This document shows, piece by piece, positions 1 to 49,415 of a stretch of 49,415 nt of DNA. The position numbers and the translations under genes were made by a program. Source of the DNA: Candidatus Anaerobutyricum avicola. Lineage in GTDB: Bacteria; Bacillota; Clostridia; Lachnospirales; Lachnospiraceae. The notes beneath the pieces were generated by a model that saw only the letters and a list, made by a program, of their open reading frames with translations, was not told the origin of the DNA and ran no database searches. Numbering within the stretch: position 1 is the stretch's first letter; each line of letters begins with the position of its first letter. Location: contig DXGQ01000044.1 in NCBI GenBank assembly GCA_019113845.1, positions 1 to 49,415 of the forward strand, written 5' to 3'.

Positions 1-131
1 GTGGTCACCGAACCTGCCGGCGAACTGCCGGAAATCCGGAAAAGAGAAGTGAGCGAAAGATTGGAGCAAATCTGTCCTTATCATACAGGTTTGCTCCAGA
101 TTTGTACAGGTACGAGATATCTACCGTTTAC
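1..131. other. window edge, no assignable gene; contains a 13-bp inverted repeat
   Basis: No gene can be assigned. Plus-strand frames are open for only 50-170 nt from the edge and none is recognisable, so the 3' end of an upstream gene may or may not be present. At 63-75 and 85-97 there is an inverted repeat (GGAGCAAATCTGT against ACAGGTTTGCTCC, one G-T pair) with a 9-nt loop. It has no T-run, so it is either a regulatory or stabilising hairpin or the worn end of an element. Confidence 0.4.
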
Positions 132-160
132 TTGCTATTCGACACGATTTTGATTATAAT
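132..160 (+). promoter_or_regulatory. SigA-type promoter for the small gene at 210
   Basis: TTGCTA at 132-137 and TATAAT at 155-160 are separated by 17 nt, a near-consensus SigA arrangement. It lies about 50 nt upstream of the start at 210. Confidence 0.6.
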
Positions 161-209
161 AAGAATATAATTACAATTAAAAATTGAATCAGATGAGGAG
201 GTGAGAGGA

Positions 210-458
210 ATGATGGATGTGATCTTTGATGACAGGATTCACAGAAGTAAGTCGCCTGAGCAGCTGGAGCAAGAAGCCTATGAAGCGGAAATAGACGAAG
301 CCAGATGGGCGGGAGAAAAAAGTGGAAAGAATAAAAAAGCCAGAGAAACAGCCATAGAACTCGCAAAAATAGGCATGGAAGAAAAAGTTATCGCCAGAGT
401 TTTAAAGGTCAGCATAACTCAGGTAGAGAGCTGGCTTCAGATGGAGAAGATACGATAG
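210..458 (+). CDS. small protein resembling the C-terminal tail of Rpn/PD-(D/E)XK transposase-like nucleases
   Basis: An 82-residue charged protein of unknown function. I chose ATG 210 over the in-frame GTG at 201 because GAGGAGGTGAGAGG lies at a proper distance in front of it. Residues ~45-80 form a helix followed by a helix-turn-helix-like end (ELAKIGMEEKVIA, then ITQVESWL). This pattern is usual at the C-terminus of Rpn-family nucleases, where it follows the catalytic domain. No PD-(D/E)XK domain is present here or upstream. The gene may therefore be a remnant of a decayed Rpn gene that kept or gained a promoter and RBS, or an independent small DNA-binding protein. The family link rests on motif resemblance only. 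Confidence 0.55.
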   Translation: MMDVIFDDRIHRSKSPEQLEQEAYEAEIDEARWAGEKSGKNKKARETAIELAKIGMEEKVIARVLKVSITQVESWLQMEKIR

Positions 459-488
459 AAGTTTTCGCATAATTTCACAACAAAAAGA

Positions 489-518
489 TTGCTGATCCCC
501 TTGTGACAATGGTACAAT
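489..518 (+). promoter_or_regulatory. SigA-type extended -10 promoter
   Basis: TTGCTG at 489-494, an 18-nt spacer, then TACAAT at 513-518 preceded by TG at 510-511 (extended -10). Predicted start of transcription is about 525, just upstream of the hairpin at 542-564 and the oxidase gene at 751. Confidence 0.5.
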
Positions 519-541
519 GAGAGCGGCGCAAGCTGTAAACT

Positions 542-578
542 CAGCCCGGTTTTCTGCCGGGCTGTTGTGGAGCTTTTT
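542..578 (+). terminator. intrinsic terminator or attenuator-like hairpin
   Basis: CAGCCCGG (542-549) pairs perfectly with CCGGGCTG (557-564). A loose U-rich tail follows, including TTTTT at 574-578. It lies only ~20 nt after the predicted start from the 489-518 promoter, so it would either give a ~50-nt RNA or attenuate the downstream oxidase gene. It may also terminate the gene ending at 458. Confidence 0.45.
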
Positions 579-608
579 CTGAAAAAACAGGTCAAGGAGG
601 AGAAACAT

Positions 609-656
609 ATGAAAAGTAAATGGAAAGACGAAGAAGGTATTCTCTGCCTGGTCTAA
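609..656 (+). CDS. possible 15-residue leader peptide
   Basis: ATG 609 is preceded by an excellent Shine-Dalgarno sequence (AAGGAGGAG, 594-602) and opens a 15-codon frame ending at TAA 654-656 (peptide MKSKWKDEEGILCLV). It lies between a terminator-like hairpin and the oxidase gene at 751. The strong RBS on so short a frame suggests a leader peptide, or a start site left from a decayed gene. No function can be assigned. Confidence 0.3.
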   Translation: MKSKWKDEEGILCLV

Positions 657-750
657 GGTGCAGAAGGTAAAGGTTCGTAAATAATCTGGAAATCCCCATA
701 AAGATATGATAAAATCCATGTAATGGAACATAGATTTGGGAGGGATAGCT

Positions 751-1767
751 ATGACGTATGAAGAAGTAATGAAACAGGCGAGATTTGAAGTGGGTCCATA
801 CTGTAAGGTCTGTCCGGTGTGCAATGGCCGTGCGTGCGGCAATCAGATTCCGGGGCCGGGCGCCAAGGGTATCGGCGATGTTGCCATTCGCAATTATGAT
901 CAGTGGCAGCAGATTCGGGTGAATATGGACACGATCGGAGAGAATGTGGAGCCGGATACCAGTATCGAGTTGTTTGGGCATACGTTTGCCTATCCGTTTT
1001 TTGCGGGGCCGGTGGGCGCTATGCGGCTGCATTACGGGGATAAGTATGATGATGAGGAGTACAATCAGATTCTTGTCTCCGCCTGTGCGGAGAATGGGAT
1101 CGCCGCGTTTACCGGAGACGGCACAGATCCGAATGTCTTTCAGGCGGCAGCGCGGGCAATCAAAGATAATGATGGTATCGGTATTCCGACGATCAAGCCG
1201 TGGAATATGGAGATGATTCATGAGAAGCTGGACCTCGTGTTTGAGAGCGGCGCTATGATGGCGGCCATGGATATCGATGCGGCGGGATTGCCGTTCCTTA
1301 AAAATATGGAGCCGCCGGCCGGCAATAAGACCGTGGAGGAGCTGTCTCTGATCATTCACGATGCGGAACGTCCGTTTATCGTCAAGGGGATCATGACGGT
1401 GCGGGGAGCGAAGAAAGCTTATGAGGCAGGTGCTTCCGCCATCGTGGTGAGTAACCATGGCGGCCGGGTGCTTGACCAGACGCCGGCTACGGCGGAAGTG
1501 CTGGAGGAGATCGTCGAGTGGAATGAAGGCCGCATGAAGATTTTTGTGGATGGCGGTATCCGGACAGGTATTGACGTGTTTAAGGCGCTTGCCATGGGAG
1601 CGGATGCGGTTCTCATCGCGAGACCGTTTGTGCAGGCAGTGTACGGCGGCCAGGAAGAAGGAGTGCGGCTGTATATTGAGAAACTGGCTGCAGAGCTTAA
1701 AGACACGATGGCGATGTGCGGAGCGACGGACATAAAGAGCATTTCCCGGAAAATGATCCACAGATAG
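751..1767 (+). CDS. FMN-dependent alpha-hydroxy-acid oxidizing protein
   Basis: A 338-residue TIM-barrel flavoenzyme of the FMN-dependent alpha-hydroxy-acid dehydrogenase family (lactate/glycolate oxidase group), expected to oxidise a 2-hydroxy acid in the cytoplasm; the substrate is not known. Family marks include SNHGGR with the catalytic His (H236), KGIMT before it, and a phosphate-binding run of VDGGIRTG type followed by GADAVLIARP. Start ATG 751 follows GGGAGGG at 5-6 nt; the in-frame TTG 736 has no RBS. Oddly for the family, the first 30 residues carry C18, C21, C24 and C29 (CX2CX2CX4C), which could bind a metal or Fe-S cluster. Four nucleotides of untranslated sequence separate it from the in-frame GTG of the next gene, so the two are probably co-transcribed. 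Confidence 0.85.
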   Translation: MTYEEVMKQARFEVGPYCKVCPVCNGRACGNQIPGPGAKGIGDVAIRNYDQWQQIRVNMDTIGENVEPDTSIELFGHTFAYPFFAGPVGAMRLHYGDKYDDEEYNQILVSACAENGIAAFTGDGTDPNVFQAAARAIKDNDGIGIPTIKPWNMEMIHEKLDLVFESGAMMAAMDIDAAGLPFLKNMEPPAGNKTVEELSLIIHDAERPFIVKGIMTVRGAKKAYEAGASAIVVSNHGGRVLDQTPATAEVLEEIVEWNEGRMKIFVDGGIRTGIDVFKALAMGADAVLIARPFVQAVYGGQEEGVRLYIEKLAAELKDTMAMCGATDIKSISRKMIHR

Positions 1768-1779
1768 AAGGTGAAAGTT

Positions 1780-2436
1780 ATGCACAAAAAAGACACAGTG
1801 ATTTTTGATTTGGACGGCACTCTGCTGAATACGCTGGATGATTTGAAAAACAGTGTGAATTATGCGCTGGAGAGCAACGGATATCCGGCGAGGACAAAGG
1901 AAGAGATCCGTCAGTTTGTTGGTAATGGCATGTTTCTTCTTATCCAGCGGGCGCTTCCGTCCGGAACGGATAATCCGGATTTTGAGAGGATCCTTGCGGA
2001 GTTTAAGGAGCATTATGCGATTCACTGCAACGATCTGACGAAGCCTTATGACGGAATCATGGAGCTTTTGGAGCTCCTGAGAGATAAGGGAGTCAAGACG
2101 GCAATCGTATCCAACAAGGGCGATTTTGCGGTGAAGGAGTTGAGCGAGATATATTTTAAGGGTATCATTCCTGTTGCCATTGGTGAGAAAGAGAGCGAGG
2201 GTATCCGCAAGAAACCGGCGCCGGATACGGTCATGGAAGCGTTAAAAGAGCTGGGAAGCCGTCCGGAGGACGCCGTGTACGTGGGTGATTCGGAGGTGGA
2301 TCTGGCCACGGCGAAAAACAGCGGGATGGATTACATTCTCTGTGAATGGGGATTCCGCACGAGAGAAGAGCTGGAAAAGGCGGGCGGAAAAGTATTTGTA
2401 CAGAGACCTGCACAGATCGCGGAGATGCTGATGTAA
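1780..2436 (+). CDS. HAD-family phosphatase, phosphoglycolate-phosphatase-like
   Basis: A 218-residue haloacid dehalogenase superfamily hydrolase. Motif I is FDLDGTL (nucleophile D10, acid/base D12), motif II is IVSN (S111), a Lys-containing RKKPAPD segment follows, and motif IV is VGDSEVDLATA (D170). The alpha-helical cap between motifs I and II (residues ~15-85) is of the Gph/PGMB type. It probably dephosphorylates a small phospho-metabolite such as 2-phosphoglycolate. Lying directly behind an alpha-hydroxy-acid oxidase, it could supply glycolate to that enzyme; this link is inference. Start ATG 1780 is preferred over GTG 1771 because AGAAGGTGA sits 5-6 nt before it. Confidence 0.85.
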   Translation: MHKKDTVIFDLDGTLLNTLDDLKNSVNYALESNGYPARTKEEIRQFVGNGMFLLIQRALPSGTDNPDFERILAEFKEHYAIHCNDLTKPYDGIMELLELLRDKGVKTAIVSNKGDFAVKELSEIYFKGIIPVAIGEKESEGIRKKPAPDTVMEALKELGSRPEDAVYVGDSEVDLATAKNSGMDYILCEWGFRTREELEKAGGKVFVQRPAQIAEMLM

Positions 2437-2610
2437 ATGTTTTTTGCGGACGAGCTGCCATCGCACGGCAGATTTGCCGCAGCGACATTGCATTTATTAT
2501 ATTTGCCACAAATTTTACCATTATATTTGTTTTGTTTTTGCAGATAATAGGAGTACGGTAAACAAAAGCTTTTGATGCGGCTCACGGACAAGAGTGAGAC
2601 GCCTGCCGTT

Positions 2611-2617
2611 CATAATA
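2611..2617 (+). promoter_or_regulatory. possible sporulation-sigma -10 element upstream of the SASP gene
   Basis: CATAATA at 2611-2617 matches the SigG-type -10 consensus, and SASP genes are classic SigG targets. No convincing -35 partner is visible at the right distance, so this is tentative. The rest of 2437-2699 holds no gene. Confidence 0.25.
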
Positions 2618-2699
2618 GAGGAACTGTTGACAACGCAGAAATAAAACATTGGTTAAAATGTCATCCGGATGATTCCAGATAACATGGAGGTAAAATACA

Positions 2700-2921
2700 A
2701 TGGCAAAAAGTTATACCAAGAGCAATCAGGTGGAAGTACCGGAAGCAAAAGATGCAATGGACCGTTTTAAAATGGAAGTTGCCAATGAGATTGGCGTAGA
2801 TTTAAAACCGGGATATAACGGAAATATCACAGCCAAGGAAGCAGGTTCCATCGGTGGCGAGATGGTTCGTAAGATGATCAAAAAACAGGAACAGCAGATG
2901 GCCGGAAGCAGTGAGGAGTAA
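2700..2921 (+). CDS. alpha/beta-type small acid-soluble spore protein
   Basis: A 73-residue SASP. These proteins coat and protect spore DNA and are degraded at germination by the GPR protease. Both family signatures are present: the segment MDRFKMEVANEIGV (residues ~21-34), which contains the GPR cleavage site after the Glu of ANE, and the second conserved block ITAKEAGSIGGEMVRKMI (~42-59). Length and composition fit the family. The start follows ATGGAGGT (2685-2692). Expression in the forespore under a late sporulation sigma factor is expected. The gene shows that this organism belongs to an endospore-forming lineage. Confidence 0.95.
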   Translation: MAKSYTKSNQVEVPEAKDAMDRFKMEVANEIGVDLKPGYNGNITAKEAGSIGGEMVRKMIKKQEQQMAGSSEE

Positions 2922-3024
2922 TGACTGCCCGGCAGGAATGCAGGTTCTTTTTGAGAGAGAAGAAAGCTGACGCCGGATTACCGGCTCAGGCTGATAAAGA
3001 TACACCGGAATAAAATGCAGTGGA

Positions 3025-3066
3025 CTGCCGCCCTTCGGTCTTCGGACCGGGCGGCAGTTTTTTTCT
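3025..3066 (+). terminator. strong intrinsic terminator after the SASP gene
   Basis: CTGCCGCCC (3025-3033) pairs with GGGCGGCAG (3049-3057). Inside the stem lies a second hairpin, GGTC-TTCG-GACC (3037-3048). A run of seven T follows at 3058-3064. Confidence 0.9.
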
Positions 3067-3093
3067 TCACAGTTTTTTCGTGTAAAAAAATTA

Positions 3094-3122
3094 TGGACAG
3101 CCTTTCCTTAACATGCTATAAT
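3094..3122 (+). promoter_or_regulatory. SigA promoter for the tig-clpP-clpX region
   Basis: TGGACA (3094-3099), a 17-nt spacer and TATAAT (3117-3122), with TGC giving an extended -10. It starts a leader of ~115 nt before trigger factor. Confidence 0.8.
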
Positions 3123-3242
3123 ACTAAAATGTGTTTTCAGATATATATACAAAACCGAATCGGGCAGAATGTATGAAACAGGTTTTTCGTCTCTGCTCAG
3201 ATAAAAATAAGGAACATGTAATTTTTTTAAGGAGGAAACGTG

Positions 3243-4565
3243 ATGAGTGTACAGGTTGAGAATTTAGAGCACAATATGGCGAAGCTGACCATTGAGGTGG
3301 AAGCTGCTGAATTTGATGCTGCCTGCAAGAAAGTATATAATAGAAAGAAAGGTTCCTACAACCTTCCTGGATTCCGTAAGGGTAAGGTTCCGATGAATAT
3401 CATCGAGAAAACATACGGCCCGGGTATCTTCTATGAAGATGCTGCCAATGAGATCATGCCAAAGGCATATGCAGACGCTTTAGAGGAGACCAAGCTGGAT
3501 GTGGTATCCCGTCCGGAAGTGGATGTGACACAGATCGGAAAGGGACAGAACTTCATCTTTACTGTCTCTGTGGCAGTGAGACCGGAAGTGACTCTCGGAC
3601 AGTACAAGGGACTGGAAGTGGAGAAAGAAGCTGTGGAAGTGACCGATGAGGAAGTGGACGCAGAACTTAAGAAAGCACAGGAACAGAACGCAAGAGAGAT
3701 CACCATCGAGGATCGTCCGGTAAAAGAGGGAGATATCATCACTCTGAATTATGCAGGAACGATCGACGGTGTGCCGTTTGACGGTGGAACCGCTGAGAGC
3801 CAGAAGCTGGAGATCGGTTCCCACTCTTTCATCGATACATTTGAAGATCAGCTCGTAGGTCTGAATATCGGCGACGAGAAAGATGTTGAGGTAACATTCC
3901 CGGAAGAGTACCATGCACAGGAGCTGGCCGGCAAGCCTGCTAACTTCCACGTAAAGGTTCTCGGCATCACAGAGAAACAGCTTCCGGAGCTGGATGACGA
4001 TTTCGCGCAGGATACCACAGAGTTTGATTCCATGGAGGAATACAAGGCAGACATCCGGGCAAAACTTCTGAATGACAAAGAAGAACAGGCAAAGAACACT
4101 ATGGAAAATGCGCTGGTTGAGAAGGCAGTGGAGAATGCACAGATGGATATCCCGGATGCCATGGTGGAATCTCAGGTAGACCAGATGGTACAGGAGTTCC
4201 AGCAGAGAGTAAGCTATCAGGGTATCTCCTTTGAGCAGTATCTGCAGTTCACCGGTCAGAATCCGGAGGCATTCAGAGAGAGCATGAGACCGGAGGCCAT
4301 GAGAAGAATCCAGAGCAGCCTTGTTCTTGAGGCCATCGTTGCAGCGGAGAACATCGAGGCAACAGAGGAAGATCTCAACAAAGAGTTTGAGAGAATGGCG
4401 TCCATGTACCAGATGGAAGCAGACCAGATCGCTTCCTTCATGGGAGATGCAGAAAAAGAGAATATGAAGAACGACATCGCTATCCAGAAGGCAGTGGACT
4501 TCATCAGAGAGCAGGCGGTCGTTACAGAGGCTTCCGGAGAGCTTGATTACGAGCCGGCAGAGTAA
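3243..4565 (+). CDS. tig: trigger factor, ribosome-associated chaperone
   Basis: A 440-residue trigger factor that binds nascent chains at the ribosomal exit. The N-terminal ribosome-binding domain carries the signature GFRKGKVP (~residues 43-50). The FKBP-type prolyl isomerase domain covers ~155-245 ([13 protein letters not shown] and related motifs), and the helical C-terminal arms follow to the end. ATG 3243 is chosen; the GTG at 3240 overlaps it and the RBS GGAGG lies at 3231-3235. The acidic end (YEPAE) is normal. It heads a quality-control cluster, with clpP starting 47 nt downstream, as is common in Clostridia. Confidence 0.97.
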
Positions 4566-4612
4566 TAAAAGACACGGCAGTCAGAATATATAAGGGAACA
4601 GGAGGTAGTAAT

Positions 4613-5197
4613 ATGAGTTTAGTACCTTATGTTATTGAGCAGACCAGTCACGGGGAGCGGTCCTACGACATTTACTCCCGTTTGTTAAAGGACAGGATCA
4701 TTTTCCTTGGAGAAGAGGTCAATGATGTGACAGCCAGTCTGGTTGTCTCCCAGATGCTTTTCCTTGAAGCGGAAGATCCGGACAAGGATATCAACCTTTA
4801 TATCATGAGCCCGGGCGGTTCTGTTACCGCAGGCATGGCGATCTATGATACCATGCAGTTTATCAAATGTGACGTGTCCACCATCTGTATGGGTATGGCG
4901 GCCAGCATGGGCGCCTTCCTTCTGGCAGGTGGAACCAAGGGCAAACGTCTCGCGCTTCCGAATGCGGAGATCATGATCCATCAGCCGTCAGGCGGCGCGC
5001 AGGGTCAGGCTACGGAGATTGAGATCGTAGCGGAACAGATTTTAAAGACCAAAGAAAAATTGAATCGTATTCTGGCAGAGAATACGGGACAGACTTACGA
5101 GAAGATCAAGGCCGACACGGAGAGAGATAACTATATGACAGCACAGGAAGCGCTGGAGTACGGTATCATCGACGCGGTTGTGGACAAGAGAAAGTAA
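4613..5197 (+). CDS. clpP: ATP-dependent Clp protease proteolytic subunit
   Basis: A 194-residue serine protease subunit forming the tetradecameric Clp chamber. The catalytic triad is visible and correctly spaced: S98 in GMAASMG, H123 in MIHQPSGG, and D172 in ERDNYM. The N-terminal region matches mature ClpP with a very short propeptide. The start follows GGAGG (4601-4605). It lies between tig and clpX, its ATPase partner. Confidence 0.98.
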
Positions 5198-5258
5198 GGG
5201 CTGCGCGATTCCCCGCAGAGGGTCAGACAGCGCGGCGGCAGTCGTAAGTGGATACAGG

Positions 5259-5302
5259 GAGGTTACCTTGGCAGGATACAGGATGTCGGGGTAACCTTTC
5301 CT
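5259..5302 (+). terminator. weak hairpin between clpP and clpX
   Basis: AGGTTACC (5260-5267) pairs with GGTAACCT (5290-5297) and is followed by a T-rich TTCCTT. With a 22-nt loop and a poor T-run it may allow partial readthrough, setting the clpP:clpX ratio, or act as an mRNA processing site. Confidence 0.35.
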
Positions 5303-5371
5303 TGAAAATGTGCGGCTTTCCCCACAGGACGGGAACAGCCCGCATATGACAGCGTAAAAGAGGTGAAATTT

Positions 5372-6670
5372 ATGGCGTCACGAACAGACAGCAGCAAACA
5401 GTTTCGCTGCTCCTTTTGTAATAAAACCCAGGACCAGGTAAGAAAGCTTGTTGCCGGGCCGAAGGGTGTGTACATCTGTGATGAGTGCATCGAAGTATGT
5501 GCGGAGATCATGGAGGATGAATTTGAAGAATACAACGATGACACCCAGGAAATCAACCTGATGAAACCAAAAGAGATCAAGGCGTTTCTGGATGATTACG
5601 TCATCGGACAGGAAGAGGCAAAAAAGGTTTTATCTGTGGCTGTCTATAATCATTATAAACGGATTCTCACAGATAAAAATTATGATATAGAACTGCAGAA
5701 GAGCAATATCATCATGCTGGGGCCGACCGGTTCCGGTAAGACTTTACTGGCACAGACGCTGGCAAGGCTGTTAAATGTACCGTTTGCCATCGCGGATGCC
5801 ACAGCGCTCACGGAGGCAGGTTATGTGGGCGAGGATGTGGAGAACATTCTCTTAAAGCTCATTCAGGCTGCAGATTATGACATCGAGAGAGCGCAGACCG
5901 GTATCATTTATATTGATGAGATTGATAAGATTACGAGAAAGTCAGAAAATACATCGATCACCAGAGACGTTTCCGGTGAGGGAGTACAGCAGGCACTCTT
6001 AAAGATTCTGGAGGGTACGGTGGCTTCCGTTCCTCCGCAGGGCGGAAGAAAGCATCCGCATCAGGAGTTCCTGCAGATCGATACCACCAATATTCTCTTT
6101 ATCTGCGGTGGAGCTTTCGACGGTCTGGAGAAGATTATCGAGAGCAGGATTGGAAAGAAGTCCATCGGTTTCCAGGCAGAGGTTGCCGGCAAGGAAAAGA
6201 AGGATGTGGGCGAGCTTTTAAGACAGGTTCTGCCGGAAGATTTTGTGAAGTTCGGTCTGATTCCGGAGTTTATCGGCCGCGTCCCTGTCAATGTCTCTCT
6301 CAATCCGCTGGATGAGGAAGCGCTGATACGGATCCTCACCGAGCCGAAGAGCGCTCTTGTGAAACAGTATCAGAAGCTCTTTGAACTGGACGGAGTGGAA
6401 CTGATCTTTACAGAGGATTCGCTGAAAGCGATCGCTGAGAAGGCTATCGCCAGAAAGACCGGCGCCAGAGGACTTCGTTCCATCGTGGAGTCTGTCGTTA
6501 TGGATCTGATGTACACGATTCCGTCTGACGAGCTGGTGGCAACCTGTACCATCACTGCGGAAGCGGTGGAAGGAACCGGAGCGCCGATCCTGACCTATCA
6601 TGACGAGCCAGTCAGCAAGAAGAGTATCACAAAAAAACACAGAAAAAAAAGCGGCAATGAGATTGCCTAG
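5372..6670 (+). CDS. clpX: ATP-dependent Clp protease ATP-binding subunit ClpX
   Basis: A 432-residue AAA+ unfoldase. The N-terminal C4 zinc-binding domain (CSFC ... CDEC, ~residues 14-41) recognises substrates and adaptors. Walker A is GPTGSGKT, Walker B is IIYIDEID, and the sensor-2 region lies in [10 protein letters not shown]. It hands unfolded proteins to ClpP, encoded just upstream. Start ATG 5372 is preceded by AAAGAGGTGA with 6-nt spacing; the in-frame GTG 5363 lies within that RBS. The basic C-terminal tail is typical. Confidence 0.98.
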
Positions 6671-6788
6671 TGTACTGGAAATGTGAGCGGGTCCGTACAC
6701 TGCATCATAATTAACAGGCTGACACTGGCAGATGTGAAATGCATTTACTGTGCCGGCCTTTTGTCGTGATGGATAGAGGAGGAATTAT

Positions 6789-9095
6789 ATGGAAAATACA
6801 TCATTCCCGGTGCTGGCGCTCCGGGGGAAGATGATTTATCCGCAGGTCTCAGCCTTTTTTGAGGTTTCCCGGACCAGATCCCTGCAGGCGTTGGAAGAGG
6901 CTGTCAACCATAATCAGCTTATATTTTTATTAAATCAGAAAGACCCGGCAGAAGAGAAGCCGACGAAAGATGATCTGTATCAGGTTGGAACCATTGCGAG
7001 GATCCAGCAGATGGTGAAGGCCGGACAGGGCATTCTGCGGGTATTTGTGGAAGGAATATCCCGGGCGCGGGTGCTGGACTATCAGGAAGTGGAGCCATGT
7101 CCGTGGGCAATCGTGGAAAGAATGCCTTCGGAGAATTTTCCGAAAGATAAAAATGAGGAGACGGCACGTTTCCGGATGCTCTGCGATCTGATGGGAGAGT
7201 TTATAGAGAAGAATCCCGGTTTCCTGACCAATCAGCTTCAGGCGGCGGTGGATAAGGGCGAGCTTCTGCCTCTTATGTACGAGCTGGCGTCCGAGCTTCC
7301 GTTTGAGCTGGAGAAAAAGCAGCAGTTTCTGGAAGAGACGGACGTGATTCGCCAGTCAGAGATGCTCATGAATATCCTCATGGAAGAGTCGGAGATCAGC
7401 GATATCCGCAATGAGATCACTGCCAAGGTGAAGCAAAATGTGGATAAGAACCAGAAAGATTATCTTCTGCGGGAACAGCAGAAGGTGATCCGCAAGGAAC
7501 TGGGAGAGGAGGATATCGCCTCCGACGCCGATGAGTATCTGGAAAAATGTGAAAAATTACATGCGTCCAAAGAAGTCAAAGATAAGATCCGCAAGGAGAT
7601 CAATCGATTCAAAGGGGTTCCTCCGATGGCATCCGAGAGCATTGTCATGAGAAATTATATCGAGACGATGCTGGAGATGCCGTGGAAGAAGGGATCAAAA
7701 GATAACAAAGATCTGAAAAAGGCATCCGAGATTCTGGAAGAGGATCATTACGGACTGGAAAAAGTGAAAGAGCGTATTCTGGACTATCTGGCAGTACGGA
7801 CGCTGACCCAAAAGGGGGAGACGCCGATTCTCTGCTTGGTCGGCCCGCCGGGAACCGGAAAGACATCGATCGCCAAATCGATCGCCCGCGCGTTAAATAA
7901 AAAATATGTCCGCATCTCTCTGGGAGGCGTTCATGATGAGGCGGAGATCCGTGGTCACAGAAAGACGTATGTGGGCGCTATGCCGGGACGGATCGCCGAG
8001 GGCATCCGGCAGGCGGGCGTGCGCAATCCGCTGATGCTTCTCGATGAGATCGACAAGGTCAGCAGCGATTACAAGGGAGACACCGCCTCCGCGCTGCTGG
8101 AGGTTCTGGATGGAGAACAGAATGTGAATTTCCGCGACCACTATCTGGAGGTGCCGCTGGATCTGAGCGAGGTGCTCTTTATCGCCACAGCCAATGAGCC
8201 GGAACGCATTTCCAGACCGCTGCTGGACCGTATGGAGATTATTGAACTGTCCAGTTACACGGAAAATGAGAAGTTCCATATTGCCAAACAGTATCTGATC
8301 CGCAAGCAGCGCAAGGCGAACGGCATCCAGAAAAAACAGGTGCACATCCCGGACGAAGTCATTTATGAGATCATCCGCTCTTATACAAGAGAGGCGGGCG
8401 TCCGTGACCTGGAGCGAAAGATCGGACGGATCATGCGGAAAGCGGCCCGCGCGATCATAGAGGGGCAGGAGACGCTGGAAGTACATGTGGAGGATCTGGA
8501 AGATCTTCTCGGCATGGCGCCGTACTCGGAAGAGGAGAAGGCGACGAAGCCGCAGGTGGGCATTGTCCGTGGCCTGGCGTGGACCAGTGTCGGAGGAGAC
8601 ACCCTTTCCATTGAAGTAAATGTGATGCCGGGCAAGGGAAAGCTGGCGCTGACCGGCCGGATGGGCGATGTGATGAAGGAGTCGGCGCAGATCGGCCTGA
8701 GTTATATCCGCTCCATCGCAAGGCAGTATGATATTGAGGAAGAGTTTTTTGAAAAGCATGACATTCACATCCATATCCCGGAGGGCGCGGTGCCAAAGGA
8801 TGGACCGTCTGCCGGTATCACTATGACAACGGCCATGCTGTCCGCGATCACCGGAAAGAAAGTCCGGGGCGACCTGGCCATGACCGGTGAGATCACGCTT
8901 CGGGGCCGGGTCCTGCCGATCGGAGGGCTTAAAGAAAAACTGTTGGCCGCAAAGGCTGCCGGCATGAAAGAGGTGCTGGTGCCGGATAAAAACCGCCGGA
9001 ATATCCGGGAAATGGACAAAGAAGTGACAGAGGGACTTACGATCACCTTTGTGGAAGAGATGTCCCAGGTCATTGAGAAAGCATTTGTGCATTAA
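6789..9095 (+). CDS. lon: endopeptidase La (Lon protease)
   Basis: A 768-residue ATP-dependent serine protease. An N-terminal LON substrate-binding domain (~1-200) is followed by a coiled-coil segment, then an AAA+ module with Walker A GPPGTGKT and Walker B LMLLDEIDK. The C-terminal peptidase domain has the Ser-Lys dyad S674 (KDGPSAGIT) and K715 (IGGLKEKLL). The length is typical for bacterial Lon. The start follows AGAGGAGG (6774-6781). It degrades misfolded and regulatory proteins. It sits 118 nt behind clpX and shortly before engB, the usual order in Firmicutes. Confidence 0.98.
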   Translation: MENTSFPVLALRGKMIYPQVSAFFEVSRTRSLQALEEAVNHNQLIFLLNQKDPAEEKPTKDDLYQVGTIARIQQMVKAGQGILRVFVEGISRARVLDYQEVEPCPWAIVERMPSENFPKDKNEETARFRMLCDLMGEFIEKNPGFLTNQLQAAVDKGELLPLMYELASELPFELEKKQQFLEETDVIRQSEMLMNILMEESEISDIRNEITAKVKQNVDKNQKDYLLREQQKVIRKELGEEDIASDADEYLEKCEKLHASKEVKDKIRKEINRFKGVPPMASESIVMRNYIETMLEMPWKKGSKDNKDLKKASEILEEDHYGLEKVKERILDYLAVRTLTQKGETPILCLVGPPGTGKTSIAKSIARALNKKYVRISLGGVHDEAEIRGHRKTYVGAMPGRIAEGIRQAGVRNPLMLLDEIDKVSSDYKGDTASALLEVLDGEQNVNFRDHYLEVPLDLSEVLFIATANEPERISRPLLDRMEIIELSSYTENEKFHIAKQYLIRKQRKANGIQKKQVHIPDEVIYEIIRSYTREAGVRDLERKIGRIMRKAARAIIEGQETLEVHVEDLEDLLGMAPYSEEEKATKPQVGIVRGLAWTSVGGDTLSIEVNVMPGKGKLALTGRMGDVMKESAQIGLSYIRSIARQYDIEEEFFEKHDIHIHIPEGAVPKDGPSAGITMTTAMLSAITGKKVRGDLAMTGEITLRGRVLPIGGLKEKLLAAKAAGMKEVLVPDKNRRNIREMDKEVTEGLTITFVEEMSQVIEKAFVH

Positions 9096-9185
9096 GGGAA
9101 AGGAAACATAACGGCGATTTCTCCGTAAAAAAAGGGGAAGTCGCTGTATTTCCCCGTATTCGTGGAGAAAGCGAGGATAACGCGA

Positions 9186-9797
9186 ATGATAATAAAAAAT
9201 GTAGAGCTGGAAACGGTCTGTGGTATCACCAGCAAGCTTCCGGATAATCAGCTCCCGGAAGTTGCCTTTGCGGGCAAGTCCAACGTGGGCAAGTCATCCC
9301 TGATCAATGCTCTCGTCAACCGGAAGTCACTGGCGAGGACGTCCGGACAGCCGGGAAAGACCCAGACCATCAATTTTTATAACGTAAATAAGGAAATGTA
9401 TATCGTGGACCTACCGGGCTACGGCTATGCGAAGGTCTCAAAAGAAGTGGCGGCCAAATGGGGACCGATGATCGAGAATTATCTGCATACTTCCCGTCAG
9501 CTGCGGATGGTATTTCTGCTCATTGACCTGAGACATAAGCCGGGAGCCAACGATATCCAGATGTACCGGTGGATTCTGAGCAACGGCTTTTCTCCGGTTA
9601 TCGTCGCCACCAAAGCGGATAAGATCAAGCGCAGCCAGCTAAAAAAGCAGCTGAAACAGCTGGAAGACACATTAAAAGTCATTGAGGGCGTTCCGATTGT
9701 CCCGTTTTCCGCAGTCACAAAACAGGGACGGGATGAGATCTGGGAGCTGATTGAGACGTATGCACTCGGGGAGGAAATGGAAATTCCGGAAGAATAG
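9186..9797 (+). CDS. engB: ribosome biogenesis GTP-binding protein YsxC/EngB
   Basis: A 203-residue TrmE-Era-type GTPase needed for late assembly of the 50S subunit. G1 is GKSNVGKS, G3 is DLPGYG, G4 is TKAD, and a SAVTKQG segment corresponds to G5. I chose ATG 9186 (MIIKNVELETV), which matches the usual beginning of the family and has GCGAGG about 9 nt upstream, rather than the GTG at 9162. It ends 18 nt from the convergent DUF4364 gene. Confidence 0.95.
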   Translation: MIIKNVELETVCGITSKLPDNQLPEVAFAGKSNVGKSSLINALVNRKSLARTSGQPGKTQTINFYNVNKEMYIVDLPGYGYAKVSKEVAAKWGPMIENYLHTSRQLRMVFLLIDLRHKPGANDIQMYRWILSNGFSPVIVATKADKIKRSQLKKQLKQLEDTLKVIEGVPIVPFSAVTKQGRDEIWELIETYALGEEMEIPEE

Positions 9798-9815
9798 GCA
9801 CAGGCATTATGCGAT

Positions 9816-10340
9816 TCAGTCGTTGAGGAGCAGAGTTTCCATCACCTGACAGTAGACGGTATCGCTCTTTTCTGACCATTTGTCACAGATGGCGATGGCC
9901 TGTTCTTTGGATACGACATTGATCTTCAGTTCCATGAGGATGGAACCGCGCTCCTTAATCTGCGCATGCACCATGTACTCCCCTTTTTTCAGCGGGTAAT
10001 AGTCCGCGGTGATATTGACCTCCTTGCGGAGCTGATATTTGTGTTCTTTAAAATAATTGAGAATATCGTTTTTGATAGCGTCCGATATTTTACTTTCAAA
10101 CATCTGCAATGCTTCTCTGCCATTTTCCGTCAGATAATAGTGGGTGGTGTTCCGGATCATCTCCCCACGGATAAAAGCAGATTCTGCGAGCTCATTGACG
10201 GCCTGCTGCATATGAAAGTAGGAAGTGTAGCCGTGGGTCACAAAAAACTCGCTGAGCTGGGAGGTCGTCAGTGGAAAATCCAGATTATCCAGCATGTACA
10301 GCATCATTAATTTGTATAAAGTCAACGATTCTTCAGACAT
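9816..10340 (-). CDS. DUF4364 family protein
   Basis: A 174-residue protein that I recognise as the clostridial DUF4364 family. Its N-terminal ~75 residues look like a winged-helix module (TLYKLMMLYMLDNLDFPLTT ..., then a recognition-helix region and HYYLTENGREAL as the wing). The C-terminal half is an alpha/beta domain ending METLLLND. A DNA-binding regulatory role is plausible but unproven. Start 10340 follows GGAGAG. The longer frame back to 10442 is unlikely because it crosses the direct repeat and has poor coding character. It may be co-transcribed with the radical SAM gene 120 nt upstream on the same strand. Confidence 0.8.
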   Translation of the reverse strand: MSEESLTLYKLMMLYMLDNLDFPLTTSQLSEFFVTHGYTSYFHMQQAVNELAESAFIRGEMIRNTTHYYLTENGREALQMFESKISDAIKNDILNYFKEHKYQLRKEVNITADYYPLKKGEYMVHAQIKERGSILMELKINVVSKEQAIAICDKWSEKSDTVYCQVMETLLLND

Positions 10341-10367
10341 TGTTCTCTCCATGTATTTTCTTTCAAT

Positions 10368-10395
10368 AGTATGATAACGAACAGTATGATAACGA
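10368..10395. repeat. two direct copies of a 13-nt motif upstream of the DUF4364 gene
   Basis: AGTATGATAACGA occurs at 10368-10380 and 10383-10395, separated by 2 nt (15-nt period). It lies 28 nt upstream of the DUF4364 start. On the minus strand each copy contains TATCAT, so it may be an operator or a duplicated -10. Confidence 0.5.
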
Positions 10396-10460
10396 TCTGT
10401 TGTATCGATCAGATCTGCGCAGCTGATGGAGCAACGCTCCACGGCGCTGTCAGGCAGGAG

Positions 10461-11369
10461 TCAGAGCAGCTGTTTCCCCTGAAAGGAGTCCCGCCGTTTC
10501 ATTTCCCGGTGGATGGTATTTAATACGTTTCTTTTGTGAAGGCTCCAGGATGGAGCAATCAGCAGGTCTCCCGGCCCGTCGCCGGTGATCCTCTCAATGA
10601 CGATATCCGGCCGGAGTCTCTCGATGCAGGAGATCACACAGTCGGTGTAGGATTCCAGCGTAAACAGAGGAAAAGGCTTGCGGGCGTATATCTCAGCCAG
10701 ACGGGTATTTTTTAAAATATGCAGCATCGACAGCTTAACGCCGCCCACGGGCAGCTGGTTGATGTAACGGATGGTCTCTTCCTGCATGGCGGGAGTCTCT
10801 CCCGGAAGGCCGAGGATCAGATGGGCGGTGACGCGGATACCCCGGGAAGCGCAGGCTTCCACGGCACGGGTAAAGACTGCCGTCTCGTAGCCGCGGTTTA
10901 AAAAGGCAGCGGTGGAGTCGTGGCAGGTCTGCAACCCCAGCTCGAGAAAGACCGGCTTTTGCCGGTTGATCTCCTCCAGAAGATTCAGTACTTCTTCCGG
11001 GAGACAGTCCGGACGGGTGCCGATGGCGATGGCAACGATCTCTTCCGGCCGGATGGCGGCCTCATAGAGTGTGCGGAGCCGTTTCACGGGCGCATAGGTG
11101 TTGGTGAACGCCTGAAAATAGGCGATATATCTGCCGCCGGAATACTTCCTGTTGCTCTGTGCCTTTCCCCGGTCGATCTGCGCGGCGATCGGGAGAGCGG
11201 CACTTTCCGCGTATTCACCGCTGCCGCCCTCGCTGCAGAAAATGCAGCCGCCCTTTGACAGGGTGCCATCCCGGTTCGGACAGGTAAAGCCGCCGTTCAG
11301 GCTGATCTTATATATTTTTTCCCCGAACATTTCCTTCAGGAAACGACTGTAGGAATAATAACGTTCCAT
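10461..11369 (-). CDS. TIGR01212-type (YhcC-like) radical SAM protein
   Basis: A 302-residue radical SAM enzyme. The Fe-S ligands are C30, C42 and C45 (CX11CX2C, within FTCPNRDGTL and GGCIFCSEGG), the wide spacing typical of the TIGR01212/YhcC family rather than the canonical CX3CX2C. An HLILGLPGE motif appears in the barrel, and a TGDGPGDLLIAPSW motif lies near the end. The substrate of the family is not established, though some members are tied to RNA or cofactor modification. Start 11369 (MERYYSYSRF) has GGAAGGA upstream; the longer frame to 11423 lacks support. Confidence 0.88.
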   Translation of the reverse strand: MERYYSYSRFLKEMFGEKIYKISLNGGFTCPNRDGTLSKGGCIFCSEGGSGEYAESAALPIAAQIDRGKAQSNRKYSGGRYIAYFQAFTNTYAPVKRLRTLYEAAIRPEEIVAIAIGTRPDCLPEEVLNLLEEINRQKPVFLELGLQTCHDSTAAFLNRGYETAVFTRAVEACASRGIRVTAHLILGLPGETPAMQEETIRYINQLPVGGVKLSMLHILKNTRLAEIYARKPFPLFTLESYTDCVISCIERLRPDIVIERITGDGPGDLLIAPSWSLHKRNVLNTIHREMKRRDSFQGKQLL

Positions 11370-11443
11370 GATTTTTTCATCCTTCCAGAGACTTATTTTA
11401 ACATCCGGGTCAGGTTTATGCAAACGAAAAGTGAATCTTTTGT

Positions 11444-11470
11444 GTCACCGGTCCTTGTGTGAACGGTGAC
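11444..11470. other. hairpin in the divergent radical SAM / rho intergenic region
   Basis: GTCACCG (11444-11450) pairs with CGGTGAC (11464-11470) around a 13-nt loop. It lies between the starts of two divergent genes and could be an operator or a transcript-end hairpin. A T-rich stretch follows but there is no true T-run. Confidence 0.35.
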
Positions 11471-11509
11471 TATTTTGTAAGTGCGGGAAGAAAACGGGAC
11501 GGAAAAGAG

Positions 11510-11537
11510 TTGTTTTCTGCGAAAAATATGGTATAAT
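11510..11537 (+). promoter_or_regulatory. SigA promoter of rho
   Basis: TTGTTT (11510-11515), a 16-nt spacer and TATAAT (11532-11537), with TGG giving an extended -10. It yields a ~280-nt leader before rho. Confidence 0.65.
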
Positions 11538-11822
11538 AAGGGCGCCTGACCGCATAATTGGAAGCGGTGGGAGATAATTCTTTTTATTCAGATAATTTGT
11601 GTGCACATCAGTATTCTTATTATTCCTGAGATATATTTTATGATACCAGTGTCAAAAGGTCAGAGATCCGATGCAGGTTTGCCTGCGAGAGGATTTTTTG
11701 GCTGTGAGACTCGTCAAATTGTTATTGGAGCATGATACGATAGATGACAGGGGCGTTTTGTCTGTGGCAGAAGAGAACCGGAGACAGGACAGGATTCCTG
11801 TTGGCATAGATGGAGGTTTTAT
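11538..11822 (+). promoter_or_regulatory. long rho leader
   Basis: About 280 nt of untranslated leader with no ORF that has a good RBS and no strong terminator. rho is autoregulated by attenuation in its own leader in several bacteria, so this unstructured leader may be where Rho acts on its own transcript. That role is inferred from other species. The RBS GATGGAGGT lies just before ATG 11823. Confidence 0.4.
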
Positions 11823-13295
11823 ATGGATTACAGAGATATGACATTACTGCAGCTGCGTGCAGCGGCAAAAGAAAAAGGGCTTCGGGGTATCAGCACGCTG
11901 AAAAAGGAACAACTCATTGAGCGTCTGATGGATTATGAAGCTCCTGCCGGAACAGAAAAGCCTTCTTCTTATCCTCATGAGGGAAGAAGAGCGGAACGAC
12001 CGGAGAGAAACTTCCGCACGCGGATGGAGAGAGAGAACGGAAATACGGAGGAACGTACCGGTCATACAAACAGAAGAAATGAGGAAATGCGCGCGGAATA
12101 CGAGAGACATGACGGACAGGAAAACGGCCGCACGGAAAATGGCATGAAGAGTGAGCTGGAAAGCCTCGACAGCGGCGAGAAGGCAAACGGTATCCTGGAA
12201 GTGATGCCGGACGGTTTTGGATTTATCCGCTGTGAGAATTATCTGCCGGGAGAAAATGACGTATATGTCTCTCCGTCTCAGATCCGGAGATTTAATCTGA
12301 AGACCGGCGATATCCTGGTGGGCAATACGAGAGTGAAGACCCAGAACGAGAAATACAGCGCCCTTCTCTATGTGGAATCTGTCAACGGATACAAGCCATA
12401 CGAGGCACAGAGACGAAAAAGTTTTGAAGATCTGACGCCAATTTTTCCGAATGAGCGGATCCGTCTGGAAATACCGGGAGCGCCGGTATCCATGCGTATG
12501 GTGGATCTCCTTTCTCCGATCGGAAAGGGACAGAGGGGAATGATCGTCTCCCAGCCGAAGACCGGTAAGACGACGCTGTTAAAGCAGATCGCGAAGAGCA
12601 TTACGACGGCTTATAAAGATATGAAACTGATCATCCTGCTCATCGATGAGCGCCCGGAGGAAGTAACGGACATCCGGGAGTACATCGAGGGACCGAACGC
12701 CGAGGTCATCTACTCTACCTTTGACGAGCTGCCGGAACATCACAAGCGGGTGTCTGAGATGGTGCTGGAGCGGGCAAAGCGGCTGGTGGAGCACGGCGAG
12801 GATGTGGTCATCCTTTTAGACAGCATCACCCGTCTGGCAAGAGCTTACAATCTGGTGGTACCGCCAAGCGGGAGAACGCTCTCCGGCGGTCTTGACCCGG
12901 CAGCGCTTCATATGCCGAAGAAGTTCTTCGGAGCGGCCAGAAATATGCGGGAGGGCGGCAGCCTGACGATCCTTGCCACCGCGCTGGTGGATACCGGAAG
13001 CAAGATGGATGATGTGGTGTTCGAGGAGTTTAAGGGAACCGGAAATATGGAGCTGGTTCTCGACAGAAAGCTGGCGGAAAAAAGAATCTTCCCTGCCATC
13101 AATATTCAGAAATCCGGAACCCGCCGGGACGACCTGCTTCTCACCAAAGAAGAGCAGGAGATCGTATTTGCCCTGCACCGGGAAATGTCCGGAAACCGTG
13201 CGGAAGAAAATGTGGAACAGATCCTTCAGTTCTTTAAAAAGACAAAAAATAATCAGGAATTTATCCATGTGATGCGCCAGTCCCTGCTGAAATAG
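11823..13295 (+). CDS. rho: transcription termination factor Rho
   Basis: A 490-residue hexameric RNA helicase that ends transcription. The Rho N-terminal helical domain ([15 protein letters not shown], ~5-40) is followed by an Arg/Glu/Asn-rich hydrophilic insert (~42-115) not found in E. coli Rho. A cold-shock-type RNA-binding fold ([13 protein letters not shown]) comes next, then the ATPase core with Walker A (PKTGKTT) and the Walker B region ([15 protein letters not shown]). The insert resembles the N-terminal insertion domains known from high-GC bacteria and Clostridia, which alter RNA binding. It is transcribed alone from the promoter at 11510. Confidence 0.97.
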
Positions 13296-13446
13296 CGGGT
13301 GGCGCATCCCCGGGATTCCTGGCAGAAAGGGCAAAGGCCGGATGTGCGGATATTGTGAAATATTATGAATTTCTGAAGAAATCCTTATCAAAATCATACA
13401 TTTCCGAAGAAGACAGGAGAATGCCGCTACAGGGAAATTGTAAATC

Positions 13447-13475
13447 TTGACGGAAAAAGATTTCTGTGAAATAAT
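13447..13475 (+). promoter_or_regulatory. SigA promoter for the membrane zinc-ribbon gene
   Basis: TTGACG (13447-13452), 17 nt, then AATAAT (13470-13475). The ~115-nt leader contains a small hairpin (ATGACAT 13531-13537 with ATGTCAT 13543-13549). The rest of 13296-13595 shows no gene and no clear rho terminator. Confidence 0.6.
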
Positions 13476-13595
13476 GAAATGGACACATTTTGTTCCTAAG
13501 TGATAAGCGATTAATGCGATACATGGACGGATGACATGAGAGATGTCATTCTCCCGGAAACGTGTCAGAACACGAAAAGAAACAGGAGAAGAAAA

Positions 13596-13997
13596 ATGAA
13601 TCGTTTTAAGAACTTTTTTCATGGAATATATGGAATTGACGGATTATCCTGCGGTCTGCTTTTACTGAGCGTTCTGATCAATCTTTTGACAGCGGTGATC
13701 CCGGTGGAGAGCGTGCAGCGCCTGAATCCTGTCGGACTGCTTCCGCTTCTGCTCTGCCTGCTCCGCTTTTTTTCTCATGATCATCAGAAACGAAGACGGG
13801 AAAACGAACGTTTTCTGAAACTCATGCGCCCGCTGTTTGAATACTTCGACCGAAAGAGCGAAGAGCGGGAACAGGCACAGATTTTTCGCTTTTTTAAATG
13901 CCCCGCCTGCTCCCAGAAGATTCGCGTTCCCAGAGGAAAGGGCAAGATTGAGATCACCTGCCCGAAATGTGGAAATAAGTTTATAAAGAAAACCTGA
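13596..13997 (+). CDS. small membrane protein with C-terminal zinc ribbon
   Basis: A 133-residue protein with two hydrophobic segments (~18-37 and ~45-60), a basic/acidic linker, and a C-terminal zinc ribbon with C102/C105 (CPAC) and C122/C125 (CPKC). The topology suggests two membrane spans with the ribbon in the cytoplasm. The function is unknown; such proteins may sense or anchor a partner. ATG 13596 has AGGAGAAG upstream and the longer frame to 13536 is unsupported. It has its own promoter and a strong terminator, so it is a single-gene unit. Confidence 0.7.
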   Translation: MNRFKNFFHGIYGIDGLSCGLLLLSVLINLLTAVIPVESVQRLNPVGLLPLLLCLLRFFSHDHQKRRRENERFLKLMRPLFEYFDRKSEEREQAQIFRFFKCPACSQKIRVPRGKGKIEITCPKCGNKFIKKT

Positions 13998-14021
13998 GAA
14001 AATAACAAAACAGATATCTGA

Positions 14022-14050
14022 AATGTCGGCGAGAGCCGGCATTTTTTCTT
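14022..14050 (+). terminator. intrinsic terminator
   Basis: AATGTCGGC (14022-14030), GAGA loop, GCCGGCATT (14035-14043), then a T-run to 14047. It ends the zinc-ribbon gene and lies downstream of the convergent queH. Confidence 0.9.
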
Positions 14051-14120
14051 TATGGGAAATTGCGTTTCTATTATGAAACAAAAACGCTTTGCGAGGATCA
14101 CGTTGCTTTTATGGGATCTG

Positions 14121-14771
14121 TTATTCATGCAGTTTCTGTCGTTCGGCGGCTGCTTTGGAGAACACGCATCCACAGTAATTCTGCCGGTAGAGATGATATT
14201 CTTCCGACAGGGCGATGGAACGCAGATACCCGCCTTTCTTTTTAAAATCAGACGGCAGATGTCTGACGCCATACTCTTCTGCCAGATGTTCTCCGATCTC
14301 ATTGATCCACTGAGCGTTTTTGTGAGGACTGATGGAGAGGGTGGTGGTAAAGTAATCGGCGTGAAGTTCCGCCGCCTTTTTTGCGGCCTCCCGCATTCGA
14401 AGTTCATAACAGTGATAGCAGCGCTGTCCCCGCTCCGGCAGATCTTCCATACCCTTTGCCATCGCAAAGAAACAGGAAGGATCATAATCCCCTTCCAGAA
14501 GAGTAACCTGTCCGCGGGCTTCGTATCCCGCCTCCTTTACAAAACGCGTCAGTTCATGAATCCGTTTCTGATACTCCTCTTCCTGTGTGATATTCGGGTT
14601 GTAAAAAAATAAGGTGATGTGGAAATACCGGATCAGATATTCCAGTACGTAACTGCTGCATGGGGCGCAGCAGGCATGAAGAAACAGATGCGGTTTCTGC
14701 TCCTCCGGCAGATCTTCGCCGATCTGCGCAGTGATCTTATCCAGTTCTTTCTGATAATTTATCTTATTCAT
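14121..14771 (-). CDS. queH: epoxyqueuosine reductase QueH
   Basis: A 216-residue QueH (formerly DUF208), which performs the last step of queuosine synthesis by reducing epoxyqueuosine in tRNA. It is the non-cobalamin alternative to QueG. Diagnostic cysteines are HACCAPC (C34, C35, C38), RCYHCYELR, and the late NYCGC. These bind an Fe-S cluster plus a second iron site. The start follows AAAGGA at a slightly long distance. The gene stands alone; no other queuosine gene is in the window and no preQ1 riboswitch was found upstream. Confidence 0.95.
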   Translation of the reverse strand: MNKINYQKELDKITAQIGEDLPEEQKPHLFLHACCAPCSSYVLEYLIRYFHITLFFYNPNITQEEEYQKRIHELTRFVKEAGYEARGQVTLLEGDYDPSCFFAMAKGMEDLPERGQRCYHCYELRMREAAKKAAELHADYFTTTLSISPHKNAQWINEIGEHLAEEYGVRHLPSDFKKKGGYLRSIALSEEYHLYRQNYCGCVFSKAAAERQKLHE

Positions 14772-14879
14772 GAGAAAATGTTCCTTTCTGCGTCTTATTT
14801 CAAAATCCGGGGATGTTGCAGCAAATGATGCCGGAGGACAGAATTATTTTGATACACAGATGCCGTTCTGATCTCATAC

Positions 14880-15112
14880 AGACTCTGACCGCGAGCTGTG
14901 AGCGAGGACTTTCTAAGATTGGGAAACCGCAAAGTGGTTTCTACCTGCTGATCAGAAAATATCTGAAGTCCGAGTGAGGGTCGAGCCGGGCAGACCTGTA
15001 TGGGAAGAACCGCATCGTCTGTATGTCAGAAAATCTGTTCCGGTTCTGCTGCATCTTAGTCTTATTTAAGAAATCCTACAAAAATCCAAAATCTTTGTCA
15101 AGAAAATTTTCA
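14880..15112 (+). ncRNA. candidate structured RNA or leader (unidentified)
   Basis: No ORF is credible here, but the sequence folds well. AGGA+CTAAGAT (14905-14908, 14913-14919) can pair with ATCTTAG+TCTT (15053-15063), closing a ~150-nt domain. Inside are GAAACCGC/GTGGTTTC (14923-14941), TCAGA/TCTGA (14952-14966) and AGAACCG/CGGTTCT (15006-15047, enclosing CAGA-AAA-TCTG). It ends in an intrinsic terminator at 15113-15140, followed 145 nt later by the SpoIID-like gene. It could be a free small RNA or a riboswitch-like attenuator. It matches no class I know, and no strong promoter was found. Confidence 0.4.
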
Positions 15113-15140
15113 CAGGCGGACGGCTCTGCCAGGTTTTTTC
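15113..15140 (+). terminator. intrinsic terminator after the structured region
   Basis: CAGGCGGA-CGGC-TCTGCCAG (15113-15132, one mismatch and one G-T pair), followed by TTTTTT at 15134-15139. Confidence 0.65.
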
Positions 15141-15285
15141 TGCCGGGCTTCCCGGAGTAAAAGATCTGTAACGATTCCTTTTCTGCCACATATGATAATA
15201 AAAAAATGTGTAGCTGTTAGGCGGTTGCTGCCGGGCGTCGGCAGCGATATGGCAGAATAGTTACCGTATATGGGTGGGCATAGCT

Positions 15286-16518
15286 ATGGCAGAGTATGGA
15301 CAATTAAAGATCAGCCTGGTGGAGGCGGGGAGTGAGCGGCCGGTGCCGGGGGCGTCGGTGGAAGTTTCTTCTACGGGGGAGCCGGATCAGATTCTGGAGA
15401 GGTTGATGACAGATTCGTCGGGACAGACGGAGACGGTGGATCTGGAGGCGCCGCCGGTGGAATATTCTATGGAGCCGTCGGAGGAACAGCCGTATTCCGA
15501 GTATAACCTGCGGATCAACGCACCGGGCTATGAGCCGCTGACCGTGTCCGGCGCGCAGATTTTCTCCGGACAGCTGGCGCTGCAGAATCAGGGGATGTTC
15601 AAAAAACCCCAGTCCGGCGAAGATTACAGAATTCTGGCTATCGGGCCGCATACATTGTTTGGGGAATATCCGCCGAAGATCGCGGAAAATGAGGTCAAAG
15701 ATATCCAGGCTACCGGTGAGGTCGTGCTAAGCCGGGTGGTCATTCCGGAATTTGTGGTCGTTCACGACGGAGTGCCGTCGGATTCCACAGCGGCTAACTA
15801 CTATATCCAGTACAGAGACTACATTAAAAATGTGGCCTCCTGTGAGATTTATTCCACCTGGCCGAGAGAGACATTGCGGGCGAATATTCTGGCAATCATG
15901 TCTTTTACCCTGAACCGGGTGTACACGGAATGGTACCGGAACCGTGGGTATGATTTCACCATCACCTCTTCCACGGCCTATGACCAGAAATGGATCAACG
16001 GAAAGACAATCTATGAGAGTATCAATCTCGTGGTGGATGAGATCTTCAACGAGTATCTTTCGAGACCTGATGTGAGTCAGCCGATCCTGGCGCAGTACTG
16101 TGACGGCCGGCGGGTGACCTGTCCGAACCAGCTCAGCCAGTGGGGGTCCAAGACGCTCGGAGATGACGGATTGTCTGCGGAAGAAATCCTTCAATACTAT
16201 TATGGAAATGATATCTACATTAACACTGCCGATATGATATCGGGAGTGCCCGCCTCCTGGCCGGGATATACGCTGACGGTGGGCTCCTCCGGAGAAAAAG
16301 TCCGGCAGATGCAGGCACAGCTTAACCGGATTGCGGAGGATTATCCGGCCATGCCGGTCATCCGGGCGGACGGGATACTCGGTTCTGCCACAAAAAATGC
16401 TGTGGAGACTTTCCAGAGGATTTTTAATCTTCCGGTGACCGGAGAGGTGGATTTTGCCACCTGGTATAAGATCAGTCAGATTTATGTGGGGGTCAGCCGG
16501 ATCGCAGAGCTGAACTGA
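15286..16518 (+). CDS. SpoIID-like protein with N-terminal beta-sandwich and C-terminal peptidoglycan-binding domain
   Basis: A 410-residue protein in three parts. Residues ~1-105 look like a carboxypeptidase-regulatory-type beta-sandwich (PVPGASVEVSSTGEP ... NLRINAPGYEPLTV). Residues ~180-325 resemble SpoIID/amidase-enhancer proteins: CEIYSTWPRETLRANI with a Glu (E187) where SpoIID has its catalytic Glu, and then ITSSTAYDQ. The C-terminus (~330-400) is a PG_binding_1 repeat (DGILGSATKNAVETFQRIF). SpoIID is a lytic transglycosylase of engulfment; whether this homologue cuts glycan is inference. There is no signal peptide or membrane anchor, which is odd for a wall enzyme. ATG 15286 is chosen over GTG 15274. 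A terminator follows. Confidence 0.75.
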   Translation: MAEYGQLKISLVEAGSERPVPGASVEVSSTGEPDQILERLMTDSSGQTETVDLEAPPVEYSMEPSEEQPYSEYNLRINAPGYEPLTVSGAQIFSGQLALQNQGMFKKPQSGEDYRILAIGPHTLFGEYPPKIAENEVKDIQATGEVVLSRVVIPEFVVVHDGVPSDSTAANYYIQYRDYIKNVASCEIYSTWPRETLRANILAIMSFTLNRVYTEWYRNRGYDFTITSSTAYDQKWINGKTIYESINLVVDEIFNEYLSRPDVSQPILAQYCDGRRVTCPNQLSQWGSKTLGDDGLSAEEILQYYYGNDIYINTADMISGVPASWPGYTLTVGSSGEKVRQMQAQLNRIAEDYPAMPVIRADGILGSATKNAVETFQRIFNLPVTGEVDFATWYKISQIYVGVSRIAELN

Positions 16519-16570
16519 TGACAGAGCGAAAATGACTTTTTTGCAGGATTCAAAAAAATAATTGCAGAAA

Positions 16571-16620
16571 AAGGGCGCGCTGTTTTTCAGAAGGAAGAAA
16601 GCGCGCCCTTCTTTTCTTTT
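16571..16620 (+). terminator. strong intrinsic terminator
   Basis: AAGGGCGCGCT (16571-16581) pairs perfectly with AGCGCGCCCTT (16600-16610). A T-rich tail (CTTTTCTTTT) follows. Confidence 0.9.
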
Positions 16621-16802
16621 GAGGAAAGATCTGTTCACCGGCAGAACCGTGCCGGGAATCGCGATATATGCAGAAAAAGAGAGGTTTGGGAGCAAAAAGG
16701 GTTCTCTGTATCCAGGTGTATAAAAAAATATGCCGCAGAAGGGAAAAGAAAGGAGAAAAGAAAAACGATAGTTAAAAAAATAAAAAATTCAGATTTCCAC
16801 TC

Positions 16803-16831
16803 TTGTATTTGAGGATAATATATGTTAGAAT
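16803..16831 (+). promoter_or_regulatory. promoter in front of a candidate non-coding RNA
   Basis: TTGTAT (16803-16808), 17 nt, TAGAAT (16826-16831), with TGT giving an extended -10. No ORF follows; the predicted RNA starts near 16838. Confidence 0.55.
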
Positions 16832-16837
16832 TTTAGC

Positions 16838-17051
16838 AATTTAAGCAATGATACGGTGGCGTAGTCCGAATTTTGTCCGGCAGATGTCTTCTGGGGAGCG
16901 TGTCCGTCATGGCGACAGCACAGGTTATGATGTTCACACAGGTCAGGAGGCAGAGCGGGCAGGATGACACAGAGAAAAAGATACGCTCCCGGCGCGAAGC
17001 AGGCTGACCTGATTCGCTGAGGAAAAGCCGGGGGTTCCCGTCTTTTTTTTT
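16838..17051 (+). ncRNA. candidate ~210-nt non-coding RNA with own promoter and terminator
   Basis: Bounded by an extended -10 promoter and a terminator. The terminator has stem AAAAG-C-CGGG / CCCG-T-CTTTT around GGTT (17023-17046), with a run of nine T at 17043-17051. The body is rod-like: GGGAGCGT pairs over ~80 nt with ACGCTCCC (16983-16990). GTCAT pairs with ATGAC nested inside, and CGAAT near the 5' side pairs with ATTCG near the 3' side. Size and shape would suit 6S RNA, but I could not match conserved 6S sequence and leave the class open. A frame on the other strand (16825-17094) has no RBS and no family resemblance. Confidence 0.5.
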
Positions 17052-17078
17052 GCGCACAGCCAAAAAACGTCGGGCTGA

Positions 17079-17111
17079 ATGTACATTTCCTCATACAGAT
17101 GTACAGTTCCT
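17079..17111. repeat. paired 13-nt direct repeats upstream of carA
   Basis: ATGTACATTTCCT (17079-17091) and ATGTACAGTTCCT (17099-17111) are direct repeats with a 20-nt period, roughly two helical turns. They lie ~115-145 nt before carA and could be a regulator site. The carA -10 may be TAATAT just before the RBS, but its -35 is poor. Nothing else was seen in 17112-17224. Confidence 0.4.
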
Positions 17112-17224
17112 GTCAGTAAGAGAGAGTCTGCCAGAGAAGCTGCGCGTCGGTTTATGACGATTATTGCGAGAATTACTTTTTGTAAACTACGACAATGTTC
17201 TAATATAGAAAGGAACGAGACATC

Positions 17225-18304
17225 ATGAAAGCATTTCTAATCCTGGAAGATGGAACGGTGCTTACCGGAGAGAGCTTTGGCGCTCAGAAAGAGGTTATCA
17301 GTGAGATCGTTTTTAATACTTCCATGACAGGTTATCTTGAGATACTGACAGACCCGTCCTATGCCGGTCAGTCCGTGGTGATGACATATCCCCTGATCGG
17401 TAATTACGGTATCTGTACGGAAGATATGGAATCCGTGCATCCGTGGGTGAGCGGTCTCATTGTGAGAGAGTATTCCAGACTTGCCAGCAATTTCCGCAGC
17501 GAAATGACGCTCGATACATTTTTAAAGAAATATGATATTCCCGGAATCGCCGGCGTGGACACCAGATATCTCACGAAGATATCCCGAGAGCACGGTGTCA
17601 TGAATGGACTGATCACCACCAGAGAGGATTTTGACCTTGAAACCGAGTTGGAACGTATCAGAGCCTACAAAGTACAGGGCGTTGTCCGGGAAGTCTCATG
17701 TAAAGAGAAAAGAGTGCTGCCGGGAGACGGATTTAAAGTTGCGCTGATGGATTACGGTGCAAAATATAACATTGAGAAGTCCTTAAACCGGCTGGGATGT
17801 CAGGTTACCGTATATCCTGCCTACACAAAGGCAGAGGAGGTTCTCGCCGACGAGCCGGACGGTATCATGCTGTCCAATGGTCCGGGAGACCCGAAGGAGT
17901 GCGTGGAGATCATTGAGGAGCTGAAAAAACTCTTTGCCACCGACGTGCCGATCTTCGGCATCTGCCTCGGCCATCAGCTCATGGCGCTTGCCAACGGCGC
18001 GGATACGAAGAAAATGCGCTATGGTCACCGGGGCGCCAATCATCCGGTGAAAGATTTAAAGACCGGAAAGGTGTACATTTCCTCCCAGAACCACGGCTAT
18101 GTGGTCGTGGAAGATTCTCTGAACCGGGATGTGGCGGAAGTGAGCTTCATTAACGTCAATGACGGAACCCTGGAAGGAATCCACTATCTGGGCAAAAATG
18201 TCATGACGGTGCAGTTCCATCCGGAAGCCTGCCCGGGACCGAATGATTCCGAGTTTTTATTTAAAGAGTTTATGAATATGATGGAGGTAGCGAAAGATGC
18301 CTAG
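17225..18304 (+). CDS. carA: carbamoyl-phosphate synthase small (glutaminase) subunit
   Basis: A 359-residue glutamine amidotransferase subunit that supplies ammonia to CarB for carbamoyl phosphate (pyrimidine and arginine synthesis). The N-terminal CarA domain starts MKAFLILEDGTVLTG. The class I amidotransferase domain has the nucleophile Cys in GICLGHQL and the His-Glu pair in FHPEACPGP. The start follows AAAGGAACGAG. Its last 8 nt overlap the start of carB (ATGCCTAG), implying translational coupling. Confidence 0.98.
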   Translation: MKAFLILEDGTVLTGESFGAQKEVISEIVFNTSMTGYLEILTDPSYAGQSVVMTYPLIGNYGICTEDMESVHPWVSGLIVREYSRLASNFRSEMTLDTFLKKYDIPGIAGVDTRYLTKISREHGVMNGLITTREDFDLETELERIRAYKVQGVVREVSCKEKRVLPGDGFKVALMDYGAKYNIEKSLNRLGCQVTVYPAYTKAEEVLADEPDGIMLSNGPGDPKECVEIIEELKKLFATDVPIFGICLGHQLMALANGADTKKMRYGHRGANHPVKDLKTGKVYISSQNHGYVVVEDSLNRDVAEVSFINVNDGTLEGIHYLGKNVMTVQFHPEACPGPNDSEFLFKEFMNMMEVAKDA

Positions 18305-21300
18305 AAATCCCAGTATAAAAAAAGTTCTTGTCATTGGTTCCGGCCCAATCGTCATCGGACAGGCCGCAGAGTTTGACTATGCGGGAACCCAGGCCTGCCG
18401 TTCCTTAAAAGAGGAAGGCATCCATGTGGTACTGGTCAACTCCAACCCGGCGACCATCATGACAGATAAAGATATCGCTGATGAAGTATATATTGAACCG
18501 CTGACACCGGAAGTGATCAAAAAGCTGATCCTGAAGGTTTCTCCGGACAGCCTTCTGCCGACCCTCGGCGGGCAGGCGGCCTTAAATATCGCCATGGAGC
18601 TTGACGAGTGCGGTTTCTTAAAAGAGCATAAGGTGAAGCTGATCGGAACGACCGGCAAGACCATCCGGAAAGCGGAAGACCGCGAGGCGTTTAAGGAGAC
18701 CATGGAAAAGATCGGCGAGCCGATCGCGCCGAGTCAGATCGTCACCAACGTGGAGGACGGTCTTGCCTACGCCAAAGAGATCGGATATCCGGTCGTGCTG
18801 CGTCCGGCCTACACACTGGGCGGCAGCGGCGGCGGTATCGCCGAGAATGAAGAAGAGTTCGTGGAGATCATTCAGAATGGTCTTCGTTTAAGCCGTGTGG
18901 GACAGGTGCTCGTGGAGCGCTGCATCGCCGGCTGGAAGGAGATCGAGTATGAGGTCATGCGGGACGGAAACGGCACCTGCATCACCATCTGTAACATGGA
19001 AAATATCGACCCGGTGGGCGTGCACACCGGCGACAGCATCGTTGTGGCTCCGTCCCAGACACTCGGAGATAAAGAGTACCAGATGCTCAGAAATTCTGCG
19101 CTGAACATCATCTCCGAGCTGGGTGTGGAAGGCGGATGTAACGTACAGTTTGCCCTGCATCCGGACAGCTTTGAGTACTGCGTCATCGAGGTAAACCCTC
19201 GTGTCAGCCGTTCTTCCGCTCTGGCGTCCAAAGCGACCGGCTATCCGATCGCCAAGGTTACCGCCAAGATTGCTCTGGGCTATAACCTGGATGAGATCAA
19301 GAACGCAGTTACAGGAAAGACGTACGCCAGCTTTGAGCCTGCCCTTGACTACTGCGTGGTAAAGGTGCCGCGTCTTCCGTTTGATAAATTTATTTCCGCA
19401 TCCCGTCATCTGACCACACAGATGAAGGCGACCGGCGAGGTTATGAGCATCTGCACCAACTTTGAGGGCGCACTCATGAAGGCGCTCCGTTCTCTGGAGC
19501 AGCATGTGGACAGCCTGATGCACGGAGATTTCGACAAGTTAAGTGATAAGGAACTGGTGGAACATCTGCACATCGTGGACGACCTGCGGATTTACTGCAT
19601 CGCGGAGGCCCTTCGCAGAAAGATGGACCCGGCGATGATCCACGACATCACAAAGATCGACCGCTGGTTCATTGATAAATTCAACAATATCGTCGAGATG
19701 GAAGCCGCATTGAGAAATTGCGGCGGTGAGCCGGATGAGGCGCTCCTCCGGGAAGCGAAGCGGATGGAGTTTCCGGATGTCGTCATCGGTCAGCTTATCG
19801 GAAAAGACGAGGCGTTTGTGAAGAACCTGCGCCGCCAGATGGACATCCGTCCGGCGTACAAGGTCGTAGACACCTGCGCGGCAGAGTTTGATGCGGAGAC
19901 GCCGTACTACTATTCCTGTTTCGGAAGCTTCAATGAGGTGGAGGAGACCAGCGATAAGAAGAAGATCATGGTTCTGGGCTCCGGCCCGATCCGGATCGGA
20001 CAGGGTATTGAGTTTGACTACTGCTCCGTACACAGCGTGTGGGCGTTTAAGGAGATGGGCTATGAGACGATCATCGTCAACAACAACCCGGAGACCGTCA
20101 GCACGGACTTTGATATCGCTGACAAACTGTATTTTGAGCCGTTGACCGAGGAAGATGTGGAACACATCGTGGAACTGGAAAAACCGGACGGCGCCGTCGT
20201 GCAGTTCGGCGGACAGACGGCCATCAAGCTGACAGAGAAATTAAATAAGATCGGCGTGCCGATCCTGGGAACCAGCGCGGAAAATGTAGACGCCGCCGAG
20301 GACAGAGAGCTTTTCGATGAGATTCTGGAGAAATGCTGTATCCCGAGACCGAAGGGAGATACCGTATTTACAAAAGAAGAAGCGCTCCGCGTTGCCAACG
20401 AACTGGGGTATCCGGTGCTGATCCGTCCGTCCTATGTACTTGGAGGACAGGGGATGCAGATCGCGGTTTCCGATCAGGATATCGTGGAATTCATGGATAT
20501 CATCCAGCGGTACGCGCAGGAGCACCCGATCCTCATTGACAAATACCTCATGGGAAAAGAGGTGGAAGTCGATGCGGTCTGCGATGGCGAGGACATCCTC
20601 ATTCCTGGTATCATGCAGCATGTGGAGAGAGCCGGTATCCATTCCGGAGACAGTATCTCCGTCTACCCGGCAAGAGACCTTTCTCCGAAAATCAAGAAGG
20701 TCATCGCGCATTACACAAAACTGCTGGCGAAAGCCCTCCATGTGGTTGGTCTTATCAACATTCAGTTTATCGTCTACCAGGATGAAGTGTATGTCATCGA
20801 GGTCAATCCTCGTTCTTCAAGAACCGTGCCGTACATCAGCAAGGTGACAGGAATTCCGATCGTGGACCTTGCCACAAAGGTGATGACCGGACAGAAATTA
20901 AAGGATCTCGGTTACGAGCCGGGACTGGCGCCGGAGTCTCCGTACTGGGCGATCAAGATGCCGGTATTCTCCTTCGAGAAGATCCGCGGCGCGGATGTAA
21001 GCCTCGGACCGGAGATGAAGTCTACCGGAGAGTGTCTGGGTATCTCCAGAAACTACGAGGAGGCACTGTATAAAGCGTTCCTCGGCGCCGGCATTAACCT
21101 GCCGAAACACAAGAAGATGATCATGACCGTGAAGGACTCCGATAAGCTGGAGGCTGTGGAAGTGGGACGGAGATTTGCCGCTTTAGGCTACGAGATCTAC
21201 GCCACCAGAAGCACCTGCAAATGTTTAAAAGACAACGGGGTACCTGCAAAACGTGTCAATAAAATAGAAGAAAACCGTCCGAACCTGCTTGACCTCATCC

Positions 21301-21530
21301 TCGGTCATCAGATTGATCTCATTCTGGATACACCATCCCAGGGTATTGAGAGAAGCAAGGACGGATTTATCATCCGCCGTCACGCGGTGGAGACCGGCGT
21401 GACCTGCTTAACCTCCATCGATACGGCCAACGCCCTCCTTACCAGTCTGGAATCCGACTGCCGGGATGACTTATCTCTCGTTGACGTGGCCCGCATTGAC
21501 AAGGAGATTGAAGAAGAACACAGAAAATAA
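18297..21530 (+). CDS. carB: carbamoyl-phosphate synthase large subunit
   Basis: A 1077-residue duplicated ATP-grasp synthetase. The first half (carboxyphosphate site) starts with VLVIGSGPIVIGQAAEFDYA, and the second half (carbamate kinase site) with MVLGSGPIRIGQGIEFDY near residue 560. Each half has its own ATP-grasp block. The C-terminal MGS-like allosteric domain (~935-1077) carries the site for nucleotide or ornithine regulators. Full family length. It is coupled to carA by an 8-nt overlap. Confidence 0.98.
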   Translation: MPRNPSIKKVLVIGSGPIVIGQAAEFDYAGTQACRSLKEEGIHVVLVNSNPATIMTDKDIADEVYIEPLTPEVIKKLILKVSPDSLLPTLGGQAALNIAMELDECGFLKEHKVKLIGTTGKTIRKAEDREAFKETMEKIGEPIAPSQIVTNVEDGLAYAKEIGYPVVLRPAYTLGGSGGGIAENEEEFVEIIQNGLRLSRVGQVLVERCIAGWKEIEYEVMRDGNGTCITICNMENIDPVGVHTGDSIVVAPSQTLGDKEYQMLRNSALNIISELGVEGGCNVQFALHPDSFEYCVIEVNPRVSRSSALASKATGYPIAKVTAKIALGYNLDEIKNAVTGKTYASFEPALDYCVVKVPRLPFDKFISASRHLTTQMKATGEVMSICTNFEGALMKALRSLEQHVDSLMHGDFDKLSDKELVEHLHIVDDLRIYCIAEALRRKMDPAMIHDITKIDRWFIDKFNNIVEMEAALRNCGGEPDEALLREAKRMEFPDVVIGQLIGKDEAFVKNLRRQMDIRPAYKVVDTCAAEFDAETPYYYSCFGSFNEVEETSDKKKIMVLGSGPIRIGQGIEFDYCSVHSVWAFKEMGYETIIVNNNPETVSTDFDIADKLYFEPLTEEDVEHIVELEKPDGAVVQFGGQTAIKLTEKLNKIGVPILGTSAENVDAAEDRELFDEILEKCCIPRPKGDTVFTKEEALRVANELGYPVLIRPSYVLGGQGMQIAVSDQDIVEFMDIIQRYAQEHPILIDKYLMGKEVEVDAVCDGEDILIPGIMQHVERAGIHSGDSISVYPARDLSPKIKKVIAHYTKLLAKALHVVGLINIQFIVYQDEVYVIEVNPRSSRTVPYISKVTGIPIVDLATKVMTGQKLKDLGYEPGLAPESPYWAIKMPVFSFEKIRGADVSLGPEMKSTGECLGISRNYEEALYKAFLGAGINLPKHKKMIMTVKDSDKLEAVEVGRRFAALGYEIYATRSTCKCLKDNGVPAKRVNKIEENRPNLLDLILGHQIDLILDTPSQGIERSKDGFIIRRHAVETGVTCLTSIDTANALLTSLESDCRDDLSLVDVARIDKEIEEEHRK

Positions 21531-21634
21531 TATAACCGTTCGGCCATGCGCCGGAGATGCTGCGTCGGCGGCGAGTTTTCCGGAATGTCATGGCTGAACT
21601 GGCACAATGCAATCCGCATATATGGAGAATGGAC

Positions 21635-22966
21635 ATGAGAAAATATACCAAACAGGATATCATACAGCTTGTGGAAGAAAATGACGTCCAGTTTATACGT
21701 CTGCAGTTTACCGACGTATTCGGCGCTCTTAAGAATGTGGCGATTCCGACCAGCCAGCTGGAACGTGCTCTTGATAATAAATGCATGTTTGACGGTTCGT
21801 CCATTGAAGGCTTTGTGCGTATTGAAGAGTCCGATATGTATCTGTACCCGGATCTGAATACCTTTGAGATCCTTCCGTGGCGTCCGCAGCACGGCCGGGT
21901 GGCCAGATTCATGTGCGATGTGTACCGCCCGGAGGGGATTCCTTTCGAGGGAGACAGTCGCTATGTGTTAAAGAAGGTGCTGGAAAAGGCAGCGGAGATG
22001 GGCTATACTTTTGATGTGGGACCGGAATGTGAGTTCTTCCTCTTCCACACGGACGATAACGGACAGCCGACGATCATCACCCATGAGAAGGCGGGGTATT
22101 TTGATGTGACGCCGCTGGATCTGGGAGAAAATGCGAGAAGAGACATCATCCTCAATCTGGAACAGATGGGCTTTGAGATCGAGGCATCCCATCACGAGGT
22201 GGCGCCGGCACAGCATGAGATTGATTTCAAGTACGATAACGCGCTGGCTACGGCGGATAATATCATGACATTTAAGATGACGGTAAAGACCATCGCCAAA
22301 CGCCACGGGCTGCATGCGACCTTTATGCCAAAACCGGTGCAGAATGTGGACGGTTCCGGTATGCATATCAATATGTCGCTGGAAAAAGACGGAAAGAATA
22401 TCTTTTTTGATAAAAATGATCCGGAAGGATTAAGTGAGGACTGTTACCATTTCGTGGCGGGACTCATGAAGCATGTGCGCGGTATGACCTGCATCTGCAA
22501 TCCCCTGGTGAATTCTTACAAACGCCTTGTTCCGGGCTATGAAGCGCCGGTGAGCATCGCCTGGTCTGCCAAGAACAGAAGTCCTCTGATCCGGATCCCT
22601 GCGGCAAGGGGAGCGAGCACCCGGGTGGAATTCAGGAGTCCGGACGGCGCCTCCAACCCGTATCTGGTCATGGCGCTCTGTCTGGCAGCCGGTCTTGACG
22701 GCATTAAAAATAAGCTGATGCCTCCGAAGCAGGTGGGAAGAAATATGTACATGATGACGGAGGAGCAGCTTCGCAGTATGAAGATCGGGGAACTTCCGAG
22801 AACCCTCGGGGAGGCATGCACGGCCTTTGAGGAGGACTTATTCCTGCAGAATATTCTCGGACCGCATATCGCGGGCAAGTTCCTGGAGGCCAAGAAAAAA
22901 GAATGGAATGAATACTGTGAGCACGTCTCTCAGTGGGAAATCGACGAGTATCTTTATAAGTTCTGA
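21635..22966 (+). CDS. glnA: type I glutamine synthetase
   Basis: A 443-residue glutamine synthetase making glutamine from glutamate, ammonia and ATP. Visible motifs are [10 protein letters not shown] (beta-grasp), the metal-binding stretch [37 protein letters not shown], and the ATP site around [16 protein letters not shown] 21635 is chosen because GGAG lies 7 nt before it; ATG 21629 is too close to the RBS and 21557 has none. Glutamine is the nitrogen donor for carAB upstream. An ANTAR regulator follows after 18 nt, so nitrogen control of this region is likely. Confidence 0.97.
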
Positions 22967-22984
22967 CCGCGGGTGAAAAAATAA

Positions 22985-23566
22985 ATGAATATAATTGTTG
23001 TTTTTCCCAAAAAAGAAGTGGCATTAAAAATTAAAAATATTCTCGTCAAAAATGGCTATGATGTGGCTGCGGTATGTTTAAACGGTGCGCAGGCCATCGC
23101 TGCTGCCGGGCATCTGGAGACAGGGGTGGTTGTCTGCAGTATCCGGTTTGTGGACATGATGTACCATGAATTGAAAGAGTGCCTGCCGGTGTATTTCGAG
23201 ATGATCGTGGTCGCCAGAAGAGAACAGTGGCAGGAATATGGAGAGGAGGATGCCGCATGGCTTCCTCTTCCGATGAAAGGCTTTGATCTTGTGGATCTTG
23301 TGGCAGACCTGCAGGCGGAGATTCTCCGCCGCATCAAAAAAGACAGGACGAAGCCGAAGACCCGCAGTACGGAGGAGCGAAAACTCATCGACCGGGCGAA
23401 AGAGCTTTTGATGGCGCGGCATGGGTATACGGAGGAAGAAGCGCACCGGTACTTACAGAAGCAGAGCATGGACAGCGGCCGTGCGCTTACGGCGACGGCG
23501 AAGCGTGTACTTGCCGCCTGTGAGGACGGGGAAGCGGACGGCTCCCACACAGTATCGCAGGAATAG
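22985..23566 (+). CDS. ANTAR-domain RNA-binding antiterminator with degenerate receiver domain
   Basis: A 193-residue protein. Residues ~1-115 have a receiver-like fold (MNIIVVFPKKEVALKIKNIL ... ), but the position of the phospho-acceptor Asp reads VVVCSIRF, with Cys51/Ser52 instead, so normal phosphorylation is unlikely. Residues ~127-182 form an ANTAR domain (EERKLIDRAKELLMARHG, EEEAHRYLQ). ANTAR proteins bind paired hexaloop hairpins in nascent RNA and prevent termination. A homologue directly behind glnA (NitR-like) is known in clostridia. No clear target hairpin pair was found ahead of glnA. The RBS is weak, consistent with coupling to glnA. Confidence 0.85.
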   Translation: MNIIVVFPKKEVALKIKNILVKNGYDVAAVCLNGAQAIAAAGHLETGVVVCSIRFVDMMYHELKECLPVYFEMIVVARREQWQEYGEEDAAWLPLPMKGFDLVDLVADLQAEILRRIKKDRTKPKTRSTEERKLIDRAKELLMARHGYTEEEAHRYLQKQSMDSGRALTATAKRVLAACEDGEADGSHTVSQE

Positions 23567-23589
23567 AGCAAATGCGAAAGGAGAAGGCG

Positions 23590-24438
23590 ATGAAATTTAC
23601 AAAAATGCACGGAATCGGCAATGATTACGTTTACATTAACTGTTTTGAGGAGGAAGTGAAGAATCCGGAGAAGCTGGCCAAATTTGTCAGCAACCGGAAC
23701 TTTGGCGTGGGTTCGGACGGACTGATCCTCATCCGTCCGTCGGACAAGGCGGATTTCAGGATGGAGATCTACAATTCCGACGGGTCCCAGGCGGAGATGT
23801 GCGGAAATGGTATTCGCTGCGTAGGAAAATATGTGTATGACAACGGTCTGACCGACAAGACGGATATCACGGTGGATACCCTCGGCGGCATCAAGCACCT
23901 GAAACTTACCGTGGAAGAGGGGAAGGTAGCTCTCGTTCGCGTCAACATGGGCGAACCGGTGCTGGACCCGGCGAAGATCCCGGTCCGCTATAAGGAGAAT
24001 CCGGTGGTTAATGTACCGATCGAAGTCAACGGAAGAGAGTATCACATTTCCTGCGTATCCATGGGGAATCCGCATGCCGTTGTTTTCCTGAACAACAGTG
24101 TAAAGGATCTGGATATCCGTATGATCGGTCCGTACTTCGAAAACCACACCCGTTTCCCGAAACGGATCAACACGGAGTTCGTGGAAGTGGTCGACCGGAA
24201 AAATGTCAACATGCGCGTGTGGGAGCGCGGCGCGGAGGAGACGCTCGCCTGCGGTACCGGCGCCTGCGCGGTGACGGTAGCCTGCGTGTTAAATGATAAG
24301 ACGGACGATCAGATCACCGTTCATCTGTTAGGCGGCGACCTGCAGATCGAGTGGGACAGAGAGGCAAACCAGGTTTACATGACCGGACCGGCTACCACAG
24401 TATTTGACGGGGAGCTTTACGAATATCCGGAAGAATAG
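23590..24438 (+). CDS. dapF: diaminopimelate epimerase
   Basis: A 282-residue cofactor-independent epimerase converting LL- to meso-diaminopimelate for lysine and peptidoglycan. The catalytic cysteine pair is C71 (EMCGNGIRC) and C221 (ACGTGACA). ATG 23590 (MKFTKMHGIGNDYVY) matches the family and has AAAGGAGAAGG upstream; ATG 23572 is not used. It is followed by dapL, which makes its substrate. Confidence 0.98.
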   Translation: MKFTKMHGIGNDYVYINCFEEEVKNPEKLAKFVSNRNFGVGSDGLILIRPSDKADFRMEIYNSDGSQAEMCGNGIRCVGKYVYDNGLTDKTDITVDTLGGIKHLKLTVEEGKVALVRVNMGEPVLDPAKIPVRYKENPVVNVPIEVNGREYHISCVSMGNPHAVVFLNNSVKDLDIRMIGPYFENHTRFPKRINTEFVEVVDRKNVNMRVWERGAEETLACGTGACAVTVACVLNDKTDDQITVHLLGGDLQIEWDREANQVYMTGPATTVFDGELYEYPEE

Positions 24439-24443
24439 AAAAG

Positions 24444-24481
24444 ATACGGGAGCCGTCCGGCACGGGCGGATACTCCCGTAT
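24444..24481 (+). other. long hairpin between dapF and dapL
   Basis: ATACGGGAG (24444-24452) pairs with CTCCCGTAT (24473-24481), and CCGTCC/GGGCGG extends the stem inside. No T-run follows, so it is probably an mRNA-stabilising or processing hairpin rather than a terminator. Confidence 0.6.
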
Positions 24482-24524
24482 AGATAAAAAAGCATGAGGC
24501 AGTCAGCCAGAGAGGAGACAGAAC

Positions 24525-25739
24525 ATGTTTAAGATTAATGACAATTATTTAAAATTACCGGGAAGTTATCTTTTCTCAAATATTGCAAAAAAAGTGGATG
24601 CGTACAGCAAGGCGCATCCGGATAAAGAGATCATCCGCCTTGGTATCGGCGATGTGACCCAGCCGCTGGCGCCGAAGATCATCGAGACGCTTCACGAGGC
24701 AGTGGATGAGATGGCGCACGCAGAGACATTCCACGGCTATGCGCCGGATCTGGGCTATGCTTTCCTGCGCGATACCATCGCAAAGAATGATTACAAGGAC
24801 AGAGGCTGCGATATCAGCGCTGATGAGATTTTTGTCAGCGACGGCGCGAAATGCGATTCCGGAAACATTCAGGAGATTTTCAGCGTCGATAATAAGATCG
24901 CTGTCTGCGATCCGGTCTATCCGGTCTATGTGGACACAAACGTCATGGCGGGAAGAACCGGAACGTATGACCCGGTCACAGAGACATGGAGCGATGTGAT
25001 CTACATGCCATGTACCGCAGAGAACAATTTCATTCCGGAGTTTCCGAAGGAAGCCCCGGACCTGATCTATCTGTGCATCCCGAACAACCCGACCGGAACG
25101 ACCATCACCAAGTCCCAGCTTCAGGAATGGGTGGATTACGCCAACAGGATCGGCGCGGTCATCATCTATGACGCCGCTTACGAGGCATATATCAGCGAGG
25201 ACGACGTCCCGCACAGCATTTACGAGTGCGAGGGCGCGAGAACCTGCGCTATCGAGCTTCGCAGTTTCTCCAAAAACGCCGGCTTCACCGGAACCCGTCT
25301 GGGCTTTACCGTCGTGCCGAAAGACTTAAAAGCAGGGGACGTATCCCTGCACGCACTCTGGGCAAGACGTCACGGAACCAAATACAACGGTGCTCCGTAC
25401 ATCATCCAGAAAGCCGGCTGGGCATGCTACACAGAAGAGGGCAAGGCACAGTTAAAAGAGCAGGTCGCTTACTACATGAACAACGCGAAGACCATCAAGG
25501 AAGGTCTGAAAGACGCCGGATTTACCGTCTTCGGCGGTGTGAACGCTCCGTATATCTGGCTGAAAACACCGGACAAGATGACTTCCTGGGAGTTCTTCGA
25601 CTACCTGCTTGACAAGGCAAATGTGGTGGGAACACCGGGTTCAGGATTCGGACCGAGCGGAGAAGGATACTTCCGTCTTACCGCCTTCGGCTCCCATGAG
25701 AATACCCTCCGTGCCATGGAGAGAATCAAAAATCTGTAA
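24525..25739 (+). CDS. dapL: LL-diaminopimelate aminotransferase
   Basis: A 404-residue class I/II PLP aminotransferase that makes LL-diaminopimelate from tetrahydrodipicolinate in one step. It bypasses the succinyl/acetyl routes and is typical of many Clostridia. The start [17 protein letters not shown] matches the family. The PLP lysine is K250 in [14 protein letters not shown], and a substrate-binding IPNNPTGT motif is present. A good RBS (GAGAGGAGA) and a terminator frame the gene. Confidence 0.97.
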
Positions 25740-25750
25740 AAATATACTGT

Positions 25751-25790
25751 GGATACCGTCGGGATTTTCCTTCCGATGGTATCTTTTTTA
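25751..25790 (+). terminator. intrinsic terminator of dapF-dapL
   Basis: GATACCGTCGG (25752-25762) pairs with CCGATGGTATC (25773-25783, one mismatch). TTTTTT follows at 25784-25789. Confidence 0.9.
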
Positions 25791-25877
25791 TTGTACAGGA
25801 AATCTCTTCCGGGCTCTGTTCTATTTTCTGGAAATCTCTGCAAAATGTGAAGATTCTTTTAATTCTTTGTCATATTA

Positions 25878-25906
25878 ATGATTTTTCAGTGTAGATGTGC
25901 TATCAT
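25878..25906 (+). promoter_or_regulatory. likely promoter of the MacAB-type export operon
   Basis: TATCAT at 25901-25906 with TGC immediately before it (extended -10). The -35 is weak (ATGATT at 17-nt spacing). It lies between the dapL terminator and adaptor 1. Confidence 0.45.
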
Positions 25907-25956
25907 AGGAAAAGGTTTGCATTTTCGGAATGTATTTAAAAAGCAGGAGGACAGGC

Positions 25957-27825
25957 ATGTTTGAAGATAAAAACAAAGAAAATACCTCAGGGCTGGCGAA
26001 GTTATTCCGGCGGAAGGAAAAAGAGGAGGAGCCGGTTTCTCTTTACGAGCCGGAGATGGAGTTTGTCACAGAGGAAGAACTGAAAAAAGAGCAGGAAGCA
26101 AAGCAGAAGGCGGAAGCCGCGGGCGCCGGGTCGGATGAAAAGACCGGCGCAGACAGCGCAGGGACAGAAGAGACAAAGGCGGGCAGTCCACGGTCAGGCT
26201 TTTTTAAAAAGCCATCGTCCGTATCAGGAGAAAGCGATGGCGCAGGCAGCGAAAAAAATGGTGTAAAAGCCGGATTCGGCCGATGGTTTCACAAAAAAGA
26301 GCCAGAGATTCCGGAAGGTACGGCGTCGGGACCGCAGAATTCTCTGTTTGATGACGAACCGATCCTGTATGACGCGGATGAGGCGAAGGGACTGCGGAGC
26401 CTATCCAAAAAGAAGATCATCGCGATCGCCGGTGCTGCAGTGATCGTTGTCGGTGCCGCCGCGTATTTTATCATAACAAATCTCGGCGGGTCGGTGGACG
26501 GTACCGCCTATGTGGAGTCTGTGGACGATATCATGGGCTATGGCAGCGGAAGCGGGATGAACAACCGCTACACCGGCGAGGTGGAGCCGCAGGATTCCTG
26601 GAACATCACGCTGCAGTCGGATCTGTCCGTGGCGGAGTGTTATGTGGAGGAAGGAACCCAGGTGAAAGAAGGCGACCGGCTGTTTTCCTATAATACTGAG
26701 GAACTTCGTCTCGCAAGAGAGCGGGCAGAGCTTGAGGTGGAGACTCTGCAGAGTGAGAATGAGCAGCTGCAGAGGGACATTCGCTCCTATCAGAGTGACC
26801 TGAATTCTGCCAGCACCAGAGAGAGGATCGAGCTGCAGACGGAGATCCTGACGGCACAGACTACCATCAAGCGGAATGAGTACAGCATTGATTCGGCAAA
26901 GGACGAGATCGAGGATCTGAAAAAGAATATCCAGGATGCCACCGTCACCAGCAAGATGAACGGTGTGGTGCAGAGCATCAACGAGGAAGTGGGCGCCGGA
27001 TCTGACGCAGGAAGCTCAGATGAGGAGGATTACACAGATTATTCGGATACAGGAGACGATTCCACCTACATGACCATCGTGGCCGTGGGAGATTACCGGG
27101 TCAAAGGAAATGTATCGGAGACCAACGTCTGGTCTCTGGCGGAAGGAGACCCGGTCATCATCCGTTCCAGAGTGGATGAAAATGCCAGATGGACCGGTGT
27201 GATCAGCACCATCAACACGGATGAGACGGCGGATGCGGAGGAGAGTTCCGACGATATGATGTACATGGATGATACCATGGGAGAGTCCGCTGCCACCTAT
27301 AACTTTTACGTGGATCTGGACAGCGATGACGGTCTGATGATGGGACAGCATGTCCTGATCGAGCAGGACTTCGGGCAGGATGAGGAGCGGGAAGGTATCT
27401 GGCTGCCGTCAGCATATCTTCATATGGACGGAGACAAATACTATGTCTGGCTGTCCAATCGCAGAGAACGGCTGGAACTTCACGAAGTCAGTGTCGGTGA
27501 ATACAATGAGGATCTGGACGAGTATGAGATCCTGGACGGACTTTCCGGGGATGATCTGATCGCCAGCGACACGGGAAGCCTGCAGGAAAATATGAAGACC
27601 ACAACGGATATCTCTGAGATTGACAGCACAGACGAGTATTACGAGGAAGAGACCTCGGATGACACGCTGTATGACGACGGAAGCGGAGAGTATTACGATG
27701 AAGGACTCTCCGAAGATGATCTCTATTATGATGAAGAGCTTTCCGACGACGATCTCTACTATGACGATTCTGCGGATGGCGTGGACATCAGCGATGAGGC
27801 AGATATGTCGGACGAAGGATTTTAG
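25957..27825 (+). CDS. HlyD/MacA-family membrane-fusion adaptor with long cytoplasmic N-terminus and acidic Tyr-rich tail
   Basis: A 622-residue adaptor. Residues ~1-150 are charged and disordered and precede the only membrane segment (~153-175), so they should be cytoplasmic. After it come a split lipoyl domain (CYVEEGTQVKEGDRLF ~229-244 and DATVTSKMNGVVQSI), a coiled-coil hairpin between the halves (~250-325), and a beta-barrel region. The last ~70 residues are very acidic, with repeated SEDDLYYDE/SDDDLYYDD units. It should link an ABC exporter to the outside face of the membrane. ATG 25957 follows GCAGGAGG. First gene of a four-gene operon. Confidence 0.8.
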   Translation: MFEDKNKENTSGLAKLFRRKEKEEEPVSLYEPEMEFVTEEELKKEQEAKQKAEAAGAGSDEKTGADSAGTEETKAGSPRSGFFKKPSSVSGESDGAGSEKNGVKAGFGRWFHKKEPEIPEGTASGPQNSLFDDEPILYDADEAKGLRSLSKKKIIAIAGAAVIVVGAAAYFIITNLGGSVDGTAYVESVDDIMGYGSGSGMNNRYTGEVEPQDSWNITLQSDLSVAECYVEEGTQVKEGDRLFSYNTEELRLARERAELEVETLQSENEQLQRDIRSYQSDLNSASTRERIELQTEILTAQTTIKRNEYSIDSAKDEIEDLKKNIQDATVTSKMNGVVQSINEEVGAGSDAGSSDEEDYTDYSDTGDDSTYMTIVAVGDYRVKGNVSETNVWSLAEGDPVIIRSRVDENARWTGVISTINTDETADAEESSDDMMYMDDTMGESAATYNFYVDLDSDDGLMMGQHVLIEQDFGQDEEREGIWLPSAYLHMDGDKYYVWLSNRRERLELHEVSVGEYNEDLDEYEILDGLSGDDLIASDTGSLQENMKTTTDISEIDSTDEYYEEETSDDTLYDDGSGEYYDEGLSEDDLYYDEELSDDDLYYDDSADGVDISDEADMSDEGF

Positions 27826-27877
27826 GCAGTGTGGCTGTAAGAGAAGCGGAGCATCCGTTCTGAAAGGAAGAAGAGAC

Positions 27878-28570
27878 ATGCTTTTAGAGCTTAAGCATAT
27901 TTACAAAAATTACAAGCAGGACAAGATCGTCGTGCCTGTGTTAAAGGATATCAATATTTCCATAGATGAGGGAGAGTATGTGGCGATCATGGGTCCTTCC
28001 GGTTCCGGAAAGACAACGCTGATGAACATCATCGGCTGTCTGGACCGGCCCACGGAAGGAGAGTATTTTCTGGAAGGTCGATCCATTGTCAATTATACGG
28101 AGAATCAACTCTCTGATCTGCGGTTAAAGACGCTGGGCTTTGTCTTTCAGAGTTTCAATCTGCTGCCAAAGCAGACTGCCCTTGACAATGTGGCGCTGCC
28201 GTTGAGCTACGCGGGGATACCGGTGAAGAAGAGACGGCAGATTGCCTTTAAGACTCTGCAGAGAGTCGGACTCGCGGACCGGGTGAACTTCAAGCCGTCG
28301 CAGTTGTCCGGCGGACAGCAGCAGAGGGTGGCCATTGCCCGGGCGCTGGTCAATAATCCGAAGATCATTCTGGCGGATGAACCGACAGGAGCGCTCGACA
28401 GCCGCTCCGGCACGCAGGTGATGAAGCTGTTTCAGCAGCTGAATGACGAGGGAGTCACGGTGATCATGATCACGCATGACGCTAATATCGCCGGACATGC
28501 CAAAAAGGTTCTTCGTATTCTGGACGGAGAGATTGCAGATGACTCACAGGAAGGAGGCCGGATACTTTGA
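27878..28570 (+). CDS. MacB/LolD-type ABC transporter ATP-binding protein
   Basis: A 230-residue ATPase of the MacB/LolD group. Walker A is GPSGSGKTT, signature LSGGQQQR, and Walker B ILADEPTGALD; the H-loop reads MITHD. Such ATPases drive mechanotransmission permeases that export peptides, lipids or drugs rather than form a classic channel. ATG 27878 (MLLELKHIYKNY) has GAAAGGAAG upstream; the longer frame from 27620 is a shadow of the upstream adaptor. Its stop overlaps the TTG start of adaptor 2 (TTGA). Confidence 0.93.
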   Translation: MLLELKHIYKNYKQDKIVVPVLKDINISIDEGEYVAIMGPSGSGKTTLMNIIGCLDRPTEGEYFLEGRSIVNYTENQLSDLRLKTLGFVFQSFNLLPKQTALDNVALPLSYAGIPVKKRRQIAFKTLQRVGLADRVNFKPSQLSGGQQQRVAIARALVNNPKIILADEPTGALDSRSGTQVMKLFQQLNDEGVTVIMITHDANIAGHAKKVLRILDGEIADDSQEGGRIL

Positions 28571-31500
28571 AGAACAGAAAGAAGATCATTATTCTTGTGA
28601 TCGTTGTGGTGCTGATTCTCGCAGCCGTCATCGGCGGCGTGGTTTACTTCATGAGAAACCGAAGCGGTTCTGTGGTGGATGTGTACTCCATGGAGCTGTT
28701 GAACAACGCCGGATTTGCAGGCGGCGAGTCCTCTCTGAGCGGCACCATTACTTCCGATTATGTGCAGGAGGTATATGCGGACGAAGAGCAGAAGGTGGAA
28801 GACGTCTACGTAAAACAGGGCGATTATGTAAAACAGGGCGATAAGCTCATGAAATACGATGTGGAGCAGCAGGAACTGGATCTGCAGCTGCAGGAGCTGG
28901 AGATCCAGTCTGCCAAACTGGAACTGGAAGATCTTGAGGACGAGCTGGAGAAAATGAAAAGCGCCCGGGCGTCCGGGACTGTGGATGGAAGCGGCGCTTC
29001 CGTGATGAACGCTTCCTTAAATCTTTCTTCCCTGAAAGGAGATATCCTGGCGTCGGTGATGGATGATACGACCTCCACCCGCACTACGGAAGAAGATACG
29101 GACGGGGAAAAAGGAACAGAAGTCCCGGAATCAAAAGAGACCGGAGAGGAAGGAACAGAAACCTCCGGGACAAAAGAGAACGGAGAAGAAGGGACAGAAA
29201 CTTCCGGGACCAAGGAGACCGGGGAAGAAGAAGAGGAAACTTCCGGCACAAAAGAAGACGAAAGTCAGGAAAGCAGCGGTACAGACCGCTTCACAAAGAA
29301 AGCGCCTGCCGTCAGAAAGACAGAAAATGGAACGAATGGTTCGGATAACGGGGATGATACAGGAACCGGGGAAACCGGCGACGGAACCGATAGCGAGGAG
29401 TCGGACGACGGAACAGAGAACAGCGAAGAAGAGACCGGCGATGAAACCGAAACTGGCGAGACCGGGACCGACGGAGAAGAAGGAGAGACCGGAAGCACAG
29501 AGGAGACCGGTGAAGAGGAAGAAAGTCCTCTCCTCTCTCTTGCGGATGCACCTTCCGATGCCACCCCCGGGACCGGAACCAGCGAGGATCCGTACATTTT
29601 TGATCTGAACGTAGATGGCACGATCAGCGGCGAGCTGCTCAGTCAGCTGGTGGGAGAGGAAGAAAAAGAAGTTTATGCGTATTTCTTCCGGTATACCAGT
29701 GAGGCAAAGTACGAGGAAGACGCCGATAAGGATGCGGAATCCAGAGAGAATGACGCGGGAAGGATCGTCATCAGTCCGCAGAAGTTCGCAGCTGCCTGGA
29801 CAAAGGAAGAATACAGCTTTGATGAAGTGCAGTCCGCAGTGCGCGACCGTGTCTTAAAAGACAGTATCGTCTCGGTCAGTGACAGTGTCCGGGGCGGTGG
29901 CAGCGACGGGGCGCCGTATGCCTTCCTGATCCGGGGCGATGAAAATACAAAGGCAATCTCCGGCTCCGTGATCCGAGAGCTGCTGGAAAAGGAATCGACG
30001 GCAGTGTTCAAAGTCTTTGAATCAGAGACCCTCTACGATGCCAGCGAAGGCGGGGCATCGGCAAGCTTTGTGCTGAATCCGGTTTACGACAAAGACGGAT
30101 TTGACGCCCGTGCGGTGTACTCCATTGCGGATCTGCGGACAGCCATCCGGGAGAGAAAGCTCAAGAGCAGGATAGAGATGGTCACAGATAACACTTATGG
30201 AGACGGAAGTGCCAATGATGCTTATATTTATCTGCTGAGTAAAGACGGAACGGTTCGCGGTTCCGTTGTGTTGATGCTGGCGGGCGGCGATTATTACGCG
30301 GAATTTCAGGAGTTTGCGAGTGAGGAAGCGTATGAGAAGAGCCCGTATTCCCCGGAGCGCAGCGTGAGTATCCAGCCGGGAACAGCAATCACCGGGATTG
30401 AAGCTTCCAGAGAATATACGCTGCTTCAGTTAGAGTCAGCGCTCAAAGCGGCGGAGGCGGCGTCCCGGGTTCCTGGTATCTTAAAATCGGAGATCACCGA
30501 TAAGGTCAAAGATGCTTCCGGCGGTACCGGAACGATGGAGGATCCGTATATATACAGACTGGTCAGCGGAGGAAGAGTTCGCGGCTCAGTCATCAATGAC
30601 CTGATAAAAAACAAAGGATTCGCCACTTTCTATGAATATGATTCGGAGGAAGACGGTCGGCAGGGTAATGCAGCGAATTCCATTACCATACGGCCGAGCA
30701 CGATTTTCCGTGAGAGCGTCGCATCCTTTGGATGGTATACGCTGGCAGATCTGAGTGAGGCTATGGTCGTGGCAGATCAGATCGAGATCCAGCCTGCCAG
30801 AAAGACGGTCACTACCGGAAATACCTATAACTTTACGGCAAAGCTCACCGGAAAGAACAGCGATGTGCTGACAGTGACCTGGGAGCTGAAACGGAACGAG
30901 TCAAACAATACGACGCTGATCAACGGCACGCTGACGGTGGGGGCAGATGAGACGGCAGATTCTCTTCGGCTGATCGCTTCCGCGGGAGGAAAACGGGGCG
31001 TGCTTACCGTAAAGGTAAAGAAAGATACCTCTTCCCATGCGGAAAACGGGACGGATAGTGGCTCGGGAAGTACCGGCGGAAGCTATGACGGCGGCGGCAG
31101 TTACAATGGCGGCGGCAGCGGCGGCACCATTGATTACAGTACGTACACCGCGGAGGAACTGGCAGACGCCATCGCCGATAAAGAGGCGGAGATCGCGGAG
31201 GCCAGACAGAGTCTGACAGAAGCGAGGATCAATTACCAGGAAGCCAAGCAGGAAGTGGATGACGCGACCGTGACGGCGAAGGTGGCCGGCGAGGTTACGC
31301 TGGCTTACACGAAGGAGGCCATGCCGGAAGACGGTTCTCCGGCAATCATCGTACGGGGACAGGACGGTATGTACGTCAATGTGGATGTCAGTGAGATGTC
31401 TCTGGATACGGTGAAAGTGGGAGGAACCATTTACTGTACTTCCATGGAGACCTATGAGCAGTATGAGGCGGAGATCGTGGAGATCTCTCCGTATCCGGTA

Positions 31501-31905
31501 TCAGGCGCAGGCGAGGACTACATGTATGACGGCATGTCCAATCCGAACAGTTCCTACTATCCGGTTGTGGCGTACATTGAAAATGCGGACGGGCTTGTGA
31601 CCGGGGAGACCGTGGAGGTGTCCTACAGTCAGCAGTCCATGGGAACCGTGTCGGAGGAAGCCATCTATCTGCAGGAAGCTTATGTGCGCACCGACGACGA
31701 TGGCAGAAGTTATGTGTACAAGGAAGGAAAAAACGGCCGGCTGGAAAAACAGTATGTAAAGACCGATCAGGTGCTGTATGGACAGTATGTGGAGATCCTT
31801 TCCGGAGTGACGATGGATGATCACATCGCCTTCCCGTACGGAAGAGATGTGAAGGAGGGAGCAAAGGTGGAACGCTCCGAAAATACGGATAATATTATAT
31901 ACTAG
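28567..31905 (+). CDS. giant HlyD/MacA-like adaptor with four inserted ~105-residue repeats
   Basis: A 1112-residue adaptor starting at TTG 28567, with AAGGAGG (28551-28557) upstream and a TTGA overlap with the ATPase gene. Membrane segment ~7-29. First lipoyl half ~77-98 (VYVKQGDYVKQGDKLM), first coiled-coil arm ~99-131. Then a ~720-residue insertion: Glu/Thr/Gly low complexity (~165-325, with repeated TETSGTKE), four repeats beginning near residues 334, 443, 543 and 653 (core pattern DPYIYxL..G.VxGSV), and an Ig-like stretch (~738-835). A Gly/Ser linker follows. The second coiled-coil arm (~855-897), second lipoyl half (DATVTAKVAGEVTLAY) and barrel complete the adaptor. I do not know the repeat family; it could bind wall polymers or the exported cargo. 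Confidence 0.85.
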   Translation: MKNRKKIIILVIVVVLILAAVIGGVVYFMRNRSGSVVDVYSMELLNNAGFAGGESSLSGTITSDYVQEVYADEEQKVEDVYVKQGDYVKQGDKLMKYDVEQQELDLQLQELEIQSAKLELEDLEDELEKMKSARASGTVDGSGASVMNASLNLSSLKGDILASVMDDTTSTRTTEEDTDGEKGTEVPESKETGEEGTETSGTKENGEEGTETSGTKETGEEEEETSGTKEDESQESSGTDRFTKKAPAVRKTENGTNGSDNGDDTGTGETGDGTDSEESDDGTENSEEETGDETETGETGTDGEEGETGSTEETGEEEESPLLSLADAPSDATPGTGTSEDPYIFDLNVDGTISGELLSQLVGEEEKEVYAYFFRYTSEAKYEEDADKDAESRENDAGRIVISPQKFAAAWTKEEYSFDEVQSAVRDRVLKDSIVSVSDSVRGGGSDGAPYAFLIRGDENTKAISGSVIRELLEKESTAVFKVFESETLYDASEGGASASFVLNPVYDKDGFDARAVYSIADLRTAIRERKLKSRIEMVTDNTYGDGSANDAYIYLLSKDGTVRGSVVLMLAGGDYYAEFQEFASEEAYEKSPYSPERSVSIQPGTAITGIEASREYTLLQLESALKAAEAASRVPGILKSEITDKVKDASGGTGTMEDPYIYRLVSGGRVRGSVINDLIKNKGFATFYEYDSEEDGRQGNAANSITIRPSTIFRESVASFGWYTLADLSEAMVVADQIEIQPARKTVTTGNTYNFTAKLTGKNSDVLTVTWELKRNESNNTTLINGTLTVGADETADSLRLIASAGGKRGVLTVKVKKDTSSHAENGTDSGSGSTGGSYDGGGSYNGGGSGGTIDYSTYTAEELADAIADKEAEIAEARQSLTEARINYQEAKQEVDDATVTAKVAGEVTLAYTKEAMPEDGSPAIIVRGQDGMYVNVDVSEMSLDTVKVGGTIYCTSMETYEQYEAEIVEISPYPVSGAGEDYMYDGMSNPNSSYYPVVAYIENADGLVTGETVEVSYSQQSMGTVSEEAIYLQEAYVRTDDDGRSYVYKEGKNGRLEKQYVKTDQVLYGQYVEILSGVTMDDHIAFPYGRDVKEGAKVERSENTDNIIY

Positions 31906-32002
31906 TGTACTGACCTGCTCACATTTCGTATGATGAACGGGTCAATACAAGAGGGTTCCGCCGCAAGCGAGAGTTGAATCTTAAAAGGACGGTTAGAAAA
32001 TT

Positions 32003-33262
32003 ATGCTGGAAAATATACGATTATCTTTTCAGGGAATCTGGGGACACAAGCTTCGTTCCCTTCTCACAACGCTCGGTATCATTATCGGTATCGCAGCCAT
32101 CATCGCCATTGTCTCCACCATCCAGGGAACCAATGAACAGATTCGGAAGAACCTGATCGGTTCCGGTACCAACACAGTAAATGTGCGTCTGGTGGAAAGC
32201 GGGGACTGGGATTATGATATGGCATACGGCAGTATCCCATCCGGTATTCCGGTGCTTGACAGCGAGATGCGGGAAGATCTTAATGATATTGACCATGTGG
32301 AAGACGCCTCATTATATACAGTCCGGACGGCAGTGGATTACATTTACTATAATGATACTTCCCTCCAGGGCGGCGAGCTGATCGGGGCAGATTCCCATTA
32401 CTTAAATACCTGCGGCTATGTGATGACAAAAGGCAGGGCGTTCACCGAGGGCGATTACACAAATTACCGCAAGGTAGCGGTCATTGATACGACGGCTGCC
32501 GACAGCCTTTTTGACGATGAGAATCCGGTGGGTAAGACCATTGATATTCAGGGGGAGCCGTTCACGATCATCGGTGTGATCGAGGAATCCTCGCAGTTTG
32601 AACCGGTCATAGAATCGGTGGAGGATTACTATCAGTATATGTACGATGATGCCGGGAGCAGCGGCTCTGTGATCATACCGGATACGGTGTGGAATATCGT
32701 CGGACAGTACGATGAGCCGCAGAATGTGCGTCTGCTGGCGGATTCCACCGACGCGATGAGCGAGGTGGGCAGAACGGCTGCCAATCTGCTCAATGACTTT
32801 GTGGATAACGAAACGATCAAATACAGCGCGGAGGATATCATGGAGCAGGCACAGCAGAATGAACAGCTCAGTGAGTCCACCAATCAGCAGTTGATCTGGA
32901 CAGCGAGTATCTCTCTGCTGGTCGGCGGCATCGGTGTCATGAATATTATGCTGGTGTCTGTGACGGAGCGTACCAGAGAGATCGGTCTGAAAAAGGCCAT
33001 CGGCGCCCGGAAGAATAAAATACTGGCGCAGTTCCTGACAGAGGCAGCGGTGCTTACCAGCCTCGGGGGAATTCTCGGGACGATCACAGGAATCATCTTT
33101 GCGGAGGCCATCAGCCGGATCTCCAATGTTCCGGTGGCTATCAGCATACCGGCGGTCATCATCGCCATCGTGTTCTCCATGCTGATCGGTATCATTTTCG
33201 GGTTCTTCCCGGCAGTCAAGGCGGCGAATCTGGATCCAATCGTGGCGCTGCGGCACGAATAA
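32003..33262 (+). CDS. MacB-type ABC transporter permease
   Basis: A 419-residue permease with one N-terminal membrane span (~18-42), a large extracytoplasmic MacB-PCD domain (~45-290), and three C-terminal spans within the FtsX domain (SLLVGGIGVMNIMLVSVTER ... RTREIGLKKAIGARK). It forms the membrane part of the exporter with the ATPase at 27878, flanked by two adaptors. AAAAGGA lies ~12 nt before ATG 32003. It ends with ALRHE, usual for the family. The operon terminates at 33352. Confidence 0.93.
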   Translation: MLENIRLSFQGIWGHKLRSLLTTLGIIIGIAAIIAIVSTIQGTNEQIRKNLIGSGTNTVNVRLVESGDWDYDMAYGSIPSGIPVLDSEMREDLNDIDHVEDASLYTVRTAVDYIYYNDTSLQGGELIGADSHYLNTCGYVMTKGRAFTEGDYTNYRKVAVIDTTAADSLFDDENPVGKTIDIQGEPFTIIGVIEESSQFEPVIESVEDYYQYMYDDAGSSGSVIIPDTVWNIVGQYDEPQNVRLLADSTDAMSEVGRTAANLLNDFVDNETIKYSAEDIMEQAQQNEQLSESTNQQLIWTASISLLVGGIGVMNIMLVSVTERTREIGLKKAIGARKNKILAQFLTEAAVLTSLGGILGTITGIIFAEAISRISNVPVAISIPAVIIAIVFSMLIGIIFGFFPAVKAANLDPIVALRHE

Positions 33263-33322
33263 CGTCTGTTGCTGATCCTGGCGTGAAAAGTGACAAACGT
33301 GGATAAAAACAGCAAAAAAACA

Positions 33323-33352
33323 AAAATGGGGGTTGAAAAAACCCTCATTTTG
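33323..33352. terminator. intrinsic terminator of the export operon
   Basis: AAAATGGGGGTT (33323-33334) pairs over 12 bp with AACCCTCATTTT (33340-33351, one G-T). It is flanked by A- and T-runs, so it could work on both strands. Confidence 0.8.
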
Positions 33353-33423
33353 CTGATAGAATTTATAACGAAAAACAACATAATAATTAAAAACAGAAAG
33401 AAATGTAATGACAGGAGAGAATC

Positions 33424-34776
33424 ATGGGAAAATATTTTGGAACTGACGGCTTCCGTGGAGAAGCAAATGTAACGCTGACCGTAGAGCATGCCTACAAAGT
33501 AGGACGTTTCCTCGGATGGTATTTTGGCAAAGATAAAGAAGAAAAATGCCGGGTAGTCATCGGCAAGGATACGAGAAGATCCAGCTACATGTTTGAGTAT
33601 TCTCTGGTGGCAGGTCTGACTGCGTCCGGCGCGGACGTATATCTTCTCCATGTAACGACGACGCCAAGCGTATCTTATGTGGCAAGAACCGAAGACTTTG
33701 ACTGCGGTATCATGATCTCCGCCAGCCATAATCCATATTATGACAACGGGATCAAGCTCATCAACTCTAAAGGAGAAAAAATGGATGAGGAGACCATCCT
33801 GAAAGTGGAAGATTACATTGACGGCAAGCTGGAGATTCCATTTGCGGTAAAAGACGAGATTGGCTGCACGGTAGACCACGCGGCAGGAAGAAACCGCTAT
33901 ATCGGCTATCTGATCTCTCTGGCAACCCGCTCCTACAAGAATATGCGCGTCGGTCTGGACTGCGCCAACGGCAGCGCCTGGATGATCGCCAAGAGTGTGT
34001 TTGACGCCCTGGGAGCGAAAACCTATGTCATTAATGCGGAGCCAAACGGCCTTAACATCAACACCAACGCCGGCTCCACCCACATTGAAGTGCTGCAGTC
34101 TTTTGTCAAAGAAAATCATCTGGACGTAGGGTTCGCTTTTGACGGCGACGCCGACCGCTGTATCGCCGTGGACGACACCGGCGCGGTCATTGACGGCGAC
34201 CTGATACTGTACGTTTGCGGAACTTATATGAAAGAAAACGGCACGCTGGAAAACAACACGATCGTGACGACCGTGATGTCCAACTTCGGTCTGTACAAAG
34301 CGCTGGATCAGGCAGGCATTTCCTATGAAAAAACAGCCGTCGGCGATAAATACGTCTATGAAAACATGGTGAAAAACGGTCACCGCATCGGCGGCGAACA
34401 GTCCGGCCACATCATTTTCAGCAAATACGCCAACACCGGAGACGGTATCCTCACAGCCATCAAGATCATGGAAGTGATCCTGGAAAAGAAGATGCCTCTC
34501 TCCAAACTGGCAAGCCCGGTGAAGATTTACCCGCAGGTATTAAAAAATGTGCGCGTAAAGAGCAAACCGGAAGCCCAGAACGACGCCGATGTGCAGGCAT
34601 CCGTACAGTCTGTGGCTGATTCTTTAGGCGACACCGGACGGATCCTCGTCCGTGAGAGCGGAACAGAACCATTGATCCGCGTCATGGTGGAAGCAGAGAC
34701 CATGGAAGAATGCGAGAAATATGTGGACGCAGTCATCGACGTGATCAGAGAAAAAGGACACTGCGTGGAGGAATAA
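33424..34776 (+). CDS. glmM: phosphoglucosamine mutase
   Basis: A 450-residue alpha-D-phosphohexomutase converting glucosamine-6-phosphate to glucosamine-1-phosphate for UDP-GlcNAc and cell-wall synthesis. It starts MGKYFGTDGFRGEAN. The phosphoserine is S101 in ISASHNPYYDNGIK, the metal loop DGDADRC, the sugar loop GGEQSGH, and the phosphate loop RESGTEPLIRVM. Full length. ATG 33424 follows ACAGGAGAG. A strong terminator follows. Confidence 0.97.
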   Translation: MGKYFGTDGFRGEANVTLTVEHAYKVGRFLGWYFGKDKEEKCRVVIGKDTRRSSYMFEYSLVAGLTASGADVYLLHVTTTPSVSYVARTEDFDCGIMISASHNPYYDNGIKLINSKGEKMDEETILKVEDYIDGKLEIPFAVKDEIGCTVDHAAGRNRYIGYLISLATRSYKNMRVGLDCANGSAWMIAKSVFDALGAKTYVINAEPNGLNINTNAGSTHIEVLQSFVKENHLDVGFAFDGDADRCIAVDDTGAVIDGDLILYVCGTYMKENGTLENNTIVTTVMSNFGLYKALDQAGISYEKTAVGDKYVYENMVKNGHRIGGEQSGHIIFSKYANTGDGILTAIKIMEVILEKKMPLSKLASPVKIYPQVLKNVRVKSKPEAQNDADVQASVQSVADSLGDTGRILVRESGTEPLIRVMVEAETMEECEKYVDAVIDVIREKGHCVEE

Positions 34777-34830
34777 TGCCGGCTCGTCCGGGTGGACAGT
34801 TGCCCCATAATTGTATATATTGATATGTTG

Positions 34831-34884
34831 CAGGCGTAACATCTTTTCATGTATAAGAGAAGGTGTTGCGCCTGTTGTGTTTTA
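34831..34884 (+). terminator. 15-bp terminator of glmM
   Basis: CAGGCGTAACATCTT (34831-34845) pairs at all 15 positions (two G-T) with AAGGTGTTGCGCCTG (34860-34874), followed by TTGTGTTTTA. Its 3' arm and tail form the first unit of the 18-nt array at 34868-34957. Confidence 0.85.
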
Positions 34885-34957
34885 TGCGCCTGTTATATTT
34901 TATGAGTCTGTTATATTTTATGAGTCTGTTATGTTTTATGAGTCTGTTGAGTTTTAT
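34868..34957. repeat. five tandem 18-nt repeats derived from the glmM terminator
   Basis: Units at 34868, 34886, 34904, 34922 and 34940, each 18 nt. The first two begin GCGCCTGTT, the last three GAGTCTGTT; all end TTTTAT. Unit 1 is the 3' arm and U-tract of the terminator hairpin. In one frame it reads as repeats of FYESVI, but that frame has no RBS. Confidence 0.9.
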
Positions 34958-34998
34958 GAAAACATATGGTCAGATCGTTCGTCTATCCATCTTATCGC

Positions 34999-35019
34999 TT
35001 TCCCATATTTTATGGGAAA
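34999..35019. other. AT-rich hairpin upstream of the surface-protein promoter
   Basis: TTTCCCATA (34999-35007), TTT loop, TATGGGAAA (35011-35019), a perfect 9-bp palindrome 14 nt before the -35 element. Possible operator. Confidence 0.4.
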
Positions 35020-35032
35020 CCATAGAAATATA

Positions 35033-35062
35033 ATGACACTTCCGTTTTCTCTATGTTACAAT
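35033..35062 (+). promoter_or_regulatory. promoter of the giant surface-protein gene
   Basis: ATGACA (35033-35038), 18 nt, TACAAT (35057-35062) with TGT giving an extended -10. It leaves a ~130-nt leader before ATG 35200. Confidence 0.6.
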
Positions 35063-35199
35063 TTTTATGTATTTGTAAGAAAAATTCTACGATTTTTGTT
35101 GATTATGACGGAGAAAAGCGATATTTTTGTCGTGATATAAGCGGCGATAGCAAAGGGATGACCCGCGGCGTGATACGCCGGAACAAAGGAGGGGGAGCG

Positions 35200-38100
35200 A
35201 TGAAGAGGAAGAAGTTACTTGTGTGGATTCTGTTGTGCGCGATGCTGGTGACGGACATTCCGGCACGGGCGGCGGTGGAAAATAATAATGATGTATATTA
35301 TATCAGCACAGCGGAAGAACTGGTGAAGATACTGGAGGCAACGAGAGGGAAAGGGTACTTTGAGCTGACGGAGGATATCGATCTGAGCGGATATGATTGG
35401 GAACCCATCGGTCTGGTTGGAACCTTCAACGGGAACGGATATGCGCTTCGCAATGTCACTATAACAGGAGCTGCGAAGGGGAATTTAGATTCGTATGTGG
35501 GTCTGTTCTATAATTGGGGTCTTACGCCGGGTGCGGAAGGATATGTGACAAACCTCACTCTGACCAATATAAAGATTGATGTGAATGTTCTGGAAGGGGA
35601 ACAATATGAAACGGCGTACGTCGGTCCTTTCGCCGGGAATGTCGGAAGTATCAATAATTGTACGGTTTCCGGCAGTGTAACAGTGACTGGCGGGGAGAAT
35701 ATGCCGGTAGATGGCCGTATCGAGATGACCGGTCTTAAAAATGCCAGTAACTGCCGGGTCGATCTGGACATGAGATATGAAGGCGGGGAGACCGAACTTT
35801 CTACCGTGTATGTGACGGCGATGTCTGCCTGCACCAACTGTCAGTATGAGGGAGATGTAAAAGCGATTGACAACACAGGTTCTGTCACTATATATGCAAA
35901 AGCAGCGGAAGCCTCCAGGGGATGTTCTTTTACCGGAAATGTGGAGGCGAACGGCTCTGGCTATGTGGAAGCCCGTGGCATGGAAGGCGCCGATTGTTAC
36001 ATGATAGGGGATATTTCGGCAGTTTCTTCCGCCGATAAAGCGTTCGCTTACGGGACAGGAGGGAACGGCAATCTTCTGGAAGGAAATGTCACTGCCCGGG
36101 GAGTGGGAACGGAGTGGAATTCTGTGACGGCTTTCGGCGTGTATGAAGCGGCGACAGAAACCGGAGAGGCAAATTATCCGGTTCATGAGGCGAAAGATTG
36201 CCAGGTGAGGGGAAATATCACGGCTTCTGAAAGTGGGAATTATAATTCGAATGAGAGAGAGGCTTTCGTGGCCGCCTACGGAGTATACAGTACCAGTGCG
36301 GATGATAACGTGACGGGCTGTTATGTCTGGGGCGACGTCAGCGCCAGCAGTGAAAATAATCAGGCGCAGGCGGCGGGGCTTTATCTGTGCTCGGAAAGCT
36401 ATTTTCAGGGGAATGTGACGGCAAAAGGAAACGCGAAGGAAAAGTCTTATGGTTATGGCACATCAGCTTCTGGCAATTATGGGGGAAAGGATAATTATGC
36501 AGCAGGAGATATAACCGCGTGGAATCCTTCCGGCGCGGCAGAAGCGGATGGAAGCACAGCAGGGGAGAACTGTTTTGTGGAGGGCGATGTTTCCGCTTCC
36601 GGAATGAACGTCTATGCGTACGGGCTGGATGATATTTCCTTAAATTCTTTCTATTATGGGGATGTGAGAGCGGAAGGAAAGGAAGAAGCCAATGCCTCCC
36701 TGATACAAAATGCGCAGAATTCCTATGCCGCAGGAGACGTCTATGCACAGAGCAGCGAGGTGGCCAGAGCAGATGGAATCTACCCAAACAATACTTCCGG
36801 TAATAACGCCGTCGGTAATATTACGGCGGAAGGGGGAAAACCGTCAAGCTCCTATGGTTCTGGCGGCGACGGGGGCAGTTTCTCAGGCACGGTAACCAGT
36901 ATCTACGACGGCAGGACGATTTCCGCCGGTGCGCCGGGGGCGGCGCAGTATTTTATCGAGGACAGATATGATAAAATATATATATCCGATACGATACCAG
37001 AAAATATGTATTATGATAAAGTTGTCGGCAGAGCCGTCTACGGCCAGGGCGGAAGTGTGACAGAGCCGGAAGAGTGGGGGCCGGAAGGAGGAGAGGACGA
37101 TCGGAAAGACATCTATTCTCTCCGGATTATGGATGCGCGGACCGATAAGCCGGTGACTGACGCCACGGTGGACGTGGATGGAACAAAGTATCAGACCGAT
37201 AACAATGGAATGATCACGGTGACGGGCAGCCGTTATATAAAAGGGCTGGAGGTAGTACAGGGCGGTTCCATTGTACATACTCAGAGCAGGATTTACGCAA
37301 AAGAGGGAAGAACAAAGAATATTTATGTCAACGGGCTGAAGCTGGATCTTCAGGATCTTGATCTAGGAGAAAGCGGAGAAACCACGGTGACAGGTCCGGA
37401 GATCAATATAAAGGGGAAGAGTTTTCCGCTGTTTGAGCTGCCGTTTTCCTTTGAGATGGATCTGGTGGAGTCCATGCGGATCGCCTATGATGACGAGAAC
37501 AGAGTATATCAGGTGATTCTGGACAGCGATCCGGACGACGATGAGGATGGGATCGCGGACGCCGCAGATTCTTTCTGGCTGGGAGACTATCAGCGGATAA
37601 AGCGGCAGTGTGAAAATGCATACCGGGATTTCCGGGAAAAGTCCTTCTCGGGACTGAACAGAAGTTTTGGCATCGACAGCAGCGTGGACGCCAGCGGTTA
37701 TCTGGAATTTGCTGTGACAAAAGACGGTCTGGAGTTGCAGGACGGGAAGCTGGTTTTTGTGGTGGCCGGTTCTTTTGCCGCCAGCCGTCCGATACCGCCC
37801 GCGCCGTACATTTTTCTGACATTCGGTATTGAAACCGGTTTTCAGGCAGAGAGTACGCTGACGCTGGAGGAGGCGGTGTACATTGATCCTCAGATATCAG
37901 CGGAAGCGGATATCTCCTTTGATCTGACGCCTTCGGTGGGCGTCGGAGCCGGTCTGGATAAGATTTTATCGGCGGAAGTGGGGATAGAAGGCCCGTTAAA
38001 CGCCAATCTGAATCTGCCGTTCAGAAGCATGAAAGAAAATGCAAAGCTTACCCTGGCGTCGAGAATTTACCTGCAGCTGACGGCTTTATCTTTTCGCATG

Positions 38101-41100
38101 AGGTTCAGCAAAACCTTTGCCGACGTACAGCTTTATCCAAAAGAGGAAGAAGACGATTCCGGCCTGCAGACCTTTGCTTCCATACCGGACGACGGAGCGA
38201 TGGAGCTGATTGACAGAAGTTATCTTCGCGGAACTTTCGCTCGCTCTTCCGGACGGAATACCTCCGCCGGCGATACGGTAAAAGATCTGGTCTATCCATA
38301 TGGGAAGGCTCAGACCATCACCCTGTCAGGGTCTACAAAGCTGATGGTCTGGCTGGATGACGACCAGAGCAGAGATCTGGCTAACAAGACGGCGCTGTAT
38401 TACAGTATCCTCAGAGATGGAGAGTGGAGCGAACCGCAGCAGATTGAAAACGACGGAACGCCGGACTTTGATTTTAGTCTCTGCCGGGCAGGTTCCGGCG
38501 CAGCCCTTGTATGGCAGGACGCCAAAGAGCCGGTGGCTGAGAATGTCACGGAAGAAGAACTGGCGAAAGAGGTGGAGCTTTCCTACATAGAATACGATGG
38601 CGGCGAGTTTCAGAAGGTCATCAGCCTTACCGAAGGAGAGAACTATGAATACAGTCCGAAGCTGTACAGCACCTATTCCGATCGTTATGTCATATGGACG
38701 CAGAACGACTCTGACAGCATACTTCCGGGCGCCGGCGATACAGCGGAAAGTATTTATTTCACACATATTGATTATGATGGCAGAAGCTATCAGAAACAGG
38801 AGACGAAAGTCGTGGCGGAAGGCATTTCTTCCCTGTATGAGACTGCTGTGGGAGAGGACGGTCTGGTGGCATGGCTCACGGGCAGCGACATGAATCCTGA
38901 CAATGAAGGGGCGAGAAAGCTGTCTGTGAAGGAAATGTCCGGTCAGGAAAGGACAGTGGAATATGAACAGAATACCCGCCTGTCCAGTCTGCAGTTGAAC
39001 GGGAGCCAGGTATTCTTTTCCGAGGAAGGAAGCATCAAATACCTGTCGATGGAAGAGGAGCCGACCCTGATCGTGGAAGATCAGGGCATGGGAGACGCGC
39101 CTGTCAGATTATTGTTCCGGGAAAACACCAGTAATTATTTGCCGCTGGCTGTCGTATACGAGGTGCAGGACGGTTTCACATCGAATCTCTATGCTTCTTA
39201 TCCTGGCAGCGGCGGAACTTACACCAATCCGGTGCCGGTGACAGACTGGGATGAGAAGATCCGGGCGTGGAGCATTCTGGAAGGAATGGACGATACGATG
39301 GAGATTGGCGCTTTGCTGGCCGATATTCAGGTTGGCGAGGCAGAAAATGATATGTCTGAAACCGCGTGGCTTGTCTGGACTACCGCCAACCCGCAGGAAG
39401 ATATCATCCTGACGGAAGTATTTACCGAAGACGACCATATTTCCAGAGGCAGCACAGCGACCTTTTTGTTAAATGTGGAGAATCATACGAAAGAGAATCT
39501 GAAAAATCTCACGATAAAGATAGCCGGAGCGGACGGCAACAGTTTTTATGAAGGGGAAACAGACGCATTTGTTAAGGCCGGAGGCATCAATACGATTGCG
39601 GTGAACGTCCCGGTTCCTGCTGATTTCCAGCAGCAGGAGCTGACATTTACCGTGACCGGCGGTGCGGAAGAAGCGGACATGGAAAATAACAGCCGTACAT
39701 TTCTGGCGGGCGCGGCCAACCTGAGCCTGGAACTGAACGACCGCCATCTTCATGACGACGGATATCTGGAAGCGGTTATCACCAATAACGGAAGTGCGGA
39801 CGCCTCCGGGGTGGATTTGAAGATAACCGGGGAGGATGGAGCAATCATCTATGAAGATACGGCAGGAAATGTAACGGCCGGCGGTGAAAAAAGGGTGACA
39901 ATCCCGATTCCGGATGGTAAACGTACATTTGATGATGATACGGACAGTTACGGTATCGTCGCCGAAGTATCCCACGATGGGGAGGAGAGCACGAAAACTG
40001 ACAATGAAACCATGTTCCGCATCCGTCCGCCGCAGATTACACAGATTGCGATTGCTGAGAGAACACTCACTATGGATATAGGAGAAATTTACCAGCCGTC
40101 GGTACAGGTTTATCCTTCCAATGCACTGAACAAAGAGTATCGCGTCTGCTCTGATAACGAAGATGTCGTCACGGTAGATGAGAACGGAACAATTCGGGCA
40201 GTTTCCGAGGGAACAGCGGATATTATCTTTATGGCAGTCAATTCCAGCGCGGCATCCAGAGTAAACGTCACTGTGGGTAGCGGAAGTGATACGGGAACGA
40301 CCCACAAGATCTTATTGGATGCCGGTGGCGGAACAGTTTCGCCGCAGCGCCTGGAAGTGCAGGACGGGCAGACAGCAGTGTTGCCATGCCCGATGCGGGA
40401 AGGGTACTACTTCGTCGGTTGGTATGACGCTCCGGAAGGAGGCAGCGAGATTAACAGTGAGACGGCAATCACACAGGATATGACCCTGTATGCCCGGTGG
40501 ACAGATACCAGATTTCCAAATCCGGAGCTGCCGGAAATTGATAACCCAGATCCGGATAACCCAGATCCCGATGTTCCGAATCCGAACCCGGGAGAAACAG
40601 ATCCTGACGACCCAACTCCGGATACTCCGTCGCCAGATCCAACGCCAGGCGGCAACCCTGGAACCGGAACCACATCACAGCCGGGTACGCCGACGCAGCC
40701 GGGAGGAAGCGGAACAACGCCACAGCCAGGTGGTAGCGGAGCGGGAACCGGTCAGACCGGCAATAAGACGCCGCAGGCAGCGGCACAGTATCGTGTCGGC
40801 GATATAGTGACGGCCAGCGGACTTCGTTACCGGGTAACCGATGCCCGGTCCGCACAGGGACAGGTACAGATGATCGGTGCGTCGGGCGCTGCGAAGAAGG
40901 CGGTGAATATCCCGGCAGAGATTTTTTCTCCTTCCACCGGACAGCGTTTTAAAGTAACAGCTATCGGAAATAATGCGTTTAAAAATCAAAAGAAGCTGCG
41001 TAAGCTGACGATAGGAAAGAACGTAAGAGTCATAGGAAAGAAGGCGTTCTTCAACTGTAAGAAGCTGAAAAATATTACCATGAAGACGAAAACTCTGACG

Positions 41101-41235
41101 AAAAAGACGGTTGGAGCGAAAGCGTTCCGTGGCATCTATGCCCGGGCGGTCATCAAGACGCCGAAACAAAAGCGGACGCTGTACAGAAAGATTCTGCGGG
41201 CGAAGGGCGTCGGTGTTCAGGTTAGAATCCGTTAG
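35200..41235 (+). CDS. 2011-residue secreted multidomain surface protein (beta-solenoid, CARDB, Big_2, InlB-type and BspA-like repeats)
   Basis: Signal peptide 1-25 (MKRKKLLVWILLCAMLVTD..., ARAA). A GLUG-like start (~54-90) leads into about eleven short repeats (~150-550) of the type C-x-x-x-GDVxA...AxAxG, probably a beta-solenoid. Next come a carboxypeptidase-like beta-sandwich (~630-690), a DPDDDEDGIADAADS calcium-type loop (~775), and a long region with propeller-like strands (~1025-1400). Two CARDB-like domains (~1405-1610), a Big_2 domain (~1612-1694) and a Listeria-Bacteroides repeat (~1703-1768) follow, then an Asp/Pro linker and a BspA-type leucine-rich C-terminus (IGNNAFKNQKKLRKLTIG). 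No LPxTG motif; the basic LRR end may hold it to the wall. ATG 35200 has AAAGGAGGGGG; the frame upstream is not translated. Probably an adhesin; ligand unknown. Confidence 0.85.
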   Translation: MKRKKLLVWILLCAMLVTDIPARAAVENNNDVYYISTAEELVKILEATRGKGYFELTEDIDLSGYDWEPIGLVGTFNGNGYALRNVTITGAAKGNLDSYVGLFYNWGLTPGAEGYVTNLTLTNIKIDVNVLEGEQYETAYVGPFAGNVGSINNCTVSGSVTVTGGENMPVDGRIEMTGLKNASNCRVDLDMRYEGGETELSTVYVTAMSACTNCQYEGDVKAIDNTGSVTIYAKAAEASRGCSFTGNVEANGSGYVEARGMEGADCYMIGDISAVSSADKAFAYGTGGNGNLLEGNVTARGVGTEWNSVTAFGVYEAATETGEANYPVHEAKDCQVRGNITASESGNYNSNEREAFVAAYGVYSTSADDNVTGCYVWGDVSASSENNQAQAAGLYLCSESYFQGNVTAKGNAKEKSYGYGTSASGNYGGKDNYAAGDITAWNPSGAAEADGSTAGENCFVEGDVSASGMNVYAYGLDDISLNSFYYGDVRAEGKEEANASLIQNAQNSYAAGDVYAQSSEVARADGIYPNNTSGNNAVGNITAEGGKPSSSYGSGGDGGSFSGTVTSIYDGRTISAGAPGAAQYFIEDRYDKIYISDTIPENMYYDKVVGRAVYGQGGSVTEPEEWGPEGGEDDRKDIYSLRIMDARTDKPVTDATVDVDGTKYQTDNNGMITVTGSRYIKGLEVVQGGSIVHTQSRIYAKEGRTKNIYVNGLKLDLQDLDLGESGETTVTGPEINIKGKSFPLFELPFSFEMDLVESMRIAYDDENRVYQVILDSDPDDDEDGIADAADSFWLGDYQRIKRQCENAYRDFREKSFSGLNRSFGIDSSVDASGYLEFAVTKDGLELQDGKLVFVVAGSFAASRPIPPAPYIFLTFGIETGFQAESTLTLEEAVYIDPQISAEADISFDLTPSVGVGAGLDKILSAEVGIEGPLNANLNLPFRSMKENAKLTLASRIYLQLTALSFRMRFSKTFADVQLYPKEEEDDSGLQTFASIPDDGAMELIDRSYLRGTFARSSGRNTSAGDTVKDLVYPYGKAQTITLSGSTKLMVWLDDDQSRDLANKTALYYSILRDGEWSEPQQIENDGTPDFDFSLCRAGSGAALVWQDAKEPVAENVTEEELAKEVELSYIEYDGGEFQKVISLTEGENYEYSPKLYSTYSDRYVIWTQNDSDSILPGAGDTAESIYFTHIDYDGRSYQKQETKVVAEGISSLYETAVGEDGLVAWLTGSDMNPDNEGARKLSVKEMSGQERTVEYEQNTRLSSLQLNGSQVFFSEEGSIKYLSMEEEPTLIVEDQGMGDAPVRLLFRENTSNYLPLAVVYEVQDGFTSNLYASYPGSGGTYTNPVPVTDWDEKIRAWSILEGMDDTMEIGALLADIQVGEAENDMSETAWLVWTTANPQEDIILTEVFTEDDHISRGSTATFLLNVENHTKENLKNLTIKIAGADGNSFYEGETDAFVKAGGINTIAVNVPVPADFQQQELTFTVTGGAEEADMENNSRTFLAGAANLSLELNDRHLHDDGYLEAVITNNGSADASGVDLKITGEDGAIIYEDTAGNVTAGGEKRVTIPIPDGKRTFDDDTDSYGIVAEVSHDGEESTKTDNETMFRIRPPQITQIAIAERTLTMDIGEIYQPSVQVYPSNALNKEYRVCSDNEDVVTVDENGTIRAVSEGTADIIFMAVNSSAASRVNVTVGSGSDTGTTHKILLDAGGGTVSPQRLEVQDGQTAVLPCPMREGYYFVGWYDAPEGGSEINSETAITQDMTLYARWTDTRFPNPELPEIDNPDPDNPDPDVPNPNPGETDPDDPTPDTPSPDPTPGGNPGTGTTSQPGTPTQPGGSGTTPQPGGSGAGTGQTGNKTPQAAAQYRVGDIVTASGLRYRVTDARSAQGQVQMIGASGAAKKAVNIPAEIFSPSTGQRFKVTAIGNNAFKNQKKLRKLTIGKNVRVIGKKAFFNCKKLKNITMKTKTLTKKTVGAKAFRGIYARAVIKTPKQKRTLYRKILRAKGVGVQVRIR

Positions 41236-41250
41236 CTGTGCCATAAAAAG

Positions 41251-41284
41251 GGGAGCAGATGACCACTGCGGGTCATTTGCTCCC
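41251..41284. terminator. bidirectional terminator between convergent genes
   Basis: GGGAGCAGATGACC (41251-41264) pairs with GGTCATTTGCTCCC (41271-41284, one mismatch). T-rich sequence follows on the plus strand and TTTTT on the minus strand, so it can serve both the surface protein and the gene ending at 41296. Confidence 0.85.
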
Positions 41285-41295
41285 TCTTGCTTTTC

Positions 41296-41562
41296 TTATT
41301 TCCGATATTCTTCCGGAATATCTTCCTCATTCCAGAAGCTTACGCCGAACTTTTTCTGGCTGCCCATCTTGATGCCGTAGCCGAGAACGTTGTCGGTGGA
41401 GCGGTCAAGAAGCATGTTGATGTAGTCCATCGCCTCTTTATGTTTCTCGCCTACGACGTAGACGTTAAAGTTCTTGGTCGCCTCACTGTTGATCACAGTG
41501 TAGTTGCCTGCCTTTAAATCTTCATCTCTCTGTGAAACTAATTTCTGCTGTTCTGCTGTCAT
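41296..41562 (-). CDS. hypothetical 88-residue soluble protein
   Basis: A charged protein without membrane segment or signal peptide, beginning MTAEQQKLVSQRDEDLKAGN and ending EEDIPEEYRK. I do not recognise the family. The start at 41562 is secure because AAGGAGGAG precedes it by 7 nt; the longer frame to 41658 crosses the leader. It has its own promoter (41691-41718) and a ~125-nt leader with a terminator-like hairpin, so its expression is probably conditional. It converges with the surface-protein gene. Confidence 0.75.
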   Translation of the reverse strand: MTAEQQKLVSQRDEDLKAGNYTVINSEATKNFNVYVVGEKHKEAMDYINMLLDRSTDNVLGYGIKMGSQKKFGVSFWNEEDIPEEYRK

Positions 41563-41642
41563 AATATTTCTCCTCCTTGTCAATGTATTTGGTAAATGTA
41601 CTCTATTACTGTCCGTGCCGGTCAGCCTGCCGGGTGGGACAT

Positions 41643-41663
41643 AAAAAGGGCAGATCATCTGCC
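41643..41663 (-). terminator. terminator-like hairpin in the leader of the 88-aa gene (possible attenuator)
   Basis: On the minus strand GGCAGA-TGA-TCTGCC (41663-41649) is followed by CTTTTT. It lies between the promoter at 41691-41718 and the start at 41562. Confidence 0.5.
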
Positions 41664-41690
41664 GCCAAATGGCACGAAGCCCTGTTTGTC

Positions 41691-41718
41691 ATTATAACAC
41701 AAAAGAAGATGAAAGCAA
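41691..41718 (-). promoter_or_regulatory. SigA promoter of the 88-aa gene
   Basis: On the minus strand TTGCTT (41718-41713), 16 nt, TATAAT (41696-41691) with TGT giving an extended -10. Confidence 0.7.
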
Positions 41719-41848
41719 ATTTTTTTATTCCTGTTGCGCTTCTTTCAGGAAGCCATTATAATAGTGCGTGAATCTTTCAGACAGCGCACCCGGATTTACA
41801 TAAAATCAGAGGTGCAAAATAGAAGCATACGAGCTGGGAGGTGATTGT

Positions 41849-42019
41849 ATGCAATGCGATTACTGTGCGTTTTATTATATTGACGAGGAAGACGGTCAGG
41901 GAGAATGTACGGTGAATCTGGACGAGGACGATCTGGCAAGACTGCTTGCCAGTCCAAAGGACGGATGCCCGTATTTTCAGATGTATGATGAGTACAAGAT
42001 CGTGCGTAAGCAGATGTGA
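41849..42019 (+). CDS. small four-cysteine protein, DUF6472-like
   Basis: A 56-residue acidic protein beginning MQCDYCAFYYIDEEDG and ending DEYKIVRKQM. Cysteines at 3, 6, 20 and 40 suggest a metal site. Length, the Cys pattern, the NLDEDD segment and the DEYKIVRKQM end match a small clostridial family that I recall as DUF6472. Function unknown. ATG 41849 has an excellent RBS (GGGAGGTGA). It lies 103 nt before the CcdA-TlpA gene on the same strand. Confidence 0.75.
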   Translation: MQCDYCAFYYIDEEDGQGECTVNLDEDDLARLLASPKDGCPYFQMYDEYKIVRKQM

Positions 42020-42122
42020 GAGTTCCGGGCTCAAAGAGGATGAGGAACGGAAAGTCATCTCGGAAGTGAAAACGAGAGTTGGAGTATTTCCAATGGAATA
42101 AAAAAGTGAAGGAGATTCTAAT

Positions 42123-43544
42123 ATGGGTTTTTCAATGGATGTAAGCGTACCGGTTCTTACGGTATTTGTGCAGGGACTGCTCAGTTTCTTCTCGCCCTGT
42201 GTCCTGCCGCTGCTGCCTTTGTATATCGGGTATCTTTCGGGCGGCACGGCGGTAAAAAAAGAAGACGGGCGTATGCAGTACAGGCGGGGCAAGGTGATGC
42301 TTCACACGGTGTTTTTTGTGATCGGCGTGAGCTTTGCCTTTTTCGTGCTGGGGCTTGGCGTGTCGGCGGTCGGCACATTTTTTAAATCCAATCAGGCGAT
42401 GTTTGCCCGGATTGGCGGTATCGTTGTGATCTTGTTTGGACTGTATCAGCTGCGGGTGTTCGGGTTCTCGCAGACGCTGGAACGGGAGCGGAGACTGCCG
42501 TTTCGGCTGGATAAGTTTGCCATGTCGCCGCTTACGGCGCTGCTTTTAGGATTTACGTTCAGCTTTGCCTGGACGCCTTGTGTGGGACCGGCGCTGACCA
42601 GCGTGCTGCTCATGGCGGCCTCCGCCTCCACCCGGCTGGCGGGATTCGTCTTGATCGGCGTTTATACACTGGGCTTTGTGCTGCCGTTCCTTGCGGTGGG
42701 ATTATTTACGACCACCCTTCTGGAACTGTTCAGAAAGCATCAGCAGGTGGTGCGCTACACGGTAAAAATTGGCGGTGTCCTCATGGTGCTCATGGGGATC
42801 TTCATGTTTACCGGAACCATGAACAATGTGACCGGTTACCTTTCCAGAATCTCAGACATTCCCGGCGTGGAGCAGGAAGAGACTTCCGAAAAGAATGCGG
42901 GAGCGGGAGCAGGTGGCGGAACTTCCGGGGATGAAGCCGATGTGGAGAGCGACACCGGAACGGATGACATAAATTCGGAAGATGACACAAGTGCGGGAAC
43001 CGCTGCAACGGATGAAGAAACTGCCCCAGGCAAGGAGCCGGACGGGCATCAGAACAACGGAGACAGCTCCGGAGAAGAGAACGGAGCGGAAGATGCAGTC
43101 GGTGAAGTAGCCCCGGCGGTGGACTTTGCGCTGACCGATCAGTATGGGGAGACGCACCGGCTGGAAGACTATAAGGGAAAGACGATTTTCCTCAATTTCT
43201 GGGCAACCTGGTGCCCGCCGTGCAAGGCGGAGATGCCGGACATTCAGGAGATTTATGAAACGTATGATACGGAGGGAGAGGACGCCCTGGTCGTCCTTGG
43301 AGTGGCAACACCTTCCATGGGACAGGAGGGCACGGAAGAAGAGATCCGTACATTTCTTGAGGAAAACGGGTATACCTATCCGGTACTCATGGATACGGAA
43401 GGCGAGCTCTTTGGCGCTTACGGCGTATATTCCCTGCCGACCACGTTCATGATCGACCGGGAAGGAAATGTGTTTGGCTACGTGAGCGGTATGCTGACGA
43501 AAGATATGATGGAAAGTATCATAAAGCAGACCATGGAAGGATAA
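42123..43544 (+). CDS. CcdA-type membrane thiol transporter fused to a TlpA/ResA-like thioredoxin
   Basis: A 473-residue fusion. Residues ~1-235 are a six-span CcdA/DsbD-beta domain with two redox Cys motifs, SPCVLP (C26) and TPCVGP. A ~80-residue acidic Gly/Ser/Asp linker follows (~250-330). Residues ~335-473 are an extracytoplasmic thioredoxin with FWATWCPPCK (C364/C367) and a cis-Pro segment (SLPTTF). The membrane part should pass electrons from cytoplasmic thioredoxin to the fused outer domain, which reduces disulfides outside the cell. CcdA and TlpA are usually separate proteins, so the fusion works like a simplified DsbD. The start follows AAGGAGA; a terminator follows. Confidence 0.93.
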   Translation: MGFSMDVSVPVLTVFVQGLLSFFSPCVLPLLPLYIGYLSGGTAVKKEDGRMQYRRGKVMLHTVFFVIGVSFAFFVLGLGVSAVGTFFKSNQAMFARIGGIVVILFGLYQLRVFGFSQTLERERRLPFRLDKFAMSPLTALLLGFTFSFAWTPCVGPALTSVLLMAASASTRLAGFVLIGVYTLGFVLPFLAVGLFTTTLLELFRKHQQVVRYTVKIGGVLMVLMGIFMFTGTMNNVTGYLSRISDIPGVEQEETSEKNAGAGAGGGTSGDEADVESDTGTDDINSEDDTSAGTAATDEETAPGKEPDGHQNNGDSSGEENGAEDAVGEVAPAVDFALTDQYGETHRLEDYKGKTIFLNFWATWCPPCKAEMPDIQEIYETYDTEGEDALVVLGVATPSMGQEGTEEEIRTFLEENGYTYPVLMDTEGELFGAYGVYSLPTTFMIDREGNVFGYVSGMLTKDMMESIIKQTMEG

Positions 43545-43565
43545 AACAGAAAGATAAGACGACAG

Positions 43566-43612
43566 GTGCTGCCGCATCAACGATGGATCGCTGATGTGAC
43601 AGCACTATTTTA
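43566..43612 (+). terminator. intrinsic terminator of the CcdA-TlpA gene
   Basis: Arms 43566-43584 and 43587-43605 (GTGCTGCCGCATCAACGAT type) form a long stem with three mismatches. ATTTTAA follows. Confidence 0.75.
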
Positions 43613-43666
43613 ATGTATAGTATTCATATATGACATTTGTTTTCATATAATGTTTTTCCTGCTTTT

Positions 43667-43741
43667 TTATCGGTGGCGTTTCACAAGAATGTAGTAGGCA
43701 AAAACAATCAGGCCGATGACACAAAAAATATCCACAGGCAT
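43667..43741 (-). CDS. possible 22-24-residue single-span membrane peptide
   Basis: On the minus strand ATG 43741 or, better, GTG 43735 opens a frame reading MDIFCVIGLIVFAYYILVKR plus His-Arg. That is a single hydrophobic span with a basic end, as in many small membrane or type I toxin-like peptides. AAAGGGGG lies 6 nt before the GTG. It starts 45-51 nt behind the ABC-2 permease stop and could be the last gene of the gntR operon. It has no match that I recognise and could be chance. Confidence 0.35.
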   Translation of the reverse strand: MPVDIFCVIGLIVFAYYILVKRHR

Positions 43742-43785
43742 CCCCCTTTCTGACATCGAGCACTTGTCGACGGCTACTTTCTGGC

Positions 43786-44439
43786 TCAAAACTCCTTTTT
43801 CTGTACGATGCCGATGCTGATCAGGCAGGACAACCCGAGAAGAAGGAGTGCGACGATCAGCAGGATGGCTGCCAGGATGCCCGCATGGACGGTCGGCATC
43901 GTGTCGAGGATGGTCACAAGATCAATACCGATCAGTTGAAGTCCTTTGACTGCCAGCGTGCCCAGCACGGACACAAGAGCAAGACAAACGATCAGGACGA
44001 TCCGTCCCCGTTCTCCGCCAAATTTAAGTTGGAACGGCAGCATCAGGGCGAGGATCACAAACATCATGGACAGAATAAAAGCTGCGCTTAACCACATTTC
44101 CGTATCAGGATAAATCCCTTTGAAGAAGCCCACCAATGTGGTGAGGATCACCGCCAGCATCCAGGCGCAGCAGCCGAGAATCGCGCCGAAGATATATTTC
44201 TCCACGGCGTAAGTGCGGCGGGAAATCGGCAGGGAGAACAGGAATGCGTTGCCGTTGTCAAATTCATCGTAACTGATGGAGCTTATGGAAAACAGGGAAG
44301 ACACAAAGGCCATGAAACCTGTGGTGAAAACGACATCGTAGGATGAAAACGTAATGACAACGCCCACCAGTAATATAAGAAGAAAAAATCGCTTCTGCAT
44401 TTTCATTAATTTAAAATCTTTGATCAGTAAACCTTTCAT
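43786..44439 (-). CDS. ABC-2 type transporter permease
   Basis: A 217-residue permease with about six membrane spans, beginning MKGLLIKDFKLMKMQKRFFL and ending VQKKEF. A short loop LFSLPISRRTYAVEKY between spans is typical of the ABC-2 permeases found beside YtrA-type GntR regulators. It works with the ATPase encoded 19 nt upstream. GGGAGGTG precedes the start. The substrate is unknown; such systems often protect against cell-wall-active peptides, which is inference. Confidence 0.88.
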   Translation of the reverse strand: MKGLLIKDFKLMKMQKRFFLLILLVGVVITFSSYDVVFTTGFMAFVSSLFSISSISYDEFDNGNAFLFSLPISRRTYAVEKYIFGAILGCCAWMLAVILTTLVGFFKGIYPDTEMWLSAAFILSMMFVILALMLPFQLKFGGERGRIVLIVCLALVSVLGTLAVKGLQLIGIDLVTILDTMPTVHAGILAAILLIVALLLLGLSCLISIGIVQKKEF

Positions 44440-44458
44440 TTCCTTGCACCTCCCTGTT

Positions 44459-45322
44459 TCATGGTTGAAGGAGTTCTTCCCGGCCTCGTATCATCATGGA
44501 GATCACTTCGTCGATACTGCCATTTTCTATGGCGACGTCCGGATAATTTTCCATATAAAATGTCTTCTGGTTCGTCAGGCAGCTGTAGCCGTAAGTCTCT
44601 TTTTTGACCCGTAAAATGTATTGTTTATCCAGGGCGCCGTATTGTTCTTCGCTCATTTTCAGGAGAGCGTAATCACTTAAGAGAACGTCGGTTTCTTCGT
44701 GAAGGACGATGCGGCCCTCGTGGATCATGTAAATGTCATCGCAAAGACTCTCCAGGTCGCTGGAAATGTGGGAGCTGATGAGGATAGACCGCTCCGGATC
44801 CGCTTCCATGTATTCCCGCAGAAGATCAAGAAGTTCATCTCTCGCTATCACATCAAGGCCGGCGGTGGGCTCGTCGAGGAGCAAAAACCGGGCGTTATGG
44901 GAGATGGCGACAAGCACTTTGAGCTTTGCCCGCATGCCGGTGGAAAACTCCCGGATCTGTTTGCAAAGGGGCAGCCCGGCCTTTTTTACCTGTTCCATAA
45001 AAAATGTTTTGTCAAACTGGCGGTAGAGACTGCCCAGCACCGGGAGGATGTCGTCGATGGTCAGGTAGCCGGAAAAACCGGAATCGGAGAGCACGACGCC
45101 CAGATTCTCCTTATCTGCGGCAGTAAACGTCCGGATATCCTTTCCCAAGAGGGTGATATCGCCGCCGTCTGCGGCGATCAGACCAAGCACCGCCTTAAAA
45201 GTGGTGCTCTTTCCGGCGCCGTTCTGGCCGACCAGGCCGGTGATGCAGCCGGGCATCACCGAGAGCGAGCAGTCCAGTGAAAAATTCGTATAATGTTTTC
45301 TCAAATGTTCGATTTTCAGCAT
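44459..45322 (-). CDS. ABC transporter ATP-binding protein
   Basis: A 287-residue ATPase with Walker A VGQNGAGKSTT, signature EFSTGMRAKLKV (a degenerate LSGGQ, as in YtrB/BcrA types), and Walker B FLLLDEPTAGLD. Start 45322 (MLKIEHLRKHYTNF) has GGAGGATTCC upstream and matches the family. An in-frame ATG at 45442 overlaps the gntR stop (ATGA) and would add 40 residues translated from the 17-nt repeats. That longer form has a weaker RBS, but coupled translation from it cannot be excluded. Confidence 0.9.
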   Translation of the reverse strand: MLKIEHLRKHYTNFSLDCSLSVMPGCITGLVGQNGAGKSTTFKAVLGLIAADGGDITLLGKDIRTFTAADKENLGVVLSDSGFSGYLTIDDILPVLGSLYRQFDKTFFMEQVKKAGLPLCKQIREFSTGMRAKLKVLVAISHNARFLLLDEPTAGLDVIARDELLDLLREYMEADPERSILISSHISSDLESLCDDIYMIHEGRIVLHEETDVLLSDYALLKMSEEQYGALDKQYILRVKKETYGYSCLTNQKTFYMENYPDVAIENGSIDEVISMMIRGREELLQP

Positions 45323-45340
45323 AAGGAATCCTCCTAAATC

Positions 45341-45457
45341 ATTTCGTCCGGAATCATCTGGCTTCCGGAGACATTTCGCTTTCAGAGATATCTTACTTCT
45401 GAAGGCATCCGGCTTCCCGAATCGCCCTGTCTCCGGAATCATTTTTCTTCCAGAATC
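45341..45457. repeat. degenerate 17-nt tandem array between gntR and the ABC ATPase
   Basis: Read on the minus strand, seven units follow each other: GATTCTGGAAGAAAAAT at 45457-45441 (inside the end of gntR), then units starting at 45440, 45423, 45406, 45389 and 45372 (17 nt each) and a 15-nt unit at 45355-45341. The core is GATTCCGGAAGCCAGAT. The period is not a multiple of three, so translation across it changes reading of each unit. Confidence 0.85.
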
Positions 45458-45813
45458 ATCTCAAAGAGAGTACGGATATCTTCATCACTGATTCCGCATC
45501 GTCTGCCTTTTTGTATGGCCATCTCCAAATCGGCTTCCACTTCTTTTTTCTGCTCTTCCAGTAAAAGTTCCGCGTTGGCTGCCGCCACATAGGTACCTTT
45601 GCCGTGTATGGTCACGGTGAATCCTTCCGCTTCCAGATTGTCGTAGGCTTTCTTGACGGTCAGTGCGCTGATCTTTAATTCTTTTGCGAGAGAGCGGACA
45701 GAAGGGAGGTTGTCGTTTTCCTTTAGTTCCCCGTCCCGGATCAACGTTTTGATCTGGTCGACAATCTGTTCATAGATGGGAACCATGGAAGAGTGATTGA
45801 TGATGATTTTCAT
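45439..45813 (-). CDS. GntR-family (YtrA subfamily) transcriptional regulator
   Basis: A 124-residue repressor. The N-terminal winged helix is seen in PIYEQIVDQIKTLIRDGEL, LPSVRSLAKELKISALTVKK and the wing HGKGTYVA; a short C-terminal helical tail follows, as in the YtrA subfamily. Such regulators control the ABC transporter genes behind them. GAGGAGGTC precedes the start. The promoter at 45840-45868 is overlapped by a 15-bp inverted repeat, so autorepression is likely. Confidence 0.93.
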   Translation of the reverse strand: MKIIINHSSMVPIYEQIVDQIKTLIRDGELKENDNLPSVRSLAKELKISALTVKKAYDNLEAEGFTVTIHGKGTYVAAANAELLLEEQKKEVEADLEMAIQKGRRCGISDEDIRTLFEMILEEK

Positions 45814-45835
45814 TGTATTTGACCTCCTCTGTTGT

Positions 45836-45884
45836 AAACAGTATATAACAGTGCGTGACTGTTGTCAAGTGTTATATACTGTTT
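45836..45884 (-). promoter_or_regulatory. promoter and palindromic operator of the gntR-ABC operon
   Basis: On the minus strand TTGACA (45868-45863), 17 nt, TATACT (45845-45840). Perfect 15-bp arms AAACAGTATATAACA (45836-45850) and TGTTATATACTGTTT (45870-45884) lie 19 nt apart, one covering the -10 and the other lying just upstream of the -35. Confidence 0.85.
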
Positions 45885-45925
45885 ATTTTAAAAATGTATG
45901 AGAAAGGCTTGTTTGGAAGAAGAGA

Positions 45926-45954
45926 TGGACAGATCAGGGAATTTTTGATATGAT
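45926..45954 (+). promoter_or_regulatory. SigA promoter of the GH42 gene
   Basis: TGGACA (45926-45931), 17 nt, TATGAT (45949-45954). It lies ~130 nt before ATG 46084 and diverges from the gntR promoter. Confidence 0.65.
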
Positions 45955-46083
45955 GTATCTGTTTGGTCATGTACTGTCCGGCGATATGTCTGACTGCCCG
46001 GATGGCAGAAAGAAGATGGGATGTACAGAGACATGGCCATACATTACATTTACTGAGAAAAAGAAAGCAGAGAGGAGAATACG

Positions 46084-48159
46084 ATGAAGGAACTTCTTTT
46101 TGGCGCTGCCTATTATGATGAATATATGCCGTATGACCGCCTGACGCAGGATGTGGAGATGATGAAGAAGGCGGGAATCAACACCGTGCGGATTGCGGAG
46201 TCCACATGGAGTACCTGCGAGCCGCAGGAAGGCGTCTTTGATTTTTCCCATGTGATAAGGGTCATGGACGCCATGGAAGAGGCGGGTATCCATGTGATCA
46301 TCGGTACGCCGACCTATGCCGTGCCGTCCTGGATGGTAAAGGATTATCCGGATGTGCTGGTGACCACGGCAAAGGGCAGGGCGCTCTACGGTTCCCGACA
46401 GATCATGGATATCACCCATCCGGCCTACCGTTTTTATGCGGAGCGGGTCATCCGGAAGCTGATGGAATGTACGGCGCACCGGAAATGTGTCATCGGATTT
46501 CAGGTAGACAATGAGACGAAGCATTACGGTACGGCGGGAGAAAATGTACAGCAACGCTTCATAAAGTATCTGCGTAAGAAATTTCACGATGATCTGGATG
46601 CCATGAACCGGGAGTTTGGACTGGATTACTGGAGCAACCGGATTGACGCTTGGGAAGATTTCCCGGATGTGCGGGGAACAGTCAACGGAAGTCTGGGTGC
46701 GGAGTTTGAGAAGTTCCAGCGGACACTGGTGGATGATTTCCTTGCCTGGCAGGCGGATATCGTGCGGGAATATAAAAGAGAGGATCAGTTTATCACCCAC
46801 AATTTTGATTTTGAATGGAGGGGACATTCTTTCGGCGTACAGCCGGAGGTGAACCATTACCACGCGGCGAGGGCACTGACCATCGCGGGAGTGGACATTT
46901 ACCATCCTTCCCAGGATGAACTGACCGGCGCGGAGATTGCCTTTGGCGGCGATATGACCCGTTCATTAAAGCAGGACAACTACCTGATGATCGAGACCCA
47001 GGCGCAGGGATGGCCGGGCTGGACGCCGTACAAAGGGCAGCTTCGCCTGCAGGCGTACAGCCATCTGGCTTCCGGCGCGAACAGTGTGATGTACTGGCAC
47101 TGGCATTCCATCCATAATTCCATGGAGACGTACTGGAAGGGACTATTAGGACACGATTTTCAGGAAAATGCCACCTACCGGGAGGCGTGCACGATTGGTC
47201 GGGAGTGGAAGAAGATTGGCAGCCATCTGGTCAATCTCAGGAAGAAAAATCAGGTGGCGATCCTCGTCAGCAACGAGGCGCTCACGGGGTTGAACTGGTT
47301 CGGCATCGAGGCGTCCGCCGCAGGCAATCACGGGATTCGATACAACGATGTGCTGCGCTGGATTTACGATGCGCTCTACGAGATGAACATCGAGTGCGAC
47401 TTCCTTTGGCCGGCATCCACGTCTGCGGACTTTGCCAGATACCGGGCTGTCATCGTCCCGGCACTATACGCCGCGCCTGAGGAACTGCTGCACAGGCTGA
47501 ACCGGTACGTGGAAGAGGGAGGCACGCTTTTTGCCACCTTTAAGACGGCCTTTGCCAATGAAAACCTGAAAGTCAGCCATGAACTGCAGCCGCACATCCT
47601 CCATGAGTGTCTTGGTGTGCATTATCATCAGTTTACATTTCCAAGAGAAGTATATCTGACGGGAAAATTGCCGGACGGACAGGGTGAAAAGACAGACAGA
47701 GAGGTGTCTGGTGACAATGTTCTTAAGAATACGGCTGAGAAACCGGAAGCCCGTGTATTTATGGAACTGTTGATTCCGGACAGCGCCGAGGTGCTTTTGT
47801 CTTACGAGCATGCCAACTGGAAAGAGTATGCGGCTCTGACCCGGAATATATACGGAAAAGGGACGGCATTTTATCTGGGGTGCACGACTGACGCAGATAC
47901 ATTAAAGACGATTTTGGTCTCCGTGCTTTCGGCAGCCGGTGTGAGCCTGCCGGAAGAGCGGTTCCCGGTCATCGTCCGAAAGGGAACCAATGACGAAGGC
48001 AGAACCATCCGGTATTACCTGAACTATTCCGGGCAGACGCAGACTGTTGTTCACCGCTCTGCTGCCGGTATGGAACTGCTTTGCGGGCGCAGTGTGCAGA
48101 CCGGAGAAGAACTCACGCTGGAGCCGTGGGGTTTTTGTATTGTGGAGGAAGACCGGTGA
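46084..48159 (+). CDS. GH42 family beta-galactosidase
   Basis: A 691-residue glycoside hydrolase of family 42, which releases galactose from beta-galactosides (or arabinose from related glycans in some members). TIM barrel from residue 1 (LLFGAAYYDEYMPYDRLTQD), acid/base E144 in FQVDNE, nucleophile E304 in MIETQAQGWPGW. A trimerisation domain (~390-590) and a C-terminal beta domain follow. No signal peptide, so it acts on imported sugars. GAGAGGAGA precedes the start. There is no sugar transporter or regulator next to it; an IS3 element begins just behind it. Confidence 0.95.
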   Translation: MKELLFGAAYYDEYMPYDRLTQDVEMMKKAGINTVRIAESTWSTCEPQEGVFDFSHVIRVMDAMEEAGIHVIIGTPTYAVPSWMVKDYPDVLVTTAKGRALYGSRQIMDITHPAYRFYAERVIRKLMECTAHRKCVIGFQVDNETKHYGTAGENVQQRFIKYLRKKFHDDLDAMNREFGLDYWSNRIDAWEDFPDVRGTVNGSLGAEFEKFQRTLVDDFLAWQADIVREYKREDQFITHNFDFEWRGHSFGVQPEVNHYHAARALTIAGVDIYHPSQDELTGAEIAFGGDMTRSLKQDNYLMIETQAQGWPGWTPYKGQLRLQAYSHLASGANSVMYWHWHSIHNSMETYWKGLLGHDFQENATYREACTIGREWKKIGSHLVNLRKKNQVAILVSNEALTGLNWFGIEASAAGNHGIRYNDVLRWIYDALYEMNIECDFLWPASTSADFARYRAVIVPALYAAPEELLHRLNRYVEEGGTLFATFKTAFANENLKVSHELQPHILHECLGVHYHQFTFPREVYLTGKLPDGQGEKTDREVSGDNVLKNTAEKPEARVFMELLIPDSAEVLLSYEHANWKEYAALTRNIYGKGTAFYLGCTTDADTLKTILVSVLSAAGVSLPEERFPVIVRKGTNDEGRTIRYYLNYSGQTQTVVHRSAAGMELLCGRSVQTGEELTLEPWGFCIVEEDR

Positions 48160-48220
48160 TGTGGGGGTGTGCAGTTTGCAGGGAAAATGGAGTAGTATCA
48201 TTTAAATGCAGTCGTTAAAC

Positions 48221-48256
48221 CCACCAAAAGATGATAAGATATCATCAGAAAGGTGG
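48221..48256 (+). promoter_or_regulatory. IS leader hairpin that covers the orfA RBS
   Basis: CCACC (48221-48225) pairs with GGTGG (48252-48256), and inside them GATGATA (48230-48236) pairs with TATCATC (48240-48246). The outer 3' arm is the Shine-Dalgarno sequence of orfA, so a transcript reading in from outside would fold and hide it. Confidence 0.55.
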
Positions 48257-48263
48257 AAAACGT

Positions 48264-48554
48264 ATGCAATACGACAAAGAATTTAAACTACAAGCACTTC
48301 AACTCTCCGACGAAATCGGCGTTAAAAAGGCAGCTGAACAGCTCGGCGTCAATTACTATACACTTGCTGAATGGCGAAAGATCCGTAATCAACGTGGAAC
48401 GGATACTTTTGTTGGCAGTGGCCATCAGGCTCTCCCTGCTTCCGACAAGGACCGGCGTATCAGGGAGCTGGAAGCCGAGCTGCGGGAAACCAGGCGTGCC
48501 AACGAGATCCTTAAGGAGGCCCTCGGTTTTTTCGCAGCAAGCCGGAAGAAGTAA
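48264..48554 (+). CDS. IS3-family transposase OrfA
   Basis: A 96-residue HTH protein (YDKEFKLQALQLSDEIGVKK, NYYTLAEWRK) followed by a coiled-coil/leucine-zipper segment (RIRELEAELRETRRANEILK) that dimerises with OrfAB. ATG 48264 follows AGGTGG; the longer frame to 48231 runs into the hairpin. It ends at TAA 48552, just after the slippery site where a -1 shift enters orfB. Confidence 0.93.
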   Translation: MQYDKEFKLQALQLSDEIGVKKAAEQLGVNYYTLAEWRKIRNQRGTDTFVGSGHQALPASDKDRRIRELEAELRETRRANEILKEALGFFAASRKK

Positions 48555-49415
48555 GGGCGCATGAACGCTTTTGTTTCATACATATGCACCGTGACAGATG
48601 GCCCGTATCAGTCATGTGCGATATCCTCCGTGTGAGTGAGACCGGATACTACCGGTTTGTAAGAAATCTCGGCAAGCCCGGCAAGGATGCGGTTCTTTCG
48701 GCTGCAATGAAAAGAATTCTGGATGAATCCCCATTTAATGATAACTACGGTGTTGACCGGATGCGTATAGCCCTTGGCGGCCTTGGTATATGTGCGGGAA
48801 GGCGCAGGGTCACACGGATAATGCGTGAAAACGGCTGGCTTCATGAGAGGCGCCGGCGTCCTAAGGGGCTGACCAAAGCCACAACGGAAATCCAGGAAAA
48901 GGAAAATCTGGTCAAGCAGGACTTCCACTCATCTAAGCCGTTCCGGAAGCTTCTTACTGATATTTCCCAGATAGGATGTCTTGATGGCAGGCTATATATC
49001 TCACCAATCATGGACTGTTATAATGGGGAGATCCTTGCCCTCCAGATGCAGAACCACATGCGTGCCGGTCTGTGTATAGATACACTCAAAGCAGCTGTCC
49101 TTCGCTTCCCGTTAAAAGGGGCTGTCCTTCATTCAGATCGAGGCAGCCAGTATACCAGCGAGGCATTCCGGGAGGAACTGGAAGCGATGAATATCAGGCA
49201 GAGCCTCAGCGGGGTGGATCATTGCTATGATAATGCCCGAATGGAAAGCTTTTTTGCCACATTGAAAAAGGAGCTTCTTTATCGGCTTCCAACATATAAG
49301 ATGAAGCGTGATGAAGTGAAGGCGGTCATTTTCCGTTATGTTTTTACTTATTATAATCAGATGAGGATATATACATCAAATCCATCCGGCCTTCCCCCGA
49401 CAGTATATAGAAGAC
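48515..49415 (+). CDS. IS3-family transposase OrfB, DDE integrase (3' end beyond window)
   Basis: The frame -1 to orfA opens after a TAA at 48512 and stays open to the window edge (~300 codons). It begins near PEEVRAHERFCFIHMHRDRW. A HTH_21-like segment (YGVDRMRIAL) precedes the rve integrase core, with catalytic acids in LTDISQIGCLDG (D), LHSDRGSQYTS (D) and DNARMESFFATLKKE (E). It has no start codon with an RBS at its beginning, as expected for a product made only as an OrfAB fusion. The window ends a few codons before its expected C-terminus, so integrity cannot be judged. Confidence 0.93.
48527..48533 (+). promoter_or_regulatory. -1 ribosomal frameshift slippery site
   Basis: T TTT TTC, in phase with orfA (TTT 48528-48530, TTC 48531-48533), 19 nt before the orfA stop and inside the orfA/orfB overlap (48515-48554). 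A classical X XXY YYZ heptamer. Confidence 0.75.

Follow-up and report, generated by a model that had tools for sequence, protein, structure and literature searches.

In Gram-negative adaptors, the hairpin tip docks TolC, an outer-membrane channel. The conserved hairpin of Gram-positive adaptors has been called puzzling in a passage of a review (PMC4338810), and the role of such adaptors in the absence of an outer membrane is posed as a question in a section of another paper (PMC5985334). Three described exporter systems come closest to the locus analyzed here. The MacAB-like Spr0693-0694-0695 system of Streptococcus pneumoniae resembles it in having a separate ATPase and permease and an adaptor with hairpin, lipoyl domain and barrel, and Spr0693 (5xu0) was the best PDB sequence match of the profile of our adaptor MFP2 (E 6e-27). 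YknWXYZ of Bacillus, also Gram-positive, shares the MacB-like permease and ATPase and a hexameric adaptor with a hairpin, YknX, which in purified form is reported to bind peptidoglycan (Xu 2017, cited in a part of PMC5985334). MacA of MacAB-TolC has the same domain order as MFP2.

The window (the whole stretch of 49,415 nucleotides analyzed, contig DXGQ01000044.1 of Candidatus Anaerobutyricum avicola, GCA_019113845.1) holds an operon of the order MFP1-ATPase-MFP2-permease. MFP2 is thus the second adaptor, adjoined by an ABC ATPase and a MacB_PCD/FtsX permease as in a MacB-type exporter operon. Genes and parts of MFP2 (residue numbers are those of MFP2) are listed below.

25930..27825, + strand: MFP1, first adaptor, 631 aa, hairpin uninterrupted
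27878..28570, + strand: ABC ATPase of MacB type, 230 aa (PF00005 E 2.7e-34)
28567..31905, + strand: MFP2, insert-bearing adaptor, 1112 aa, TTG start
28576..28662, + strand: N-terminal helix, presumed membrane anchor, aa 4-32 (AF2 helix; hydrophobicity by eye)
28729..28857, + strand: lipoyl domain, first half, aa 55-97 (AF2 strands; Biotin_lipoyl_2 at aa 76-98 below cut-off)
28864..28959, + strand: hairpin arm 1, aa 100-131 (AF2 helix)
28975..29547, + strand: acidic disordered linker, aa 137-327 (pLDDT ~30)
29102-29255, + strand: 39-nt tandem repeat within the acidic linker (TRF)
29548..29871, + strand: tip module 1, aa 328-435, least constrained copy
29872..30177, + strand: tip module 2, aa 436-537 (pairwise and profile alignment)
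30178..30501, + strand: tip module 3, aa 538-645 (pairwise and profile alignment)
30502..30768, + strand: tip module 4, aa 646-734 (pairwise and profile alignment, AF2)
30769..31026, + strand: Ig-like beta sandwich, aa 735-820 (AF2 pLDDT 94-97; I-set, Big_2 below cut-off)
31027..31146, + strand: Gly/Ser/Asp-rich linker, aa 821-860 (pLDDT <50 over aa 828-858)
31150..31260, + strand: hairpin arm 2, aa 862-898 (AF2 helix)
31261..31881, + strand: second lipoyl half, barrel and membrane-proximal part, aa 899-1105 (TIGR01730)
32003..33262, + strand: MacB-type permease, 419 aa (MacB_PCD E 9.6e-32, FtsX E 3.3e-21)

The TTG start of MFP2 overlaps the ATPase stop by 4 nt; among 14 genus relatives, TTG, GTG or ATG is aligned there in 9, and an ATG lies one codon downstream in 3 further ones. 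Of the 15 genus relatives fetched, 14 have a single continuous ORF (it is split in two in locus L028), which rules out a mis-joined or frameshifted reading frame. The operon is flanked in the genus by an aminotransferase and a glmM-like gene (names assigned by eye).

We infer, with a probability of roughly 0.45 for the two parts jointly, that MFP2 serves as second adaptor in a MacAB/YknXYZ-like ABC exporter with two adaptors and that its tip modules are a wall-engaging tip replacing the outer-membrane dock. MFP2, alone or with MFP1 in a mixed ring, would form a tube atop the MacB-like permease, and its hairpin tips would abut the peptidoglycan from inside where Gram-negative counterparts dock TolC. 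The modules would then be a crown that engages the wall and positions the tube, whose reach would grow with additional copies and with the long linker, and amphiphiles or peptides leaving the exporter could enter or pass the wall instead of returning to the membrane. This wall-tip reading is favored by a gene order that is the same in 15/15 Anaerobutyricum loci and by an ATPase and permease near MFP2 in 42/44 loci. It is also favored by the absence of PF02321 (OEP/TolC) from the genome searched (98% complete), the family being present in 7/14 control genomes; the original prediction had likewise assumed a lineage without such a channel. Further points in favor are the peptidoglycan binding reported for purified YknX and, in the part of PMC5768738 describing a modelled pneumococcal assembly, an apex ~154 Å away from the membrane, a distance similar to that available below the peptidoglycan. 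The tip might instead bind another wall or surface protein, e.g., a peptidoglycan hydrolase in an FtsEX-like manner, given that hydrolase regulators occur within the MacB/FtsX permease family (according to a portion of PMC8277102), but no candidate partner lies beside the operon with its two flanking genes, and we consider this very unlikely.

TIGR01730 matches the two halves of MFP2 separately (model positions 16-96 at aa 56-136 and 105-319 at aa 870-1101), so that 733 residues occupy the place of 8 model positions. The insert position, which was also set by alignment to Spr0693 and the A. actinomycetemcomitans MacA, counts for the wall-tip reading. Size and position bear out the earlier claim of a ~720-residue insertion in an adaptor hairpin, with ORF, frame and coordinates as predicted. 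Given that MFP2 scored 61.9 bits against the curated TIGR01730 (RND_mfp) cut-off of 94.9, it was assigned to the wider adaptor/membrane fusion protein superfamily and not to this model; TIGR01730, the Spr0693 alignment and AF2 elements place lipoyl halves on either side of a helical hairpin with a beta-barrel next, in the correct order. MFP1 is also under this cut-off (75.0 bits over aa 211-556), and 16 residues separate its two half-profile matches at the tip. Sequence comparison makes MFP2 an adaptor of the MacA/YknX type in which ~730 residues part the two halves at the hairpin tip. That both halves belong to one adaptor is indicated by their order and by same-clade relatives with tip gaps of 38-44 residues.

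In the full-length AF2 model, the N half had block pLDDT values of 88-94, and those of the C half were mostly 76-93, with one loop at 51. Foldseek returned MacA structures as first matches (9qgy, E 3.1e-12; 5nik, E 2.0e-11), with poor superposition (rmsd ~30 Å); with this and a pTM of 0.37, the model gives no clear picture of the two halves packing as one adaptor, the second point on which the original prediction had been staked, and this counts against the wall-tip reading. The conserved ring residues of EcMacA are E231, Y276 and T293 (listed in a section of PMC8277102). E231 aligns with E943 of MFP2, invariant in 35/35 sequences, which counts in favor; Y998, equivalent to Y276 by neighborhood only, is present in 35/35, and the T293 equivalent, placed by eye, is a threonine in 3/35, which counts against.

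From arm 1 to arm 2, the insert comprises an acidic linker of ~190 residues, the four modules (~105 residues each), the Ig-like sandwich and a linker rich in Gly and Ser. The predicted repeats were confirmed by pairwise comparison of aa 328-442, 436-544, 538-643 and 646-750: all 6 pairs scored 85-112, where shuffled sequences averaged 27-30 (z 11.8-17.3; 0/500 shuffles as high for each pair). Profile-profile alignment, on which the original prediction had staked the repeats, joined 6/6 pairs at 95.5-98.3%, five reversed controls giving 0.2-0.8% (all <1%), and a chance repeat was thereby ruled out. The DPYIY motif said to be shared is complete in copy 4, and the others read DPYIF, APYAF and DAYIY. 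AF2 folded copy 4 alone at pLDDT 90 (beta-beta-alpha-beta-alpha-beta-alpha); in the full-length model, copy 1 was poor (much of aa 355-446 at pLDDT <50), and the segment foreseen as Ig-like was the best-predicted part (blocks over aa 731-820).

As anticipated, the repeat appears to be an unnamed alpha/beta domain with no named family found: in a scan of 46 copies at E 0.05, any given Pfam family was hit in at most one copy and any NCBIfam family in at most two, a PDB sequence search gave no match to the module, and Foldseek of copy 4 reached at best E 0.37 (PDB) and 0.23 (viral models), a search that small domains can escape. The MFP2 insert had no match to a known wall-binding domain, which counts against the wall-tip reading. 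Surface proteins from a different lineage (L198, L204-L209) contain a domain similar to the module's second half. The profile of this domain (A5) aligned by hhalign at 24% (E 8e-4) with module profile A3 and at 0.1% with A1, so that the tie between the module and wall-anchored proteins is kept as a lead.

The acidic low-complexity stretch that had been predicted carries a net charge of -49 over aa 137-333. Linker and modules could accordingly trap substrates, such as cationic peptides, close to the wall, passing them to or withholding them from the transporter and membrane. In keeping with this, 87/89 inserts are negative (median -0.134 per residue vs -0.063 in adaptor halves), some Gram-negative adaptors bind substrate (per a passage of PMC4338810), and related Gram-positive systems act against peptides (in parts of PMC5985334 and PMC5768738). 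We nevertheless regard trapping as unlikely: the charge of each module copy is only -2 to -13, two inserts of the genus have a slight positive charge, and constraint is lowest in the acidic linker.

Constraint was expressed as pN/pS because dS was saturated in several comparison cells. Values were 0.64-0.67 in the acidic linker and 0.21-0.61 in the modules (module 1 up to 0.61), counted for the wall-tip reading; modules 2-4 and the Ig domain (0.20-0.38) lie above the adaptor halves (0.12-0.18) and well below the linker. The modules thus look to be under constraint at the sequence level. A Gram-positive tip freed from docking might also tolerate any folded or disordered insert as a passive spacer, as the values for linker and module 1, the various inserts at one site and a copy number of 1 to 4 within the genus would suggest. 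Such a spacer is improbable in view of the constraint on modules 2-4 and the Ig domain, of the clustering of the last module in 14/16 genus members (moderate branch support, 82/80), and of raw profile matches in other genera.

These matches were obtained in 51/299 Lachnospiraceae genomes (one per genus), that is, in 50 genera besides Anaerobutyricum, as raw counts that include the genome of L194, whose match was dropped. Non-genus genomes with a match were fetched for 40 of 42 (L068-L107; L037 is a further locus of one), and the repeat, proposed for a search in other clostridial adaptors, was found between the hairpin arms of an adaptor at 39/40 loci; these were selected by module presence, so no prevalence is drawn from them. 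Profile A3 was made from modules of loci that also enter the count obtained with it (30/42), and the genus-only profile A1 detects 13 of the same 42. Most detected cases outside Anaerobutyricum have one module. The module was absent from each of 28 short-tip adaptors in a collection assembled without regard to it. Weak matches were dropped for L107 (AAA-type ATPase by eye), L202 (recombinase), L196 and L197 (glycosidase-like by eye), L194 (31 residues matched in a 2436-aa surface-like protein) and L195 (re-search gave nothing). In the sequences compared, the tip module is recurrent, widespread and seen on the second of two adaptors, a setting absent from the original prediction.

The adaptor tree was built by a quick method (77/80 rows distinct; L168 and L153 on long branches). 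Its MFP2 clade (49 rows) includes 2 short tips and 11 long tips without a detected module; the module is therefore not required by every such adaptor, which was counted against the wall-tip reading. Other relatives carry DUF1542 or different inserts at the same tip position. DUF1542 is a repeat of Gram-positive surface proteins, and its occurrence in the tip insert of a genus relative (L110; PF07564 E 6.5e-8) was counted for the wall-tip reading.

In MFP2, the chain leaves arm 1 and re-enters arm 2 via disordered linkers, so simple tube lengthening is excluded, a further point against the wall-tip reading. The same linkers weigh against a built-in duct, in which the tip modules of ring subunits would stack into a wall-crossing tube replacing TolC in a cell without an outer membrane. 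The tip position, one invariant ring residue and tandem copies would suit a duct, but the full model has no confident overall arrangement and a single module is the rule outside the genus; we judge it highly improbable.

To return to the wall-engaging tip, a broader claim would be that, in Lachnospiraceae, the tip with which a MacAB-type adaptor docks TolC became a swappable module dedicated to the wall interface, with a fold for which solved structures gave no match, on one of two specialized adaptors and in tandem copies in Anaerobutyricum. We hold this to be doubtful; if true, it would give monoderms an equivalent of the outer-membrane dock and account for hairpin retention in Gram-positive adaptors. 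A recurrent tip-located domain in 1 to 4 copies within one genus makes the Gram-positive hairpin question concrete, and the analysis adds an unnamed domain present in gut bacteria, including Anaerobutyricum hallii and Eubacterium ramulus.

Compared with the known systems, the short tip of MacA docks TolC, whereas that of MFP2 is a multidomain insert in a genome without a TolC-type match. DUF1542-containing surface proteins, which are not known to be adaptors, share DUF1542 with the tip insert of L110, the domain not being found in MFP2 of the window by Pfam scan. The Spr0693-0694-0695 system has one adaptor and the MFP2 operon two; Spr0693 has a 22-residue untraced hairpin turn (Pro142-Gly163, given in a part of PMC5768738) where MFP2 has hundreds of residues. 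YknWXYZ differs in its single adaptor and extra membrane protein YknW, and the passages of PMC5985334 on it mention no tip modules.

The window comprises the entire contig, from a genome of 2.87 Mb, and the insert-bearing adaptor (MFP2) is encoded in an operon with another adaptor (MFP1):

25930-27825, + strand: MFP1, the first adaptor gene, 5' of the ABC ATPase gene
27878-28570, + strand: ABC ATPase gene, directly 5' of MFP2
28567-31905, + strand: MFP2, 1112 residues, with a TTG start overlapping the ATPase stop codon
32003-33262, + strand: MacB-type permease gene, 3' of MFP2

This gene order was conserved in all 15 Anaerobutyricum loci that were fetched. By eye, about 160 residues precede the hydrophobic segment of MFP1, and its C-terminal tail is strongly acidic and rich in Tyr, Asp and Glu. 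Farther along, 3' of a glmM-like gene, a 2060-residue ORF (35053-41235, +) matched List_Bact_rpt, Big_2 and BspA-type LRR families over cut-off and is likely a surface protein.

MFP2 was matched by the adaptor model TIGR01730 in two parts (model positions 16-96 to residues 56-136, and 105-319 to residues 870-1101), with a whole-protein score of 61.9 bits, below the curated cut-off of 94.9. A profile built from 35 MFP2 proteins was compared with the PDB: Spr0693 of Streptococcus pneumoniae was retrieved with an E-value of 6e-27, and MacA entries with values from 2e-12 to 1.6e-8. Both halves could be aligned to Spr0693 and to MacA of A. actinomycetemcomitans, and the second half alone to the E. 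coli MacA entry shown. Ring residue E943 was invariant (35/35), and the equivalent of T293, placed by eye, was not conserved. The following parts of MFP2 were predicted using AF2:

Residues 4-32: helix
Residues 100-131: hairpin arm 1
Residues 137-333: disordered stretch
Residues 735-818: Ig-like sandwich, C-terminal to the modules
Residues 828-858: disordered stretch
Residues 862-898: hairpin arm 2

The full-length model had an overall pTM of 0.37, with copy 1 of the repeat poorly predicted; MacA ranked first in Foldseek (E 3.1e-12), yet with an rmsd near 30 Å. The acidic linker holds a 39-nt tandem repeat (3.9 copies, window 29102-29255, +).

The original prediction that the hairpin tip carries four copies of a repeat (modules 1-4) was borne out, as all six pairwise comparisons beat all 500 shuffles. 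Profiles built for each copy position from the window's sequence and three genus relatives (L022, L023 and L024) aligned with probabilities of 95.5-98.3%, versus 0.2-0.8% in five reversed controls. Copy 4, modeled from 46 sequences, reached a pLDDT of 90.0 and a pTM of 0.76. No named family was found for the module: among 46 copies scanned at E 0.05, any one Pfam family hit a single copy at most, and any one NCBIfam family two at most. Module searches gave no match below E 0.35 against PDB sequences or below E 0.2 with Foldseek. Neither the module nor tip inserts in Lachnospiraceae adaptors were mentioned in the open-licence literature passages surveyed, including those of PMC5768738, PMC8277102, PMC5985334, PMC4338810 and PMC4446572.

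A set of adaptors not chosen by the module was obtained from a related-loci search seeded on N-terminal adaptor patterns, which returned 68 loci containing 70 adaptors with both halves. The module was found in 30 of the 42 long-tip adaptors (gap of 72-866 residues between half-profiles) and in none of the 28 short-tip adaptors (9-44 residues). A tree restricted to the adaptor halves (80 rows, including some added from the genus) placed the window's MFP1 in a weakly supported branch of 30 rows, all short-tip (support 80), and its MFP2 in a branch of 49 rows (support 95), comprising 36 with the module, 11 with other long tips and two short; one row fell outside both. Of 44 loci, 42 have ATPase and permease genes close to MFP2; the most frequent orders were MFP1-ATPase-MFP2-permease (21) and ATPase-MFP2-permease (18). 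Among the tips without a module match, inspection by eye suggests that a long Pro/Thr/Glu-rich stretch parts the module halves in two adaptors (L130:3299-5674 and L138:3366-5747), and three other MFP2 adaptors (L126:7185-10943, L128:7191-10340 and L114:7967-10258) carry large, unrelated, helical-looking tip inserts in which no module profile match was detected.

Beyond the genus, a genus-only module profile (A1) matched 44 of 397 family genomes, or 35 of 334 genera (E 0.01). Loci were fetched from 40 of the 42 matching non-genus genomes, and 39 of these 40 encode an adaptor in which both half-profiles are recognized and a long tip bears the match; the sole exception (L107) lacked such an adaptor. 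Most non-genus cases detected had one copy and some had two to four. A broader profile (A3) matched 51 of 299 family genomes, taken one per genus (E 0.001), and 31 of 392 order genomes (E 0.01). Of these 31, 20 belong to the family and nine to a second family, whose four fetched matches were all adaptors. Rejected A3 matches were a recombinase (G604), one giving nothing on re-search (G562) and a 2436-residue Lachnospiraceae non-adaptor with just 31 residues matched (G083). At the phylum level 4 of 398 genomes matched: the window's own and three with non-adaptors. Surface proteins of another lineage (L198:1618-2418, -, and L204-L209), which have helical repeats and in several cases end in an anchor-like C-terminus, contain a domain similar to the module's second half; hhalign gave 24% with A3 and 0.1% with A1.

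Within the genus, the module was matched in 16 of 24 genomes, the window's included, and in 10 of the 11 of high quality. Six of the 16 have four copies (a short one included in L027), three have three, four have two and three have one, these last counting the broken gene of L028 (5271-7582, -; genome G402), where MFP2 is split into two ORFs by a genuine break or an assembly fault. In L110, the two modules are preceded by a match to DUF1542 that exceeds the cut-off (E 6.5e-8). The last copy formed a single tree group in 14 of 16 members (support 82/80). Upstream copies clustered by position among the window, L022 and L023, and also L024 for copies 2 and 3, so the array is not a recent expansion within one of these four.

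Against three relatives, pN/pS was 0.12-0.18 for the adaptor halves, 0.20-0.26 for the Ig domain, 0.21-0.28 for modules 3 and 4, 0.34-0.38 for module 2 and 0.36-0.61 for module 1, with 0.40-0.57 for the short linker and 0.64-0.67 for the long one. By this measure, constraint in the folded units declines from arm 2 toward the N-terminal linker.

The tip had been proposed to lack an outer-membrane channel as a docking partner, and the genome indeed gave no OEP/TolC match. That the tip module sits on one of the two kinds of adaptor would fit a wall-contact role. Net negative charge in 87 of 89 inserts would also allow the acidic insert to act as a peptide trap. The wall-contact role may be set beside the available accounts of Gram-positive adaptors, whose retained hairpin has been termed puzzling and which have been suggested to work as dimers with distinct roles (PMC4338810). 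A review poses the role of adaptors without an outer membrane as a question and cites purified YknX as binding peptidoglycan (PMC5985334). In the modeled pneumococcal assembly, the apex stands about 154 Å above the membrane, similar to the space beneath the peptidoglycan, and the tube is proposed to deliver into the peptidoglycan layer (PMC5768738).
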